From assembly GCF_026226615.1 (NCBI RefSeq), contig NZ_JAJAPB010000010.1:1-64000 (forward strand): DNA of 64,000 nt, read 5' to 3'. Every line of letters starts with the position of its first letter. The first letter of the stretch is position 1. Shown one piece after another: positions 1 through 64,000 of this stretch. A model generated the notes under the pieces. It was not told where the DNA came from. It did not search any database and saw only the letters and a list, made by a program, of their open reading frames with translations. The translations under genes were made by a program, and so were the position numbers. This DNA is from Geovibrio ferrireducens (GTDB taxonomy: Bacteria; Chrysiogenota; Deferribacteres; Deferribacterales; Geovibrionaceae).

Positions 1-68
1 TTACTATTTATAAACTAGTAAATAAATTCTGTCCTCGAATTAGCTAACATATACAGCAATGACGCAAA

Positions 69-118
69 CGCTCCCATAGATGGGAGCGCACCGTGCGTAG
101 TGAAGAACGCGGAAACGT
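69..118 (+). repeat. Truncated copy of the modular hairpin element (copy f)
   Basis: Hairpin P1 is at 69-75/82-88 (CGCTCCC, loop ATAGAT, GGGAGCG), followed by core L at 89-105 with one change (CACCGTGCGTAGTGAAG). Hairpin P2 is degenerate and core R and P3 are not recognisable. It lies 18 bases beyond the stop of the MORN-repeat gene. The preceding bases 59-68 (AATGACGCAA) match the end of the other small repeat at 1280-1296, so two repeat types abut here as they do there. Seen directly by comparison with the copies near 1.6, 24.8 and 32.4 kb. Confidence 0.7.
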
Positions 119-136
119 GAGCCATGCCACCGAGCT

Positions 137-988
137 TTATCTGAACTCCAGCCTGACTAAAGGCATTTCATGCCGTAACTCAAAAGTAACCATCTCAGAA
201 TCCCAGCATTTTACATTCTGCCAGTCCTTAAGCTCCTCCTGAGTGAGGCGGACTTTCCTTGTTTTATCAAAACATACGCCGGAAACAGGCTCGCTGTTGT
301 TATAAATTATTTCAAACGCCTGCTGACCGTTATTAAAATAACTTTTCACCACACCATCGACCTTGCCTTTTATATAGAAAACATCATGACCTAAGGCGCC
401 GTCAGGAAAATAGATTTTTCTTTTCCCATCCGCCAAGCCGTTCACAAACATTACCTCGCTCATGAAACTGCCGTCTCTGTGGTACTCCCGCCGCATTCCA
501 TTGACTATCCCGTCATCAAAATTTAATTCATATTCAATATTTCCATTATCATAGTACTTTGTAGCTAAACCGATTTCCCGGTTATTTTTATACATTACCT
601 CATACTCGGTTTTTCCGTTGGGATAATAAGCTTTCGTGTAGCCGTCAACTTTACCGTGTGCATAATTTCCTTCAAGCTTAAGAGTTCCGTTGTTATAGAA
701 GGAAGCAATTTTTCCATTAGGAGAATTATTTATAAACTGAGCCTCATAAAGTCTTGTTTTATCAGAATTATAAATTCGAAACCAGCCTTCAATCATGCCG
801 TTTTGAAGCTCAAACTCTGTGTATTCTCCATTGCTTTTAGATGCTGTGCATTGCCCTGACGCAACCTCACCATTTTCATACATTATCAAACCGTTGCGCT
901 TTATTACCGATTTTCCATCACACTTAACATCCGCGTAAGAAGATAATGCAATCAGGAAAAATGTAAAAAATACAGCTATGAGTCTCAT
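137..988 (-). CDS. Secreted MORN-variant (YwqK-like) repeat protein
   Basis: A 283-residue protein with a signal peptide (about 1-19, hydrophobic core AVFFTFFLIAL, likely cut after SSYA). The mature part is roughly seven repeats of about 23 residues with the pattern G-x5-YY-x-NGK-x-EYE-x2-Y-x-NG-x3-G, the MORN_2/YwqK type (PF07661). Such repeats form a beta-hairpin ladder; members range from toxin-antitoxin partners to envelope proteins, so no activity can be assigned. An AAGGAG site 5 bases before the ATG supports the start. The gene is monocistronic as far as can be seen: repeats lie on both sides. The signal peptide argues for a periplasmic or exported location rather than a cytoplasmic antitoxin. 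Confidence 0.8.
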   Translation of the reverse strand: MRLIAVFFTFFLIALSSYADVKCDGKSVIKRNGLIMYENGEVASGQCTASKSNGEYTEFELQNGMIEGWFRIYNSDKTRLYEAQFINNSPNGKIASFYNNGTLKLEGNYAHGKVDGYTKAYYPNGKTEYEVMYKNNREIGLATKYYDNGNIEYELNFDDGIVNGMRREYHRDGSFMSEVMFVNGLADGKRKIYFPDGALGHDVFYIKGKVDGVVKSYFNNGQQAFEIIYNNSEPVSGVCFDKTRKVRLTQEELKDWQNVKCWDSEMVTFELRHEMPLVRLEFR

Positions 989-1207
989 AAATTCTCCTTA
1001 ATTCTGCAAAACGAAAAAATGTTCAAGACACTGATTATTCAGGATTTACAGAGTATTTTGCGGGAACTTATTTGAAAATAAGAACTTCTGAGGAGTTTCG
1101 ATTCACCGATTAATTTTATGATAACAGACTTAACCTGATGTGCAAGAAAATTTGAAAGTGATAATCAGATTATGTGGTTTTTGAGATGCTTCACCGAAAG
1201 CATTTTT

Positions 1208-1291
1208 GTGTCACTGCGAGGAGCGCAGCGGCAAAGCAGTCTCTGAATATATTGAGAGATTGCTTCACCATTTCATGGTTCGCAATGACGC
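1208..1291. repeat. Small inverted-repeat (MITE-like) element, type M
   Basis: Terminal repeats are GTGTCACTGCGA at 1208-1219 and the near-complement of it at 1280-1291 (two mismatches). Inside, AAGCAGTCTC pairs with GAGATTGCTT. The whole 84 bases can form one imperfect hairpin with no coding capacity. The first 16 bases recur exactly, in inverted orientation, at 32143-32158. Similar AAGCAATCTC/TGCGA dispersed repeats are common in many bacterial genomes; the family name is not known to me. Confidence 0.7.
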
Positions 1292-1366
1292 AAACGCTCG
1301 CAGAGAAGGGAGCGCCAGTTTATTGAGAAAGTCCTTTTCAAAGTAAAAAAGTACATATTTTGCATA

Positions 1367-1459
1367 AATCCTCCCCAGCCCTCCTTTGTAAAAGGAGGGA
1401 GTTCCATATTTGACAGTAATAACTTCCCCCTTTAATAAAGGGGGATTGAGGGGGATTTT
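1367..1459. repeat. C/G-tract nested inverted repeat
   Basis: Outer arms AAATCCTCCCC (1367-1377) and GGGGGATTT (1450-1458) enclose two hairpins: CCCTCCTTT/AAAGGAGGG with a 3-base loop (1379-1399) and CCCCCTTT/AAAGGGGG (1426-1444). This is the layout of a widespread class of short dispersed repeats in bacteria. It has no coding capacity. Only one copy is seen in this window. Confidence 0.65.
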
Positions 1460-1497
1460 ATAGATATGAATAAGCCTGTTACCATGCATGTCATTAG

Positions 1498-1647
1498 TCT
1501 GACAGATCCATGGATGGAACCGCCCGCGAGCGTGTATCACAAACTCCCATGCAAAGGCTAAGTTTAAACGCTCCCAAGGATGGGAGCGCGCCGTGCGAAG
1601 TGAAGCCGCATTTAATGCGGCGCGAACGTGTATGTGAAACTGACAGC
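1498..1647 (+). repeat. Modular hairpin element, partial plus P3-less copy (copy a)
   Basis: Bases 1498-1557 carry CCGCCCGCGAGCGTGTATCAC and then only the left half of a P3 arm, so this is a broken copy. A second copy follows: P1 CGCTCCC/GGGAGCG (1569-1588), core L CGCCGTGCGAAGTGAAG (1589-1605), P2 CCGCATT/AATGCGG (1606-1620), core R variant CGCGAACGTGTAT (1621-1633), then directly the tail AAACTGACAG without P3. The loop of P1 is AAGGAT. Confidence 0.75.
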
Positions 1648-1659
1648 ATTTTTCTAAGA

Positions 1660-1760
1660 GGCACAGGAAGTGCCGACGCCGTGCGCAGCGAAGGGCGGTT
1701 AAACCGCCCGCGAGCGTGTATCACAAATTCCCATGGATGGGGAATTTGTGATTGTCAGAA
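1660..1760 (+). repeat. Modular hairpin element, full copy (copy b)
   Basis: P1 GGCAC/GTGCC (1660-1674), core L with GCCGTGCGCAGCGAAG (about 1677-1692), P2 GGGCGGTT/AACCGCCC (1693-1709), core R GCGAGCGTGTAT (1710-1721), P3 CACAAATTCCC/GGGAATTTGTG around ATGGATG (1722-1750), tail ATTGTCAGAA (1751-1760). The tail contains the stop codon of the XRE-cupin gene, which reads leftward into the element at 1757-1755. All three stems differ in sequence from the other copies yet pair perfectly. Confidence 0.8.
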
Positions 1761-2291
1761 CGACGGCGGCGTATCCACCCAGAAGGCTTTTGCCGGTTTA
1801 TCCGTTCTGTTGCGTATTCTATGAGGGAGATTAGAGCTGAAATATATGGATTCGCCCTGTTTAATTTTATATTCTTCTGTTCCGATAACCACAACTATTT
1901 CACCCTCAAGGACAAAGCCAAACTCCTCGCCAACGTGGTGGTAGCTGTCTGTTCCGGTTTCGGAGTAAGGCTCAAGCTCAATTATTATCGGCTCAAGTTT
2001 TCTGTTAACAACCTTGGAGGCGGGAAAAGTCATTGTTATACTTTTGTTTTTAAGTACGTTGTAATCCTCGTTGGAAAAGGTGTTTACAATATTGCGCTCA
2101 TCTTCGAAAAGCTCGCTGATGGTAGTGCCCAGTGCGTAACAGATTTTCTTAAGAGAAGCGATAGAGGGTGAGTTTTTCCCGTTTTCAATCTGGCTTATGA
2201 AACTTTTGGTAAACCCGGTCTTCTGTGAAATGTCCTCCAGCGTAAGCCCCAGTCGTTTTCTGATGTCTCTCAGCTTGGTTCCGTATCCCAT
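1755..2291 (-). CDS. XRE-family regulator with C-terminal cupin domain
   Basis: A 178-residue protein. Residues 7-62 form a helix-turn-helix of the Cro/C1 type (LTLEDISQKTGFTKSFISQIENG is the recognition region). Residues about 105-175 form a cupin with HHVGEEFGFVLEG (two His and a Glu of motif 1) and the second motif around FSSNLPHRI, whose His completes the usual metal set. Such proteins (SutR/PuuR-like) bind DNA through the HTH and sense a small ligand in the cupin; the ligand is unknown. A strong promoter lies at 2333-2363. The stop codon TGA is inside the tail of a repeat element, so the last codons (TCG TTC TGA) may have been set by that insertion. Confidence 0.9.
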   Translation of the reverse strand: MGYGTKLRDIRKRLGLTLEDISQKTGFTKSFISQIENGKNSPSIASLKKICYALGTTISELFEDERNIVNTFSNEDYNVLKNKSITMTFPASKVVNRKLEPIIIELEPYSETGTDSYHHVGEEFGFVLEGEIVVVIGTEEYKIKQGESIYFSSNLPHRIRNRTDKPAKAFWVDTPPSF

Positions 2292-2332
2292 TAATAACCC
2301 CTGAATCTGATTTAATAATTATCCCTATTTCT

Positions 2333-2363
2333 ATTATATATTAAACAGAGAAGTTTATGTCAA
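2333..2363 (-). promoter_or_regulatory. Sigma-70 type promoter of the XRE-cupin gene
   Basis: On the minus strand TTGACA (2363-2358) is followed after 17 bases by TATATA (2340-2335), or after 19 by TATAAT (2338-2333). It is about 40 bases upstream of the start codon and fits the consensus very well. Confidence 0.75.
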
Positions 2364-2516
2364 GTTATTTGTTAACAGCGTTTCTATAAAATTATTCATT
2401 ACAATAAGATATTTACGCTGAGAGCGTATTTAACAGATGCGCTCTTTTGTGCGCAGTGTTATATTAACTGAACAGGCGAAACAGCATATTCTCATAATAA
2501 TTCAGGAGGTTACGCA

Positions 2517-3044
2517 GTGGACAAAATGATTGCCAGACTAAATAAAGGCACAACAAGGGGTAAAAAAGTTTTTATAGCAGAAAATGCAGTTGTTGTGGGC
2601 GATGTCACTCTGGGGGATGATTCCAGCATATGGTACAATGTGGTTCTGAGGGGGGACGTGGAAAGAATTGAAATAGGAAAATGCACCAACGTTCAGGACG
2701 GAAGCGTAATCCACGTAACAAAAGATAAATACCCTGCAATCCTGAAAGATTATGTAACAATAGGCCACAGCGTAACACTTCATGGATGTACCATAGAAAA
2801 CAATGTACTGGTAGGTATCGGGTCGGTCATTCTTGACAATTCCGTCATAGGCGAAAACAGCATAGTGGCTGCCGGAAGCCTTGTGCCTCCCAACAAAACA
2901 TACGAACCCGGTTCACTCATAATGGGCAGCCCCGCTAAGGCGGTCAAAAAGCTTTCGGATGCGGAGATTCAAAGCATACGGGATTACGCCGACAGATATG
3001 TTATGTATAAGGATGTCTACATTGAAAGAGAGATGTCTAAATAA
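2517..3044 (+). CDS. Gamma-class carbonic anhydrase-like protein
   Basis: A 175-residue left-handed beta-helix protein of the YrdA/CaiE/PaaY group, related to the methanogen carbonic anhydrase Cam. The three zinc-binding histidines are present: His66 (VIHVTKD), His84 and His89 (GHSVTLHG), with the 5-residue spacing of the last two seen in Cam. Hexapeptide repeats run from about residue 18 to 130 and a helix closes the trimer at the C-terminus. The start is GTG at 2517, fixed by CAGGAGGT 6 bases before; an internal ATG three codons later lacks such spacing. Followed directly by a bidirectional terminator. Cam-like activity is likely but not certain, because many YrdA members have no measured activity. 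Confidence 0.9.
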   Translation: MDKMIARLNKGTTRGKKVFIAENAVVVGDVTLGDDSSIWYNVVLRGDVERIEIGKCTNVQDGSVIHVTKDKYPAILKDYVTIGHSVTLHGCTIENNVLVGIGSVILDNSVIGENSIVAAGSLVPPNKTYEPGSLIMGSPAKAVKKLSDAEIQSIRDYADRYVMYKDVYIEREMSK

Positions 3045-3051
3045 TGGCAAC

Positions 3052-3085
3052 AAAAAAGCCGTACCCAAAGAGTACGGCTTTTTTT
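3052..3085. terminator. Bidirectional intrinsic terminator
   Basis: AAAAAAGCCGTAC (3052-3064), a 7-base loop and GTACGGCTTTTTT (3072-3084). It ends the gamma-carbonic anhydrase gene on the plus strand and the convergent LysM lipoprotein gene on the minus strand. Confidence 0.9.
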
Positions 3086-3107
3086 ATTTTAAGGATTCAA
3101 AAAACTC

Positions 3108-3944
3108 TTATTTACCGTCGAAAAGTGACCAGGGGCCTCTGTTGCGAGAGAACTTTTCAGCCTTGGCTTTATCAGCGGCGGGAACGTCTTTCAGTATGTC
3201 AAATACCTGACCGGGGAAAATGAGGTCGGGGTCTTTGATAGCTGCTTCGTTAGCCCAGTAGATTATCGGCCACATAAAGGGGTTCATGTACTTGGCTTTT
3301 GAGATGTTCCAAAGGTTGTCGCCTCTCACAACTGTGTACTTTTCAGAAGCAACAGCAGTTGATTCGGTTTTCATTGCAGCCTGAGATGCAGCCATTTCTG
3401 CTGCTTTTGCAGCGGCATATTCTTCCTCAACTTTTTTGAGGTCATCATTTGCCTGAGCTATAAGAGCGAGAGCTTCCTCGCCTTTGCATTTTTCTGCAAG
3501 TTCTTTGGCTTTCTTATACTTATCAACAGCGGCTTTGTATGACGGAAGGTCATATTTTTCACCGTTCTCTTTATATCTGTCGATATTAGCTTTGAGAGCG
3601 GTAAGTTCAGCCTGCACTTTAGCATCGGTAGCTTTGTAAGCATCTGCAGTTGCTTTAGCTTTTTCGAAATCAGCTATAGCTGCAAGAAGATCTGCCTTCG
3701 CAGATTCATAAAGCTCGCCTTTTTTGCCGCCTTTTTCAGCTTCGTCCATTTTTTTCTGAGCGGCTTCAAGCTTAGCTTTAGCTTCAAGATACTCGGGAAG
3801 CTGACACTTCTCGGCTCCGCTGTCCTTAGCTGCCTGCATGGCCATCTTGGCCTGATCAAGTTCCTGTACGGGGGGTTTGCTGCATCCGGCAAGAGCGAAA
3901 GCAGAAAGCACCACAACCAGGAGCAGAAGTTTGTAGGTCTTCAT
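3108..3944 (-). CDS. LysM-domain lipoprotein with helical middle
   Basis: 278 residues. A lipoprotein signal ends in FALAGC with Cys21; Ser at +2 suggests outer-membrane sorting. Residues about 30-185 are Ala/Lys/Glu-rich and predicted fully helical, made of short repeats containing KAKLEAAQKKMDEA-like heptads (DUF4398-like). A LysM module follows at about 203-252 (YTVVRGDNLWNISKAKY to FPGQVFDI), which binds peptidoglycan. The protein probably tethers the outer membrane to the wall. The start has GGGAGG 7 bases upstream. It is the last gene of the minus-strand run and ends at the shared terminator. An 18-base inverted repeat (4015-4032, CTGTCA/TGACAG) separates it from aspS. Confidence 0.88.
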   Translation of the reverse strand: MKTYKLLLLVVVLSAFALAGCSKPPVQELDQAKMAMQAAKDSGAEKCQLPEYLEAKAKLEAAQKKMDEAEKGGKKGELYESAKADLLAAIADFEKAKATADAYKATDAKVQAELTALKANIDRYKENGEKYDLPSYKAAVDKYKKAKELAEKCKGEEALALIAQANDDLKKVEEEYAAAKAAEMAASQAAMKTESTAVASEKYTVVRGDNLWNISKAKYMNPFMWPIIYWANEAAIKDPDLIFPGQVFDILKDVPAADKAKAEKFSRNRGPWSLFDGK

Positions 3945-4041
3945 ACGGAATCCTCCCTTTTTCTTAATTATCTATTAAGATAATACCTTTCAAGGCTAAC
4001 ACAAGCCCAAAGGTCTGTCAAACCAATGACAGTTAAAAGTT

Positions 4042-5835
4042 CTATTTGTTCTCTGCAACTTCAAATTTCATATAAAGTTCTTTAAGCTGTTTATCATCAA
4101 TGAAACTCGGAGCATCGCTCATAAGGCACGTAGCTTTCTGCGTTTTGGGGAAAGCTATTACATCCCTGATGGATGTGGATTTAGTGAGGATAGTGGCTAT
4201 CCTGTCCACACCGAAGGCAATACCGCCGTGGGGCGGAGTGCCGTATTTAAGCGCATCGATGAAAAAGCCGAACTTATATGCCCTTTCCTCTTCCGTAAGG
4301 CCGAGGGTCGCAAACATTTTATCCTGAATGTCGCTTCTGTGAATCCTGATACTTCCGCCGCCGATCTCAGAACCGTTAAGAACAAGGTCATAGGCTTTGG
4401 CGCGCATCTGTCCCGGATCTGTATCAAACAGGGGTACATCAGCATCAAGAGGCGAAGTAAACGGGTGGTGCATAGCACCCCAGCGTTTGTTCTCCGCATC
4501 CCACTCAAGCAGCGGGAAGTCAAGAACCCATACGAAAGAGTATTTATCTCTGTCGATTAGGCCGAGCATAGCACCCACTTTAAGCCTAAGCTTGGAGAGG
4601 TAGAGGTTGACAGTGTATTTGTCGCCCGCGCCGAAGAAAATAATATCGCCGGGTTTACCGTTCATTTCCTTAACTATCGCAGCGGCTACATCATCGCCGA
4701 GGAATTTAACTATGGGGGATTGGAGTCCGTCCTCGTTAACTTTGATATATGCCAGACCGCCCGCGCCGAGGGAAACCACGAAGTCGGTAAGGTCGTCAAT
4801 ATCTTTTCTGGAGAAAGCCTTGCCAGCGCCCACAGCGTTAACCGCTTTTACGCAGCCGTTTTTCTCCACAGCTTCATTGAACACCTTGAACCCGCAGCCT
4901 TTAACAAGGTCGTTGATAGTTTTAAGGTAAAGCTCAAAGCGTGTATCGGGTGCATCGTGGCCGTATTTTTCCATAGCCTCATCGTAGCTCATGGTGGGGA
5001 AGCCTTTCTCAAGCTTAATACCCATAACCTTGTCAAAAATGGTTATGAAAAGCTCTTCCATGATGTTCATGAGGTCGTTTGAGTCGATGAAAGACATTTC
5101 AATGTCAAGCTGAGTAAATTCCGGTTGCCTGTCCGCTCTGAGATCTTCGTCACGGAAGCATCTTACAACCTGAAAATAACGCTCGAAGCCGGCTATCATC
5201 AGAAGCTGTTTAAACATCTGGGGAGACTGAGGCAGAGCGTAGCATTTTCCGGGGTTCACCCTGCTGGGTACAAGGTAGTCTCTCGCGCCTTCGGGTGTGC
5301 TTTTGGTAAGGAAGGGCGTTTCAACATCTATGAATCCTTTGGAGTAAAGGAATTCTCTCATTGTTTTTGTCAGTTTATGTCTTGTGATAAGGTTGCTTTT
5401 CAGCTCAGGCCTTCTCAGGTCAAGATAACGGTATTTCAGCCTGATGTCCTCGCTGACATTGCTGTATTCATCAAGCATGAAGGGCGGAACTATGGATGTG
5501 TTGAGAATTTTAAGCTCCTCAACATTCACTTCCACTTCGCCTGTGGGGAGTTTTTCATTGAGAGAACCTTCAGGTCTTGCCGCGACTTCGCCTTTGATAG
5601 CCACAACAAATTCGCTTCTGAGGTTTTCCGCTTTCTCATGAACATCTTTGCTGAGTTCAGGGCTCATAACGATCTGGGTAATCCCTTCTCTGTCTCTGAG
5701 ATCCACAAATATAACGCCGCCGTGGTCTCTTCTTCTCTGAACCCACCCCATGAGGGTAACCTTTTTCCCTATATCTGACGCTCTGAGAGCATTACAATCG
5801 TGCGTCCGTCTCCAGTCGCCAAGGTTTGAAACCAA
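4042..5835 (-). CDS. aspS: Aspartyl-tRNA synthetase, bacterial type, likely non-discriminating
   Basis: Charges tRNA-Asp with aspartate. The chosen start is TTG at 5835 (597 residues), with AGGAGG 5 bases upstream; a longer frame would run into hisS. Order: anticodon-binding OB fold (about 1-115), class II catalytic core with QSPQ loop and motif 2 (FRDEDLRADRQPEFTQLD), the bacterial GAD insertion (about 295-425) and motif 3 (GIAFGVDRIA). In the OB fold the residues aligned with E. coli Leu30 and Lys81 are His38 (RRRDHGG) and Gly90 (RPEGSLN). His/Gly at these sites is the signature of non-discriminating AspRS, which also charges tRNA-Asn for GatCAB. It lies 13 bases after hisS, in one operon. 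Confidence 0.95.
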   Translation of the reverse strand: MVSNLGDWRRTHDCNALRASDIGKKVTLMGWVQRRRDHGGVIFVDLRDREGITQIVMSPELSKDVHEKAENLRSEFVVAIKGEVAARPEGSLNEKLPTGEVEVNVEELKILNTSIVPPFMLDEYSNVSEDIRLKYRYLDLRRPELKSNLITRHKLTKTMREFLYSKGFIDVETPFLTKSTPEGARDYLVPSRVNPGKCYALPQSPQMFKQLLMIAGFERYFQVVRCFRDEDLRADRQPEFTQLDIEMSFIDSNDLMNIMEELFITIFDKVMGIKLEKGFPTMSYDEAMEKYGHDAPDTRFELYLKTINDLVKGCGFKVFNEAVEKNGCVKAVNAVGAGKAFSRKDIDDLTDFVVSLGAGGLAYIKVNEDGLQSPIVKFLGDDVAAAIVKEMNGKPGDIIFFGAGDKYTVNLYLSKLRLKVGAMLGLIDRDKYSFVWVLDFPLLEWDAENKRWGAMHHPFTSPLDADVPLFDTDPGQMRAKAYDLVLNGSEIGGGSIRIHRSDIQDKMFATLGLTEEERAYKFGFFIDALKYGTPPHGGIAFGVDRIATILTKSTSIRDVIAFPKTQKATCLMSDAPSFIDDKQLKELYMKFEVAENK

Positions 5836-5848
5836 GTGGTCCTCCTGC

Positions 5849-7102
5849 CTAAAGTTTATTTTGAATATAATCGACGACCGCATCAAGCTTAACAGAGGTC
5901 TGCTCGCCGGTTTCCATGTTTTTCACGGAAGCCTCGCCCCTGTTCATCTCTTCATCCCCCAGAATGAGGGTGAAGCGTGCGCCGGATGAATCAGCCGATT
6001 TAATCTGTTTTTTCATGGCGCGGAAAGCGTAATCAATCTCAGCTATAATCGACCTTTCCCTGAAATTCTTTACCAGTTCCGCACACTTAACGTCCGAAAT
6101 ATCTTTAAAGGCGATGATGAAAACATCCGCCCCTTTATCCTTTATATTATCCTTCTGCATGGCAAGCGCCACAAGCCTGTCTATACCGAGGGCAAAACCT
6201 ATTCCCGGAATTTCCGGCCCGCCGAGGAGCTTTATCAGGCCGTCGTACCTGCCGCCCGCACCCACTGCGTTCTGCGCACCCAGATGGTTTGTCACCATCT
6301 CAAAGGCTGTACGGACATAGTAATCAAGCCCGCGAACCATCATCTTATTTACATTATACTCCACGCCGAAGGCTGTGAGGTACTTTTTTACATCTGAGAA
6401 ATGAATTTCACATTTCCCGCAGAGATAGTCCAGCATAACCGGGGCATCTTTAGTGATCGCCCTGCAGGATTCCACCTTACAGTCCAGAATACGCATGGGG
6501 TTCTTGCCGAGTCTGCGTTTGCAGTCCTCGCAAAGACCGTCCTTATGCTGTTCAAAATAAGCCACAAGGGTTTCGTAATATGCGGGTCTGCACTCAGGGC
6601 AGCCAATAGAGTTGATCTCCATCGTCACCATGTCGCCTATTCCGGCCTTGTCCGCAAGGGTTCTGAGCAGGTAGATCACTTCCGCGTCTATAGCTGCTCC
6701 GTCCGCGCCGAAAACCTCGACTCCGGCCTGATAAAACTGGCGGAAACGGCCTTTCTGCGGGCGTTCTCTTCTGAACATGGGGCCTATGTAATAGTATTTT
6801 CTGACCGAAGTGGGGTTGTAAAGCTTGTTCTCCACATAAGCACGCACAAGGGAAGCTGTGCCTTCCGGACGGAGCGCCACCATTGTGTCGTCCCTGTCTT
6901 TGAAGGCGAACATTTCCTTCTCAACTATGTCCGTGGTATCGCCTATGCCGCGATGAAAAACATCCGCGCGTTCAAGTACAGGGAGAATGAATTCCCTGAA
7001 ATTAAAGGTATGGAACGTTTCCTTGAAAATTCTCTCTATTCTTTCCCAGTACACGGCTTCTTCGCCGTATATGTCTCTGAATCCTTTGACCCTGCTGAAC
7101 AA
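5849..7102 (-). CDS. hisS: Histidyl-tRNA synthetase
   Basis: Class II synthetase for histidine, 417 residues when started at TTG 7102. GGAGG lies 5 bases before that codon, and a promoter at 7127-7155 would place the transcript start downstream of the more distal in-frame start, so TTG is preferred. Visible motifs: RPEGTAS, motif 2 GPMFRRERPQKGRFRQFYQ, the HisRS-specific GLDYYVRTAFE and motif 3 GIGFALGIDRL, then the anticodon-binding domain (about 320-417). The Cys-rich stretch (CPECRP to CGKC) in the insertion is usual for this subgroup. Cotranscribed with aspS, a frequent arrangement. Confidence 0.96.
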   Translation of the reverse strand: MFSRVKGFRDIYGEEAVYWERIERIFKETFHTFNFREFILPVLERADVFHRGIGDTTDIVEKEMFAFKDRDDTMVALRPEGTASLVRAYVENKLYNPTSVRKYYYIGPMFRRERPQKGRFRQFYQAGVEVFGADGAAIDAEVIYLLRTLADKAGIGDMVTMEINSIGCPECRPAYYETLVAYFEQHKDGLCEDCKRRLGKNPMRILDCKVESCRAITKDAPVMLDYLCGKCEIHFSDVKKYLTAFGVEYNVNKMMVRGLDYYVRTAFEMVTNHLGAQNAVGAGGRYDGLIKLLGGPEIPGIGFALGIDRLVALAMQKDNIKDKGADVFIIAFKDISDVKCAELVKNFRERSIIAEIDYAFRAMKKQIKSADSSGARFTLILGDEEMNRGEASVKNMETGEQTSVKLDAVVDYIQNKL

Positions 7103-7126
7103 AACAACCTCCGCGTAAGAATAACA

Positions 7127-7155
7127 GATATATTCCAAATAATGCGGACAGTCAA
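7127..7155 (-). promoter_or_regulatory. Candidate sigma-70 promoter of hisS-aspS
   Basis: On the minus strand TTGACT (7155-7150), 17-base spacer, TATATC (7132-7127). The predicted transcript start is about 18 bases before the TTG codon of hisS, which leaves room for its GGAGG site. Confidence 0.55.
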
Positions 7156-7215
7156 TGATTTTAAGCTTGACAGTAAAGGCTTTCCGCCCTTCTGCGGATG
7201 GTTTTAGAACAATAA

Positions 7216-7911
7216 TCAGAACTTAAGAAAAGACCTTGCGCATGCAACGATCATGTCTGACATCTGTTCAGTTGAAAACCTGTTCAGGCTGAAAACTGCG
7301 TGGTAAATGGCAGGATCGTCAATATCCTTTCCATAGTAATGTTTTATATAGCTTTTCTTACGTTTTTCTATAGCTTTTATCTTCTCTTCGGCTTTGGTTT
7401 CATCAAGCTTTTCATTGTCTCTGAGCCACTGAATCCTATCCTCAAGCGGTGCGGTAAGCCTTATATGAAAGCAGTTCGGCTCGCTCTCAAGGATGCATTG
7501 GCTCCCCCGCCCCATTATCACGCAGTTGGTATCTGTGGCGAGGTTCTTGATTATAAGCTCAACCATGGAGCTGAACTTCTTGCTGTCGAAAACAGGTTCC
7601 TGATCTGCGTAAGTGTCGAAAAAAGAAAGAGTTTCATCATTCTTCACCATATCCTGAACCTTATTTATCTTTTCATCCTTGAAAACGTTTGAAAAAAGAT
7701 CCGCGTCAAAATAGTTAGACATAACAGAGCGGAAGCTTGAGTGTGATTCCTCATCGAACTTGACGACTTTGGCTTCGTCAGTGTCCGTCAGAATCGCGAT
7801 GTATTTGATAAGCTCCTTGTGAAAAAGCTTAAAACCAAGCTTCTCCGCCACCTGTTCCGCAACAAATTCACCGCCGCAGCCGAACTGCCTTGAAATAGTT
7901 ATTACCGCCAT
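7216..7911 (-). CDS. Cytidylate kinase-like family protein
   Basis: 231 residues of the Cytidylate_kin2 family (PF13189). It starts AVITISRQFGCGGEFVAEQVAE, a P-loop-like GCGGEFVAE that departs from the classical GKST. A later RGSQCIL and an Arg-rich lid (AIEKRKKSYIKHYYG) fit a nucleoside-monophosphate kinase fold. The true cmk is distinct, so the substrate is uncertain; many genomes carry several such paralogues. The first codons overlap folK by 10 bases, so translation is probably coupled. Confidence 0.8.
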   Translation of the reverse strand: MAVITISRQFGCGGEFVAEQVAEKLGFKLFHKELIKYIAILTDTDEAKVVKFDEESHSSFRSVMSNYFDADLFSNVFKDEKINKVQDMVKNDETLSFFDTYADQEPVFDSKKFSSMVELIIKNLATDTNCVIMGRGSQCILESEPNCFHIRLTAPLEDRIQWLRDNEKLDETKAEEKIKAIEKRKKSYIKHYYGKDIDDPAIYHAVFSLNRFSTEQMSDMIVACARSFLKF

Positions 7912-8405
7912 GTCAAATCTCCGGTTCTTCTAATATCCAGATCATCCTGCAAAGCTGCAATGAGTTCGTTAATCCCTCTTCCGCTCACAGGGTGCACATA
8001 GTTTTCATCAACATCCCGCAGAGGGTAAAGAACAAAGCTTCGGACAGCCATTTCCCTGTGCGGAATAACAAGCCCTTCCGACTCATAAACCTCACCGGAA
8101 TAATCAATTATATCAATGTCTATGAGTCTGCTCTGCCAGCGGGCGGTCTGCTGTCTGCCGAGTTGCTTTTCTGTTTCCTTGATAAAGGCAAGAAGCTCCT
8201 CTGCGCTCAGAAAAGTTGATGCGGAGCAGCAGATATTACAGTAATCCGCCTGTTCGTCCCTGAGCAGGGATGCGGTGGAGTAAACAGCGGATACTTTATC
8301 TATTTCAAGCTGAGAGGATAAGGCTGTCAGGGCATCGGCAAAGTTCCGCTCCCTGTCGCCCATATTACTCCCCAGAGCCAGTATGATCCTTTTGACCGAG
8401 TTCAT
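7902..8405 (-). CDS. folK: 6-hydroxymethyl-7,8-dihydropterin pyrophosphokinase
   Basis: 167 residues. Transfers pyrophosphate from ATP to 6-hydroxymethyl-dihydropterin in folate synthesis. Diagnostic segments are ALGSNMGDRERNFADAL near the N-terminus, RWQSRLIDIDIIDY (the catalytic/ATP-binding signature with two Asp) and the LVIPHREMAVRSFVLYPL block. Its start lies 41 bases inside plsC and its end overlaps the kinase-like gene, so the three are translationally coupled. Other folate genes are not in the window. Confidence 0.93.
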   Translation of the reverse strand: MNSVKRIILALGSNMGDRERNFADALTALSSQLEIDKVSAVYSTASLLRDEQADYCNICCSASTFLSAEELLAFIKETEKQLGRQQTARWQSRLIDIDIIDYSGEVYESEGLVIPHREMAVRSFVLYPLRDVDENYVHPVSGRGINELIAALQDDLDIRRTGDLTWR

Positions 8406-9087
8406 TCAGCATTACTCCGCGAACATGTTCCATAAGCTCCTTATCCTTCATGCTGCCGGAATCCATAGGCTTAAGAAACTTAATGTGAACGGTTTTAAAG
8501 GGAAAAACCCTGAAACCATGCTTCGGAACAGCATCTGAGGTTCCTTTTATAATAAAGGGAGCAATTTTATTTCCTGTCCTTCCCGCCAGTACAAATGCAC
8601 CGCGCTTGAAGTCTCCGAGTCTGCCGTCGGAGGAGCGTGTTCCTTCGGGAAAAAGCAGAACGGAATACCCCTCACTTATCTTTTTCGCAGCGCTGAGAAG
8701 GCTTTTCAGCCCGTCTTTGTGGTCTCCTCTCTCAATAGGGATCATCCCGATTTTTTTGAGAGCAAACCCGAAGAAGGGAATCTTGAAAAGCTCCTTTTTG
8801 GCCATGAAGAGAAACAGCCTGTCTGAAAAAATATTGAGCAGAACAAATATATCCGCATAGCTCAGGTGGTTGCCCATGAAAACATAGTGAGTGTTTTTAT
8901 CAAGGTTCTCCAGACCTTCCGTCTTCACCCTGATGCCAAGGTAAAGAAGGAGCATTTGAGCCCAGATGCGGCTCATAAGCTTGTAAGGCTGTTTTGCGAA
9001 AAATACCGAGGGGATGCCGAGAATAACAAGCACTGTGGTAAGCAGCGCAAGATATATCCAGAATATCAGACTGTAGAGAACGATCAC
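8365..9087 (-). CDS. plsC: 1-acyl-sn-glycerol-3-phosphate acyltransferase (PlsC family)
   Basis: 240 residues. An N-terminal membrane helix (about 3-25) is followed by the acyltransferase motif H-x4-D in MGNHLSYAD and the glycerophosphate-binding block LFPEGTRSSDG, with a third block around IAPFIIKGT. Makes phosphatidic acid from lysophosphatidic acid at the inner membrane. Overlaps the upstream flavoprotein gene by 4 bases and folK by 41. The long overlap with folK is unusual but both frames are clearly conserved families. Confidence 0.9.
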   Translation of the reverse strand: MIVLYSLIFWIYLALLTTVLVILGIPSVFFAKQPYKLMSRIWAQMLLLYLGIRVKTEGLENLDKNTHYVFMGNHLSYADIFVLLNIFSDRLFLFMAKKELFKIPFFGFALKKIGMIPIERGDHKDGLKSLLSAAKKISEGYSVLLFPEGTRSSDGRLGDFKRGAFVLAGRTGNKIAPFIIKGTSDAVPKHGFRVFPFKTVHIKFLKPMDSGSMKDKELMEHVRGVMLNELGQKDHTGSGE

Positions 9088-10451
9088 TGCTTCACCTTGC
9101 TTGCGATGTCATTAAGCACTTCCGCATAGGTGGGGTGATTGAAAACATAGTCGGATATCTTGTCTATTGTAATCCCCGACTGGATAAGCAGTGAGAACAT
9201 GGAGCATATCTGCCCTGCTCCGTCACCTATCACGTGGCAGCCGAGGATTTTTCTGGTTTCCTTGTCATAAACCACTTTCATATAACCCTTCTGAGCACCG
9301 CTGATCAGGGTTTTCTCAAGGTCTGATATATTGTATTTAATGCAGGCGTATTCACCGTCATAATCCTTAAGCTCATCTTCGGTAAAACCTACTTTTGCAA
9401 GCTCAGGATCAAGGTAAAGCACCTTCGGCATGGTTTCCCACGGCTTGGCGGTTTTATTGCCTATTATCGCATCCGCAGCTATCTCTGAGGTGGTGTAAGC
9501 CCAGCTTACCAGCATATTGCCGCCGGAAGCATCGCCTACTGCATAAACATTCTGGTTTGTGGTGCGCATCTTCTTTGTAAGCTTAAGATTGCCGCCGGAT
9601 TCAAGCTTTATTCCGGCTTTTTCGAGATCAAGCCCGCATATACTGGCCTTTCTGCCCACAGCAACGAAAACCTCTTCCGTTTCGAGCTTAACCCCGCTGG
9701 AAAGGAAAAGAATATACTTGTTTCCGACCTTCTCGGCTTTTTCAACCTTAGTATTTTTCAGGACTTCAATTCCGTTTTTCTTAAATTTTTCTTCCAGCTT
9801 CTTAACAATTTGCTGATCCATGTCACGGAGGATTTCATCTTTTGCCTCTATGATAGTAACAACAGAACCGAGCCTTCTGAAAATAGTGGCAAACTCGCAG
9901 CCCACAAAGCCGCCGCCGAGAATGGTTATCTTGGACGGAACCTTCTCAAGCTCACTTATACTGGAAACTGTGAGAAGCTTGACAGATGAGCTGAGTCCGG
10001 GATTTATGTCCGAGGAGCCGGTGGCGATTATGCAGTAATCAAACTTGATTTCCACATTACCGTCCACACTGGTTACGGAAACTGAGTTTTCCGATGCGAA
10101 TTTACCGAAGCCGTAGACAAAGTTGATATTAAGATCCTCAATATCCTCCGTCAGAGCCTTGCGGATTCTTGTCATTGCCTGTTCGGTGAGTTTTCTTGAT
10201 TTTTTGAAATCAAAACTGACAGACGAACACTCATCCCCGCTGACGAGGGACTGGAGCTTCTCTGAGCAGTTTGCAAAAATTCTGCTCTGATACAGGAGCG
10301 AGTTTGAAATAACACTGCCGGAGCGGCAGTAGTTTCCGCCTATCTCCTTATCCACTATGGTTATCTTAAAACCTTCCGTGGCAAGGAGTTTAGCGGCATT
10401 GAGTCCGGCAGGGCCTGCGCCCAGTATCAGAACATGCTTGGCTGTTTCCAT
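9084..10451 (-). CDS. Flavoprotein disulfide reductase-like protein without the redox cysteine pair
   Basis: 455 residues from ATG 10451 (AGGAACAG before it; an upstream in-frame start would overlap ahcY). FAD-binding Rossmann motif GAGPAG (11-16), an NAD(P)-binding GGGFVGCEFA (about 180), the second FAD motif VYAVGDASGG, and a dimerisation domain ending in NHPTYAE, which keeps the His/Glu of dihydrolipoyl dehydrogenases. The active-site block that normally reads GGTCLNVGCIPSK is GGNYCRSGSVISN here: the two cysteine positions are Tyr41 and Ser46, with one unpaired Cys42. So thiol-disulfide chemistry of the usual type is unlikely; a transhydrogenase or diaphorase role is possible. Lies 7 bases after ahcY in the same transcript. 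Confidence 0.85.
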   Translation of the reverse strand: METAKHVLILGAGPAGLNAAKLLATEGFKITIVDKEIGGNYCRSGSVISNSLLYQSRIFANCSEKLQSLVSGDECSSVSFDFKKSRKLTEQAMTRIRKALTEDIEDLNINFVYGFGKFASENSVSVTSVDGNVEIKFDYCIIATGSSDINPGLSSSVKLLTVSSISELEKVPSKITILGGGFVGCEFATIFRRLGSVVTIIEAKDEILRDMDQQIVKKLEEKFKKNGIEVLKNTKVEKAEKVGNKYILFLSSGVKLETEEVFVAVGRKASICGLDLEKAGIKLESGGNLKLTKKMRTTNQNVYAVGDASGGNMLVSWAYTTSEIAADAIIGNKTAKPWETMPKVLYLDPELAKVGFTEDELKDYDGEYACIKYNISDLEKTLISGAQKGYMKVVYDKETRKILGCHVIGDGAGQICSMFSLLIQSGITIDKISDYVFNHPTYAEVLNDIASKVKQ

Positions 10452-10458
10452 ACTGTTC

Positions 10459-11868
10459 CTAATACCTGTAATGATCCGGCTTATAGGGGCCTTCCACAGG
10501 GACACCTATGTAGTCCGCCTGTTCTTTTGTGAGCCTGGTGAGCTTCACGCCGATCTTTTCAAGGTGCAGCCTCGCCACTTCCTCGTCAAGGACTTTCGGA
10601 AGCATGTAAACGCCCGGCTGATATTTTTCCCTGTTCTCCCAGAGATCAAGCTGGGCTAGGGTCTGGTTTGCAAAAGAGTTTGACATAACGAATGAGGGAT
10701 GCCCCATGGCGCAGCCGAGGTTAACCAGCCTGCCTTCCGCAAGGAGGAATATCTCGTGTCCGTCAGGGAAGGTGTATTTATCTACCTGAGGTTTTATGTT
10801 TAATCTCTTGATACCGTTGTATTTTTCAAGCTTTTCAACCTGAATCTCGTTGTCAAAGTGACCGATATTGCAGATTATTGCCTGATCCTTCATTTTCTCC
10901 ATGTGCTCAATGCGGATTATGTCCTTGTTTCCTGTTGTGGTGACATATATATCCGCCCTGCCGAGGGTGGCCTCAACAGTTGTAACCTCGTAGCCTTCCA
11001 TAGCCGCCTGAAGCGCACATATGGGGTCAATCTCGGTGATGATGACTCTGGCGCCCTGCCCTCTGAGAGACTGTGCGGAACCCTTGCCCACATCGCCGTA
11101 GCCGCATACAACAGCCACTTTACCGGCTATCATGACATCAGTGGCGCGTTTGATTCCGTCAATGAGGGACTCACGGCAGCCGTAAAGGTTATCGAATTTG
11201 GATTTTGTAACAGAGTCATTAACATTGATCGCAGGAACAAGAAGTTCACCTTTTTCAAGCATCTGATAGAGCCTGTGAACCCCTGTGGTGGTTTCTTCGG
11301 AAACGCCTTTCCATTCGGCAACGGTTCTTGCCCAGCGGGTGCTGTCCTCTGTGTATATCTTCTTAAGAAGGCCGAAAAGCTGTTTTTCGTCCTCTGTATT
11401 TACCTGCTTATCAAACAGAGAAGGATCTTTTTCCCCTCTGTAACCGAGATGAATCATAAGAGTGGCATCGCCGCCGTCATCAACTATAAGTTCCGGTCCT
11501 TTTCCGCCGGGGAATTTCAGCGCCTGATCAGTGCACCACCAGTATTCCTCAAGGGTTTCTCCCTTCCATGCAAAAACAGGGATTCCTGCTGCTGCAATGG
11601 CCGCCGCCGCATGATCCTGAGTGGAGAAAATGTTGCAGCTGCACCAGCGAACATCCGCACCGAGAGCAGCGAGGGTTTCTATCAGAACAGCGGTCTGCAC
11701 TGTCATATGCAGTGAGCCCATTATTCTTACACCTTTGAGGGGCTTGGATAATGCGTATTTTTCTCTCACAGCCATAAGGCCGGGCATTTCGTGTTCGGCG
11801 ATCTGAATCTCTTTCCTTCCGAACTCGGCGAGGGAAATATCCCTTATTTTATAGTCGTTAAAACTCAT
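10459..11868 (-). CDS. ahcY: S-adenosylhomocysteine hydrolase
   Basis: 469 residues. Cleaves S-adenosylhomocysteine to adenosine and homocysteine with bound NAD. Shows the catalytic segment [15 protein letters not shown], the NAD-binding [17 protein letters not shown], the histidine loop [10 protein letters not shown] and the conserved C-terminus KPDHYRY that completes the neighbour's NAD site. The insertion near residues 145-185 is that of the longer bacterial type. It follows metK, so SAM formation and SAH recycling are paired, with an intrinsic terminator in the gap that may attenuate ahcY relative to metK. Confidence 0.97.
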
Positions 11869-11907
11869 TTTTACCTCTTATTACAGAAACGGCGGAAAAA
11901 ATGCCGT

Positions 11908-11949
11908 AAAAAAGAAAAATCCGGGCAACCCGCTCAGGAAAGCCCGGAA
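11908..11949 (-). terminator. Intrinsic terminator between metK and ahcY
   Basis: Read on the minus strand, TTCCGGGC, a 15-base loop and GCCCGGA are followed by TTTTTCTTTTTT. It ends metK transcripts; ahcY needs read-through or a promoter in the remaining 40 bases. Confidence 0.8.
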
Positions 11950-11957
11950 TTAATGTA

Positions 11958-13100
11958 TCAGCCTATGATTTTCTTAAGTTCGTCAACTTTGTTGGTTTTT
12001 TCCCAGGAGAATTCGTTTCTGCCGAAGTGACCGTAAGCGGCAGTCTTCCTGAAAATGGGTTTTCTTAAATCAAGAGCTTCCATGATCCCTTTGGGGGTGA
12101 GGTCAAAGACCTCTTTCACTGCTCTTTCTATTTCGGATTCAGGTACTGATGAAGTGCCGAAAGTGTTTACATTCACGGAAACTGGCTCCGCAACACCGAT
12201 TGCATATGCAAGCTGAATCTCGCATCTTTTGGCGAATCCGCCCGCAACTATGTTTTTTGCAACCCATCTGGCAGCATAAGCCGCGCTTCTGTCCACCTTG
12301 GACGGGTCTTTACCGCTGAACGCACCGCCGCCGTGCCTTCCCGCACCGCCGTATGTATCAACAATGATTTTCCTTCCCGTAAGACCGCAGTCGCCCATGG
12401 GGCCGCCTATAACGAACCTGCCGGTTGGGTTGATGTGATATTTTATGTGTTCCTCATCAAGGAGATCCGCAGGGATAACAGGCCTGATGACTTTTTCTAT
12501 TATATCCTCTCTCAGGTCTTTCAGCTTTATCTCGTTTGAGTGCTGAGAGGAAATGACAACCGTGTCAACTCTCACAGGTTTATAGCCGTCGTATTCTATT
12601 GTAACCTGAGATTTTCCGTCCGGTCTGAGGTAGGGGAGAACTTCGTTTTTGCGCACTTTCGAAAGCTGCATGGTAAGTTTGTGGGCAAGCATGATGGGCA
12701 GAGGCATGAGCTCCTCGGTTTCATCGCACGCGAAACCGAACATAAGCCCCTGATCTCCTGCGCCGCCTGTGTCAACGCCCATTGCAATATCGGGTGACTG
12801 TTTGTCTATGGTTGAGATAACTCCGCAGGTTTCATAGTCAAAGCCGTATTTCGCTCTGGTATAGCCTATTTCTTTTATTGTTTCTCTCACCACGCCGGGT
12901 ATGTCCACATAGGTTCTGGTGGTAACCTCTCCGGCAACTATAACAAGTCCTGTCGTCACCATAGTTTCGCAGGCGACCCTGCTCATGGGGTCGTCAGTGA
13001 GCATGGCATCAAGAATGGCATCGGAAATCTGGTCTGCAATCTTATCAGGGTGTCCTTCCGTGACTGATTCGGAAGTAAACACATATTTCTTTTGATCCAT
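11958..13100 (-). CDS. metK: S-adenosylmethionine synthetase
   Basis: Makes SAM from methionine and ATP; 380 residues. Key segments: [18 protein letters not shown] near the N-terminus, [15 protein letters not shown] in the middle, [19 protein letters not shown] (the glycine-rich phosphate-binding loop). Two adjacent ATG codons (13103 and 13100) are possible; the second is 5 bases after GAGGG and is preferred. An upstream extension in frame overlaps the DUF465 gene and has no family similarity. A terminator follows. Confidence 0.97.
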
Positions 13101-13116
13101 CATTACCCTCAATTTT

Positions 13117-13353
13117 TTAGTTTGAGGAGAAGCGCTTCTCATATTCGGTGGCGATTCTCTCCATTTTGTCCTTTCCGACAAGCTTCTGCTTTTTGATCTC
13201 TTTTATCTTAGCTTCCACTTCAGGCGGATAATATTTCAAACTGAGCAGAGCCTCAAGATCCTGCTCCAGTCTTATGTGCTCATTAAAAAGATCTCTGAAC
13301 TCCGGGCTGTCGTTTTTAATGCTCTCAATAAGTTCAGTATTGCTTTTCAACAT
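13117..13353 (-). CDS. DUF465/YdcH-family small protein
   Basis: 78 residues, highly charged and helical. The [18 protein letters not shown] and [18 protein letters not shown] segments are typical of the YdcH/DUF465 family, a short antiparallel coiled coil of unknown function. Overlaps rimI by 20 bases and precedes metK by 16 bases. Confidence 0.85.
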
Positions 13354-13789
13354 CTCTCACCTCGTCAATAATGCTGAGCTTCATAATGTACGCGTCACTG
13401 CCCTGACCGTAATAGTCCTTTATATAGCCGACTTTTTCAAACCCGAAAGATTCATACAAACCTACGGCAGAAAAATTATCCACCGCAACCTCAAGAAACA
13501 TAACGGATGCTTTCTTTGCTGCCTTAATCGCCTCAGCGAGGAGCAGCCTTCCGCAGCCTTTGCCTCTGTGTTTCGGTGAAACGGCAATATTTGCCAGCTC
13601 TGATTCATCCAGAACCGTATAAACAACGAAATAACCGCAGATTTCCCCTTCATCCTCAAGGAGCTTGAAGATACTGCGATGTCTGTCTATTTCCGCCTCA
13701 AAGTCTTCCTTTGACCACGGTTTTTTAAATGATGCTCTTTCTATTTCTGTTACGGATTCAATATCACCCGCAAGCACGTCTCTGATCAA
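13334..13789 (-). CDS. rimI: Ribosomal protein S18 alanine N-acetyltransferase
   Basis: 151-residue GNAT enzyme. The acetyl-CoA loop is RGKGCGRLLL, with EVAVDNFSAVGLYESFGF and the C-terminal YY-x-DAYIM block typical of RimI. It acetylates the N-terminal alanine of ribosomal protein S18. The gene overlaps tsaB by 26 bases; tsaB-rimI coupling is a very common arrangement, which supports the call over other GNAT enzymes. Confidence 0.92.
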   Translation of the reverse strand: MIRDVLAGDIESVTEIERASFKKPWSKEDFEAEIDRHRSIFKLLEDEGEICGYFVVYTVLDESELANIAVSPKHRGKGCGRLLLAEAIKAAKKASVMFLEVAVDNFSAVGLYESFGFEKVGYIKDYYGQGSDAYIMKLSIIDEVRDVEKQY

Positions 13790-14357
13790 AGTTTATTTCC
13801 GCTTCGGATTTTCTGAAGTACAGAGGCTCATAGCCGCATCCGAATTTAACAAAATGGGTATTTCTGACTGCATGTGTCAGGTTAAAGCTGCTTTTCTGTT
13901 CGCGGTTTACAATGTGGGCAAGGGAGCTTTCATCATCCAGCTTAATGGTCTCATAATCAGAAAATACCATATTTTTGAAGTCATAGCTCTTTCTGACAAA
14001 ACTTTTTAATCTCAGCTTTGCCCAAACCTCTATCCGCTCCTCTCCGCAGACAAGAGCATAAGCATCGAGTGATGAAATTCCCTGAAGTTTTTTCCCCATT
14101 GAGGAAGCAAGCCCAAGCATAGTCGAAACGCCTATCCTTATGCCCGTGAAAGAACCGGGTCCAGTTATTGTGTAATAATTTTCAATTTCACTGAGAGAAG
14201 TTCCCGAAGATTCCAGAAGGAAGTCAACGGTTTTAAGAAGATTCTCGTTAATGTTTGATTTCATCTTAACTCCGGTCTCAGCCAAAACAGCCCCGCCGGA
14301 AGTACCTAGCGAGGCAAAAAGCATGTCACCGGAAGTGTCAACTATTAATGTGTTCAT
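13764..14357 (-). CDS. tsaB: tRNA threonylcarbamoyladenosine biosynthesis protein TsaB
   Basis: 197 residues of the ASKHA fold, the inactive paralogue of TsaD that scaffolds the TsaBDE complex for t6A37 formation in tRNA. Diagnostic segment TGPGSFTGIRIGVSTMLGLA. N-terminus NTLIVDTSGD. A region equivalent to the C-terminal half of E. coli TsaB is short here, as in many non-enteric bacteria. Partners tsaD, tsaC and tsaE are outside the window. Confidence 0.93.
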   Translation of the reverse strand: MNTLIVDTSGDMLFASLGTSGGAVLAETGVKMKSNINENLLKTVDFLLESSGTSLSEIENYYTITGPGSFTGIRIGVSTMLGLASSMGKKLQGISSLDAYALVCGEERIEVWAKLRLKSFVRKSYDFKNMVFSDYETIKLDDESSLAHIVNREQKSSFNLTHAVRNTHFVKFGCGYEPLYFRKSEAEINFDQRRACG

Positions 14358-14448
14358 TATTAGAGCATACTATCATATTTAATACGGAAGTCAATAACCG
14401 CGGGGTGTCATATCTTTTTTAAAGCAAAGCGGTTATCCTCAGTCCGTT

Positions 14449-15078
14449 TTAAAGTCTTTTCAGGTACGGATTGTTCTTTTTTTCCCAGCCGACAGTGCTG
14501 AATTCCTCGTGACCGGGATGAACAGTCACGCCGTCAGCCAGAGTAAGCAGTTTATATGCTATCCCTTCAACAAGCTGATTGTGATCTCCGTAAGGGAAGT
14601 CAGAGCGCCCTACTCCTTCGCAGAAAAGAGTGTCTCCTGTGATAACAGCGTTGATCGGCTCAATAAAGTAGCATACACCGCCCGGTGTGTGTCCGGGTGT
14701 ATGCAGCACAGTTATTTTGCCGCCGCCGAACTCTATGACATCGCCGTCCTTCACGTATCTGTCTGCTGAGGGAACAGGTGCAGGTTCAGCGCCGAATAAA
14801 GCAGCGTGGCTTTTTGACTGGCCGAGGAGAAATTCGTCATCCTTATGTATATAAAAAGGAATGTTGTATTTTTCCTTAAGCTCGCTCACTGCGCCTATAT
14901 GGTCAAAGTGGCCGTGGGTGTTCATAATCATCACAGGAGTAAGGTTCTCGCTCTCGATTTTATCTATTATAAGATCCGCGTCTCCGCCGGGATCGAAAAT
15001 AATCAGTCTGCCCTCATCATCTGAAAGGAAAAAGCAGTTTACAAAAAGAGGTCTCACCACAATATGATCAAGCTTCAT
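14449..15078 (-). CDS. Metallo-beta-lactamase fold hydrolase (glyoxalase II-like)
   Basis: 209 residues. The metal-binding motif is THGHFDHIG (HxHxDH), with HTPGHTPGG, GDTLFCEGVGRSD and a C-terminal HPGHE, giving the complete two-metal set of the YcbL/GloB-like subgroup. Probably a thioester hydrolase; without the C-terminal glutathione-binding domain of true GloB its substrate is open. 11 bases downstream of dtd and 91 before tsaB. Confidence 0.85.
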   Translation of the reverse strand: MKLDHIVVRPLFVNCFFLSDDEGRLIIFDPGGDADLIIDKIESENLTPVMIMNTHGHFDHIGAVSELKEKYNIPFYIHKDDEFLLGQSKSHAALFGAEPAPVPSADRYVKDGDVIEFGGGKITVLHTPGHTPGGVCYFIEPINAVITGDTLFCEGVGRSDFPYGDHNQLVEGIAYKLLTLADGVTVHPGHEEFSTVGWEKKNNPYLKRL

Positions 15079-15089
15079 TTATCACCTTC

Positions 15090-15539
15090 CTATATTCTCT
15101 TCTCTAAAATTATAGTCACAGGACCGTCATTTACAAGCCCCACTTCCATCTCGGCACGAAAAACACCTGTCCCGACATTATCTTTGCCGAGTTCATCACG
15201 GCAGAGAGCAGCAAATTTTTCATAATATTTCTCGGCAAGTCCCGGTTCCATGGCGTTTCCGAAATCAGGTCTCAGCCCCTTGCGGCAGTCTGCCGCCAGA
15301 GTAAACTGACTCACCACTATAACACTTCCGCCAATATCCTTAACAGAAAGGCTCATCTTCCCTTTTTCATCTTCAAATATCCGCAGGGCGCAGGCTTTTT
15401 TTGCCAGAAAGCTGATAAACTCATCCTGATCCCCCTTTTCTGCGCCGAAAAGAATCAGAAGCCCCTTCCCTATTTCCGCAGCCGTTTTGCCCTCCACACG
15501 GACAAAGGCGGAACTGACTCTCTGTATGCAGAGCTTCAT
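15090..15539 (-). CDS. dtd: D-aminoacyl-tRNA deacylase
   Basis: 149 residues. Removes D-amino acids and glycine mischarged on tRNA. Shows the two defining motifs: SQFTLAADCRKGLRPDF and the cis Gly-Pro motif, here NDGPVTI. Overlaps murJ by 4 bases (ATGA-type coupling). Confidence 0.95.
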   Translation of the reverse strand: MKLCIQRVSSAFVRVEGKTAAEIGKGLLILFGAEKGDQDEFISFLAKKACALRIFEDEKGKMSLSVKDIGGSVIVVSQFTLAADCRKGLRPDFGNAMEPGLAEKYYEKFAALCRDELGKDNVGTGVFRAEMEVGLVNDGPVTIILEKRI

Positions 15540-17011
15540 CTGAGTACCTTTCTTATATTTACGCCTGTTATTTTCAGTGCAGCAAAATAAAGCAGAGCGG
15601 CAGCAGTGATATTAATCAGCAGATGTATACCCGCCGCTGATAAGCCCACAGCGCACACACCCATGACAAAACATGCAAAAATAATTTTGCAGAGAAGAAC
15701 CGCATTGCCTCTGAAATTAAACCTGTAATCTCTTAGTCTGGAGTACAGGTAAAAGGAATTGACCGCAGCGGAAACCCCTGATGCCAGAGCTATTCCGGCA
15801 TGACCGAAGGGTTTTATAAGCACCAGGTTTGACACAGCATAAACACAAAGACCAAGAAAAGCGCCCTTGACAGGTGTGCGCATATCCTTCTCGGAGAAAA
15901 ATACTTTTGCCAGAAGCCCGACATATGAGAAAAAGATCATCCCCACACTGAACATCACAAGCGCCTGAGCCGTATTGTACACATCCACTCCCGTAAACTG
16001 ATTGCGGGCGTATATCAACGCCGTTATCTCATCCGCCAGAAGCACCAGCCCCAGAGTTGCGGGCATAATTATTACGAAAATAGCAACAAAGGCTTTGTCT
16101 ATGAGCGTATTGCGGTAGGCGAAGTTGCCCGCCGTATTAGCCTTGCTTATTTCTGTGAGAGAAACCGCCCCTACAGCTATGGAAAACACTCCAAGGGGTA
16201 GCTGAAAGATCCTGTCGGCATAGTAAAGATATGAAATACTGCCTGCTGCCAGAAAAGAGGCAATAATTCTCCCCAGTGTAAAGTAAAGCTGGTTGATTCC
16301 CAGCCCGGCAAGGGAAGGGATAAGCAGACGGAAGGTTTTTCTCACATCCGGATGCATTCCGTCCCACCTGAAACGGAAGCCCTTCATCACCGCATATACA
16401 AATATATACAGAAGCTGCAAAGCACCGCCCAGAATAACGCCGTAACAGAGCCACATTATATTGCCGCCCAGCTTATACCCGGCGTAAGCTCCGGCTATCA
16501 TCGCTATATTAAGAAGGGCTGTGGATGAATAAGGCACGTAATATGAATTATGAAGGTAAAGGTAACCTGTAAAGAGCCCGCAAAGAGTTATGAATACAAG
16601 ATAAGGCATAACCAGACGCAGCATATCACCCGCTGTGGCTATAATATCCGCAGAGCCGTGATAACCCGGCATAAAAAGGAAAATTATCTGCTTGGGAAAA
16701 AGGGAAATGAGCACGACAATTGAAGTTACCAGCACGAAAAGAACAACCATCATACTGGTTACGTATGAAAACGCTTTTCTTTTATCAGCGGCTAAGTTGT
16801 CACTCAGGAAAGGAATAAACGCCGAGGTCAGCGCACCTTCTGCAAAAAAAGCCCTGAAAAGATTAGGAATGGCATACGCCACAAAGAAGGCATCTGTAAC
16901 GGCATTTGCGCCGAAAAAAGCCGCCACGGCTATATCTCTGATAAGTCCGAAGATGCGGCTGGTAAATATCCCGAAGGATGACTTCATCACGCTTTTAAAG
17001 AAAACCGACAC
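15536..17011 (-). CDS. murJ: Lipid II flippase MurJ
   Basis: 491 residues, about 13-14 membrane helices, MOP/MVF superfamily. The start region SSFGIFTSRIFGLIRDIAVAAFFGAN and FRAFFAEGALTSAFIPF are highly conserved in MurJ and include the Arg residues that line the cavity. Flips lipid II to the periplasmic side for peptidoglycan synthesis. A GTG start at 17011 is used with GGCGGA upstream; an ATG eight codons in (16987) is the alternative. First gene of the long minus-strand run, divergent from the IHF-like gene. Confidence 0.95.
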   Translation of the reverse strand: MSVFFKSVMKSSFGIFTSRIFGLIRDIAVAAFFGANAVTDAFFVAYAIPNLFRAFFAEGALTSAFIPFLSDNLAADKRKAFSYVTSMMVVLFVLVTSIVVLISLFPKQIIFLFMPGYHGSADIIATAGDMLRLVMPYLVFITLCGLFTGYLYLHNSYYVPYSSTALLNIAMIAGAYAGYKLGGNIMWLCYGVILGGALQLLYIFVYAVMKGFRFRWDGMHPDVRKTFRLLIPSLAGLGINQLYFTLGRIIASFLAAGSISYLYYADRIFQLPLGVFSIAVGAVSLTEISKANTAGNFAYRNTLIDKAFVAIFVIIMPATLGLVLLADEITALIYARNQFTGVDVYNTAQALVMFSVGMIFFSYVGLLAKVFFSEKDMRTPVKGAFLGLCVYAVSNLVLIKPFGHAGIALASGVSAAVNSFYLYSRLRDYRFNFRGNAVLLCKIIFACFVMGVCAVGLSAAGIHLLINITAAALLYFAALKITGVNIRKVLR

Positions 17012-17072
17012 AAAATCCGCCTGTACAATACAGTTAATTGAAAAAATTGCATAAATATTTGCCCAATTAGAC

Positions 17073-17101
17073 TTTACACTTTATAAGGCATTGGATATAA
17101 T
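17073..17101 (+). promoter_or_regulatory. Sigma-70 type promoter of the IHF/HU gene
   Basis: TTTACA (17073-17078), 17-base spacer, TATAAT (17096-17101). The predicted transcript leader is about 45 bases and contains GGGGAGG before the ATG. Confidence 0.75.
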
Positions 17102-17152
17102 ATTGTAAATTAAAAAATTCCATCAAGACACCCTAATAAGGGGAGGTTGCAA

Positions 17153-17437
17153 ATGACAAAGTCTGAGCTTATCGAAATCATCTCTGCTGAGAACACTAAC
17201 CTTACAAAAAAGCAGGTTGAATTTATCGTCAACGGCGTGTTTTCATCCATTAAAGATGCTCTGCGCAACGACGACAAGGTGGAAATAAGAGGCTTCGGAA
17301 GTTTCAAAATCAGAGAGAAGAATTCCAAAATGGGAAGAAACCCCAAAACCGGAGACAAAGTGGACGTGCCTTCCAAAAAGGTTCCCTACTTCAAACCCGG
17401 CAAGGAGATTAAAGAACTTCTCATCAAGATGAACTGA
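17153..17437 (+). CDS. IHF-beta-like/HU-family DNA-bending protein
   Basis: 94 residues from ATG 17153, 6 bases after GGAGG; an upstream TTG codon at 17147 overlaps that site and is rejected. The DNA-arm region reads EIRGFGSFKI, then GRNPKTGDKVDVPSKKVPYFKPGKE. The N-terminal MTKSELIE and KYVP/HFKPGKE-like end resemble IhfB more than HU. It binds and bends DNA as a dimer. IHF would fit the sigma-54 promoter found upstream of fliD, though HU-like function cannot be excluded. Followed by a terminator at 17487-17512. Confidence 0.92.
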   Translation: MTKSELIEIISAENTNLTKKQVEFIVNGVFSSIKDALRNDDKVEIRGFGSFKIREKNSKMGRNPKTGDKVDVPSKKVPYFKPGKEIKELLIKMN

Positions 17438-17486
17438 GAAAGCTCTCTTTAAACTCTTCTCAAGCTTTTTGTTCTGAATAATCCCG

Positions 17487-17512
17487 CAGGCGGTGAAAAC
17501 CGCCTGTGTTTT
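17487..17512 (+). terminator. Intrinsic terminator after the IHF/HU gene
   Basis: CAGGCGGT (17487-17494), GAAA tetraloop, ACCGCCTG (17499-17506), then TGTTTTGG. The stem is strong, the T tract interrupted. Confidence 0.75.
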
Positions 17513-17572
17513 GGTTGTATTTGCTTTTTTTCTGCCGCCAGACACAAAAATGTCTTCGGGGAGATTAGTTAA

Positions 17573-17911
17573 TCAGCCTTTTCTGTCCATCCCTATACGC
17601 GTTATATTCTTGCTGTAATATTTCTGTTTTACACTCATGCTTGAATTAAGGTTTATGATAGCATCACGCAGACCAGTCCTGTCCTTCTCAAATTTTCTTT
17701 CAAGCTCTTTGTGTTTTTCCTCAACCATGCCGATTACACTGTTTCCGGTTCTTTCATTTTCAGGCATAGCGCTGACAATCTGGATAAACTGGCTGAAATT
17801 GCTGTTATAGCGTTCTATAAGCTGCATATAATCTTCATTGATTTCTGAGGATATTATTCTGTCGGCAAGCTCTGTTACCTGGGAGCTTATAATTTCAAGA
17901 CTGTTTTTCAT
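17573..17911 (-). CDS. Small helical protein of the flagellar cluster, possible FliT/FlgN-type chaperone
   Basis: 112 residues, all helical by composition, no signal peptide. It is the fourth gene after fliD and fliS, 109 bases behind its neighbour. Size, position and a C-terminal SVKQKYYSKNI segment resemble flagellar export chaperones of the FliT/FlgN kind, which bind cap or hook-filament junction proteins. There is no motif that proves it. The ribosome-binding site is weak. Confidence 0.5.
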   Translation of the reverse strand: MKNSLEIISSQVTELADRIISSEINEDYMQLIERYNSNFSQFIQIVSAMPENERTGNSVIGMVEEKHKELERKFEKDRTGLRDAIINLNSSMSVKQKYYSKNITRIGMDRKG

Positions 17912-18020
17912 ACAAAATCACACTTTAATACCGGGGAAATAATTGGTAGACAAAACAATTCGCTAAGATGTGGAAACAGGACGCAGATAAAGGTCTGCAA
18001 TATGAGTCGGAAGGGAGGAT

Positions 18021-18347
18021 TTACTCAAAAGGATAAAAGCCCATAACAGTTTCGGCATTTGCCTTCCTGTGGGCATTGATCGATTCCCCGCCTTCGGTTG
18101 TAAATTTGCTTTTAAGCATTGTTATTATACTGCGTGCTTCCTCTTCCGTGCGGACAGGTCCGACTGCGGCGAGCTTATTTTCATTACGGATCTCAATTAT
18201 ATCCGCAATACTGCTCTGCTGCCCCAGTGAGGCTGAAACTGAGGAAACGGATGAGGATTTCCCGTCCTGTACGGACTGGGTTCTTCTCTTATCCGCTTCC
18301 AGAAGTCTTTCACGCAAGTTGACAATGCTGTTATCTGCGTTGATCAC
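18021..18347 (-). CDS. Unrecognised small protein behind fliS
   Basis: 108 residues, not recognised. The first half is Ser/Gln-rich (SSSVSSVSASLGQQSS) and probably disordered. The second half holds a possible helix (RTEEEARSIITMLKSKF) and ends in a conserved-looking ANAETVMGFYPFE. It starts 3 bases after fliS, so cotranscription is certain to be intended. A FlgM-like anti-sigma or an export substrate are possibilities from context only. Confidence 0.55.
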   Translation of the reverse strand: MINADNSIVNLRERLLEADKRRTQSVQDGKSSSVSSVSASLGQQSSIADIIEIRNENKLAAVGPVRTEEEARSIITMLKSKFTTEGGESINAHRKANAETVMGFYPFE

Positions 18348-18350
18348 ACA

Positions 18351-18770
18351 TCACCCTGCAAAATTTATTGATTTAGGAGCCGCCTCAACTGATGAGCCGC
18401 CTCTTTCTTCCTGCTCAACAACACCCTTCCATGCTTCCCTGAGCTCGGTCATGATGGATATAGCAGACTCCACCTTGGTTTTATCCTTGCTCTTGTTGGC
18501 CTCGATAAGTGACCAGATCATGAAGTCATAAAGCCTGAGAAGGTTCTGGGAAATTTCTCCGGCGTCCATATTGAGGGAGGACATGAGTTCATAAATGATA
18601 TTCTGGGCTTTCATAATATTGTTATGCGCTTCGGGAATTTTTCCCTCTTCTATCGCCAGAACAGCAATACGCATAAACTTTACTGCACCGTCATACAGCA
18701 AAAGCACCAGCTTTCCTTTAGTGGCTCCCTCAACTTCCTGTCTGATATAATTTTGATACGGTTTTGTCAC
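18351..18770 (-). CDS. fliS: Flagellin export chaperone FliS
   Basis: 139 residues. The N-terminus YQNYIRQEVEGATKGKLVLLLYDGAVKFMR is typical of FliS, followed by a four-helix bundle with LNMDAGEISQNLLRLYDFM. Binds flagellin in the cytoplasm and delivers it to the export gate. The C-terminal tail (from about 118) is Glu/Gly/Ser-rich and extends beyond the bundle. 26 bases after fliD. Confidence 0.95.
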   Translation of the reverse strand: MTKPYQNYIRQEVEGATKGKLVLLLYDGAVKFMRIAVLAIEEGKIPEAHNNIMKAQNIIYELMSSLNMDAGEISQNLLRLYDFMIWSLIEANKSKDKTKVESAISIMTELREAWKGVVEQEERGGSSVEAAPKSINFAG

Positions 18771-18796
18771 CAGATCAACTCCTTTTTTAAGATATT

Positions 18797-21463
18797 TTAT
18801 GATGAACTGCTGGTAAGCGAACTGAGCGAGTTTCCGAGAGCCTGTGCATCGGCAATTGCTTTTTCCATCGCCGTGAACTGTGCCCAGTATCTTTCAAGCT
18901 GCTGTTCTGCCCTCAGCTGGTATCTTTCTATCTGCTCAGCAATCTTTAACATTTCATTGTCCAGAGTTCCCTGGGAAACAATTTTTTTCTGGATCATGCC
19001 GTCATAATTTGTATAACGGGTTATCAGTGAAGCATAAATCCTTGTCCAACCTTTTATATCGTTACTCTCGTTAATCGGATTGCCGTCATCATCTTCTTTT
19101 TTACTATCGTCATTTCCGATGATTTTATTAGCAGAAAAAAATTCATAGACATCATCCGCATTATCAGTAAGCATCGACTGGAGCTTTTCATTTGACTGCA
19201 AAGCCGCAAGAATCTCATCGTAATCAGTGGAGTCGGTCACAAGGAGGCCTAGTTTTTCTATGGTTAGATCCCCGTCGCCTGCTATATCAATCCCAAGCTG
19301 CAAAAGGTTTGATACCGAACCGCTCAGCCCCTGAATATCTGTGAAGAGAGTTGTTCGCAAACTCTGTCTGAGATTTCTGAGTTCAGAGCTTTTACGGATC
19401 ATGCTGTATGTATTGTATTCTTCGTATTTTGCCTGATACTCTGCAATCTCATCATCAGACATACTCGTCTTATCCTCATCAGTGAGAGCGGTAAGATATT
19501 TTTTCTGATCCTTATCCAGCGCAGGAGCATTGAGAACTGTCATAAGTTCGTTATATGTTTTTATGAAACCTGCCAAAGCCTCGGTTGCTTTTGTGGTGTC
19601 AGATGAAATGCTTATAGTAACCGGAGTTTCACTTGCAGAGCGTAGGTCAAGGGTCACACCTGCGATAATATCGCTGACCTCGTTGCTCTCACGAACATAG
19701 GTGACACCGTTCACCTCAACTATAGAGTTTCTGCCCGCTGAACCGAGTGATTGAGCAGTTGTTATATTCCGGCTGAGATTCACAGAGGAAAGAAAACTGC
19801 TGGTATCGTTTGGCGAACCGAAGGTTATCTGCTCTGTTCCGGTTCCGGTCACAGTTATTTTATCTCTCACACTGTCGTAAACCATAGTCACGCCTGCGCC
19901 GGAAACATTAACCTTTTTAATTACGTCATTCAGAGAATCCGTGGAGACATCAACATAAATCGATACTCCGTTTATGGTGAAAGTACCGCTTGAAGGTGTT
20001 GAGGACAGACCTGCGGAGCTGAGGGCACTTGTGGTGGATATGCTGCCGCTGCTTGAGCCGCTGGATTTAACTGCTCCCTGATTTGCTGTAAGTTTAAGAA
20101 CAGACAGCATATTGCTGGTGTCTGAGGTATCTCCCACAGTTATGGATGCTGACCCTGACGTATTGCTTGTAAGCACAATATTATTTGCTGCCTGGTCATA
20201 TGAGGCGGTCACTCCGGCGCCGGATGAGTTTATTTTAGCCAGAAGGTCGTTAACCGTGAGTTTTGAATAGTCGTCAATATAAATACGTGTATCGTTTATG
20301 GTGAAGTAACCGTTTGCGGCAGTAGTCGCACCAACGGCAGAGAGGTTCTGAGTGAGCGCGGAAGACGGGGTTGAGTAAAACCCGGTCGCCCCTGTGACAG
20401 TGGAGTAAGATTCGGAAGCCACCAGAAGCGAAGCATCCTGAGTTATTTCAAAAGTGCCCTCCGTAAGCCCTGTACCGGTGAGAGTTACACCGCTTATCAG
20501 GCCGCTTGATGTGCTGTTAAGTTTCTGACCGAGGGTGGTAAGGTTGGAGCCTATGAAGTATGAGGTTATTGTTGTTACCGATTCTGTGGAGTCATAACCG
20601 TCAGCATCAAAACCCAATGTCGAACCCAAACCGCTGTCTGTCGGGGTTACACTGACGCCGGTAATAGTTGACGGAGTATAGACGGACATGCGCCACTCAT
20701 CCGCATCCTTATCATAATCAGCCCTTACAGCCACATACTGAACACCCGCAGTTCCCTTTGCTGAATTTATATTATCATTAAGGGTGGTTTCAATATCTCT
20801 CGCAGCTTCATTGATATTATATCCGGCAGCCACATCAACATTAGCGGAAAGGTTCTGTGTCCCCTCACTGTCTGTCATCTTAAAAGTCAGAGAACCGCTA
20901 AGCGCATTCTGTACTGTTCCGTCTGATGAAACAACTGCGGAGTCTATAGCCATTCCGCTTTGCTTCTTGAAACTTCCCCACTCATTAGGTTTAAAGCTGT
21001 TCACAGCCATGTAGTAAGAGCCTTCGTTAGTGACGGTTACCGTATGTTTGCCTTCGAGATAATCTGACGGCATACCTGTAGAGCCTGTAATCCCCGCACC
21101 TTTTGTGGTCAGCCTCTGTCTGGTATAGGAGCTGACCCAAGATGAGTTTTTCGCAGTCTGTTTGACAATAACCGAATAAGAACCCTTTGCCGCCTCGGTT
21201 GTGGCCTTAGCAGAAAGAACTGCGGTATTGGAGCTTTCAGTGGTTTTGGTTTTATATGTGGATTCAAGCCTTAGGGTAAGAAGGTTGCTGTTCATAGTGC
21301 TAAGCCTGTCGCTTATATTCTGATAAACATCCTTCTCAAGCTGTTTGAGGTCGTATTTATTCTGGAGATTGGTAATCGGAATCTGACTCTGCGCGACAAG
21401 CTGTTCGACTATCGCATTGGTGTCCATGCCTGAAATAACACCGCTCATCTTTATTGCGCCCAT
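18797..21463 (-). CDS. fliD: Flagellar filament cap protein FliD
   Basis: 888 residues, longer than most FliD proteins (about 450-700). N-terminal D0/D1 domain at about 5-110 (SGMDTNAIVEQLVAQSQIPI); C-terminal FliD_C domain at about 590-870 (TTKATEALAGFIKTYNELM) with a terminal coiled coil. The middle contains two homologous flagellin_IN-type repeats at about 385-435 and 495-545, each with FTIN-x-I-Y-[IV]-D and GAGVT. The extra length is therefore in surface-exposed domains, which commonly vary between strains. GGAGG precedes the ATG. A candidate sigma-54 promoter lies 97 bases upstream. Caps the growing filament and helps flagellin fold. Confidence 0.95.
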   Translation of the reverse strand: MGAIKMSGVISGMDTNAIVEQLVAQSQIPITNLQNKYDLKQLEKDVYQNISDRLSTMNSNLLTLRLESTYKTKTTESSNTAVLSAKATTEAAKGSYSVIVKQTAKNSSWVSSYTRQRLTTKGAGITGSTGMPSDYLEGKHTVTVTNEGSYYMAVNSFKPNEWGSFKKQSGMAIDSAVVSSDGTVQNALSGSLTFKMTDSEGTQNLSANVDVAAGYNINEAARDIETTLNDNINSAKGTAGVQYVAVRADYDKDADEWRMSVYTPSTITGVSVTPTDSGLGSTLGFDADGYDSTESVTTITSYFIGSNLTTLGQKLNSTSSGLISGVTLTGTGLTEGTFEITQDASLLVASESYSTVTGATGFYSTPSSALTQNLSAVGATTAANGYFTINDTRIYIDDYSKLTVNDLLAKINSSGAGVTASYDQAANNIVLTSNTSGSASITVGDTSDTSNMLSVLKLTANQGAVKSSGSSSGSISTTSALSSAGLSSTPSSGTFTINGVSIYVDVSTDSLNDVIKKVNVSGAGVTMVYDSVRDKITVTGTGTEQITFGSPNDTSSFLSSVNLSRNITTAQSLGSAGRNSIVEVNGVTYVRESNEVSDIIAGVTLDLRSASETPVTISISSDTTKATEALAGFIKTYNELMTVLNAPALDKDQKKYLTALTDEDKTSMSDDEIAEYQAKYEEYNTYSMIRKSSELRNLRQSLRTTLFTDIQGLSGSVSNLLQLGIDIAGDGDLTIEKLGLLVTDSTDYDEILAALQSNEKLQSMLTDNADDVYEFFSANKIIGNDDSKKEDDDGNPINESNDIKGWTRIYASLITRYTNYDGMIQKKIVSQGTLDNEMLKIAEQIERYQLRAEQQLERYWAQFTAMEKAIADAQALGNSLSSLTSSSS

Positions 21464-21559
21464 AACTGCAACTCCTCCGATGTGATCATATTATCGGCAC
21501 TTTGCACCCTTTTCTTTAGAAGAACTGACTGAGGGCACAGCACGCCATACATTGCATTA

Positions 21560-21574
21560 GCAAACACCAAGCCA
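21560..21574 (-). promoter_or_regulatory. Candidate sigma-54 promoter of the fliD operon
   Basis: On the minus strand TGGCTTGGTGTTTGC. It matches the consensus TGGCACG-N4-TTGC with the essential GG (-24) and GC (-12) exactly 10 bases apart and a T-rich -12 box. The transcript start would be near 21548, 85 bases before the fliD ATG. Late flagellar genes are often sigma-54 dependent. Confidence 0.6.
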
Positions 21575-21695
21575 TATGAAAAACCCTCAAGACCACACTA
21601 AATGAGCACTTTTTTCCTGTTCGGGCAGGGTAATTTTTTCTTTAAGGAAAATCATGCACCTTGATATTCATGACGGAATATATTAACTTCCGGTT

Positions 21696-22313
21696 ATGAA
21701 AAAAATTATTGTGTATGACTGTGACGGCGTTCTTTTTGACAGCTCAAGGGCTGTAAAAGCCTATTATGACTATGTATTCGAGAAGTTCGATCTCGGCATG
21801 CCCGACTGGGACGATCCGAAAACCTTTGAACTGGCGATGATGAGCACCAACAGCGAGATAATCAGCCACTTCTGCAAGGATGAAAAGAAGTTTAACGAGA
21901 TAATGGAGTTTGCCACCAAGCTCAACTTCCGCATGTTTCTGGATAAAATGATACCCGCAGCAGGAATTTTCGAAGCACTGGAAAAACTGAAATCAGACGG
22001 GCACAAAATGGCGGTATGTACTAACCGAGGCGTTTCCATAGATCCGCTTCTCAAGCACTTCAAAATGTATGACTACTTTGACAGACTGGTTTGCAGTTTT
22101 GATGTCGTACGCCCCAAACCCCATCCTGAGGGGCTGAACAAAATAGCAGAACACTTTGCCTCACCCAAGAGCAATATGCTTTTCCTTGGAGATTCCGAGG
22201 CCGATTACAAGGCGGCAAAAGGAGCTAATGTTCCGTTTATTTCATTCGGAAACAGTCTCCATGAAAGCACAAGGATAGACAACCACATGGAAGTTTTTGA
22301 ACATATAAAGTAA
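21696..22313 (+). CDS. HAD-superfamily hydrolase (phosphoglycolate phosphatase-like)
   Basis: 205 residues. HAD motif I is YDCDGVLFDSS (nucleophile and acid Asp), motif II is CTNRG, motif III Lys in RPKPHPEGL, motif IV FLGDSEADYKAA. A cap of the C1 alpha-helical type lies between motifs I and II (about 15-85). The substrate cannot be read from sequence; Gph and beta-phosphoglucomutase are the nearest families. Ends 65 bases before the convergent lipoprotein gene. Confidence 0.88.
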   Translation: MKKIIVYDCDGVLFDSSRAVKAYYDYVFEKFDLGMPDWDDPKTFELAMMSTNSEIISHFCKDEKKFNEIMEFATKLNFRMFLDKMIPAAGIFEALEKLKSDGHKMAVCTNRGVSIDPLLKHFKMYDYFDRLVCSFDVVRPKPHPEGLNKIAEHFASPKSNMLFLGDSEADYKAAKGANVPFISFGNSLHESTRIDNHMEVFEHIK

Positions 22314-22338
22314 AAAGGCGGGAGCATAAACCCCCGCC
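22312..22338 (-). terminator. Terminator of the Ig/DUF1566 lipoprotein gene
   Basis: GGCGGG (22317-22322) pairs with CCCGCC (22333-22338); on the minus strand the stem is followed by TTTTTA that overlaps the stop codon of the HAD gene. It can also slow the plus-strand transcript. Confidence 0.7.
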
Positions 22339-22378
22339 ATTAAATTAACTCAATATTACTAATAATTTCTTTCAGTTG

Positions 22379-24532
22379 TCAAGGAACAGAAACCTTATAG
22401 CCGCCTCTTACGCATATAGTATTGTAGAGCAACATTTTTAATTCATACTCGGTCACGCCGTTGGTGAAACCTCCAAACAGAGCAGCAGAGGAATCACCGG
22501 GTACAGAGGTGGATGACCAATAGTAGTATCCAAACGGAGCACCGGAGTAGTATTCTGCCTGAGCATCGAAAGTATCAAATACATCATTTGCTGACGGAGA
22601 GTGCTGCGTATGATCGTAAAGTGTCTGGAGTTCGTTAATATTCGGAAGCCTCCAGTCAGTATAACCGCCATGATCAAGGTTCTCGCAATAGGAAAGAGCT
22701 ATATCCCAGGAAACCACAATATTGGATACTGTTCTGTTTTCCCACACAAGCTGAGTAACTGTATCGGTTATAACGGCACCGTCCTCACTTTTTACAAAGT
22801 CACTGCCTGGAACACTGCCACCGCTTACACATACCGCCTTCCAGAGCTGATCTGACGAATTTTCGTATGTTTCCCCTCTTAAGAAGTTTACATATAGAAA
22901 ATTATTAGAGTCTGCGTCAATGGATGTTGATGACCAGTAAGAATGCGGAGTAACGTTCATAAAATTACTTTCAACAGCAGGGCTGTTATTGTAGTTAACA
23001 ATAGTATGGAGCTCTTTTATGGAAGGTAACCGCCATGTGAATCCTCCGACCGTTTTAGTCGCACAATAGCTTACAGCATCAGCATGAGTGTAGGTATTAT
23101 TATTTAATTCATTCAGCCATCTCAGACCATAATTATTATCTACAATATAGCCGAATATTAAATCGTCTGAGAAATTTCTGGTAATTCCATAACCTATATT
23201 TTCATAATAGGCATCATCAAAACCAAATGAACCCGTCGATCCGGTCTTCACTACGCCGCCCAGAACCTTGATCCCGAACTCGGCAAGTTCAACCGAGTCG
23301 GCAGTACCGTCAGATACGCTTATAGTTATATTATCATACCCCCCTGCATTCCCCAGAGTCGGAGTACCTGTAAGAGCGCCTGTGGATGTATTGAAAGTTG
23401 CCCAGTCAGGCTTGTTCGTTATGCTGAATGTCAGGGGATCATTATCAGCATCCGCAGCATTTGGAATAAACGAATAAGCCTGTCCGAAAACTGTTGAACC
23501 GTTCGGTGTGCCATCTATTGTCGGAGCAGAGTTCAGATAAGCCACGGTAATACTGAATGCCGGAAGTGAAGCTGAACCGCCGTTCCCGTCTGATACGCTG
23601 ATAACGATGCCGCTGTAAACAGCCGCATCACTATTATCAGGCGTTCCGGTAAGAGCGCCTGTTGACGTGCTGAATGTTGCCCAGTCAGGCTTATTTGTTA
23701 TGCTGAATGTGAGAGGGTCATTGTCCGTATCATTCGCGCCGGGCGTAAAACTGTAAGCTGAAAAAGCAGTTATAGCTGTCTGCGGAGTTCCTGAAATCTC
23801 AGGAGCAGAGTTGGCAGCGTTAACTGTTATACTGAACATATCGAGGTGGTCGTAACCGCCTCTGCCGTCCACGGCAGTTATCACAATTTCATCATAAACC
23901 CCGACATCGCCGGAAGCTGGAGTGCCTGTCAGTGCTCCGGTTTCACTGTTGAAATCAGCCCAGAGAGGCTTATTGAGTATGGTAAATGTTACCGTATCAT
24001 CATCTGCATCAAAAGAGATGGGGGTAAAGTCATATAAATTTCCGGCAGTAATTTCTATGATCGGTGTGCCGGAAATCTGCGGAGATGTGTTAACAGGAGG
24101 CGTACCCTGATAAAGCAGAACACCGCTGAACGAACCTGTTGAAGTTCCGCCGTCCTTGCTCCATGTGCCCGTTATTGAGTCTGCGCCGAGGTCATCAAAT
24201 GTGAAGCTGATGATTCCCGCCGCTCTGAGTTTTGATACAAAAGAGTTGCCGATAACAACAGCACTGCCGTCTTCATTCACACTGCCGATCAGACTGAATG
24301 ATTCATATGAGTTATACGCATCCTCAGCTATGCCCGTTATATCTCCGTCTCCGTCTACAGTGATGCTCCATGCACCGGAAACAGACGGGCTTGAGTACAC
24401 CCCGGTATAGAAGCCTTTGTAAGGGTTTTCTGCATCCGGTTCTCCCTTACCGCTTCTGCCCTCAAAGATCCTGGAATCGCAGCCCATCAGCAACCCGCTG
24501 ATAAGCATGACTAAAACAATTAACTTTCGCAT
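22379..24532 (-). CDS. Large lipoprotein with three Ig-like (He_PIG) repeats and two DUF1566 domains
   Basis: 717 residues. Lipobox LLMGC with Cys18; the next residue is Asp, which in enterics blocks Lol export, so it may stay in the inner membrane or follow other rules here. Residues about 35-150 form an unassigned beta domain. Three cadherin-like He_PIG repeats follow (about 155-420), each with DxDxDPLTFSITNKPxWA and TGALTGTP; repeats two and three are close to identical even in DNA. Then two DUF1566 (Lcl C-terminal) domains at about 440-570 and 580-715, each with WRLP-x3-EL and YWSST. DUF1566 occurs in surface and fimbrial-associated proteins. Probably a cell-surface protein; function unknown. 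Confidence 0.88.
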   Translation of the reverse strand: MRKLIVLVMLISGLLMGCDSRIFEGRSGKGEPDAENPYKGFYTGVYSSPSVSGAWSITVDGDGDITGIAEDAYNSYESFSLIGSVNEDGSAVVIGNSFVSKLRAAGIISFTFDDLGADSITGTWSKDGGTSTGSFSGVLLYQGTPPVNTSPQISGTPIIEITAGNLYDFTPISFDADDDTVTFTILNKPLWADFNSETGALTGTPASGDVGVYDEIVITAVDGRGGYDHLDMFSITVNAANSAPEISGTPQTAITAFSAYSFTPGANDTDNDPLTFSITNKPDWATFSTSTGALTGTPDNSDAAVYSGIVISVSDGNGGSASLPAFSITVAYLNSAPTIDGTPNGSTVFGQAYSFIPNAADADNDPLTFSITNKPDWATFNTSTGALTGTPTLGNAGGYDNITISVSDGTADSVELAEFGIKVLGGVVKTGSTGSFGFDDAYYENIGYGITRNFSDDLIFGYIVDNNYGLRWLNELNNNTYTHADAVSYCATKTVGGFTWRLPSIKELHTIVNYNNSPAVESNFMNVTPHSYWSSTSIDADSNNFLYVNFLRGETYENSSDQLWKAVCVSGGSVPGSDFVKSEDGAVITDTVTQLVWENRTVSNIVVSWDIALSYCENLDHGGYTDWRLPNINELQTLYDHTQHSPSANDVFDTFDAQAEYYSGAPFGYYYWSSTSVPGDSSAALFGGFTNGVTEYELKMLLYNTICVRGGYKVSVP

Positions 24533-24742
24533 GTTTCCTCCCTGTTGATATTTAATAAATAAATATTAGCATTTATACTGCTCAAACTGCAAATAAATGT
24601 CAGTGTAAGAGCATATAAAATATAAATAAAATGATTCATCTGCATCAAATAGGAGTAATGTTTGCTTTTTTTCTAATATTTAATATTTACATTCAGGAAA
24701 TTTCAGGACGAATAAGGAGCAGCTTACCAAACTGCCAGAAAA

Positions 24743-24813
24743 GTCACCTATACTGCTCTGCTTTCTTTTTTAAAGCATAGAGAACATTTTCAGGATTAGG
24801 CAGACGGCAGTTC
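24743..24813 (-). pseudogene. Duplicate 3' end of the PHP phosphoesterase gene
   Basis: 71 bases that match 24920-24990 at 69 positions. Read in the gene's frame it encodes the same 22-residue tail (from NCRLPNPE to AEQYR) and the same TGA stop. The two differences are GAA/GAG (Glu) and AAG/AAA (Lys), both silent. It has no start and is separated from the intact gene by the hairpin element. Confidence 0.9.
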
Positions 24814-24920
24814 TGTCATAACAATCCAAAATCCGCGCATCCTGCCGGATTTTGGATACACGCTCGCGCCGCTTAAAAAGCGGCTTCGCTCCGCACGGCG
24901 CAACTCCATCCATGGAGTTG
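24814..24920 (-). repeat. Modular hairpin element, full copy (copy c)
   Basis: In element orientation (minus strand): P1 CAACTCC/GGAGTTG with loop ATGGAT (24920-24901), core L CGCCGTGCGGAGCGAAG (24900-24884), P2 CCGCTT/AAGCGG (24883-24869), core R CGCGAGCGTGT (24868-24858), P3 ATCCAAAATCC/GGATTTTGGAT (24857-24824), then a tail reading TGTTATGACAGAA that ends at the duplicated gene end. P1 abuts the PHP stop codon with no base between. Confidence 0.85.
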
Positions 24921-25760
24921 TCACCTATACTGTTCTGCCTTCTTTTTTAAAGCATAGAGAACATTTTCAGGATTAGGCAGACGGCAGTTCCATTTGCCCA
25001 GCTTGACGTTTGTTTTGTTTTCGCCGTGGTAATCGCTTCCTGCGGAGACAGGCAGGCTGAGTTTTTTGGCTAAATCATTAAAAAATAAAGTGTCTTCTTC
25101 CGAGTGGTATGAGCAGTAAGTTTCGACAGCATCAAGCCCCTTATCCATCATCCCTTTGATGTAAGGCAGATAAGCATCCTTCTCCAACCTCATGCTGAAG
25201 GGGTGAGCCAGAATAGTTATTCCGCCCGCAGAGTGTATCATCCCCGCGCTTTCCTCAAAGCTGAACCTTTTTCTCTCCCGGTAAACAGGTTTGCCTTTGC
25301 CCAGATATTTGTCGAATGCCTCTTCCATATCCGCAACAATACCCTCTCTTATCAGAAACTTGGCAATGTGCGGCCTGCCGAGTTCGCCCAGGTTTGAAGT
25401 GCTCACCTCTTCCTCAGTAACATCTCTGCCCACAAGTCTGCCCACCTCTTTGAGCATGCTGTCATTCCGCTCCTTTCTGGCAATGAGAAGCTCATTAAGT
25501 TTTGATGTGAGTCCGGGATTTTTGTAATCTATGAAAAGCCCCACCACATGCATGGTTCCGGGTGAGAACTCAATGCTGATCTCTGTTCCTGCTATCCTTT
25601 CGGTATTGCCTTTTGCAGCAAAAAAATCCGGCAGTCCGGCAACTGTGTCATGATCGGTGAGCGCCAGATGCCTTATCCGTTTTGAATCTGCCATACGCAC
25701 CAGCTCGGCGGGCATTTTGGTTCCGTCAGAAAAAACTGAATGGCAGTGGAGATCTATCAT
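24921..25760 (-). CDS. PHP-domain phosphoesterase (nucleoside 3',5'-bisphosphate phosphatase-like)
   Basis: 279 residues. The PHP metal motifs are DLHCHSVFSDG (H4, H6, D11-type), TDHDTVAGL, ILAHPFSM and AGSDYHGEN, as in the YciV/RNase AM group, which removes 3'-phosphate from pAp and trims RNA 5' ends. AAAGGTGA lies 6 bases before the ATG. The gene's last 22 codons occur again 107 bases beyond its stop (24743-24813), with the hairpin element between. Confidence 0.9.
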   Translation of the reverse strand: MIDLHCHSVFSDGTKMPAELVRMADSKRIRHLALTDHDTVAGLPDFFAAKGNTERIAGTEISIEFSPGTMHVVGLFIDYKNPGLTSKLNELLIARKERNDSMLKEVGRLVGRDVTEEEVSTSNLGELGRPHIAKFLIREGIVADMEEAFDKYLGKGKPVYRERKRFSFEESAGMIHSAGGITILAHPFSMRLEKDAYLPYIKGMMDKGLDAVETYCSYHSEEDTLFFNDLAKKLSLPVSAGSDYHGENKTNVKLGKWNCRLPNPENVLYALKKKAEQYR

Positions 25761-25827
25761 ATATTTTCACCTTTATTCCTATAATAATTATCTTGTTTTG
25801 TTCCGGTTTAAGCAATATAGTTTTAGC

Positions 25828-26223
25828 ATGAATATAAACAGTTTCATTATATACCGAATTTTTGCAAATCTGGTAGCTTTCTGGGTGGCTGGCAAAACAA
25901 TTCCCGGATTTGCGACAGGGGATATGCTCAGCCTCATAAGCGCTTCCATCGTGCTTACATTTCTGCATATTTTCATACGTCCGCTCATGGTTATCCTCAC
26001 CCTGCCCCTTCAGGTTTTCAGTCTGGGGCTGGCATATATTATTTTCAATGCCGTGTATGTCAAAATCACCTCAGTAATTGTTAAGGATATAGTGGCCGAA
26101 GGATTTTTGCCTGCTCTCGGTGCTGCGGTTATGATAAGCTTGGTTAATATGGTGCTGGACGGACTGGCACGCAGACAGAGGATAAGCAGGAATGGATCCG
26201 AAAACGGTCAGGGAAGATATTGA
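25828..26223 (+). CDS. Phage holin family 4-type small membrane protein
   Basis: 131 residues with four hydrophobic segments (about 8-28, 32-50, 55-78, 90-112), matching the Phage_holin_4_2/DUF360 family (PF04020). Despite the name these are common chromosomal membrane proteins of unknown role. ATG 25828 is the natural start because the longer open frame begins inside the divergent PHP gene; no clear ribosome-binding site is seen. Overlaps the next gene by 32 bases. Confidence 0.8.
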   Translation: MNINSFIIYRIFANLVAFWVAGKTIPGFATGDMLSLISASIVLTFLHIFIRPLMVILTLPLQVFSLGLAYIIFNAVYVKITSVIVKDIVAEGFLPALGAAVMISLVNMVLDGLARRQRISRNGSENGQGRY

Positions 26224-26701
26224 AAGGCTTGAAAAGCTCATCACCAAGATGAAGTTTGAGTATGAGCAGTTTATACGGGGAACTATCAAGCTTCCGCCTG
26301 CCGCTGTTGAGCGGGAAATAAACAATATAGTCCAGAGCTACAACCGTAAGCCAATCACCAATACAACTATGCGTTTCAGGTTCAACAATCTTACAGCCCG
26401 CTTCCTTTCGCTCCGTCAGAAAATCCAGCGGGATTTAGGCATAAGGGACGGCTTTATAAAAGCTCCCGCCTTTCATGACGATGAGAGGGAAGTGAAAAAC
26501 TACAGCGAAAAGTTTATCAAAAAGCTTGAGGAACTGCCTGCAAACTATGATAAACAAAAGGTTCTTTCCGCTCTGAATGCGAAAATAAATGAGTTGAAAT
26601 CACAGGGATATGCTGATATTGATGTTTCTCTGGAAATTGAAAACGGAAAACCCCGCTTGAGGATAATAACCAAAGATGAAAAAAAAACTTTTCAGGATTG
26701 A
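26192..26701 (+). CDS. Coiled-coil protein of the MXAN_5187 C-terminal type
   Basis: 169 residues, mostly helical and charged, no signal peptide. The N-terminal part (REDIERLEKLITKMKFEYEQF, then FNNLTARFLSLRQ) resembles proteins annotated as MXAN_5187 C-terminal domain, function unknown. The C-terminal part (KVLSALNAKINELKSQGYADIDVS) is a second conserved-looking module. It overlaps both neighbours and so belongs to the lptFG-containing transcript. Confidence 0.65.
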   Translation: MDPKTVREDIERLEKLITKMKFEYEQFIRGTIKLPPAAVEREINNIVQSYNRKPITNTTMRFRFNNLTARFLSLRQKIQRDLGIRDGFIKAPAFHDDEREVKNYSEKFIKKLEELPANYDKQKVLSALNAKINELKSQGYADIDVSLEIENGKPRLRIITKDEKKTFQD

Positions 26702-26963
26702 CTTCATAAACGCCGCCAAGGAAAACCTCACCATCCACGCATCAAAAGTGAACCCTTCCTCCTTTCTGGGGCTCATAGAGGTGACGGATATAGTCTTTAT
26801 GGACTCCTCCGACATTATTCTCAACCCGCAGGATGACAAAATAAAAAAAGAATTTAAGAATGTTGAGCGCACCTTTCTGCCGCTAAACTCCATAATCAGG
26901 ATAGACGAAGTGATTCTGGAAAAAGAGACCCCTGTCATACGCCTGTACGAAAAGCAGGACTGA
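26676..26963 (+). CDS. DUF1820-family small protein
   Basis: 95 residues. The pattern RIDFINA near the start, SSFLGLIEVTDIVF in the middle and ERTFLPLNSIIRIDEV near the end is that of DUF1820, short cytoplasmic proteins of unknown function found widely in Proteobacteria. Overlaps the preceding gene by 26 bases and precedes lptF by 8. Confidence 0.8.
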   Translation: MKKKLFRIDFINAAKENLTIHASKVNPSSFLGLIEVTDIVFMDSSDIILNPQDDKIKKEFKNVERTFLPLNSIIRIDEVILEKETPVIRLYEKQD

Positions 26964-26971
26964 AAGCATAT

Positions 26972-28021
26972 ATGAACACTCTGCAAAGATACATAATCAG
27001 AGAGATAGTGCCGCTTTTCATATTCGGCAACGCTCTCTTTGTTGTTTTTCTTTTACTTGAAAAACTCATCAACCTTGCAGATCTGTTTTTTACCAAAAAT
27101 GTACCCGGCCTGCTGATAACGCAGACTGTCATATACTACCTCCCCTCATTTCTCATGATAACCATCCCCACATCCGCACTCATGGCGAGCATGGTCGGAT
27201 TCGGCAGAATGTCCTCCGATTCGGAAATAACTGTAATGAAAGCCGCAGGAGCAGGCGGCAGATTCTTCCTCAAACCGGCTGCGGCTGTCGGCGTGGGCGC
27301 CTTTCTTTTTGCCCTTGTTATGAGCGTTTATCTTATGCCTTTGGGGAGCAGTCTTGCCATAAACAACCTTACTAAAATAGCAAAGAGCATATCCGTGAAG
27401 GATATGAAAGAAAACGAAATGTACGATGAAATACCCGGACTCCTGTTTTACGCCGATAAAAGACCGGATGACAACGAGTTCGGAAAAATCGTGGTGATAG
27501 ATAAAAACACAGGCACAATCATAACCGCAGAGACAGGAGCCATTGTGCCGTCAGAGGAATCCGCCCTTGTTATGAACTTCTCAAACGGGCGCGTTGTGGC
27601 GGAAACCGCGGGTGAGGAAAGAACTGTGGTACGCTTCGGAAGCATGGCTATGAACCTCCCTTTTGAGCTTAAGGATAAGTTCAGCAAAAGGGATGAATAT
27701 TTCATGACCATGACAGAACTGGCGGAGAGCTTCGGTGAGCACGTCAACTACAGGTTTGAGTTTTCAAAACGCCTTGCGCTTCCTGTTGCCGGGCTCCTTA
27801 TGGGTATTCTCGGCATGTCGCTGGGCATATTCTTCCACCGTTCAGGACGCTCCATAGGCATACCGCTTTCTCTGGGGCTTACTCTTTTTTACTATATGAT
27901 ATTCTTCACATCGCTGAACCTTGCCCGCGCAGGGGTAATTGACGGTTTTTTTGCTCCGTGGATAGCTAATATATTCTTCACTTTCGTTACAATGTTCATG
28001 GCCTACAGGGTGCTGAAATGA
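26972..28021 (+). CDS. lptF: LPS export ABC transporter permease LptF
   Basis: 349 residues with the YjgP/YjgQ layout: three N-terminal membrane helices, a large periplasmic beta-jellyroll domain (about 125-255) and three C-terminal helices. N-terminus LQRYIIREIVPLFIFGNALF. With LptG and the LptB ATPase (not in the window) it extracts lipopolysaccharide from the inner membrane. The next start overlaps its stop (ATGA), as usual for lptF-lptG. Confidence 0.92.
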   Translation: MNTLQRYIIREIVPLFIFGNALFVVFLLLEKLINLADLFFTKNVPGLLITQTVIYYLPSFLMITIPTSALMASMVGFGRMSSDSEITVMKAAGAGGRFFLKPAAAVGVGAFLFALVMSVYLMPLGSSLAINNLTKIAKSISVKDMKENEMYDEIPGLLFYADKRPDDNEFGKIVVIDKNTGTIITAETGAIVPSEESALVMNFSNGRVVAETAGEERTVVRFGSMAMNLPFELKDKFSKRDEYFMTMTELAESFGEHVNYRFEFSKRLALPVAGLLMGILGMSLGIFFHRSGRSIGIPLSLGLTLFYYMIFFTSLNLARAGVIDGFFAPWIANIFFTFVTMFMAYRVLK

Positions 28022-29103
28022 AAAAATTCCATGTATATTTCATAAAACAGTTTCTGAAACTGGCATTTTTTATCCTGTTCTTTGTGGTGATCCTGAACAT
28101 CGTGGCCAATACTTCCATGCATACAAAACTGATGGCAAAGCATAATATATCGTTCATCTCGCTTCTTATTTTTGAATCAATAGAGCTTCCCAGCGCCATA
28201 TACGAATCAATGCCTATGGCGCTTGCCATAACCACAATGGCCACGATAATCATGATGATACGCAGCAACGAACTTCTGGCCTATGTAAGCCTCGGCGGAA
28301 GACTGCGCGACCTGCTGTTCCCTATGCTGGGGATAGGTGTTGTTGTTTTCGGCATACTCATGTTCATGGCGGACAGGATTAACCCGTGGGTGGAAAACAC
28401 CAGAAAGAAATACGAAACCGAGCAGTTTGACAGACAGCCATACGTAACCAAGGGCAAGCTCACCGATGTCTGGATGAAGGACGGTGAAGAAGGCTTCGTG
28501 CATATGGAGCTTGTTGACCCCATCAACCGTGAGTTTTTTGATGTGACATTCTACAGGATGGATGACTCCTTTGAGATAGACAGAGTGACAAGCATAAAGG
28601 ATGCAAGGCCAAGGGGCGACAAATGGGAACTCACGGATATTAAAGTTTACGATATAAAACCGAGACCTGAGCTCATCCATGTTTTTGACAACAATACAGT
28701 CGAATCCCGCCTGTTCTCAGATCTTGCAGATCTCCCTGTAAACAAGCCTAAGTTTCTCTCTCTGGGAGAGCTTTCCAAGATTATAAAGGTGCTGAAAAAG
28801 CAGAAGCTTAATGCCGCTGCTTACGAACTTATGGTGTTCAAAAGCTATGGTCACGCGGTAAGCGCTGTGATCATCATGTTTCTCGTTTTTCCCGTCTGCG
28901 TGAATTTCAGCAGACACTCCTCATACATCCTCAGCGCTGTGAACGCACTGGCTCTGGCTGTGGCATACTGGCTGTCAGTAAGCTCCTTCCAGTCACTGGG
29001 CAAAACAGGCGTTATGTCGCCCCTGACGGTCAGCATAATTCCGAATGTGCTGTTTCTTGCTGTTGCGATATTCCTTGTTTACCGCAGGGAAACCGCCTCT
29101 TAA
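28018..29103 (+). CDS. lptG: LPS export ABC transporter permease LptG
   Basis: 361 residues with the same 3 + jellyroll + 3 helix layout as LptF. The segment ESMPMALAITTMATIIMMIRSNELLA is the coupling-helix region. Functions as a heterodimer with LptF. Overlap of 4 bases with lptF. No terminator is evident before leuB, which has its own promoter. Confidence 0.9.
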   Translation: MKKFHVYFIKQFLKLAFFILFFVVILNIVANTSMHTKLMAKHNISFISLLIFESIELPSAIYESMPMALAITTMATIIMMIRSNELLAYVSLGGRLRDLLFPMLGIGVVVFGILMFMADRINPWVENTRKKYETEQFDRQPYVTKGKLTDVWMKDGEEGFVHMELVDPINREFFDVTFYRMDDSFEIDRVTSIKDARPRGDKWELTDIKVYDIKPRPELIHVFDNNTVESRLFSDLADLPVNKPKFLSLGELSKIIKVLKKQKLNAAAYELMVFKSYGHAVSAVIIMFLVFPVCVNFSRHSSYILSAVNALALAVAYWLSVSSFQSLGKTGVMSPLTVSIIPNVLFLAVAIFLVYRRETAS

Positions 29104-29130
29104 GTTAAACCTCGCCAAAGTATATTTATT

Positions 29131-29159
29131 TTGACTTTACCTGACCAATCATGTATTTT
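29131..29159 (+). promoter_or_regulatory. Sigma-70 type promoter of leuB
   Basis: TTGACT (29131-29136), 17-base spacer, TATTTT (29154-29159). The leader is about 25 bases long and carries GAGGAGGA before the ATG; there is no room for a leader-peptide attenuator. Confidence 0.65.
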
Positions 29160-29191
29160 GAACATTCAATAATCATTGAGGAGGAACAGGC

Positions 29192-30268
29192 ATGCATAAA
29201 ATTGCGGTATTGCCCGGCGACGGCATAGGTCCGGAGGTAATGAAACAGGCCATCAAAGTTCTCGGAAAAATTTCAGAAAAATATAATACAAAATTTGAGT
29301 TCAGCTTCGCCGATGTAGGCGGAATAGCCATAGATAACCACGGAACCCCCCTGCCCGAATCAACACTGAAGCTCTGCGAAGCATCGGAGGCTATCCTCTT
29401 CGGTTCAGTGGGCGGCCCTAAATGGGAGAACCTTCCCCCTGCTCAGCAGCCGGAGAGAGGCGCTCTTCTCCCTCTGAGAAAGCACTTCGGTCTCTTTGCC
29501 AACCTTCGCCCGGTGAAAATTTTCAAAGCGCTTATAGATTCAAGCTCACTTAAAAACTCACTCATCCCCGACGGTCTGGACATTGTTTTCTTCCGTGAGC
29601 TCACCGGCGGAATCTATTTCGGTCAGCCGAAGGAAATAAGCGAAGACAGACAGAGCGCCAGAGACACCATGCTTTATACAGTGCCTGAGGTAGAGCGCAT
29701 AGCAAGACAGGCTTTTGAAGCCGCCAGAATGCGCGGGAAGAAGGTGACAAGTGTGGATAAGGCGAATGTTCTCATGACAAGCGTGCTCTGGAGAGAAACA
29801 GTCACAAGGCTTCACAAAGAGGAGTATTCCGATGTGGAGCTTGCTCATATGTATGTGGACAATGCCGCAATGCAGCTCGTGCGCTACCCCTCACAGTTTG
29901 ACGTTATCGTTACAGAAAACATGTTCGGCGATATTCTCAGCGATGAAGCGGCAATGCTCACAGGATCTCTTGGTATGCTTCCTTCCGCCTCACTTAATGA
30001 GGACGGATTCGGACTTTATGAACCCATCGGCGGCACAGCCCCGGACATAGCCGGACAGAACATAGCAAACCCCATAGCACAGATTATGTCAGCGGCGCTG
30101 ATGCTCCGCTACAGCTTCAAAATGGACGATGCTGCAAGCAACATAGAAAAAGCTATCGAAACCCTCCTCTCAGAAGGCATAAGAACCCGCGACATCTACA
30201 TCGACGGTCAGGGACAAAAACTCGTCAACACCGATGAAATTGGTGACTTGATAGTAAGCAGGATATAA
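29192..30268 (+). CDS. leuB: 3-isopropylmalate dehydrogenase
   Basis: 358 residues. Third step of leucine synthesis, NAD-dependent oxidative decarboxylation. Visible: [21 protein letters not shown], the substrate-binding arginines in [41 protein letters not shown] (metal-binding Asp) and [17 protein letters not shown] (NAD-binding loop). The other leucine genes are not adjacent, so leuB is separated from leuACD here. Confidence 0.96.
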
Positions 30269-30277
30269 CAGCGTAAA

Positions 30278-30425
30278 CACTCCCACGGATGGGAGTGCGC
30301 CGTGCAGAGCAAAACCGCCGCTTTGATTTCGGCGGTTTCTGTACCAAGGCTTGCTGGAAAGCCGCATTCATTGCGGCGCGAGCGGTTCAGCCGGACGACA
30401 GGATGTGCGTCCGGCGATATTAAGA
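30278..30425 (+). repeat. Modular hairpin element, expanded copy (copy e)
   Basis: P1 CACTCCC/GGGAGTG with loop ACGGAT (30278-30297), core L beginning CGCCGTGCAGAGCAAA, P2 AAACCGCCG/CGGCGGTTT (30312-30338), an unmatched 22-base link, an extra hairpin GCCGCA/TGCGGC (30361-30377), GCGAGCGGTT in place of core R, and P3 CCGGACG/CGTCCGG (30391-30414). The tail is not recognisable. The stems are again unique in sequence and pair perfectly. Confidence 0.65.
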
Positions 30426-30435
30426 ATGACGATTA

Positions 30436-30465
30436 CCGCTCCCTTACCGGACAAGCAGGGAGCGG
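30436..30465. repeat. Perfect inverted repeat downstream of leuB
   Basis: CCGCTCCCT (30436-30444) and AGGGAGCGG (30457-30465), loop of 12 bases, no T tract. May be part of the same repeat nest. Confidence 0.5.
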
Positions 30466-30676
30466 CAGCCGGCACAGTTTTCGTAATTCTTCTTTTCGAA
30501 GCGTCATTATTGCAATAACCCCTCTGCGGGGCACTTCGTACCGAAGAAAACAGAAACTTTCCAAGCTATTACGGGCAAAGTCAATATACACTTTGAAACA
30601 TATGACGCACAACTACCCGAACGGGTAGGACAGATTCATATTTTATTTAATAAAAGTATAATCTATTAACATCTTC

Positions 30677-31597
30677 TCAGGTCAGGCTCCACATTGCACC
30701 GTGAGCACCCACGGAAGGCTCCATGTTATGCTGAAAAATCTTTCTCACTGCGTTTCTCACCACATTAACCTCCGGGTCGTCACTGCGCCCTTTCAGCCAG
30801 CCGAGGCACAGTTTTACAGGGACTATGCCGTCCTTCCAGATAACAAGCCTGCCCTCTTTTTCAAGCTGTCTGGCTCTTTCCAGACGAAGCATCCCCAGTC
30901 CGTGACCGTCAAGCACAAGCTCCCTTATCACGTATTCATCCTCGCAGTTGATCGCCTGTTTGATTTTAAGCCCCAGAGCCTCAAACTTGGAGAGGACAGC
31001 TATATAAAACGGGCATCCGTAACCAGCCCAAACCCATGGTGTTCCGGCTATTTCCTGCCATGAACTCTTCCCTTCGAGAAAATCAGCCGTTCCGGCTATG
31101 CAGATTTCCGCATCCTCCAGAACCTCATATTCTATTTCGCTGCTTATGGGGTGATGATAGAAGAAACTTGCATCCAGCATTCTGCGTTTCAGCATATCCT
31201 CCGTGTCTACACTCTGACAGGCCATTAGGATCACATTCAGTTCAGGATATTCCAGAGCGATAAGCCTTGAGATCTCACTCACCCGCAGGAAGGCGGGTTC
31301 AGTGTTTATGCCGACAGTAACATCGCCAATAACCGTATCGCCCAGCATGTTCGCTTTGCGTTTCATTTCATCAGCCGCTTTAAGAATTTCCTGAGCATGG
31401 GTGAGAAGCACTCTCCCCTTATCGTTCAGTTCCATCCCTCTGGAGTTGCGCGTAAAGAGTTCAAGCCCCAGCTCGTCCTCAAGACTTTTAATCTGAGTAC
31501 TGAGCGCAGACTGGCTTATATTAAGGCTTCCGGCGGCTTTAGTGAGGTTTTTCATTTCCGCGATAACGGCAAAGGATTTCAGCTGGTAAAGCTCCAT
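30677..31597 (-). CDS. LysR-family transcriptional regulator
   Basis: 306 residues from ATG 31597 (ACGGAGA 7 bases upstream; the longer frame adds a non-homologous Lys-rich lead). HTH at about 1-60 (LKSFAVIAEMKNLTKAAGSLNISQSALSTQIKSLE split over two lines in the family profile), then a periplasmic-binding-like effector domain (about 90-295). The inducer is unknown and no divergent target operon is adjacent: the divergent neighbour is the small DUF2917 gene at 31754. Confidence 0.9.
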   Translation of the reverse strand: MELYQLKSFAVIAEMKNLTKAAGSLNISQSALSTQIKSLEDELGLELFTRNSRGMELNDKGRVLLTHAQEILKAADEMKRKANMLGDTVIGDVTVGINTEPAFLRVSEISRLIALEYPELNVILMACQSVDTEDMLKRRMLDASFFYHHPISSEIEYEVLEDAEICIAGTADFLEGKSSWQEIAGTPWVWAGYGCPFYIAVLSKFEALGLKIKQAINCEDEYVIRELVLDGHGLGMLRLERARQLEKEGRLVIWKDGIVPVKLCLGWLKGRSDDPEVNVVRNAVRKIFQHNMEPSVGAHGAMWSLT

Positions 31598-31753
31598 ATC
31601 AGTCTCCGTTCTGTTTTTTCGAACGCTGTGATTGAAAAGCAATATTTGTTTTATCTGTTTTTCAGTGATATTTAAGCACATCAGAAGTTACCGGTCAATA
31701 AGTTTGGATAACGTATATTCTGTTATAATGAACGCTTTAGGGAGTAGTGCGCC

Positions 31754-31978
31754 ATGAAAGGAAAAAGCCTTAGAATGTCTTTGGGAAAGGACAAGCTTGT
31801 ATCACTTAACGGCATTAAAAAGGCCAGCCTTATCTGTGAGCAGGGAAAGCTGTGGATAACCGGAACCAGGGAAGGTGATATTGTTGTGAAAAGCGGCGAA
31901 AAAGTAAGCCTGCTCCCCCTGCACAGCCTGGTTATTCAGGGCGGCGCGGAATCTATGTTCTCTATGGAAATAAACTGA
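31754..31978 (+). CDS. DUF2917-like small protein
   Basis: 74 residues, beta-rich. The pattern KASLICEQGKLWITGTREGDIVV followed by SGEKVSLLPLHSLVIQG resembles DUF2917, a short single-domain family with a cupin-like strand order and unknown function. Divergent from the LysR gene with 156 bases between the starts, so it is a candidate target of that regulator. A terminator follows. Confidence 0.7.
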   Translation: MKGKSLRMSLGKDKLVSLNGIKKASLICEQGKLWITGTREGDIVVKSGEKVSLLPLHSLVIQGGAESMFSMEIN

Positions 31979-31979
31979 C

Positions 31980-32001
31980 GGAACAGATTCAGACCTGTTC
32001 C
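31980..32001 (+). terminator. Hairpin after the DUF2917 gene
   Basis: GGAACAG (31980-31986), 8-base loop, CTGTTCC (31995-32001), then TTAATT. It starts 2 bases after the stop codon; T tract poor, so a weak terminator or mRNA 3'-end stabiliser. Confidence 0.45.
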
Positions 32002-32047
32002 TTAATTACGGCTCCTGTTTCAGGTTTACCCCTGAAATAACAATAGA

Positions 32048-32081
32048 AGCGGGGAGATGCTGAAGACTCCCCGCTTTTTTT
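32048..32081 (+). terminator. Intrinsic terminator of the DUF2917 transcript
   Basis: AGCGGGGAG (32048-32056), 10-base loop, CTCCCCGCT (32067-32075), followed by TTTTTT. Confidence 0.9.
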
Positions 32082-32098
32082 ATGCGGTAAACACGGGT

Positions 32099-32272
32099 GA
32101 AGCAATCTCTAGGTATATTCGGAGACTGCTTCGTCGCTTGAACTCCTCGCAGTGACACAGCAGTGCGTCATTCTGAGGCTTTAGCCGAAGAATCTCTCAA
32201 TATTATTTCACGGCCAAATCCCTTCCATCAAGCTGTTGAGACTCTTCACCTACGGTTCAGAGTGACATTGAA
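32099..32272. repeat. Two small inverted-repeat elements side by side
   Basis: Bases 32099-32158 are most of a type-M element in inverted orientation: GAAGCAATCTC, GAGACTGCTTC and the 16-base end shared exactly with 1208-1223, but one terminus is missing. Bases 32164-32272 form a second element with ends GCGTCATTCTGA and TTCAGAGTGAC (near-complementary) and inner arms GAAGAATCTC (32187-32196) and GAGACTCTTC (32238-32247). No coding capacity. Confidence 0.65.
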
Positions 32273-32299
32273 TACGTTGTGAAAGTTCTATGATTTTTT

Positions 32300-32342
32300 T
32301 CTATTTCTTTCCCAGTTCCTCTGAACGCTTAGTCGCTTCTTC
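32300..32342 (-). pseudogene. Duplicate 3' end of proC
   Basis: Read in frame on the minus strand it encodes EEATKRSEELGKK and a TAG stop, exactly the end of ProC at 32453-32494. Six of the 13 codons differ (Glu, Ser, Glu, Glu, Leu, Gly) and every difference is silent. It has no start and is separated from proC by the hairpin element. Confidence 0.9.
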
Positions 32343-32452
32343 TGTTTTGATAATCCAAAATTTACCATCCATGGAAATTTTGGATACACGCTCGCGCCGT
32401 GGTAAACACGGCTTCGCTACGCACGGCGCGATTCCGTCATGGAATCGCAGGT
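32343..32452 (-). repeat. Modular hairpin element, full copy (copy d)
   Basis: In element orientation (minus strand): P1 CGATTCC/GGAATCG with loop ATGAC (32447-32429), core L CGCCGTGCGTAGCGAAG (32428-32412), P2 CCGTG/CACGG (32411-32397), core R CGCGAGCGTGT (32396-32386), P3 ATCCAAAATTT/AAATTTTGGAT with loop CCATGGATGGT (32385-32353), tail TATCAAAACAGAA. P1 is 5 bases from the proC stop. Confidence 0.85.
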
Positions 32453-33265
32453 CTATTTCTTCCCAAGCTCTTCCGAACGCTTAGTCGCTTCCTCAACAGC
32501 GTCAATGACAGCGGCGGAGAAGCCGCCTTTTTCAAGCATGTGGACGCCCACAATGGTTGTTCCGCCGGGGGATGTAACCATATCCTTAAGTGCCATGGGA
32601 TGTTCCCCTGTTTCCAGTACAAGCTTAGCGGAACCGTAAACAGTCTGCGCAGCAAGCATACGGGAAGTTTCGCGGCTTAACCCTAGCTTCACGCCCGCAT
32701 CGGAAAGAGCCTCTATAAACTTGAAAACATAAGCAGGGCCGCTACCGGAGAGACCCGTCACAGCGTCCATATATTTTTCCTCTATCACAGCCACCTTGCC
32801 CACAGAGCAGAAAAGCTTGTCCGCGATCTCAAGTTCCGGCTTTCCGGCATATTTCCCGGCGCAGATAGCTGAGGAACCTTCTCCCACAAGTGCGGGGGTA
32901 TTGGACATAACCCTTATGACCCGAAGCCCGCTGAGGTAATGCTCGAAAAACTCGGTTTTCACACCGGCCGCAATGGAAATAAGCAGCTTTTCCTTGAGGA
33001 ACTGGCTTATCTCATCCATAACGTACTTAGCTACCTGCGGTTTTACGCAGATCATTATAATATCGCTCTTTTTCGCGACCGCTATATTATCGGTGGTGAT
33101 GGTGATATTCAGCGATTTGCTTAAATCTTCAAATCTCGATGGTTCCGGGTCAGATGCCATAATGTTTTCAGGTGGTACAAGACCGGAGTTCACAAGCCCT
33201 TTCATCAATGCAAACGCCATGTTTCCTGCCCCGATAAACCCGATCTTTCTGTTACTTAATGACAT
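32453..33265 (-). CDS. proC: Pyrroline-5-carboxylate reductase
   Basis: 270 residues. Last step of proline synthesis. N-terminal NAD(P)-binding GAGNMAFALMKGLV; C-terminal dimerisation domain with the ProC signature GLSGSGPAYVFKFIEALSDAGVKLGL and TSPGGTTIVGVHMLEKGG. Overlaps the upstream hydrolase by 14 bases and is last in its operon. Its final 13 codons recur in recoded form beyond the adjacent hairpin element. Confidence 0.96.
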   Translation of the reverse strand: MSLSNRKIGFIGAGNMAFALMKGLVNSGLVPPENIMASDPEPSRFEDLSKSLNITITTDNIAVAKKSDIIMICVKPQVAKYVMDEISQFLKEKLLISIAAGVKTEFFEHYLSGLRVIRVMSNTPALVGEGSSAICAGKYAGKPELEIADKLFCSVGKVAVIEEKYMDAVTGLSGSGPAYVFKFIEALSDAGVKLGLSRETSRMLAAQTVYGSAKLVLETGEHPMALKDMVTSPGGTTIVGVHMLEKGGFSAAVIDAVEEATKRSEELGKK

Positions 33266-34148
33266 CTATCCACTCCTTAATCTCAGCGAACATTACATCT
33301 CTGTGCGGATTTTTTTCACCGCACAGGGCATGGTAGCCGCTGTCATCATTCTCAAAATACACAGCCTTCTTATCCTGACTGCTAATCCGCCCGAAAAACT
33401 CTTCCGATGCCTCGGCTCGGACTACCTTGTCGCCCAGATGCTGAAACATCAAAACAGGCACTTTTATCTTCTCTGCAAGGGGTGCTGTGTATTCGGTGAA
33501 CATTATAAGCTGGTGCACCCCTTCCATAGGATATTTATTATAGAAGAATTTCTGCTCGTCCGCCTCAATATTCTTTTTATCGTACTTCTTAAAATATTTC
33601 ACATAAGGCACAAAGGCCGAAAGCGGATTCTTTATCCTTATACAGGGCGCAAGGAGCACAAGCCCGTCCGCCCCGCAGTTAACCACAGTGTTCACAGCAA
33701 TGAGTCCGCCCATGCTCTGACCTGCGACAATCACCTTATCACAGTTATTCTTAAGCAGGAAGTAGCCGTATTTAACGGATTCATACCAGTCCTCATAGGT
33801 GAGCTGATTGAGATTGGCCGGGTCTGACCCATGCCCGGCGACCCTTGCAAGATAAACCGTGAAACCTTCCTTATGCAGGTATTCCGCCAGAGGCAGAAGC
33901 TCATAAGGCGCTCCGGTAAAGCCGTGTATAAGCAGAACACCCGTCCTGCCGCCTTTATACAGCTTAGGGTAGTTCTCATTTTCCTTCACTATTTCAGATT
34001 CGGCGCGTTTATAGTCCATCACCTCAAGCTCATAATCCTGAACCCCTTTGAGATTCACAAACGGCCTGAGGGTTATAAGCTTTGACCTGCCCATGAAAAA
34101 AAGCCCGACAGCAGCAAGACAGACAGCAATAACAATGAGGAGTTTCAT
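33252..34148 (-). CDS. Membrane-anchored alpha/beta hydrolase (carboxylesterase/monoacylglycerol lipase-like)
   Basis: 298 residues. An N-terminal membrane helix (about 2-20) anchors the protein. Oxyanion motif LLIHGFTGAPYE, nucleophile elbow GQSMGG, acidic residue in HLGDKVV and catalytic His in SGYHAL: all of the triad is present. Resembles the Est30/YvaK carboxylesterase group. The substrate is unknown. Coupled by overlaps to both neighbours. Confidence 0.85.
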   Translation of the reverse strand: MKLLIVIAVCLAAVGLFFMGRSKLITLRPFVNLKGVQDYELEVMDYKRAESEIVKENENYPKLYKGGRTGVLLIHGFTGAPYELLPLAEYLHKEGFTVYLARVAGHGSDPANLNQLTYEDWYESVKYGYFLLKNNCDKVIVAGQSMGGLIAVNTVVNCGADGLVLLAPCIRIKNPLSAFVPYVKYFKKYDKKNIEADEQKFFYNKYPMEGVHQLIMFTEYTAPLAEKIKVPVLMFQHLGDKVVRAEASEEFFGRISSQDKKAVYFENDDSGYHALCGEKNPHRDVMFAEIKEWIDVIK

Positions 34149-35152
34149 CTTGTTTCAACCTCCAGTATCTCTCCGTCAAAACCATCGTAAAGTCTTTTCA
34201 GGAAAGGACCTCTGTCCCTGTCATATCTGGGTGCGAAATGGAAAAAGCGCACCTTTTCAGCGCCGGAACGGGAGTAAATGGTCTTTGCCAGATCCAGTGT
34301 CAGGTGCTGCTTGTCTATGGCATGGAGGACATCTTCCTTCATAAAAACCCCTTCTATCAGAAGAGATTTTGTACCTTTTGCAAATTCAATGGCTTTCAGG
34401 TAGTTGGAGTAGCTGGGCGCAATATCCGTGATGAAGGTTATATCCTGCGGATAATGCTTCGTTATAAATCTTGCCTCAAGCTCTGCAAGGGAAAAAACCG
34501 CTGTTCCGTCCTGAGTCTGAACCTCAAGGGTTTCAGCGGGACTGCATCCGTCCTCAATCATTTTTTTAAGCTGGCCGACCCACTTTCCGGGGCGGAAGCC
34601 CGACTGCTCCATGAGTCCGCCGTCCGCCGAAATGAGCGGCTTCTCCTTTATACGGTAGCCCACAGAGGTCACCCTGTGCTTAAAGAAGGCAAAATCGAAG
34701 GTGAAGCCTTCGCCTAAGTCTATGTCATCATGAAGTATCTCGGAATAAATACCCTCGAAGCCGTTTTCTGCCATAAACATAGCCCGTTTGTGGAGCCTTG
34801 TTTCACTGAGTTCTATAACCTCGAAGTTGATGGCGTAGCTCTTAATCAGGTTCCATGTATATGAATCCAGCTTGCCGCGCACATTTTTTATTATCCCCGG
34901 AGGGCCGAATATGCGGATTGTTTTCTCCGCCATGAGCGAACCGCGGAGTATCCGGTCGAACCCGTAAAAATGGTCTATATGTGTGTGGCTTATGAATATA
35001 TCGTAAATACTGAGCACTTCCTGATTTGTCAGTGAGCCCAGCTTTCCGCAGTCCAGAAGAAACGCATTCTTTTTATATATGCTGCGGACAAAAAACGCCG
35101 TGTCTTCAAAAGGCGAATTAACCTGCACCACGGAAAAGTTATTTTTCATCAA
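34145..35152 (-). CDS. RNase Z-like metallo-beta-lactamase fold protein
   Basis: 335 residues. The metal motif is SHTHIDHFYGFDR and a later FITDIAPSY and FHFAPRYDRD supply further ligands. Layout resembles RNase Z/ElaC-like hydrolases, but the exosite arm typical of true RNase Z is not obvious and the 100-260 region is unusual, so tRNA 3'-end processing is only one possibility. Overlaps the kinase gene by 14 bases and the hydrolase gene by 4. Confidence 0.75.
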   Translation of the reverse strand: MMKNNFSVVQVNSPFEDTAFFVRSIYKKNAFLLDCGKLGSLTNQEVLSIYDIFISHTHIDHFYGFDRILRGSLMAEKTIRIFGPPGIIKNVRGKLDSYTWNLIKSYAINFEVIELSETRLHKRAMFMAENGFEGIYSEILHDDIDLGEGFTFDFAFFKHRVTSVGYRIKEKPLISADGGLMEQSGFRPGKWVGQLKKMIEDGCSPAETLEVQTQDGTAVFSLAELEARFITKHYPQDITFITDIAPSYSNYLKAIEFAKGTKSLLIEGVFMKEDVLHAIDKQHLTLDLAKTIYSRSGAEKVRFFHFAPRYDRDRGPFLKRLYDGFDGEILEVETR

Positions 35153-36671
35153 TCAGAAACTCCATAATACGTCTTGCGTTGTCCTCAACGCTTCCGGTTG
35201 TTTCAACAGAGAGATCCGCCCCTGCGTCAACAAATTTATCCTTGTGCTGAAAATATATTTCCTCTCTGCCGTCTGTCACGGCTGTTTTTTTGGCACGTTC
35301 TTTAAAGCGTTCAAGAATAACGGAATCTTCCGCTGTGAAACGGATTTTTTTATGGAACGGGGCTCCCTCTTCCGCAGCCTGAACAAAGGCGGAATCGGAA
35401 AAAGTCCCGTCCAGAACGGTCATGCGCCCTGTCTTCGCTTTTTCGGCGGCCTTTCTGCCTAAGTGGGCATAAACCTCTACTGATTTTTCATGGGAGTAAA
35501 TACCTGTTCCCATGGCAACTTTCCGGCTTTCCGTAGGTTCAAGTCCGCTGAGAAGCTTGCGCTCCACATCCGTATTGAAGCTTGCGGCGGCAAATTTATC
35601 CGCAAACACCTTGGCGTTTTTTGATTTGCCGCAGCCCATATATCCGTAAAACATCAGTGTCTTAGCCTTATCCATGTTAAGTGCGTATGAGGCGGCGAGG
35701 TCAATAAGCCTGTCCACACTCTTTTTCACTCCGGCAAAGCCTTCCCACTCCTCACCCTTCTGGGCGAGAAGAAAGCAGGTTACTTTAGCACGCACAAACG
35801 CCCTGTAGCATTTATAAAAGTTAAATAGTTTCACGCTGTTTTCATCACTGTACTTTTCAAAGAAACCCTCTGCCAGAGCGTCAGAAAGATCGGTTCTGCC
35901 GAGTTCGTCCAGTTCCATGCATATGAAAGCCGCCTCAGACACAGCGTCATTGTAGCGGAAGCGTTTATTGAACTCTATGCAGTCAATGAGGCCGACCTTA
36001 TCGCCGTCAAAGAATACATGCTCTGCACGGAGATCCCCGTGACCGTTCACGACAAAGCCGCCCTTCACCCTTGAGGCGAAGATTTCCTGATGATTATCAA
36101 GAAATGCGAGAGTTTTGTTTTTTATGAAATCGTAGAACACTTTATCAATGAATCTTCCTGCAAAGCCTTCAGTCTGGGAGAAGTTCTCCATGCAGTTAAA
36201 GCGCACAACGGATGCTCCGCCGTTCTCCTCTGCGGAAGCTTCGTCAGTTTTGATGGATGAGAAAAGTTCAGCAATGTGCCTGCCCGTTACGCGCATATCA
36301 TCTTCTGTTATCAGCCCTTCCTTAACCCTGTGGGAAAGGAAGTTCTCCTCCGGTATGCGCTTCATTGTCACAACATACTCCAGAGTGTTCTGAGTGTTTT
36401 CGTATGCTGTTATTTCGAATGATTTATCCTTGCGGGCAACCTTGAGCACATCGCCGTAAATCCCTTCGCAGAAGCGGCCGTTCAGCTCCTTTTCCAGAAG
36501 GCAGTACTGCTTGCGCAGCTTAAGCCTTGAGAAATCAAGAAACCCGAAATTTACATTCTTTTTGACCTTGTAAACCTTGTCACCTGTAAGAAAAACATAG
36601 GATATATGTGTCTCCACAACCTTTTCCGGCTTGAGGAGATCCTTCATTATCATGACTATAGGCGCTTCCAT
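35139..36671 (-). CDS. Fused aminoglycoside-phosphotransferase-like and P-loop kinase protein
   Basis: 510 residues of the COG2187/COG0645 fusion. N-terminal APH/kinase fold (about 20-320): catalytic HGDLRAEHVFF and metal-binding LIDCIEF. C-terminal P-loop NTPase (about 335-505) with GYMGCGKSKNAK, as in zeta-toxin/gluconate-kinase-like enzymes. Such fusions are widespread and uncharacterised; both halves look active. Lies 14 bases after nfo and overlaps the RNase Z-like gene. Confidence 0.82.
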   Translation of the reverse strand: MEAPIVMIMKDLLKPEKVVETHISYVFLTGDKVYKVKKNVNFGFLDFSRLKLRKQYCLLEKELNGRFCEGIYGDVLKVARKDKSFEITAYENTQNTLEYVVTMKRIPEENFLSHRVKEGLITEDDMRVTGRHIAELFSSIKTDEASAEENGGASVVRFNCMENFSQTEGFAGRFIDKVFYDFIKNKTLAFLDNHQEIFASRVKGGFVVNGHGDLRAEHVFFDGDKVGLIDCIEFNKRFRYNDAVSEAAFICMELDELGRTDLSDALAEGFFEKYSDENSVKLFNFYKCYRAFVRAKVTCFLLAQKGEEWEGFAGVKKSVDRLIDLAASYALNMDKAKTLMFYGYMGCGKSKNAKVFADKFAAASFNTDVERKLLSGLEPTESRKVAMGTGIYSHEKSVEVYAHLGRKAAEKAKTGRMTVLDGTFSDSAFVQAAEEGAPFHKKIRFTAEDSVILERFKERAKKTAVTDGREEIYFQHKDKFVDAGADLSVETTGSVEDNARRIMEFLIDEK

Positions 36672-36685
36672 ATTTTGCTGCTCCT

Positions 36686-37516
36686 TTATGTTCTGAATGA
36701 CTTAAGCAGGCTGACCTCGCCCGCGTATGTGTCTGCTTTGCCGACAGGTGTTTCCAGAATGCCCAGTGCATCCCGTAACCTGCGGTCATTGACTGCCTTT
36801 CTGAAAAATTCTTCGCCTATTTCGCCACTGCCTATCATTGCATGTCTGTCAACTCTGCTTCCCAGAGGCTTTTTGGCATCGTTGAGGTGAAACACTTTTA
36901 TTTTATCGCCGAATTTCTCAAAAAGAGAGCCGAAAACCGAATCATAATCACCCGCTATATCATATCCTGCGCTGAACATATGGCATGAGTCAAGGCATAA
37001 ACCTATTTTTTCACCGCAGGATGCAAGATTTATTATCCCCTCCATATGCTCAAAAGCACAGCCGATGGAAGAGCCCTGCCCGGCTGTCGTTTCAAGGAGC
37101 GTCATCACGCTGAAACCATGCTTTTCATAAATCATGTCTAAGGAAGCGGCTATGCGCCCTATCCCCTCCTCAAGGGTTGAGCCTGTGAAGGAGCCGGGGT
37201 GGATGACATAATACGGAATACCGAGAGTTTCGCATCTGGACAGCTCATCTGCGCAGGCTTTCAGTGATTTAAGGTAAACTTCCTCACCGGAGGCGGCGAG
37301 ATTGATAAGGTATGAGGCGTGGGCGCAAATATTGGAAAAGCCGAAAACCTCCGCCTTTTCCCTGAATTTTTCTGCTTCTTTTTCGCAGAGAGGTTTTGAT
37401 TCCCATCTGCTGGCGTTTCTCACAAAAACCTGAAGAGCCTCGCATTCGTCATGCAAGGCTCTTTCAATGCTTTTATATATTCCGCCTGATATGGACTGGT
37501 GCGCGCCAACGCGCAT
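36686..37516 (-). CDS. nfo: Endonuclease IV
   Basis: 276-residue AP endonuclease with 3'-repair activity. The nine-ligand, three-zinc site is complete: GAHQSISGG, CAHAS, VIHPGS, LLETTAGQG, CLDSCHMFSAGYD, FHLNDAKKPLGSRVDRHAMIG and the final ILETP. Start codon overlaps the fbp stop by 1 base. Confidence 0.95.
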   Translation of the reverse strand: MRVGAHQSISGGIYKSIERALHDECEALQVFVRNASRWESKPLCEKEAEKFREKAEVFGFSNICAHASYLINLAASGEEVYLKSLKACADELSRCETLGIPYYVIHPGSFTGSTLEEGIGRIAASLDMIYEKHGFSVMTLLETTAGQGSSIGCAFEHMEGIINLASCGEKIGLCLDSCHMFSAGYDIAGDYDSVFGSLFEKFGDKIKVFHLNDAKKPLGSRVDRHAMIGSGEIGEEFFRKAVNDRRLRDALGILETPVGKADTYAGEVSLLKSFRT

Positions 37517-38511
37517 TAAGCCTCACCTTTCATGTATTTGCGGTAGAGCTCAACCTCATGTTTGGAACCGATGATGAGCGGTGTTCTCTGGTGGATCCCT
37601 TCGGGCTTGATGTCGAGAATGTCGTTTATTCCGTCAATGGCCGCTCCGCCTGCTTTCTCAACTATGTATGCAAGGGGTGCGGCTTCGTAAAGCAGCCTGA
37701 GCTTGCCCTTGGGGTTGCTGGTATCGCCGGGGTAGGCAAAAACGCCGCCTTTCAGCAGGTTGCGGTGGAAATCAGCCACGAGTGAGCCTATGTAGCGTCC
37801 GGTGTACGTTCTGTCGCTTTTGGTGCGCAGATCTCTGACATATCTCTGGATTTCAGGTGTCCATTTCTCAAAGTTGGCTTCGTTGAAGCTGTATATTTTC
37901 CCCTTTTCAGGTATACGGATGTTTTCGTGGCTGAGCAGGAACTCACCGACGCTGGGGTCAAGTGTGAAGCCGCTTACACCGTTTCCTGCGGAATAAACAA
38001 GCATGGTACTTGAACCGTAGATAACATAACCCGCTGCAACAAGGTTTCTTCCCGGCTGGAGAAAGTCCTCCACAGTGCCTTTGTTCCCTTCCGTAACTGC
38101 TCTGTAAACACCGAAGATGGTTCCTATGCTTATATTTACATCAATATTGCTGGAACCGTCCAGCGGGTCGAAAACAACAACATACTTGCCTTTGGGGTAT
38201 CTGTCAGGGATGGGGACTATGTCCTCGCATTCCTCCGAACCCATGGCACAGAGCTTGCCTAAGTGTTCCATAGCGCTGATCATTTTCTCATTGGAATAAA
38301 CATCAAGCTTCTGCTGGTCTTCACCGTGAACATTGACGGACTGGGCTTTTCCGAGGATGTTCACAATCCCTGCTTTATTTACTTCCCTTGAAATTATTTT
38401 GGAAGCAAAGGCAATCTGTTCTATGATAGTTGTAAAATCACCCGTGGCGTGAGGATATTTTCTCTGCTCCTCAAGCAGGTATCTGTTGAGATTGGTCAAC
38501 CCCTTCTGCAT
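37516..38511 (-). CDS. fbp: Class I fructose-1,6-bisphosphatase
   Basis: 331 residues. Gluconeogenic phosphatase. Metal site VVFDPLDGSSNIDVN, substrate-binding YTGRYIGSLVADFHRN and KGKLRLLYEAAPLA all present. Supports growth on organic acids, consistent with the malic enzyme/PTA gene in the same window. First gene of its block; a 123-base gap separates it from recO. Confidence 0.96.
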   Translation of the reverse strand: MQKGLTNLNRYLLEEQRKYPHATGDFTTIIEQIAFASKIISREVNKAGIVNILGKAQSVNVHGEDQQKLDVYSNEKMISAMEHLGKLCAMGSEECEDIVPIPDRYPKGKYVVVFDPLDGSSNIDVNISIGTIFGVYRAVTEGNKGTVEDFLQPGRNLVAAGYVIYGSSTMLVYSAGNGVSGFTLDPSVGEFLLSHENIRIPEKGKIYSFNEANFEKWTPEIQRYVRDLRTKSDRTYTGRYIGSLVADFHRNLLKGGVFAYPGDTSNPKGKLRLLYEAAPLAYIVEKAGGAAIDGINDILDIKPEGIHQRTPLIIGSKHEVELYRKYMKGEA

Positions 38512-38634
38512 GTTAACATCTCCTGACCTTAATTTACCGAAGTAATCCGCGTATATCAGTCCGACTCTGTCTAAGTCGTATAGCTTTTTGCGATAGTAAA
38601 AAATTCACAAAGATTTGTAAAGCCTTTAGGCAGC

Positions 38635-39333
38635 TTAAATAAGCATTTTCAAGGTTGCGATACTCTTAAGTTCTTTTCCGTAAAGAGATTTATAGAAATC
38701 AGCAAAAAATGAAATAATCTCAGTTTCATTTTCCCTGTTTACTATCAGGTTTTTCATCATTTCGCTGCTGAGAGCGCTCTTCATAAAAAGCATAACAGTT
38801 CCGCCCGCTCTGACCCCTGCCCCACGGCAGTTTGAGCAGAAAAACTCACCGCCCGGAACAAAGCCGTCCGTACATTCCTCTGCCCCGCAGTTGGTGCATA
38901 CACTAAAATCCGGCAGTACGCCGTTTTTCTCAAACATATGCCTCACGGTGAATGCGGTTGCCTTCCGGAAGTTAGTGTCATCAATTTTCATAATAAGGCG
39001 CATAAGGTATCCGTCTTTCTCCCGCTCCTCATAGAGAGCGTCCATCACCTCGAATATGAAGTGCAGGCGGATCATTATCTCGTGGCTGTTTATGAATCTG
39101 TGGAACTCAGGCTTCTGGGTGAATGAGTAAAATCGGAAGAGATCGGAACTTTCCTTCATCTGAAAGTCCAGCACACCGGGAAAACAGGTGAGCAGCCCGC
39201 CCTTTTTGCTGAATGCCTTGGGAACAAACAGTTTGATTTTGCCGAAGTCCGCAGTGAAAGCCCGCGCAACGGCGGAGGAGTCTGAATACCTGTGAAGTTT
39301 ATAAATTATGGCGTCTGTTAAATGCCTGCTCAT
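38635..39333 (-). CDS. recO: DNA repair protein RecO
   Basis: 232 residues. N-terminal OB fold (about 1-80), helical middle and a Cys4 zinc site in CTNCGAEE and FFCSNCRG. Loads RecA with RecF/RecR in gap repair. Overlaps mgtE by 4 bases; the era-recO neighbourhood is widely conserved, here with mgtE inserted. Confidence 0.9.
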   Translation of the reverse strand: MSRHLTDAIIYKLHRYSDSSAVARAFTADFGKIKLFVPKAFSKKGGLLTCFPGVLDFQMKESSDLFRFYSFTQKPEFHRFINSHEIMIRLHFIFEVMDALYEEREKDGYLMRLIMKIDDTNFRKATAFTVRHMFEKNGVLPDFSVCTNCGAEECTDGFVPGGEFFCSNCRGAGVRAGGTVMLFMKSALSSEMMKNLIVNRENETEIISFFADFYKSLYGKELKSIATLKMLI

Positions 39334-40691
39334 CCGAAATAGTTAAGAAGAACCGCTGATACCGAAAAGTAAATTGAAAGCCCAAGTATGTCATTCAGCA
39401 TGCTTATGAACGGGCTTGAGGCAACAGCTGGGTCAAAATTAAAGCGTATAAGCGTTGCCGGAACAAACGTGCCTGAAAAGGTTGCCAGTGTCATGGCAAA
39501 AAACATGGCTGTGCCCACCACAAGCCCAATGGCGGGGGAACCCGACCATAAAGGAGCGATGAAGGCGAGAAGAATGCCGATCGTTATACCCATTATCATG
39601 CCCACGCGCATCTCTTTCAGCATTATAGGGATAATATCCGTAGGGGATATTTTGCCCAGCGCAACGCCGCGTATGAGGATTGTGGCTGACTGGCTGCCTG
39701 CATTGCCTGCCATGGCCATGATGATAGGTACAAACGGAACAAGCAGAGCAAAATCCTTTGCGTGCCCTTGGAAAAAGGTCAGGACTATACTGGCGACTAT
39801 GGAACCCACAAAGGTTACGATAAGCCACGGCAGCCTGACCTTGGCGATTTTTACTGAGTTGTTGGCAAAAAGAAGCTCATCATCGGATGAACCGACCATC
39901 ATATAAAAGTCTTCCGTAGCTTCCTCACGAATGATGTCGATTACGTCGTCAACAGTGATGATACCCACAAGGACATTAAACTCATCCACAACAGGAACAG
40001 CGAGAAGGTCATATTTTTCAACAACTTTGGCCACATCCTCCTGATCCTCATGCGTGGTTACGTGTATCACGTCCGTGGTCATTATCTCATACAGCTTTTT
40101 TTCCGGAGCATTCAGAATGAGCTGACGGAGGGAGATAACACCCACAAGCCTGTTTTCATCATCCGTAACATAGAGATAGAAAACCATGTCCACATTTTTT
40201 GCCCCGTGGAGTGACTTGGTAGCCTCTTTGACCGTTGTCTCCTCGTTAAGGGAGAAGTAGCTGGTGTTCATGATTGAACCAGCCGTATATTCTTCGTAAT
40301 TAAGGAGCTGTTCCACTTCGCTTATCTGATCGCTGTCACCAATGAGACTGAGAACCGAGTTTGAGATCTCGTCAGGAAGAAGACGCACCACATCAGCCGC
40401 GTCATCACTTTCCATGTGTTCAACTATCCGGGCGATTTTTTCGGGTTTCTGATCGGAGATAACGGTTATGACATCGGCTTCGTTCATTTCAACGATGATT
40501 TCCGCCATGAGCTTCTCATCCTTAATGTGGCTGAGAAGTTTTTTACTGTCTATATCATTGAGGTTATTGTATATTACGGCAATATCCGCAGGGTGCAGCT
40601 TGGAGAGCGTTTTCTCAAGTGCGACCCTTGCGTTTCTTCTGATAAGTTTTTTGACGCTTTCTAGTGAAACCTTTAATCTTGGAGTGAGCAT
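39330..40691 (-). CDS. mgtE: Magnesium transporter MgtE
   Basis: 453 residues. N-terminal helical MgtE_N domain (about 25-130), two CBS domains (about 135-260) that sense Mg, and five membrane helices (about 285-453) with the pore segment around MAMAGNAGSQSATILIRG. Starts on the base directly after the era stop codon. Together with the corC-like gene two steps upstream, two CBS-regulated divalent-cation proteins flank era. Confidence 0.95.
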   Translation of the reverse strand: MLTPRLKVSLESVKKLIRRNARVALEKTLSKLHPADIAVIYNNLNDIDSKKLLSHIKDEKLMAEIIVEMNEADVITVISDQKPEKIARIVEHMESDDAADVVRLLPDEISNSVLSLIGDSDQISEVEQLLNYEEYTAGSIMNTSYFSLNEETTVKEATKSLHGAKNVDMVFYLYVTDDENRLVGVISLRQLILNAPEKKLYEIMTTDVIHVTTHEDQEDVAKVVEKYDLLAVPVVDEFNVLVGIITVDDVIDIIREEATEDFYMMVGSSDDELLFANNSVKIAKVRLPWLIVTFVGSIVASIVLTFFQGHAKDFALLVPFVPIIMAMAGNAGSQSATILIRGVALGKISPTDIIPIMLKEMRVGMIMGITIGILLAFIAPLWSGSPAIGLVVGTAMFFAMTLATFSGTFVPATLIRFNFDPAVASSPFISMLNDILGLSIYFSVSAVLLNYFG

Positions 40692-41582
40692 CTACCGGAG
40701 TCCTTGTATTCTCAAAAATTCATTCTTGTCTGCCCAATCATTACGAATCTTAACCCATAATGCAAGATGAATTTTGACTCCGAAAAACTTCTCCAGATTT
40801 ATTCTTGCTTTCGTTCCAATCTCTTTAAGGCGTGCGCCCTGCTTTCCGATCACCATCCCCTTGTGGCTTTCGCGGTCAACAATGATGGACGCGCTTATCT
40901 CCATGCGTCCGTCCTCCGTGTCCTCCACGGATTCTGTTTCCACCACTATGCGGTAGGGGAGCTCATCCTGAAGCTGCTCGAACACCTGCTCCCTTACATA
41001 CTCTGCAATAAGCATTTTTTCGGGGACTGTCGTTATCTCCTCACTGTCGAACATCGGCATGCCTTCCGGCAGATGCTTCACAGCAAGCTCAAGAAGCAGA
41101 TCAACATTTTTCCCTGTGCGTGCGCTTATGGGTACAACCTCCGCAAAGTCAAGCAGGGGGAACAGTTTTTCAGCCAGCAGAAAGGCCTTTTCCTTTTTGA
41201 ATATATCAAGCTTATTGATAACAAGAAACTTCTTCGCCTTTGAAGCCTCAAGGATTTTCACAAGGTTTTTAAACTCAGGCCCCATATGCTCATCCGCCTG
41301 AACCATGAGGAAGAGAATATCCGCCATATCAATGGAATCAGCCGCCTGCTGCACCATAAGCCTGTTAAGGGTGTCCTTCGCCTTGTGATAGCCGGGCGTG
41401 TCTATGAAAACTATCTGGTAGTCGTCACCTGTTTTTATCCCCTGAATGTTTGTTCTGGTTGTCTGGGGTTTGTTTGAAACTATTGCTATCTTCTCGCCTA
41501 TTAGGCTGTTAATCAGTGTGGATTTACCCACATTGGGTCTGCCCAGAATGGAAACAAACCCTGATTTATATGTTTCGGACAT
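40692..41582 (-). CDS. era: GTPase Era
   Basis: 296 residues. G1 GRPNVGKSTLIN, G3 DTPGYH, G4 NKLD, then a KH domain (about 200-290) with MVIGKQGARLKEIGTKAR and the family end FFGVKIHLALWVKI. Acts in 16S rRNA 3'-end maturation and 30S assembly. Overlaps the corC-like gene by 1 base. Confidence 0.97.
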   Translation of the reverse strand: MSETYKSGFVSILGRPNVGKSTLINSLIGEKIAIVSNKPQTTRTNIQGIKTGDDYQIVFIDTPGYHKAKDTLNRLMVQQAADSIDMADILFLMVQADEHMGPEFKNLVKILEASKAKKFLVINKLDIFKKEKAFLLAEKLFPLLDFAEVVPISARTGKNVDLLLELAVKHLPEGMPMFDSEEITTVPEKMLIAEYVREQVFEQLQDELPYRIVVETESVEDTEDGRMEISASIIVDRESHKGMVIGKQGARLKEIGTKARINLEKFFGVKIHLALWVKIRNDWADKNEFLRIQGLR

Positions 41583-42877
41583 CAGACCTCCACGTCATCT
41601 GCCACAGGATTATCCTGTATCTTTTTCATTTCTATTTTGCATATTTTACGGTCTTCTATCTCAAGCACAGTGAGAGTCCGGCCGCCGAAGATGTATGAAT
41701 CACCCTGTTCAGGCACTTTGCCCGCAAGGTCGTACACAAGCCCGGCGAGAGTTTCATATTTTTCCATCTCTTCCGTCTTTTCAATATCGAACTCTTCGCA
41801 GAAATCGTCAATATCCATCATCGCATCCAGAACGTAAGTATCCGTATCCGTCTGCTCAACCTCAATATCCGCCTGCTCGTCCTCATCATATTCATCGTAT
41901 ATATCGCCCACTATCTCCTCAAGTACGTTTTCAAGGGTGAGAAGCCCCGCCACGCCGCCGTATTCATCAAGCACTATTGCCATGTGGTTACGTGTTTTCT
42001 GGAACTCGGTGAGCATGGTATCTATCTTTTTCGTACCGGGGATAAAGTAAGGCGCACGGAGCATGCTGCGGAGGTCAAACTTCGATATGTCCTCTCTGGT
42101 GAACACAAGCAGATCCTTAGCGTTCAGTATGCCTATGATTTTATCTATGGTTTCCTCATAAACAGGAAGACGTGAAAATTCGTTTTCCACAACCTTATCC
42201 ATTATACTGTCAAAGCCTTCATTAACATTCACTGCTATTATATCTCTTCTGGGAACCATAATCTCTTTAATGCTCATGTCACCCAGTTCGAATATGTTCT
42301 GGAGCATCTCCTTCTGTCCGTTCTCCAGCACTCCTTCCTTTTCGCCCACGTTGATGATGAACTCAAGCTCCTCTTCCGTGATCTGCGGCTTTTTATCCAG
42401 CTTGCCGCCGGAAAGTTTAATCATCGCCACAACAAACTTGTTCATTACATATGTAGCAGGAAATAGAACTGTATAAAACAGTTTCAGAATGCGCATAAGG
42501 GCAATAGCCATCGCTTCCGCATTGTGCTTGGCAAAGGTTTTAGGAGTAATTTCACCGAATATGAGAACCATCAAGGTCATAATTCCGGTTACTGCGGCAA
42601 TCTGCGCATCACCGAATATCCGTCTGGCCATATCAGCCGCCAGAACAGAACCCAGAATGTTAACAACATTATTGCCGATGAGGATGGTGTTGAGAACCTT
42701 GTTTGGGTGATAAAGCCAAAGTTCAAGGATTTTAGCTTTAGGATTTTCTTCTATCATGTGCCTGACCTTCATCTCGCTGAGCGAGGTCAGGGCAGTTTCG
42801 CTGCCTGAGAAAAAACCTGAAAACAAAAGACAAACGAATATTGAGACCGACTGAAACAGTATACTGTCAGTTTCCAA
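41582..42877 (-). CDS. CNNM/CorC-type (HlyC/CorC family) transporter
   Basis: 431 residues. Four N-terminal membrane segments (DUF21/CNNM, about 8-140), a CBS pair (about 205-325) and a C-terminal CorC_HlyC domain (about 340-425). Proteins of this kind are linked to Mg/Co efflux. The start is TTG at 42877, with AGAGGTGA 6 bases upstream. A terminator (43036-43075) separates it from ybeY, so it begins the corC-era-mgtE-recO transcript. Confidence 0.88.
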   Translation of the reverse strand: METDSILFQSVSIFVCLLFSGFFSGSETALTSLSEMKVRHMIEENPKAKILELWLYHPNKVLNTILIGNNVVNILGSVLAADMARRIFGDAQIAAVTGIMTLMVLIFGEITPKTFAKHNAEAMAIALMRILKLFYTVLFPATYVMNKFVVAMIKLSGGKLDKKPQITEEELEFIINVGEKEGVLENGQKEMLQNIFELGDMSIKEIMVPRRDIIAVNVNEGFDSIMDKVVENEFSRLPVYEETIDKIIGILNAKDLLVFTREDISKFDLRSMLRAPYFIPGTKKIDTMLTEFQKTRNHMAIVLDEYGGVAGLLTLENVLEEIVGDIYDEYDEDEQADIEVEQTDTDTYVLDAMMDIDDFCEEFDIEKTEEMEKYETLAGLVYDLAGKVPEQGDSYIFGGRTLTVLEIEDRKICKIEMKKIQDNPVADDVEV

Positions 42878-43035
42878 AACAATTCACCTCTGATGAGAAT
42901 ATGAGTAAATACGCCGCAGAAAAGGGCGCAGTATGTCCGTAAAAGTAAGCAGAACTGGCGTTTCCCTTCAAGGAAGACGCAGAAATCGGGTAAGGTTCGG
43001 AAGGAGGTTTCTTTTTCATGAGCGGATATTAGCAC

Positions 43036-43075
43036 AAAAAAAACTGCTCTTCCACACTAAAACGTGCGGAAACAG
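43036..43075 (-). terminator. Intrinsic terminator after ybeY
   Basis: Read on the minus strand, an imperfect stem CTGTTTCCGCAC with GTGTGGAAGAGCAG around GTTTTA is followed by eight T residues. Confidence 0.75.
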
Positions 43076-43100
43076 CGACTTTTCCATAATTTGACAGGTT

Positions 43101-43553
43101 TTAGGGAACAAGACCGTCCCCAATAAGCTTACGCAGAATTTCCTCTTGCATATCAAACATTTCTTTCTCGTCCTCTTCGGATGTTTCATGGTCAAACCCC
43201 AGAAGATGAAGAAGGCCGTGAATATACAGAAAAGCAAACTCCCTTGCAAGCTCTATTTCATTTTCCTGCGCCTGCCTCTTTGCGGTATCAATGGAGATGA
43301 CAATATCCCCCAGCATTCCGCCGTCATCCAGCGGATACTCAGCCATCGGGAAAGAAAGCACATCAGTGGCATAATCCTTCTGCCTGTAGGCGGCGTTCAG
43401 TGAGCGGATCTCCGCATCATCCGTAATGAGAACGGAAATTTCCGCATCCTCAAAAGCCGCCTCAGCGAAAGCAAATACCTCAAGGGAGATTTTTTTCAGA
43501 AACTCAACGTCAAAGCCGCTGTCTGTTTTATCAGTAAGAAGAACATCCGCCAT
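43101..43553 (-). CDS. ybeY: Endoribonuclease YbeY
   Basis: 150 residues from ATG 43553; a GTG one codon earlier is an alternative. The zinc-binding motif is HGLLHLLGFDHE, with YRQKDYATDVLSFPM upstream. Takes part in 16S rRNA maturation and ribosome quality control. 4 bases behind phoH, the usual partner. Confidence 0.94.
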   Translation of the reverse strand: MADVLLTDKTDSGFDVEFLKKISLEVFAFAEAAFEDAEISVLITDDAEIRSLNAAYRQKDYATDVLSFPMAEYPLDDGGMLGDIVISIDTAKRQAQENEIELAREFAFLYIHGLLHLLGFDHETSEEDEKEMFDMQEEILRKLIGDGLVP

Positions 43554-43557
43554 CACT

Positions 43558-44517
43558 TTATTTTTTCTCCTCAAACACTTCATAAGCCTGAATAATTTTC
43601 TGTACCAAGGAATGTCTGACCACATCCTTCTGGCTGAATTCCACAAAGCCTATATCATTTATCCCTTTCAGAATCTCCCGCACCAGAATAAGGCCTGATT
43701 TCTTGGAGGAAGGCAGGTCAATCTGCGTTATATCTCCCGTAACCACTGCCTTTGAGCGGAACCCCAGACGGGTGAGGAACATCTTCATCTGCTCGCTGGT
43801 GGTGTTCTGCGCCTCATCCAGAATTATGAAGGAATCATTCAGCGTTCGCCCGCGCATGAAAGCCAGCGGTGCTACCTCTATGATATTCTTCTCCACCAGC
43901 GCCGCCACCTGTTCAATGTTCATCATACTGTAAAGCGCATCATACAGCGGACGGAGATAGGGATTGATTTTATCAGCTATATCACCGGGAAGAAAGCCGA
44001 GGTTCTCCCCCGCCTCAACCGCAGGACGGGTGAGGATTATGCGCGCAACCTTCTTTTTCAGAAACAGGTGCACACCCATAGCCATGGCAAGATAAGTTTT
44101 TCCGGTTCCCGCGGGGCCTATGCCGAAAACGAGATCCTTGTCCTTTATCGCCTGCAGATATTCCTTCTGACGGGGTGATTTAGGCGAAACATTCCTTGTT
44201 CTGCCCGCAACCTTCACGGAATCAAGCAATACGCCGCTTACATCAATCTCCTGATCGTCATCCATCATCCGCAGGGCATCATTGACCCCTGCTTCGGTCA
44301 GTTCCCCTTTCATGGCCATTTCACGCAGGTGGTCTATCAGGCGCACAGCCTTTAAAACATCCGCCTTGTCCCCTTTGATGGTAAATTCGTCCCCCATCAC
44401 CGCTATATTCACATTAAATGCGGACTTAAGAGCACGGAGGTGCTGATCGCCGCTGCCCAGTATCACAGGGATCAGCGGATGGTGAATGCTTATTATTTCT
44501 GAATATTCTCTGCTCAA
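43558..44517 (-). CDS. PhoH-like ATPase
   Basis: 319 residues. Walker A GPAGTGKTYLAMA, Walker B FIILDEAQNTT, and the helicase-like SEQMKMFLTRLG block; an N-terminal KH-like part (about 15-85). Known as PhoH/YbeZ, partner of YbeY. TTG start at 44517, which overlaps the stop of the upstream gene (TTGA). Confidence 0.93.
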   Translation of the reverse strand: MSREYSEIISIHHPLIPVILGSGDQHLRALKSAFNVNIAVMGDEFTIKGDKADVLKAVRLIDHLREMAMKGELTEAGVNDALRMMDDDQEIDVSGVLLDSVKVAGRTRNVSPKSPRQKEYLQAIKDKDLVFGIGPAGTGKTYLAMAMGVHLFLKKKVARIILTRPAVEAGENLGFLPGDIADKINPYLRPLYDALYSMMNIEQVAALVEKNIIEVAPLAFMRGRTLNDSFIILDEAQNTTSEQMKMFLTRLGFRSKAVVTGDITQIDLPSSKKSGLILVREILKGINDIGFVEFSQKDVVRHSLVQKIIQAYEVFEEKK

Positions 44518-47165
44518 AATTTTATACCCCTTTCCCCGGCAATTTTTTTCGCAAGGGTAAGTTCTTCCTCTTTTGAGGATATTTCATGATCGAGCTTTGC
44601 CCGCTTTATCTCTTTCAAAATTTCTCCGTAAACTCCCGAAGGGGGTATGCCCATCGCCTTAAGGTCGTTTCCGTCCACAGAGGGCGCAACAAACCTGTAA
44701 ACAGTGAGATATTCCTTGAGCAGCCATTCATACTCCTGCCCCAGAACAGCCACAGCAGCCGTTACAGCCTCGGTTTTCATGCCGTCGAAAATATCTGTTA
44801 TGGCTGATGCCTTCACGTCTTTCAGGCGCTTCACCTGCCAGACAGCATGCTTAAACTTATAGAAAGCTTCCGCAAGCTCATCATAAAGCCTGCCGGTGAT
44901 CTCAAACCTTGAGGCAAGGCGTTTCATCTCCGGCCTGCTTAAGTCGGCAAACAGAATGCAGAAACGGCTTATCCAGAGTTCAAGCTTATCCTCAAACTGA
45001 AACGAGTACCATCCGTTAATTTTCTTCAGAACAGCGAATCTGTCCAGCTTGAAATCATCAATCGCCATATTATCATGAAAAAATTTCAGCATATCGTATT
45101 TTTTCATCATCAGCAGAGCTTCCACAAAACTGTCTTCTGATAAAATATACTTCAGTTCAAGGTACATCCTCTGCCCGACAACTCTTTCCAGCAGTTTGAG
45201 GGATACGGCGTGCTTGAGCAGTTTTTCGGTGTGCGGGCCTATGGCAAAGCCGTAGCGCACGGCAAAGCGCACCCCCCGCAGACATCTGGAAGGATCATCC
45301 ACAAAGCTCAGACTGTGCAGAACCCTTATCTTTTTATCAACTATATCTTTCTGACCGCCAAAGAAATCCAGCAAAAGGCCGAAATCGTCCCCCGTGAGCT
45401 TCATGGCCATGGCATTTATGCTGAAATCACGCCTGTAGAGGTCGTTTCGTATTGACGCATTCTCAACCTCAGGAGCAGAGGCGGGATTTGTGTAGTATTC
45501 CGTTCTGGATGTGGCGAAATCAACACGGAAACCGTCTTTGAATATCACCACCGCAGTTTTGAACTTGAAATGTTCCGAGACCTTAGCCTTTTTCATGGCG
45601 GCAAAACGCTTGGCAAGAGCCGGGGCATCCCCCTCCACAACAATATCTATATCCATATTCGTGTTCTGCATGAGAATATCACGCACCACACCGCCCACAA
45701 GATAGGCGTTCAGCCCCATCTGCTCCGCCAGACGGCCGATGTCCGCCAGTATTCTGTTAACTCTGTCCGGCAGACAGTTTTTCACAAGAGAGCTTATATT
45801 TTTCAGCTTCTGCGGCTGCTTGGTCTGGTAGTGTCTGGGCAGTTTTGTTATCTCCTCATGCATAAGGCGCAGCAGATCCGTGCGGGTTATTACCCCCTCC
45901 AGTCTGCCGTCCCTCACAACGGGCAGCATCTTCTGGTTCATGGAGAGCATCATCTCCTCCGCCAGATAGTAAGGCACATCAGGCTCAACAGACCGGAACT
46001 CAATCTGCATGAGCGAGCGCACAGGCTCGCTTTTAAGCCCGTGCTTTATACCCTGAAGAATGTCCCGTCTGGAAATAAGCCCCACTGGTATGCCGCCGTT
46101 ATCCACAACAGGCATCATGTTCAGGTTGTATTTCATGAAGAGATCCATCGCCATCTCAAACGTCCCCGTTATGGGAACGGTTTTTACGGGATATGTCATA
46201 ATATCCTTCGCCAGACGGACAGGATGTATGTTTTCGCTTATAACTATTTTGAGCAAATCAACGCATTCGGTGAGGGTCATTTTCTTCACTATTGCGCTTG
46301 CCGCACTGGGGTGTCCGCCGCCGCCGAAACGCTCCATCACAACCGAGCAGTCTATCTCGTCCGCCCTGCTCCGCCCAACAAGCACTATCCGCTCTCCCGC
46401 ACGGACAGCAATGAACAGAGCGTCCATACTCTCCATATCCATAATGCGGTGGGCAATCACGGCTATTTCCCCTATGTAGCGGTCGGTTGTTGCGTAGGAA
46501 AGCCCGACAGATGCGCCCTGAATATGAAAAACATTCATATTCACAAGCAGTTCGTTCATCACGAATATCTGCTCCTTGCTCATATCACGCTTCACGTACT
46601 CGCTCACCATCTCCAGTTCAGCACCGCAATCCAGAAGAAAAGCCGCCGCCGTCATATCCTCCTGTGTGGTGCTGGAGAATGAGAGGAGTCCCGTATCTTC
46701 ATACAGGCCGAGGATCATGAGTGTTGCCAGTGTCTTATCCGGCCTGAAACCTGTCTGTTTCATTCTGCGGATGATTATGGTCACGGTTGAGCCTGTTTCG
46801 TCTATATGGGTCTCGCGGGCTTCTATATCACGCCCGTGGGAAGGGTGATGATCATAGAGGATTATATTATCCGCCCTGTCCAGCATCCACTGCAAAGGCG
46901 CAGTTCTTTCTTTAAGCTTACAGTCTGTAATCACAAGGAGATCAAAGCGGCCGATCTCATCAAAATCCTTCTCTTTCAGGCGTATGACAGGGAGCGTCAC
47001 ATCCTCTTCGTTGAAATAGTCCTCAACGTTCCCCTCAAAGGAGGTCACAGTGAAAACGGCATCGCACCCGTGCAGAGCGCATGCAGCGCAGGCACTGGCC
47101 AGAGCGTCAAAATCAGGTGTTTTGTGGGTTATCACCGCTTTTTTTATATCTTTAAGGGGTTTCAT
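44514..47165 (-). CDS. DHH-CBS-tRNA nucleotidyltransferase fusion protein
   Basis: 883 residues. Order: DHH phosphoesterase (about 10-165, with DFDALAS and YDHHPSH), DHHA1 (about 225-300, GGGGHPSAAS), two CBS domains (about 310-430), then a class II nucleotidyltransferase (about 480-690) with YLVGGVVRDILM, DIDIVVEG, RRDFSINAMA and DDPSRCLRGVRF. The last part matches CCA-adding and related tRNA enzymes. In Aquifex a fused member shares the work with a second enzyme, so a separate CC- or A-adding partner may exist elsewhere. The fusion of cyclic-dinucleotide-type phosphodiesterase, ligand-sensing CBS and tRNA maturation domains is notable. Confidence 0.9.
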   Translation of the reverse strand: MKPLKDIKKAVITHKTPDFDALASACAACALHGCDAVFTVTSFEGNVEDYFNEEDVTLPVIRLKEKDFDEIGRFDLLVITDCKLKERTAPLQWMLDRADNIILYDHHPSHGRDIEARETHIDETGSTVTIIIRRMKQTGFRPDKTLATLMILGLYEDTGLLSFSSTTQEDMTAAAFLLDCGAELEMVSEYVKRDMSKEQIFVMNELLVNMNVFHIQGASVGLSYATTDRYIGEIAVIAHRIMDMESMDALFIAVRAGERIVLVGRSRADEIDCSVVMERFGGGGHPSAASAIVKKMTLTECVDLLKIVISENIHPVRLAKDIMTYPVKTVPITGTFEMAMDLFMKYNLNMMPVVDNGGIPVGLISRRDILQGIKHGLKSEPVRSLMQIEFRSVEPDVPYYLAEEMMLSMNQKMLPVVRDGRLEGVITRTDLLRLMHEEITKLPRHYQTKQPQKLKNISSLVKNCLPDRVNRILADIGRLAEQMGLNAYLVGGVVRDILMQNTNMDIDIVVEGDAPALAKRFAAMKKAKVSEHFKFKTAVVIFKDGFRVDFATSRTEYYTNPASAPEVENASIRNDLYRRDFSINAMAMKLTGDDFGLLLDFFGGQKDIVDKKIRVLHSLSFVDDPSRCLRGVRFAVRYGFAIGPHTEKLLKHAVSLKLLERVVGQRMYLELKYILSEDSFVEALLMMKKYDMLKFFHDNMAIDDFKLDRFAVLKKINGWYSFQFEDKLELWISRFCILFADLSRPEMKRLASRFEITGRLYDELAEAFYKFKHAVWQVKRLKDVKASAITDIFDGMKTEAVTAAVAVLGQEYEWLLKEYLTVYRFVAPSVDGNDLKAMGIPPSGVYGEILKEIKRAKLDHEISSKEEELTLAKKIAGERGIKF

Positions 47166-47406
47166 GCAGCAGCACCTGTTCGACTTTGAGATCCTTCATC
47201 TGTCTTTATTATCCGAAATGTACCATCCATGGGAGCGTATGCAACAACAGACGGTATCGTGAAAGCACCTGATCGACTTTGAGATCCTTCATCCCTTCGG
47301 GATTCAGGATGACGCTCTGAAACGTCATTCTGAGCAGAGCGAAGAATCTCTGGTCTTATTATCCGAAATTTCCCTTCCATGGGAGCGTATGCAACAACAG
47401 ACGGTG
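47166..47406. repeat. Nested direct and inverted repeats between xerD-like and CCA-fusion genes
   Basis: Two direct-repeat pairs: 47206-47258 with 47356-47408 (ATTATCCGAAAT, then TCCATGGGAGCGTATGCAAC and AACAGACGGT) and 47172-47199 with 47265-47292 (GCACCTG-TCGACTTTGAGAT, then CCTTCAT). Between them is a small inverted repeat TTCAGGATGACG (47303-47314) with CGTCATTCTGAG (47323-47334). ATTATCC-AAAT with TCCATGG recalls the P3 side of the modular elements. The last repeat includes the xerD-like stop codon. Confidence 0.65.
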
Positions 47407-48309
47407 TCATTGTTTGCCTCTGTTTCGGGAAAATCTCGGATGGCATTCATTCATGATATTCCTGGCCTTGTCTGTTGTTACATGAGTGTATATTTCGGTG
47501 GTGCTTAGGTCGGAGTGGCCGAGGAAAAGCTGTATGGTGCGGAGGTCTGCACCGTTGGTAAGCATATGCGTGGCAAAGGAATGGCGCAGGGTGTGGGGTG
47601 AAACATGCTTGGTGATGCCCGCTTTTTCGCAGTATTTTTTCACGATCATCCAGAAATATTCCCTGTCCAGCTTATTTCCCGTGCGGCTGAGGAACAGAAA
47701 GCCGTTGTCGGACTCCTTCACAAAATATTCCTTACGAACAGCCAGATAGCTTTCCATCTTTTCCCTGAGGCTTTCATAAAACGGAACAAGGCGCTGTTTG
47801 CTCCCCTTTCCAGTTACCTTGAAAATGCCCCTTTTCATATCTATATCGTTCAGTTTTATACTCACAAGCTCGCTCACCCGTATCCCGGATGAATACATGG
47901 TCTCAAGCATCACCTGATCCCGGAAGCCCAAATGAGTCGAAGCATCGGGAGCTTTCAAAAGCTCATCAACCTCGTCAAAATCCAGAAAAGCCGGCAGCTT
48001 TTCCCACTTCTTAGGTTTTGTGACCAAAGTCACCGGATTAACCTGAAGCTCGCGCTCCTTAATGAGAAAGTCAAAAAAAGCACTGAGCCCCGAAAGCCGC
48101 CTCAAAAGCGTTTCCACAGAGTTACCCCTTATCCTCAGTTCAGTCATAAAACCTATGACCTCTTTCAGGGAATAAGGGTCATCCCTCCCTGCTGCAAACT
48201 GATGAAAATCTTTTACATCATGGACATATGCTTCCACAGTGTTTGCGCTTGCGGAGTACTCGTATTTCAGAAATGACTCAAAAGCCTTGATATGCTTATC
48301 TTTCTCCAT
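47407..48309 (-). CDS. XerC/XerD-type tyrosine recombinase
   Basis: 300 residues from ATG 48309 (weak ribosome-binding site; the longer frame adds 20 unrelated residues). N-terminal SAM-like core-binding domain (about 5-90). The catalytic set is visible: Arg in SSGIRVSEL, Lys in TGKGSKQR, HTLRHSFATHM (His and Arg), LGHSDLSTTEIYTHV (His and Tyr). Resolves chromosome dimers at dif with FtsK if it is the housekeeping enzyme; no dif site was found in the window, so XerC, XerD or XerH cannot be decided. Its stop lies inside a repeat. Confidence 0.88.
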   Translation of the reverse strand: MEKDKHIKAFESFLKYEYSASANTVEAYVHDVKDFHQFAAGRDDPYSLKEVIGFMTELRIRGNSVETLLRRLSGLSAFFDFLIKERELQVNPVTLVTKPKKWEKLPAFLDFDEVDELLKAPDASTHLGFRDQVMLETMYSSGIRVSELVSIKLNDIDMKRGIFKVTGKGSKQRLVPFYESLREKMESYLAVRKEYFVKESDNGFLFLSRTGNKLDREYFWMIVKKYCEKAGITKHVSPHTLRHSFATHMLTNGADLRTIQLFLGHSDLSTTEIYTHVTTDKARNIMNECHPRFSRNRGKQ

Positions 48310-48613
48310 AAATACTTTTACCACATCAAACCCAAAGGAGCAATGAGGCTTTCCGGCGGCAGGGATCAAAATAAAAAAAATTTCATTGTTAACTTACTCC
48401 CCATGGTTTAACCCGCCGCACCGATCCGTTCACCATAAAACGGACATATGCGCAATTATCAAAAAATACCAAATCATCATTCATATGACCTGACGGATAA
48501 AAATTTAACATAATATCATTATGGGCAAAACAAACATTATAGAGATTAATATATTTATAATTAAAGATTTTATTAATCGAAATTATCTATAGCATATCAA
48601 TTACCCTATATAT

Positions 48614-48630
48614 ATTTCATGTGGTGAAAT
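48614..48630. promoter_or_regulatory. Palindrome next to the distal malic enzyme promoter
   Basis: ATTTCA-TGTGG-TGAAAT, perfect arms. It ends 5 bases before the -35 box of the distal promoter, a position fit for an activator or repressor dimer. The binding protein is unknown. Confidence 0.45.
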
Positions 48631-48635
48631 ATTTG

Positions 48636-48664
48636 TTGTCAAACTGCGTTCTTAATATTAAAAT
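48636..48664 (+). promoter_or_regulatory. Distal sigma-70 type promoter of the malic enzyme gene
   Basis: TTGTCA (48636-48641), 17-base spacer, TAAAAT (48659-48664). Leader of about 145 bases. Confidence 0.5.
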
Positions 48665-48760
48665 CATAAGTATAGTTTTTATCTATTAAACTTAAAATTA
48701 ATCATCTGCTCCGCATTAAAGAAACCAAATGAGCATATGATTGTAATTATAAAATTATTG

Positions 48761-48789
48761 TTGACTATGCATAAACACAAAATTAATAT
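48761..48789 (+). promoter_or_regulatory. Proximal sigma-70 type promoter of the malic enzyme gene
   Basis: TTGACT (48761-48766), 17-base spacer, TAATAT (48784-48789). The leader of about 20 bases contains CAGGAGG. Confidence 0.7.
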
Positions 48790-48816
48790 TATCCCAGATA
48801 AGTCAGGAGGAGCTAA

Positions 48817-51090
48817 ATGAGCAAAAACGAAAAAGTCACATTGGAGGAAGCTCTCGAATACCATAAGGGCAGCCGCCCCGGTAAAATCGAGGTTGTTCCC
48901 ACTAAACCCTGCTTCACGCAGAGAGACCTTTCCCTCGCGTACACGCCCGGCGTCGCTGAACCCTGCCGTGTAATTGAAAAAAATCCCGAAGCCGTTTACG
49001 ACTATACATCCAAAGGGAACCTAGTGGCGGTTCTTTCAAACGGTACTGCGGTGCTCGGCCTCGGAAACATCGGTGCAGCAGCAGGCAAACCTGTTATGGA
49101 AGGAAAAGGCGTTCTTTTCAAAAGATTTGCAGATGTTGATGTTTTCGATATTGAAATCAACTCCGAAAACCCCGATGATGTAATAAAAGCTTGTGAACTC
49201 CTTGAGCCCACTTTCGGCGGGATCAACCTTGAGGACATCAAAGCGCCCGACTGCTTCTATATAGAAGAAGAAGTTAAAAAGAAACTCGGCATACCCGTTT
49301 TCCACGACGATCAGCACGGAACAGCGATCATCTGCATAGCCGCTCTTCTGAACGCTCTTGAGCTCGTGGACAAAAAGATAGATGAAGTTGTCACGGTAAT
49401 CAACGGCGCGGGAGCAGCAGGCATAGCAATCGGCAAGCTTATGCTTCTTGTCGGCGCGAAAAAAGAGAACATCTTCATGTGCGATACCAAAGGTGTTGTC
49501 TATAGCGGCAGAAAAGAGGGCATGAACAAATATAAAGAAGAATTCGCCCTTGTTACCGATAAACGCACCCTTGATGAAGCTGTTGACGGCTCTGATGTTT
49601 TCCTTGGACTTTCCGCTAAGGGAGCCCTTTCCAAATCTATGGTTAAAACCATGGCGAGAAAGCCCATCATCATGGCCATGGCAAACCCTGATCCCGAAAT
49701 CACACCCGAAGAGGTTGAAGAGGTCAGAGGTGACGCTGTTGTCGCCACAGGCCGCTCAGACTACCCCAATCAGGTTAACAACGTTCTCGGCTTCCCCTTC
49801 ATTTTCAGAGGTGCCCTCGATGTGAGAGCTTCCGCCATAAATGAGGAAATGAAGCTGGCAGCCGTTTACGCACTGAAAAAACTCACAAGGGAAGATGTGC
49901 CCGAAAGCGTATGCAAGGCATACGGCGTTGAAAAAATAGAATTCGGCAAGGATTACATCATCCCCAAACCCTTCGACCCCAGAGTTCTGACATGGGTTGC
50001 CCCTGCAGTTGCCAAAGCAGCTATGGAAACAGGCGTTGCAAAACTGCCCATAAAAGACTTTGAAGTATACAAAGACCAGCTTGAGTCAAGACTTTCATTC
50101 GCTAAGGAGTTCACACGTCAGGCTATCTCAGTTGCCAGACAGAGCCCGAAAAAGCTTGTATTCCCCGAAGGCGAATATGAAAAAATAATAAGAGCCGCTA
50201 ACAGAATCGTACTGGAAGGAATCGCCCAGCCTATCCTGCTCGGAGATGTTGAGAGGATTAAAAAGCTTGCCGCGGAACTTAATGTTGATCTTCATGGCAT
50301 CGAAATTATTGACCCCAGATGCTCTGACAAGATTGATTCATACGCGGCACAGCTTTTTGAACTGCGCGGCAGAAAAGGCACTACCCTCGCGGAAGCCACC
50401 AGACGCATGCACAAAATCACTGACTACTTTGCGGCTATGATGGTTAAAAACGGCGATGCAGACTGCCTTGTTAACGGATATTCCAGAAACTATCCTGACG
50501 CAGTGAAGCCTCTGCTTGAAATTATGCCTCTGGAAAAGGGATATACATCCCCATCCGGTTCTTACTTCATGCTGTTTAAAGACAGAATGGTTCTCTGCGC
50601 TGACACCACCGTGAATATTGACCCCACGGCGGAGCAGCTCGCGCAGATCGCTCTTCAGTCAGCAGACACACTGAGAAAGTTCCAGATTGAACCCAGAGTG
50701 GCTATGCTTTCCTTCTCCAACTTCGGCTCTGTCCGTATGGAAAGAACCATAAAAGTGGAAAAAGCGATCAAGCTTGTTAACGAAATCGACCCGAAACTCA
50801 TAATAGACGGGGACATGCAGGCAGATACAGCGGTTTATCCGCCCATCGCCAGAGAGGCCTTCCCCTTCTCTAAAATCAAAGGGGATGCGAACGTGCTTGT
50901 TTTCCCCAACCTTGAAGCCGGCAACAGCGCATACAAGCTTCTGTGGAGACTCGGAAGCGGTATAGCCATAGGCCCGATCCTTCAGGGCTTCAAACACTCT
51001 GTACACGTTCTCCAGAGAGGAGTGGACGTTACAGACATAGTAAATCTGGCCGCTATTGCAGTTGTTGACTGCATTGAAAAATCAAAATAA
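48817..51090 (+). CDS. maeB: NADP-type malic enzyme with C-terminal phosphotransacetylase domain
   Basis: 757 residues. Malic enzyme part (about 1-425): [10 protein letters not shown], the catalytic Lys region [18 protein letters not shown], metal-binding [11 protein letters not shown] with DDQHGTA, NAD(P)-binding [12 protein letters not shown]. The phosphotransacetylase-like part (about 430-757) usually acts as a regulatory domain sensing acetyl-CoA. Converts malate to pyruvate and CO2. Strong promoter and AGGAGG; terminator at 51111-51140. Links the citric acid cycle to pyruvate and, with fbp, fits growth on organic acids. Confidence 0.95.
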
Positions 51091-51110
51091 TTCCTGCCTC
51101 ACCCATTAGT

Positions 51111-51140
51111 AAAAAAGGGAGCCCGCCGGCTCCCTTTTTT
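51111..51140 (+). terminator. Intrinsic terminator of the malic enzyme gene
   Basis: AAAAAAGGGAGCC (51111-51123), CGCC loop, GGCTCCCTTTTTT (51128-51140). It can work in both directions. Confidence 0.92.
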
Positions 51141-51246
51141 AATTCCGCAGCAACAAAACAGCATTATCAGCCGCTTCGCTTAATTATCTTGAATTTCGCA
51201 TATTCTTATGTTTTATTACTGAATATCATATCAAAAGGTGATTACA

Positions 51247-52941
51247 TTGCTTGAAAATATTCTCAAAAACGAACGAAGCCTCTACCTCCTTCAACATAAA
51301 GACAACCCGGTTGCATGGCAGCCTTGGAGCGATGCGACTCTCAAGCTGGCTCAGGAGCAGGATAAACCCATAATGGTCAGCATCGGCTACTCCGCCTGTC
51401 ACTGGTGTCATGTTATGGAGAAGGAATCATTTGAGGACACGGCGACCGCAGAAGTCATAAATAAATATTTCATCCCCGTTAAGGTCGACAGAGAAGAATA
51501 CCCCGACGTTGACAAGCGTTACCAGTTTTATCTCCAGTCCACCGGGGTTAACGGCGGCTGGCCGCTTAACTGCTTCCTTCTCCCTGACGGAACCCCATTC
51601 TACGGCGGAACCTACTACCCGAAGGAGCCCGGTCACGGACTGCCCGCATTTAAGGAGATACTTGAGAAAATAGGTGATCTTTACCGCACAGACCGCGCCC
51701 ATGTGAGGCAGACTGCAAAAAACTTCCTCAGTTTTCTGGATGAGTTCAGGGAAGTTAAGTTTGATTTCGAGCATTTTGAATCAACGCCCTTAAGCGCATT
51801 TGACAACGAATTCTACCGTATTATGGACATGGAAAACGGAGGCTTCGGCGCGGGAGCCCGGTTTCCGCAGATCCCCTCCCTTCTTTATCTGATGAAGCGT
51901 TTCGAAAAAGAAAGAGTCGGCAAATTTCTCACAAAAACGGCGGATATGCTTTGCTCCGGCGGAATATGCGACCATATACACGGCGGCTTTTTCAGATACA
52001 CTGTGGATAAGGAGTGGCGCACGCCGCACTTTGAAAAAATGCTGTATGATAATGCACTTAATACGATTTTTCTCATCCGCATGTTTGACAGGACAGATAA
52101 CATGCTGTACCTGCATACAGCCGGAAAAGCCATAGACTTCATACTGGATGAGTTTAATACGGAGTACGGACTTATCTCCTCCATGGATGCTGACAGTCTT
52201 GATGCAAAAGGCAAGCTTTCAGAAGGGTTTTACCATAAAATATTCAACCGCGACATGGTGCTTCTGAGCGATGAGGACAAAAAGAAGATGTTTGAGCACA
52301 TCTTCCCCTATGAGGGTGTTGCGGCTTTCGCCAAGGCGGACTATGAAAGCAGAATCGCCGTGCAGCCGTTTGTCGATAAGCTGAAAACAGGCGCTGCCTA
52401 TAAAGAAAAACCGGCGAAGGACAACAAGGTCATCCTCTCCCAGAACGCCCTATTCTGCAAGGCACTGCTGGAATACAGCGAAACAGCCGGAGATGAATAT
52501 TACTTTGAGCAGGCTAAAATGCTCCTCGGCAAGCTTGAGCATTTCCTCATTGACGGAACACATCTTAACAGAATCAATTACTCTGGGGATATTTTCAATT
52601 ATGCAACCCTTGAGGACTATGCCTTCACAGCAGACATGTATCTGAAATTTTTTGACATCACTTCTGAAAAAGGATTTCTGCTGAAAGCCAAGTCTATTCT
52701 GGAACAGGCTTTGGATGAGTTTACCTATGACGGGCTTCTTCATCTGGACAGAGCGGGAAAGGTACTCGAAACTTTTGATGATTCAATGCCTTCCGCCGTG
52801 GGTCTCATTGCGGAGCTTGTGCTTCATAATAAAGAAAAGCTGGGGCTTAACCTGCTCAGTGAAATGGAAAACTTCCTTGCTGACAGGGCAGTGAAATATC
52901 CCACAGCACATTCAACAGTGCTTGGAGCGTTTACCGAATAA
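51247..52941 (+). CDS. DUF255 (YyaL-like) thioredoxin-fold protein
   Basis: 564 residues from TTG 51247, preceded by AAGGTGA at good spacing; a GTG three codons earlier overlaps that site. The N-terminal thioredoxin-like domain (about 1-165) has the motif SACHWCHVMEKESF. The rest is an (alpha/alpha) barrel-like domain of the N-acylglucosamine-epimerase type. Family members usually exceed 650 residues; the C-terminal part is shorter here and ends cleanly at AHSTVLGAFTE. Function unproven; a link to spermatogenesis-associated protein 20 in animals gives only a name. Confidence 0.85.
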   Translation: MLENILKNERSLYLLQHKDNPVAWQPWSDATLKLAQEQDKPIMVSIGYSACHWCHVMEKESFEDTATAEVINKYFIPVKVDREEYPDVDKRYQFYLQSTGVNGGWPLNCFLLPDGTPFYGGTYYPKEPGHGLPAFKEILEKIGDLYRTDRAHVRQTAKNFLSFLDEFREVKFDFEHFESTPLSAFDNEFYRIMDMENGGFGAGARFPQIPSLLYLMKRFEKERVGKFLTKTADMLCSGGICDHIHGGFFRYTVDKEWRTPHFEKMLYDNALNTIFLIRMFDRTDNMLYLHTAGKAIDFILDEFNTEYGLISSMDADSLDAKGKLSEGFYHKIFNRDMVLLSDEDKKKMFEHIFPYEGVAAFAKADYESRIAVQPFVDKLKTGAAYKEKPAKDNKVILSQNALFCKALLEYSETAGDEYYFEQAKMLLGKLEHFLIDGTHLNRINYSGDIFNYATLEDYAFTADMYLKFFDITSEKGFLLKAKSILEQALDEFTYDGLLHLDRAGKVLETFDDSMPSAVGLIAELVLHNKEKLGLNLLSEMENFLADRAVKYPTAHSTVLGAFTE

Positions 52942-52948
52942 ACATATA

Positions 52949-52977
52949 TCCGGCGTGTGTTTTCAGCGCACGCCGGA
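52949..52977. terminator. Hairpin between convergent DUF255 and TetR genes
   Basis: TCCGGCGTG (52949-52957) and CACGCCGGA (52969-52977). The loop contains the stop codon of the TetR gene. The stem is strong but no T tract follows on either side. Confidence 0.5.
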
Positions 52978-53592
52978 AGTCTGTCTTACCCCCAGCCTCT
53001 GCATAAAAATATCCGCTGTAGCTTCCGCTGCATATCCGGGAGTGTTTTCATTAACCGAATCAAGCTCTGAGAGTTTCTTCGCACCGGCACAATACAAAAG
53101 CTGCGTCCAGAAGACACTCATAAGAAAAGATAACTCTTTTTCTTCGACATCCACTCCCGCTTTTTCAAAAAACTCAGTGAAATGAAGCTCAGCTTCGCGG
53201 AAGCTCTCCAGCAAAAAAGAAAGCTGTGTTTTATCTCTGCTGAAAATAACCTTCGAGATCATGTTTATATATGTTGCGTGTTTCGGCTTAACTCCTTCGG
53301 AAAATATTTCGGAAATAATATCGCTGAAAACCTGCCCGTAGCTGCCTTCCGTCATATTTTCACAATGCTTTCTGAAAATTTCACCGAAGTTTATTCCGTT
53401 TGAAAGAAGATGTTTGATTGTTTCGTGGTGGAGATTTTCCTTTGATGAGAAGTGATACATAACGGTATTCAGCGAAACGCCTGATTTCTCGGCTATTTCG
53501 CGTATCCCCACTGCATCTTTCCCTTTGTCTGCAAACAGAGCCGCGCTGAGCTCAAGAATTTTTAGTTTAGTGTCCTTCTTTTTTCTAGCCAT
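52963..53592 (-). CDS. TetR-family transcriptional regulator
   Basis: 209 residues from ATG 53592 (a longer frame has no homology in its first 25 residues). HTH at about 8-55: ILELSAALFADKG, VGIREIAEKSGVSLNTVMYHF with KENL. The C-terminal ligand domain (about 70-205) ends in a predicted helical dimer interface. The ligand and targets are unknown; no obvious efflux or degradation gene is divergent from it. The AcrR/CerR-like C-terminal part can fit several effectors. Confidence 0.85.
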   Translation of the reverse strand: MARKKKDTKLKILELSAALFADKGKDAVGIREIAEKSGVSLNTVMYHFSSKENLHHETIKHLLSNGINFGEIFRKHCENMTEGSYGQVFSDIISEIFSEGVKPKHATYINMISKVIFSRDKTQLSFLLESFREAELHFTEFFEKAGVDVEEKELSFLMSVFWTQLLYCAGAKKLSELDSVNENTPGYAAEATADIFMQRLGVRQTSGVR

Positions 53593-53866
53593 AATATAGA
53601 GTTCCCCCTCAAATGCATAATAACTTTTCGGACTTACGTGAAAAACAAGTAAAATGGCGGGAAGCAAGCAATTTTATACCAAGTTTTATGTATTTTTAAT
53701 ATGGCAAAAAACCAAAACTCAGGCAAGGTGAAATTGATCTCAATAGATTTCTTTTTACATTTCTTAACATTGGGCGCAACTGTAAGGTTCAAAATAAAAC
53801 TGCAGTCTTCTGCGAACTCCGGCGCACATGAAAACAGTTCAGTTATATGTATCTATTTAATAAATA

Positions 53867-54445
53867 TTATAAAAGTCCTGACTTGCAGGCATACGTCACA
53901 AGAGAGGCGGAGTTGGATAAATTTAATTTCTGAAGCATTTTATTTCTGTGGGTGTCCACTGTGTTTTTGCTGATGAACAGTTCCTCTGCAATTTCCCTGC
54001 TGGTTTTTCCTGCGGCTATCAGCTTTAATACCTCGCATTCTCTCAGTGTCAGGTTTCCGGTGTTACAGGAAGCACCTCCGTTATTTTTTGTTCTCAGTAT
54101 TCTTTCCAGATTATTGCGTGTTCTTTCGGTATCATCCTCAATAAAAAGAAGGTCGCTGACATTGTATTTCTGAACAAAATAGCTCAGAAGCGGGTTATCC
54201 TCTGAGACTATGAAAATAAATCTGGCAGTTAAAAATGTTTCTTTGACCATTGCGACAAAATCATCTGTCGTTCCTCTGGAAAAAATATCAATAATCACAA
54301 TTTCAGGGGTTATTTCCTTAATTGAAATCTGCACCTTTGTGCTAATCGACTCAGATGCAAGGCAATTTAAGCCTAAATCAACTGCCATAGCCGCAATAGT
54401 TTCCCTATAGACGGTATTGGCACTGAATATTATAAAATTTTTCAT
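53867..54445 (-). CDS. LuxR-type regulator with receiver-like N-terminal domain
   Basis: 192 residues from ATG 54445 (GGTGGGG before it). The N-terminal part (about 1-120) has the strand-helix pattern of a receiver (EIVIIDIF at the site of the phospho-acceptor region, KYNVSDLLF at the end), but the acidic pocket of the first strand is missing (FIIFSANTVYRE), so canonical phosphorylation is doubtful. C-terminal GerE/LuxR HTH at about 128-190: LTLRECEVLKLIAAGKTSREIAEELFISKNTVDTH. A 21-base palindrome lies 80 bases upstream. Confidence 0.85.
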   Translation of the reverse strand: MKNFIIFSANTVYRETIAAMAVDLGLNCLASESISTKVQISIKEITPEIVIIDIFSRGTTDDFVAMVKETFLTARFIFIVSEDNPLLSYFVQKYNVSDLLFIEDDTERTRNNLERILRTKNNGGASCNTGNLTLRECEVLKLIAAGKTSREIAEELFISKNTVDTHRNKMLQKLNLSNSASLVTYACKSGLL

Positions 54446-54524
54446 ACCCCACCAAAACATAAAATGCTTTTCTGCTTAAAAGATAGATGTATTCAAGATA
54501 TGTGTAAATCCTCAAAAAACTGTA

Positions 54525-54545
54525 TTTTAACATAATTTGTTAAAA
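54525..54545. promoter_or_regulatory. Perfect palindrome upstream of the LuxR-type gene
   Basis: TTTTAACA-TAATT-TGTTAAAA. It lies 80 bases before the LuxR-type start. A dimer-binding site, possibly for autoregulation, is an inference. Confidence 0.45.
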
Positions 54546-54698
54546 AACAGGCAAAACAGCGTCAGTTTTAGCGCATGGGGATGGCAGCAGGCGTAAGAGC
54601 CTGAAAAGAAAAGACAAAGATTCTCGCTATGTGAAATAAAATGCTTTTCATCCGGCAAATGGATTCGCTGTCCGGAGAAAAAGGAGTTAACTTAAAAT

Positions 54699-55376
54699 TT
54701 AAACATCATTCATTATATCGTTCATTTCGATCACGCTTGCCAGATTAAAGTCCGCTGAGCGAAGGTCTCTGACTGCAGCATCAATTTTACTCTGTTCACC
54801 GTTAACCCTGATCACAACATCACGAGTTCCCCCTTCCGTGTTCTTGAGGAAGAAAGTAGCCAGACTGACAATATTCAGCCCGTGACTGTCGATAATCTTT
54901 GTCATTTCAGCCAGTGCTCCTTTTCTGTCTTCCAGAACTATTGCAATCCTTGTGCTCTGGTGGGAGAAGCCCATGGATTCAACAAATATATCAAAGAGAT
55001 CAATGGCAGTGATGATACCTGCGAGCTCACCTGCATCGTTTATAACAGGCAGACCGCCGAAACGTTTGTCACGGAGAATAAGTGCAGCTTTTTCGATGGG
55101 AGTTTCGGGATGTACCGTAATAACGTTCACGTTCATCGCATCCTTTACCAACGTTTTGGCAAGAAGCCGCTTAAGTTCGTAAACATCAAGAGAGCTTGCT
55201 CTGGACGGCGAGTACTCTTTTATATCCTTTTCGGTTATGATACCGACAAGCTTATTGTTCTCCACTACGGGAAGGCGCCTGATGCCGTTCTCTTTCATAA
55301 CATGTTTGGCATCGAGGATTGTCTCGTCCTGGGAAATAGTAATAACTTCTCTTCTCATCCAGTTTTTAACGAACAT
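54699..55376 (-). CDS. CBS-pair and ACT-domain protein (AcuB-like)
   Basis: 225 residues from ATG 55376 with AGGTG 6 bases upstream. Two CBS domains (about 1-130) with GIRRLPVVENNKLVGIITEKDI and FGGLPVINDAGELAGIITAIDLF, then an ACT domain (about 142-215, RIAIVLEDRKGALAEMTKIID). Such proteins sense adenine nucleotides and an amino acid or similar ligand. As the last gene of the LIV/acyl-CoA ligase operon, 9 bases behind the PaaK-like gene, it probably regulates those ligases or their transport. Confidence 0.88.
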   Translation of the reverse strand: MFVKNWMRREVITISQDETILDAKHVMKENGIRRLPVVENNKLVGIITEKDIKEYSPSRASSLDVYELKRLLAKTLVKDAMNVNVITVHPETPIEKAALILRDKRFGGLPVINDAGELAGIITAIDLFDIFVESMGFSHQSTRIAIVLEDRKGALAEMTKIIDSHGLNIVSLATFFLKNTEGGTRDVVIRVNGEQSKIDAAVRDLRSADFNLASVIEMNDIMNDV

Positions 55377-55385
55377 AAAGAACAC

Positions 55386-56522
55386 CTACCTGAGTTTAAG
55401 CTGTTTTCTGGTATCCCGCACAAGGGTTTCTGAAATAGTATCATCAACTTCGATTTCAGGCAAACGCAATCCGAAAGACCTGTAAAAAGAAGCGTGTATC
55501 AGCTCCGGAACGCCTCCGGAAACGCTCAGCCGCATACTGTCAGCTCCGTCCGGGGTATTATAAATATCAAGTACGCCTGAAATGCCCTGTTCCGAGCAAA
55601 GTTTTTCGAACACCCAGAAATGTATGAAAACGCCTTTGAATTTCACTGATGAGTCCGCTCTGCCGAAAATTCCCGCCAGATGGCCGTTTTCGATAAAAGA
55701 AAGATCCCCTGTGGCAAGGCGTATGAAAGGCGTGGTTCCGCTCATAAAAGTAACCGTGACCTCGCCCGTTTCACCATCTGCCGCCGGTTTTCCGTCCGCG
55801 TCCAGTATCTCTATGAACAATGCCTCGGTATCCGCCTTCATGCCCCTTGCTCCGGCTGTTTCATAGGCAATAAGCCCTGCCTCTGCGGTTCCGTAAGCCT
55901 GAAAAGCCTTTATGCCGTATGCTGCAAAGAGCACTGCCTTGTCATCCTCGGTAAGCTTCTCCGCCATAAGAAAAGCCTTCTCAAGCCTCCCCCTGCCTGC
56001 CAGTTTTTCAAGGCATTTGAAAAGATAGGTTCTGGTTCCCACAAACGCGTTGGCATCCACGGCAAGAATCGTCTCCGCGCCCTTGTCGCTGTCCGCGGGG
56101 CCGAGAGGATAAACCGCGCAGCCGCACTTCTCGCATGCCTCGTCCACCATGTCACCCGCGGGGCTGCCATGGTATGAGAAGGTATTGACCGCTACATCCC
56201 CGTCCATGAACCCGGCGGCTTCCAGCGCCTTATAAAACCTGTAATGCTCAAACCTCTCACCCTTAACGTTATACACGGGTCCGGGAGAAGTAAAAATTTT
56301 GGAGACATAACCGCCGGAAAGAATGAGCGGCAGAAGTGAACCTCCGCTGTGCATTTCAGAAAGCTTCTGTTTTGTGAGCGGGTTTATAAACTGAAAGGTT
56401 TCGTAATCTTTAACAATGGAGGGTGATATTTCAGAGCGCACAAAAGCATCCTGCACCAGCGGATGGGCGGAGTTTTCCCTTATAAATGCCAGAACACGCT
56501 GAAAATCGCCTAAGAAAGCCAT
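55386..56522 (-). CDS. PaaK-like AMP-binding protein with degenerate nucleotide loop
   Basis: 378 residues, shorter than phenylacetate-CoA ligase (about 430). The fold is visible from QAYGTAEAGLIAYE (motif A5-like), the RLATGDLSF aspartate and GRADSSVKFKGVFI. The P-loop that should read SSGTTGKP is FTSPGPVYN, and the C-terminal catalytic-lysine region (DTRKQLKLR) is weak. Either a shifted nucleotide site or a non-catalytic homologue. It overlaps livF by 13 bases. A short PaaK-like gene in a LIV cluster is a recurrent context, pointing to activation of an imported aromatic or branched acid. Confidence 0.8.
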   Translation of the reverse strand: MAFLGDFQRVLAFIRENSAHPLVQDAFVRSEISPSIVKDYETFQFINPLTKQKLSEMHSGGSLLPLILSGGYVSKIFTSPGPVYNVKGERFEHYRFYKALEAAGFMDGDVAVNTFSYHGSPAGDMVDEACEKCGCAVYPLGPADSDKGAETILAVDANAFVGTRTYLFKCLEKLAGRGRLEKAFLMAEKLTEDDKAVLFAAYGIKAFQAYGTAEAGLIAYETAGARGMKADTEALFIEILDADGKPAADGETGEVTVTFMSGTTPFIRLATGDLSFIENGHLAGIFGRADSSVKFKGVFIHFWVFEKLCSEQGISGVLDIYNTPDGADSMRLSVSGGVPELIHASFYRSFGLRLPEIEVDDTISETLVRDTRKQLKLR

Positions 56523-57292
56523 CTCTTTCTTCTCCTGTAGTGTTTTACCTCACGGAAGCTTTTCTTTTCCGAAAGACCGAGGTAAAACTCCTTAACATCA
56601 TCATTCGCCTTGAGTTCTTCCGTTGTTCCGTCCAGAACCACACGCCCGTTTTCCATTATGTAGCCGTAATGCGCAGCGGAAAGAGCCATGTTTGCGTTCT
56701 GCTCAACAAGGAGAATGGTAGTGCCCTCCTCCCTGTTCAGGGTGGTTATGATATTGAAAATCTCCTTAACCAGAAGCGGGGCAAGACCGAGAGAAGGCTC
56801 ATCCATCAGGATAAGCTTAGGCGCTGCCATTATTGCCCTGCCTATGGCGAGCATCTGCTGCTCTCCTCCGCTCATGTAGCCCGCAAGCTGGCTCCGTCTG
56901 TCCTTAAGGCGGGGAAAGTAGTTGTAGACACGCTCAATCCCAGTGGAGACAGTGTTTCCCGGCCGGGTGTAGGCTCCGGCGATGAGGTTTTCCTCCACCG
57001 TGAGGTCTTTGAAAACCCGCCTGCCCTCCATCACCTGAAAAATGCCCGACTTCACAATATCCGCCGCGTCTTTTTTATCGATCCTCTGCCCGTCAAACCA
57101 GATTTCCCCATCGGTTATTTCGCCGTCATCAGGGCGCAGAAGACCGCTCACCGCCTTAAGGGTGGTGGTCTTGCCCGCCCCGTTAGAGCCGAGCAGGGCG
57201 GCTATTCTGCCCTGCTCCACTTCAAGGGAAAGTCCTTTCAATACAAGGATAACGTCATTGTAAACAACTTCTATGTTGTTGATTTTAAGCAT
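56510..57292 (-). CDS. livF: Branched-chain amino acid-type ABC transporter ATPase LivF
   Basis: 260 residues. Walker A GSNGAGKTTTLKAV, Q-loop region FQVMEGRRVF, signature YMSGGEQQMLAIGRA, Walker B LILMDEPSLGLAP. The C-terminus continues about 25 residues past the usual LivF end with an Arg/Lys-rich tail (HYRRRKRWLS). Coupled by overlap to livK and the PaaK-like gene. Confidence 0.93.
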   Translation of the reverse strand: MLKINNIEVVYNDVILVLKGLSLEVEQGRIAALLGSNGAGKTTTLKAVSGLLRPDDGEITDGEIWFDGQRIDKKDAADIVKSGIFQVMEGRRVFKDLTVEENLIAGAYTRPGNTVSTGIERVYNYFPRLKDRRSQLAGYMSGGEQQMLAIGRAIMAAPKLILMDEPSLGLAPLLVKEIFNIITTLNREEGTTILLVEQNANMALSAAHYGYIMENGRVVLDGTTEELKANDDVKEFYLGLSEKKSFREVKHYRRRKRWLS

Positions 57293-58440
57293 CAGTCCGC
57301 CGAAATATAGTCAGTAAACGGCACAAGCTCCCCGCCTTTAACCTGATACAGCTTAAGCGCCCGCACGCCTTTATGGCTCTGCGGAGTAAACGTAACGGGT
57401 GCGGTAAGTCCCATTGTGCTGAAATTTTTCATTGTTTCCAGAGTCTTCTTGATGTTTTCGCCGCTGTAGTTGCCGTTTGCCATTTTAAGTCCGTTGAGCA
57501 GCACATACATTGAGGAGAATCCCTGGATATAGTTAACATCCCTGTATGTAACATTGGGATGATACTTTTTGTTGAGATCGCGAAGGAATTTGATCCCTTC
57601 CACATTTGTATCTGTCCAGAGAGTGAAGGCGTTTGTGCCGATAAACCCTTCTGAATCAGCCCCTGTCATCTCCACAAGCTTTTTGCCGAATGTCCAGTTA
57701 AGCCCGATGAACTTAGTGGGTATGTTCAGTTTTTTAGCATCCTTAAGGATTGTGGATGTGGCCATGTAGGTCTGCTGGATGAAGGCGTAGCCGGGGTTTT
57801 TCTTGTTCATGTTGAGAAGCTGGCTTGTGGCATCCAAAGCCTTAAGGTCAACCACCTGATTATCAACAAGCTTGATACCCAGCTCTTTAGCGCTGTTCTC
57901 ACCGTCGGGGAAGAAGGGTGAACGTCCGAAGCCGGAGTCATTGTAAATAAATGCCACATCAGTGTTCCCGCCCTGCGACTTGATATATTTGAGAGCCGCA
58001 CGAACCTGATCTGAGTAAGTAGCGCCGACTATGAAGTTATAGGGGGCGCTTTTCGGGTCAGTTATGTGCTCTGAGTATGATGCGGAGAAATAAGGCATCT
58101 TGTCCTTTGTAACCATCTTCACGAGGTTTTCCGTGTCGCCCGTTCCCCAGCCGTGGATAGCGACCACGCCTTCACGCATGAACTTTTTGTATGCGCTGAG
58201 CGCGGCGGGAATCTTATAGCCGTAGTCAACATACAGAATTTCAACGGGAGCGCCGTTTATGCCGCCGTTCTCATTGAACCAGCGCACACAGTCCTTAATC
58301 CCTTCGCCGTAGGGTTTGCCCACATCTCCTGTTCCGCCGGACTCATCCACCAGAACGCCGATTTTCACAGGCTTGGCAGCAAGTGCAGTCCCCGTGAGCA
58401 GTGCAAAAACCATTAAAAGTAACGCAAGTTTCTTCATCAA
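57292..58440 (-). CDS. livK: Periplasmic substrate-binding protein of the LIV-type transporter
   Basis: 382 residues with a signal peptide (LALLLMVFALLTGTALA). Type I periplasmic-binding fold (Peripla_BP_6) from about 23: KIGVLVDESGGTGDVGKPYG and GWGTGDTENLVKMV. The ligand is probably not leucine alone: the acyl-CoA ligase genes in the operon suggest an aromatic or branched short-chain acid. Starts at the base where livF ends its upstream overlap, 16 bases after livM. Confidence 0.9.
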   Translation of the reverse strand: MMKKLALLLMVFALLTGTALAAKPVKIGVLVDESGGTGDVGKPYGEGIKDCVRWFNENGGINGAPVEILYVDYGYKIPAALSAYKKFMREGVVAIHGWGTGDTENLVKMVTKDKMPYFSASYSEHITDPKSAPYNFIVGATYSDQVRAALKYIKSQGGNTDVAFIYNDSGFGRSPFFPDGENSAKELGIKLVDNQVVDLKALDATSQLLNMNKKNPGYAFIQQTYMATSTILKDAKKLNIPTKFIGLNWTFGKKLVEMTGADSEGFIGTNAFTLWTDTNVEGIKFLRDLNKKYHPNVTYRDVNYIQGFSSMYVLLNGLKMANGNYSGENIKKTLETMKNFSTMGLTAPVTFTPQSHKGVRALKLYQVKGGELVPFTDYISAD

Positions 58441-58456
58441 TCTTCCTCCTTACAAA

Positions 58457-59509
58457 TCAGTATGAAAATGGCCAGAGTTTCCAGTAGGCCTTTATCAGTC
58501 TCCATCTTCTCACCATCCCTTCCGGTTCAAACATCAGAAAAAGGATTATCACAAGCCCGAACACGCCTTCCTTGATTGAGCCGATTATCTGCGTAAGGTT
58601 GGGGTAGTAGCCCCCTGCCCAGTCGGAGAAGCTTTGCAGAACCTCAGGAAGAATAACTATGAACACAGCGCCGAAAATGCTGCCCAGTATGCTGCCCAGA
58701 CCGCCTATGATGATCATGGAGAGATACTGTATTGAAACGCCGATGGTGAAGTTCTCCGGCGTGATGATTGATGTGTAGTATGCCCAGAGGGAACCCGCCA
58801 CGCCGGCATAAAACGAGCTTATGGCAAAGGATGTCAGCTTATAGCGGAACAGGTTAATACCCATTGCCTCTGCGGCTATGTAGTTATCCCTTATGGAGAG
58901 AAACGCCCTGCCCGCTCTGGTGCGCATCATGTTCACACCAGCAAGTGTCATAATGATGCACAGCACAAGCGCAAGGAAATAGAAGGAAAAATCGCTGTCT
59001 ATCTCATAGCCGAGGAAGCTTGCGTAATCAATGGAAAGCCCGGTAACTCCGCCTGTTATAAACTCAAGCCTGATGAAGCCGAACTCGATGATAAACTGTG
59101 CCGCAAGGGTGGCTATTGAAAGATAAAGCCCCTTGAGCCGCAGAGAGGGGATGCCGAAAAACGCGCCGAAAACTGCTGTGATGAGCCCTGCCGCAGGGAT
59201 GGCGAGGAAAAACGGCAGTCCGTATGTGACAGACAGATACCCCGCCGCATAAGCACCCACACCCATGAACGCACCCTGACCAAGGGAGATAAGCCCGGTA
59301 AAGCCCGTGAGTATGTTAAGTCCCACAGCGCCTATCACTGCTATGAAGATAAGGTTCATCACATACAGCAGATAATCGCCGAGGAAGAACGGAACGGCAA
59401 AAAGCGCCGTGATGAATGCATATATGAGAAATCTGGAAAGCTTTGTCTGAAAAAGCTCGGCATCCTTTTCATAAGAGGTTTTGAAGTTTCCGCAGTTGAC
59501 GTAGCTCAT
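58457..59509 (-). CDS. livM: LIV-type ABC transporter permease LivM
   Basis: 350 residues, about 9-10 membrane helices. The family segments NILTGFTGLISLGQGAFMGVGAYAAG and MIIIGGLGSILGSIFGA are present, as is the coupling loop with SIRDNYIAAEAMGINLFRYKL. Pairs with LivH. Overlaps livH by 4 bases. Confidence 0.93.
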   Translation of the reverse strand: MSYVNCGNFKTSYEKDAELFQTKLSRFLIYAFITALFAVPFFLGDYLLYVMNLIFIAVIGAVGLNILTGFTGLISLGQGAFMGVGAYAAGYLSVTYGLPFFLAIPAAGLITAVFGAFFGIPSLRLKGLYLSIATLAAQFIIEFGFIRLEFITGGVTGLSIDYASFLGYEIDSDFSFYFLALVLCIIMTLAGVNMMRTRAGRAFLSIRDNYIAAEAMGINLFRYKLTSFAISSFYAGVAGSLWAYYTSIITPENFTIGVSIQYLSMIIIGGLGSILGSIFGAVFIVILPEVLQSFSDWAGGYYPNLTQIIGSIKEGVFGLVIILFLMFEPEGMVRRWRLIKAYWKLWPFSY

Positions 59510-60390
59510 ACCTTCTCCACCGCCTTGGTTCCGAAAAGACCGTAAGGCTTAATCATAAGCACGGCAATCATCACCACATAGGGGAAAATCTCCTTCGCTC
59601 CGCCGCCGATAAGGGGGTCAATGTAGCCGCCCGCAAGGTTTTCCAGTATGCCGATTATCAGCCCGCCTACAATAGCGCCCACTATGCTGTCCAGCCCGCC
59701 GAGGATAACCACGGGGAAAACCTTAAGCCCGAAATGGGAGAGAGTGGTGTTTATACCGTTGATATTGCCGAGGAAGATACCGCCGACAGCAGAAACAACG
59801 GCAGCTATGCCCCATGAAAGAGCGAAGATCCTTTTAACATCTATGCCCATGGAAAGAGCCGCCTGCTGATCGCTTGCGACAGCGCGCATAGCCACACCGA
59901 CCTTTGACTTCTTGAAGAAAATTGAAAACAGTATGAGAAAAACAGCAACCGCAGCAATGGAATAGATATAAACACGGCTGATGCTCAGACCGGCTATCAA
60001 AAACGGTTCCTGAGAGAACACCTGCGGATATGTGCGGGTGTCAGTTCCCCAGAAAATCTGAACTATAGCCTTCATCACAGAGGAGAGCCCGATGGTGAGC
60101 ATTATAATTGAGATTATAGGCTCCCCTATCATTCTGCGCAGAAAGACCTTTTCGATAAAAAAGCCCATAGTGAAGGAGAACACGAGGGTTATGAGAAACG
60201 ATGCCCAGAAGGGGACACTGTAGCTCACTGTAAGATGCAGGCATATATAAGCGCCGACCATCAAGAGCTCGCCCTGAGCGAAGTTAACAACATCAGTGGC
60301 CTTGTATATAAGCGTAAATCCGAGGGCGAGGAGCGCATAAATACTTCCTATCACCGTTCCGGTTATTATAAGCTGAACAAAAAATTCCAT
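59506..60390 (-). CDS. livH: LIV-type ABC transporter permease LivH
   Basis: 294 residues, about 8 membrane helices. Segments GSIYALLALGFTLIYKATDVVNFAQGELLM and MRAVASDQQAALSMGIDVKRIFAL (coupling loop), VVILGGLDSIVGAIVGG are typical. Two bases after the ligase gene. Confidence 0.93.
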   Translation of the reverse strand: MEFFVQLIITGTVIGSIYALLALGFTLIYKATDVVNFAQGELLMVGAYICLHLTVSYSVPFWASFLITLVFSFTMGFFIEKVFLRRMIGEPIISIIMLTIGLSSVMKAIVQIFWGTDTRTYPQVFSQEPFLIAGLSISRVYIYSIAAVAVFLILFSIFFKKSKVGVAMRAVASDQQAALSMGIDVKRIFALSWGIAAVVSAVGGIFLGNINGINTTLSHFGLKVFPVVILGGLDSIVGAIVGGLIIGILENLAGGYIDPLIGGGAKEIFPYVVMIAVLMIKPYGLFGTKAVEKV

Positions 60391-60392
60391 CC

Positions 60393-62291
60393 TTAATTCT
60401 CCATCAGGTAAAGGCGCATATCCGTTTCGATAGTCCTTTCCCTGCCGTCCTGAAGCTTGATAAGCGCTTTTATGTTAACTGATTCTGTGTCCTCATACAG
60501 GGCTTTGGTGATTTCGCTGTATTTCTCCTCAATGAAGCCGCGGCGTACCTTGCGGGTTCTGGTGAGCTCTCCGTCATCCGCATCAAGCTCTTTGTAAAGC
60601 AGAACAAACTTCCTCACTCTCATTTCCGGCGGAAGCTGCGCGTTCACCGTCTCCAGCTCCCCGGCAACAAGCCTGTAAACCTCTTCCTTTGCGGAAAGGT
60701 CAGTGTATGTGGTATAGGCAATTTTGTTGTTCTCCGCCCATTTGCCCACAATGCTCATGTCAATGTTGAGGATCAGGGTGATATATTCGCGTCCGTCACC
60801 CAGAGTTACTGCCTCTTTGATATACGGGCTGAATTTTATTTTGTTTTCAATGAATTGCGGCGAAAATCTCGTTCCGTCCTTCAGATGCATGAGATCCTTC
60901 ATACGGTCTATGACCACCAGCTTCCCGTTTTCATCAAAATAGCCGGCATCACCGGAATACAGCCAGCCGTCACGCAGGGATTCCTCAGTCGCCTCGCTGT
61001 TTCCGTAATATCCGGCAAATACGGCATCACTGCGTGAAATTATCTCGCCGTTTTCCGTGATTTTTATCTCTGTTCCTTTGATAGGCGCACCGACCGAGGT
61101 GAAGTCCACATCGCTGTTTCTGTGGATGCAGGAAATGCCTGCAATCTCCGTCTGACCGTAGATCTGCTTAAGGTTTATGCCGAGGGCGTGGAAGAAACGG
61201 AACGTATCAGGCCCCAGAGCCGCACCGCCTGTCATGGCGCTTCTGAGGTTGCTGAACCCCATGCGCTCCTTGAGCTTGCGGAAAAGTATCTGATATGCAA
61301 AGGCGTAGCGCAGTTTAAGCATCAGCGAAGGGGTCTGTCTGCTGAATTTCGCATCCGCATATTCATACCCCACGGGGAGCAGTCTGTTATATACGAAACG
61401 CTTGAACGGCGTTGCGTCCATTATCTTAACCTGAACTGTGGAGGCCATATTCTCCCACACTCTCGGCGGTGAGAACACGAAATCTGGGCCTATCTCCTTC
61501 ATATCCGCCTGAACCGTATCAGTGCTTTCGGGAAAATTTACCGTAAAGCGGAAGCGCAGAGCGCTGACCACGCACATCATCTGCTCGCCTATCCAAGGCA
61601 GGGGGAGGAAGGAGACAAACTCGTCCCTGTCATTCTTGGGGTCTGCCTCAGCGAGGCTTTCCGCCATTGTCAGCAGGTTTTTATGGGTGAGCATGGCAAG
61701 CTTGGGGTGTCCCGTGGTTCCGGAGGTGGTACACATCACAGCCACATCGTTTTCGGAAATGCTTTTGAGCCGCCCTTCCATATAACGCTTTATCCACTCC
61801 CCCCCGACCTTTTCACGGGCGAGAATATCCTTGAAATATATCAGTTTTTCATCGTCATACTGATACATCCCCTTATCATCGTAGTAGATTATTTTTTTAA
61901 CCGCAGGCAGTTCCGGCAGGAGTTCAAGTATCTTGTCCGTCTGCTCCTGATCTTCAGCTATAACAAGCGATGTACCGGAGGTCTGAAGCAGATACTTCAC
62001 CTCCTCCGTAACGGAGTCCTGATAAATGCCGAAGGGCACAGCCCCCACAAGCTGGGCGGCAAGCTCCGCATAAACCCATTCCGGCTTATTGTCGCCGATT
62101 ATGGCAACCCTGTCCTCCGGTCTTATACCGATATGCTCGAAGTACAGCGCAAGCTTGACAACATTGCCCGCATATTCCTTCCAGTCCGATTCCTGCCAGA
62201 TTCCGAAGTCCTTCTCACGGACTGCGGTCTTGGCGGGCTGTTCCATGAAGTTTTTATACAGATAATAGGGAAGAGTCCTGTCTAAACCCAT
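60393..62291 (-). CDS. Long-chain acyl-CoA synthetase-like AMP-dependent ligase
   Basis: 632 residues, ANL superfamily. P-loop CTTSGTTGHPKLAM, YGQTE, SGDAGYFDENGKLVVIDRMKD and the C-terminal catalytic Lys in LTRTRKVRR are intact, so it should form acyl-CoA from a carboxylic acid, ATP and CoA. Its place between livG and livH suggests that it activates what the transporter brings in. FAA1-like length; chain-length preference cannot be read. Confidence 0.9.
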   Translation of the reverse strand: MGLDRTLPYYLYKNFMEQPAKTAVREKDFGIWQESDWKEYAGNVVKLALYFEHIGIRPEDRVAIIGDNKPEWVYAELAAQLVGAVPFGIYQDSVTEEVKYLLQTSGTSLVIAEDQEQTDKILELLPELPAVKKIIYYDDKGMYQYDDEKLIYFKDILAREKVGGEWIKRYMEGRLKSISENDVAVMCTTSGTTGHPKLAMLTHKNLLTMAESLAEADPKNDRDEFVSFLPLPWIGEQMMCVVSALRFRFTVNFPESTDTVQADMKEIGPDFVFSPPRVWENMASTVQVKIMDATPFKRFVYNRLLPVGYEYADAKFSRQTPSLMLKLRYAFAYQILFRKLKERMGFSNLRSAMTGGAALGPDTFRFFHALGINLKQIYGQTEIAGISCIHRNSDVDFTSVGAPIKGTEIKITENGEIISRSDAVFAGYYGNSEATEESLRDGWLYSGDAGYFDENGKLVVIDRMKDLMHLKDGTRFSPQFIENKIKFSPYIKEAVTLGDGREYITLILNIDMSIVGKWAENNKIAYTTYTDLSAKEEVYRLVAGELETVNAQLPPEMRVRKFVLLYKELDADDGELTRTRKVRRGFIEEKYSEITKALYEDTESVNIKALIKLQDGRERTIETDMRLYLMEN

Positions 62292-63064
62292 TGCTCCTCC
62301 CCAAGATAGGCGGCTATCACGTCCGGGTGGGATGAAATCTCCTCCGGCGTGCCTTCCTTACAGATTTTTTCACCGAAGTTAACAGCGACAACTCTGGTTG
62401 AAATGTCCATGACCACTTTCATATCATGCTCAATGAGGATTACAGTAACCCCTGCCTCTTCATTGATGTCTATGATGAATCTTGCCATGTCCTCCGTCTC
62501 CTCACTGTTCATCCCCGCCATCGGCTCATCAAGGAGAAGAAGCCTCGGTTCAAGACAGAGGGCACGGGCAAGCTCCACCCTCTTCTGGAGGCCGTAGGAG
62601 AGCTCGTAGACATGCTTTTTGCGTATGTGGGTGAGGCGGAGAAAGTCGATAACCTTTTCCACCCTTTTGCGGTGCTCTATCTCCTCTTTCCTTGCTTTTC
62701 CGAAGTAAAGCATGGAGGAGAGAAGCCCGTATTTTATGAAAATGTGCCGTGAGAGCATGAGGTTGTCCAGAACTGTCATCCCCTTGAAGAGCTCAAGGTT
62801 CTGAAATGTGCGCACAATGCCCATCTGCGGGCGCTTATGCACCGGAGTGCCTGTTATGTCTGTTCCGTCGTAGATAATTTTCCCTTTGGTGGGCGGGTAA
62901 ATGCCCGTGATTGTATTGAGAATGCTTGTCTTCCCCGCTCCGTTGGGGCCTATGATGGAGAATATTTCACCCTCGTAAACCTGAAACCGGACTCCGGCTA
63001 TTGCCTGTATGCCGCCGAAGCTGAGGTAGATGTTGTCCACATTCAATAAAGGCTTCTTTTCCAT
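62282..63064 (-). CDS. livG: LIV-type ABC transporter ATPase LivG
   Basis: 260 residues. Walker A GPNGAGKTSILNTI, signature SYGLQKRVELARAL (an LSGG variant, as common in LivG), Walker B LLLLDEPMAGMNSEE, and the C-terminal BCA_ABC_TP_C segment ending IAAYLGEEQ. First gene of the eight-gene operon; overlaps the ligase gene by 10 bases. Confidence 0.94.
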   Translation of the reverse strand: MEKKPLLNVDNIYLSFGGIQAIAGVRFQVYEGEIFSIIGPNGAGKTSILNTITGIYPPTKGKIIYDGTDITGTPVHKRPQMGIVRTFQNLELFKGMTVLDNLMLSRHIFIKYGLLSSMLYFGKARKEEIEHRKRVEKVIDFLRLTHIRKKHVYELSYGLQKRVELARALCLEPRLLLLDEPMAGMNSEETEDMARFIIDINEEAGVTVILIEHDMKVVMDISTRVVAVNFGEKICKEGTPEEISSHPDVIAAYLGEEQWV

Positions 63065-63119
63065 ATACTTCCCTGACCATAAGCGGCTGAGGTAGCCGCA
63101 GAAAATGAATTATGGCAAA

Positions 63120-63148
63120 AAGTTAACACGGCGTTCTGCTTAAGTCAA
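63120..63148 (-). promoter_or_regulatory. Candidate promoter of the livG operon
   Basis: On the minus strand TTGACT (63148-63143), 17-base spacer, TAACTT (63125-63120). Leader of about 50 bases containing a GCGGCT/AGCCGC hairpin. Confidence 0.55.
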
Positions 63149-63150
63149 AG

Positions 63151-63173
63151 TAATTTTAGCCGCATTAAAATTA
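63151..63173. promoter_or_regulatory. Inverted repeat upstream of the livG promoter
   Basis: TAATTTT (63151-63157) and AAAATTA (63167-63173), 9-base centre AGCCGCATT. It sits 2 bases upstream of the -35 box, an activator-type position. The regulator is unknown; the TetR or LuxR gene at 53-54 kb is a candidate only by proximity. Confidence 0.45.
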
Positions 63174-63258
63174 ATTACGGCACACTTAACACGATAACTG
63201 AAATAAGTGAATTATCACTGAACAGGCGATCAAATAATCAAACGATCTCAGTTATTTT

Positions 63259-64000
63259 TCAGCATTTTATGAGTTCCAGCATCTTCTCATGCACAAGCCC
63301 GTTTGAAGCGATGATAAAATCTCCGGTTATGCTGTGCTTTCTGCTCTCCGGACCGCTGACTCTTCCGCCCGCTTCCTGAACAATGCATATCCCCCCTGCC
63401 ACATCCCACGGCTTGAGGTTGAACTCATAATAGCAGTCGAAGGTTCCTTTAGCAGTATAACACAGATCCAGTGCAGCAGAACCTGCCCTGCGTATGCCTC
63501 TGGTATTGCCGAGAACTTTTCCCAGCATGGAGAGCACGTCCGGGCATCTGCTTTCAACAATAGAGTAAGGGAAGCCTGTAGCGATCAGCGACTTTTTTGT
63601 TTCCTGTGTTTCTGAAACACGTATGCGCTCATTGTTCAGGAACGCACCCGCTCCCTTCTCAGCGCAGAACATTTCACCCAGCACAGGGTTGTAAACAAGG
63701 CCGCGCACCGCCTCGCCTTTCTCATAAAAGCCGATTGATATTGCAACAAACGGAAAAGAATGCACAAAGTTTGTTGTTCCGTCTATGGGGTCTATGTAGA
63801 TTGCCTTTTCCGGCTCCTCATTACCTGTGGAGGATTCCTCCCCTATTATCACGTGTTCGGGGAAAAGCGGCGAAAGCTTTTGTTTCAGAAAGTTTTCCAC
63901 CGCCACATCATATTCGGTAACAAGGTCAATGCTCCCCTTGTATTTAACCTCTTTACTCTTTTTAAAACCGTCTTTTATAATTTCACCCGCTTCGAGAGCG
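63259..64000 (-). CDS. Inositol monophosphatase-family phosphatase, cut by the window edge
   Basis: The frame is open to the right edge, so the 5' end lies outside; 247 codons are visible, beginning LEAGEIIKDGFKKS. Metal site residues: GEESS, YIDPIDGTTNFVHSFPF and the late LKPWDVAGG. The family includes SuhB and 3'-phosphoadenosine phosphatases; with no cysteine-rich or N-terminal information the substrate stays open. An internal GTG about 30 codons in is not the start because DLVTEYD upstream of it is conserved in the family. Confidence 0.9.
   Translation of the reverse strand, partial: ALEAGEIIKDGFKKSKEVKYKGSIDLVTEYDVAVENFLKQKLSPLFPEHVIIGEESSTGNEEPEKAIYIDPIDGTTNFVHSFPFVAISIGFYEKGEAVRGLVYNPVLGEMFCAEKGAGAFLNNERIRVSETQETKKSLIATGFPYSIVESRCPDVLSMLGKVLGNTRGIRRAGSAALDLCYTAKGTFDCYYEFNLKPWDVAGGICIVQEAGGRVSGPESRKHSITGDFIIASNGLVHEKMLELIKC

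Follow-up and report, generated by a model that had tools for sequence, protein, structure and literature searches.

A dispersed three-hairpin repeat behind stop codons in Geovibrio and the duplicated, silently diverged gene ends around it

Small dispersed repeats are usually viewed as intergenic passengers. The element described here, E, is a dispersed extragenic hairpin repeat that often occurs in arrays, which is how REP sequences are defined, and it shares with the RAYT-mobilized REP/BIME repeats a short length, a position behind genes as singletons or tandem arrays, and covarying stems. However, E has three hairpins with CANGGANG loops and is accompanied by duplications of 18–76 nt of host sequence, and no RAYT (Y1_Tnp, PF01797) is present in the three E-bearing genomes that represent the genus (G000, to which the DNA studied here belongs, G004 and G005; one genome per species was compared), which rules RAYT out as the mobility enzyme. 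A resident reverse transcriptase was likewise rejected, RVT_1 (PF00078) being absent in G000 and G005. MITE-type repeats (Correia, ERIC, RUP and others) resemble E in being structured, non-coding, about 100 bp long and present in many copies. E differs from them in its sense placement behind stop codons and in its flanking duplications, which are long and variable and reach to the stop codon, so that there is no fixed short target-site duplication. Terminal inverted repeats were not found in E, and its two ends do not pair in the consensus fold of alignment A1.

Other described systems come close in single respects. MIRU (mycobacterial interspersed repetitive units) are interspersed, tandemly variable repeats that lie at gene junctions and overlap stop codons. 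E shares the interspersed and tandemly variable arrangement at gene junctions, but it is a non-coding, three-hairpin structure and the 18–76 nt that it duplicates are coding sequence. Lambdoid and e14-type phages integrate at icd and restore the gene. As at other phage-occupied gene 3′ ends, the gene keeps a working end and a second, silently different end lies past the insert, an arrangement also seen around E. Nevertheless, E is only 109 bp long, has no integrase, stands behind many different genes and has gene ends that are duplicated locally. Paired GGA/CANGGANG loops are shared with CsrB/RsmZ-type sponges and with CsrA-titrating mRNAs such as the flaA leader of C. jejuni, and csrA is present in the genome; those RNAs are one sRNA or 5′UTR, whereas E consists of dispersed copies of putative CsrA sites behind stop codons. 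An incomplete search of the literature returned no paper describing a repeat of this kind from Geovibrio, Denitrovibrio or other Deferribacterota and none connecting dispersed repeats with CsrA.

In the window, by which we mean the whole 64-kb stretch of Geovibrio ferrireducens DNA analysed, a direct-repeat search retrieved a 43-nt repeat at 32300–32342 and 32452–32494 (37/43 identical, 86%; spacing 152). Its arms are the 3′ end of proC and a second copy of that end, with E between them. A structure model of E has five matches in the window, the proC copy and four others. The features are as follows:

32453–33265, minus strand: proC (pyrroline-5-carboxylate reductase), ORF of 270 aa, stop codon TAG at 32453–32455
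32452–32494, minus strand: inner (working) proC end, last 13 codons, stop codon and 1 nt; one arm of the direct repeat
32343–32451, minus strand (gene-sense): element E behind proC, 109 nt, member of the BLAST family; structure-model match at 32345–32449, 109 bits
32429–32447, minus strand: hairpin P1 of this E, here CGATTCC-ATGAC-GGAATCG, usual loop CANGGANG (alignment A1, pair counts, loop counts)
32385–32428, minus strand: core of E with hairpin P2 (32396–32412), CGCCGTGCGnAGCGAAG ... CGCGAGCGTGTA (alignment A1, pair counts)
32353–32385, minus strand: hairpin P3, apical CATGGATG (CANGGANG) (alignment A1, pair and loop counts)
32300–32342, minus strand: outer (duplicate) proC end, identical 13 residues and TAG, six silent differences
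24921–24990, minus strand: inner 3′ end of gene 24921–25760, the second instance of a duplicated end in the window
24814–24920, minus strand: element E behind gene 24921–25760; structure-model match at 24816–24922
24744–24813, minus strand: outer duplicate of the end of gene 24921–25760, last 22 codons, 2 silent and 0 replacement changes
30276–30425, plus strand: E copy with interrupted core, 8 nt past the stop codon of ORF 29192–30268; structure-model match
1656–1760, plus strand: E copy; structure-model match
67–145, plus strand: degenerate E copy; structure-model match, 31.7 bits

The proC product ends in EEATKRSEELGKK, followed by TAG. The outer copy opens with GA immediately after the ...AAAACA terminus of E. 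The codons that differ (inner/outer) are GAG/GAA, TCG/TCA, GAA/GAG, GAG/GAA, CTT/CTG and GGG/GGA, and all six changes are silent. With a neutral outer copy and a constrained inner one, about 36–38% of changes would be expected to be silent; six of six corresponds to P ~0.003, a single-locus estimate. The sequence-only reading had described this gene end as present twice, recoded by silent changes only and with a hairpin element in between, and the description is confirmed for six of six codons and an element of 109 bp. Readthrough from proC into the outer end was rejected because the spacing of 152 is not divisible by three. Orthologs of proC were found in 12 of 12 genomes of the family, with 93–99% identity inside the genus. 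The G005 junction is the same as that of G000, with both ends identical and more E units behind them, and in G004 no E lies directly behind the gene. At this G004 locus (L079), the end of proC is separated from an E array by two small genes that by eye look like a HEPN/MNT (nucleotidyltransferase) toxin–antitoxin system. As for the interrupted E copy of the window, the ORF ahead of it (29192–30268) is presumably leuB, named by inspection. Some 45–60 nt of other sequence split the core of that copy (30298–30360), and no duplicated gene end was seen by eye behind the ORF.

E is a structured repeat, dispersed in the genome and specific to its lineage, and both of its ends are fairly precise. Read in gene-sense, its approximately 108 nt run from hairpin P1 through a conserved core, which holds hairpin P2, to P3 and a short tail. 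BLAST retrieved 57–59 hits in G000, 74–76 in G004 and 105–109 in G005, with few or none in most of the other genomes among the 12 of the family; a covariance model matched 77 of 77 scored candidates in each of the three genus genomes. Extrapolation from the five matches in 64 kb gives about 230 copies in G000, and the genome-wide copy numbers are lower bounds. The stems are supported by covariation: in 59 diverse copies (alignment A1), 93.8% of cells are paired and 404 cells carry double changes, against 115 in shuffled alignments. Double changes occur in 23 of 26 pairs, none of 500 shuffles reached the observed signal, and the signal was lost when partners were slid. The fold of the window copy is four standard deviations better than those of its shuffles. 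No Rfam family reached its gathering score in the window, and none matched E at E<=1 in eight element loci. Collections of phages and plasmids contained no match to E either, so an origin from one of these was rejected.

Placement of E is biased towards the sense direction. At 83 of 110 arrays the gene on the left points into E; many arrays have the core 19–33 nt past the stop codon, and P1 often begins at the stop codon itself. Remoter relatives were found in two further genera (G002 and G006); the copies examined keep the GGA loops, while the remainder of the sequence differs. In G006, a larger relative of about 143 nt (L236, L242 and L245) has P1 and P3 loops as in E and a different core, and it has at least 31 matches in that genome.

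Among the element loci retrieved from the three genus genomes, which are those covered by the gene-end survey, the 3′ end of the upstream gene is repeated beyond E at 28. The sequence-only reading had proposed looking for other genes whose ends recur behind the element, and these loci bear it out. The duplicates extend 18–76 nt up to the stop codon (the last 5–22 codons) and belong to genes that include, besides proC, a xerD-like gene and atpG, the latter taken to be such from its position ahead of an atpD-like reading frame. In 17 of the 28 cases the duplicate begins exactly with GA. Most outer copies start 40–47 nt past the core, and most left copies end 20–26 nt ahead of it. Tandem repetition of the unit [gene end + E] is shown in G005 and G004; it was seen directly at L111, L112, L126, L178 and L213, and remnants of a second E persist at L019, L034, L040 and L128. 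The inner and outer ends are exactly identical at eight loci (L019, L098, L112, L126, L149, L152, L174 and L178). Many copies with no duplicated end had been counted in advance against the link between element and duplication. Such loci are indeed the majority, about three quarters of arrays showing no recognisable duplicated end. A plain duplication predating the element had been counted against it as well, and none of the retrieved loci has a duplicated end without E.

Direct repeats also flank E away from gene ends, at L133 and L038. Between the atpG-like and atpD-like genes of the ATP synthase operon, E and a duplicated end occupy an equal position in G000 (L034) and G005 (L166); the outer copies have one replacement change each, and these are not shared. 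In G002, which belongs to another genus, related elements lie by eye just 5′ of genes (L226 and L241), apparently with duplicates of the region of ribosome-binding site and start codon on both flanks, which mirrors the situation at the gene ends.

Differences between the two ends are overwhelmingly silent. When the outermost copies were pooled, 38 silent and 6 replacement changes were counted (P 7e-12), in a set of loci that includes mutual orthologs and is thus not fully independent. In the clean class, formed by the 15 loci at which the outer end runs straight into ordinary downstream sequence, there were 28 silent changes and 1 replacement in 201 codons, compared with the 37% silent expected of a decaying outer copy (P ~1e-11). 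In this class the silent changes lean 3′ (P 0.012), and 7 of 15 loci have different stop codons at the two ends. Where a further E copy or remnant follows the outer end, 10 silent and 3 replacement changes were found, and at none of the 13 loci do the two stop codons differ. Since duplicates were detected by nucleotide match and not by protein sequence, with an aligned stop codon required, the search did not favour silent changes. Replacement changes are present at L034, L166, L111 and L131. L010 and L040 have silent-rich differences, yet carry E remnants behind the outer end, and they need a more complex history than the explanation given below.

Comparison with relatives that lack E indicates which end is original. 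In these, the sequence past the native stop codon continues as it does past the outer end (L098 vs L196; L198 vs L197), and the stop codons of E-free orthologs equal that of the outer end for L003, L006, L131 and L198 and in one of two cases for L098. This native downstream join and native stop argue that what was added is E together with the inner copy, and that the outer end with its stop codon is usually the original one. Internal silent sites are less clear-cut: E-free orthologs match the outer end at 17, the inner end at 12 and neither at 7 (stop codons included), and the E-free G004 ortholog of proC matches each end at 2 of 6 codons. With such nearly equal matches neither end is consistently foreign, and the outer end could not be upheld as the systematically older allele at internal codons. 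The comparison with E-free alleles suggested earlier thus favours the outer end for stops and downstream sequence and neither end for internal sites. In one gene (L010/L121/L135), E and the duplicated end occur in each of the three species at one common junction. Its outer copies follow the codons of their own species, with 3–4 of 20 codons differing within a species and, by eye, 13 of 20 between G000 and G005. Identical young ends and own-species codons in outer copies both argue that the duplication arises locally, with the host gene as its source; mixing of alleles would be a separate, later step.

Local duplication with E, later allele exchange and a role of the element in RNA as CsrA hairpins form, taken as a whole, the best explanation, to which we give an even chance. 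E would insert itself, or be retained by selection, in the probably transcribed 3′ region directly behind stop codons. Gaining E, or another copy of it, duplicates a locus-specific host stretch of 18–76 nt that tends to start at GA, as the direct repeats around E and the E-free orthologs show; where this stretch spans the stop codon, an intact gene end is kept on the near side and the outer copy left behind E. Arrays arise by tandem repetition of the unit of host end and E. The copies are identical at first and would later come to differ silently through homologous recombination with diverged alleles with or without E, a crossover within the duplicated end leaving one working end ahead of E and another behind. 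We infer this crossover from the silent excess, the 3′ lean, the exact native downstream join and the native outer stops, and we take alleles that carry E to coexist with alleles that lack it. From time to time, recombination between the repeats would remove E and so return the outer end to work. As silent divergence requires both ends to be under selection, exchange between alleles with and without E would be its most economical cause, and such later exchange, not an element that carries gene ends, probably explains it best.

The phage-like alternative supposes that E is a travelling cassette with a foreign, recoded gene end that integrates in the shared 5′ part and restores the gene, as at icd. 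The geometry would suit it, with an identical 5′ part, a synonymously divergent 3′ part and the original end outside, and in G000 the last 8 proC codons together with E are closer to those of G005 than the outer copy is. However, a single element family stands behind dozens of different genes and therefore cannot carry the end of each, and the young ends at many loci (the eight listed above) are identical. Outer copies carry own-species codons, 109 bp are too short for a recombinase, and the phage and plasmid collections offer no counterpart. We therefore regard this reading as unlikely, and the analogy with phage-borne icd ends made from the sequence alone loses support with it; of the accompanying claim that one end is original and the other arrived with the insertion, the first part stands for the outer end, on the evidence of E-free relatives, and the import is not supported.

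There are also rivals without import. Where direct repeats of 18–76 bp flank hairpins at a distance of about 110 bp, deletions are frequent, and E could therefore often be lost by slippage or recombination between repeats and regained, so that each end would repeatedly be the working one and both are functional in one lineage. The silent-only pattern and the E remnants past some outer ends accord with this, but E could return to an identical junction only from a donor, so that exchange between strains would again be involved, and we consider the idea doubtful. Simple tandem duplication of gene end and E, followed by partial loss of the second E and neutral drift of the outer end, draws on the directly visible units and second-E remnants named above. 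Against it stands the ratio in the clean class, and with the silent excess already disfavouring it we judge it quite improbable. That a dead duplicate has decayed neutrally, the silent changes in proC being a run of chance, has nothing in its favour beyond the small numbers at one locus, and it is barely credible: the silent-only pattern recurs at many loci in three species, which excludes it and sustains the earlier remark that the proC pair does not look like such decay.

The remaining part of our preferred explanation, the role in RNA, rests on the loops. Among aligned copies, the P1 loop contains GGA in 98% and CANGGANG in 83%, and the P3 loop contains GGA in 97% and CA(N)GGANG in 90%. The regulator gene csrA (PF02599) is present in 12 of 12 family genomes. 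Apical CANGGANG hexaloops are high-affinity sites of CsrA/RsmE (PMC4894983, PMC7652899). E thus has GGA in apical loops, the CANGGANG consensus and two sites per molecule, and it is plausible that in RNA it forms a pair of putative CsrA-binding hairpins in 3′UTRs. Judging by the loop consensus, these hairpins would act locally or collectively as a CsrA sink. The long stems of E, atypical of SELEX ligands, speak against a CsrA function. A bolder proposal is that a mobile, RNA-like element installs pairs of putative CsrA hairpins in the 3′UTRs of dozens to hundreds of genes by way of long, variable target duplications, that insertion at the stop codon is harmless and reversible, that ends can pass between alleles whether or not these carry E, and that all copies together act as a CsrA sink distributed over the genome. 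We advance this as a speculation that is probably wrong in at least some part.

The E family is associated with the 3′ ends of genes, which it follows in sense orientation, and it duplicates the coding end at many sites, and its long, variable flanking duplications come without a recognised transposase. If allele exchange has shaped them, the pairs of ends around E would record it codon by codon, and silent-only pairs would offer an inherent measure of how far lineages recombine. Should the loops bind CsrA, the family would spread the sites of a global RNA regulator through 3′UTRs.

The window also contains a second dispersed repeat unlike E (GAGATTGCTTCAC ... CGCAATGACG / CACTGCGAGGAG ... GAAGCAGTCTC), at 1190–1290 and 32100–32200. 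Both copies are intergenic, and one of them lies just past the outer proC end.
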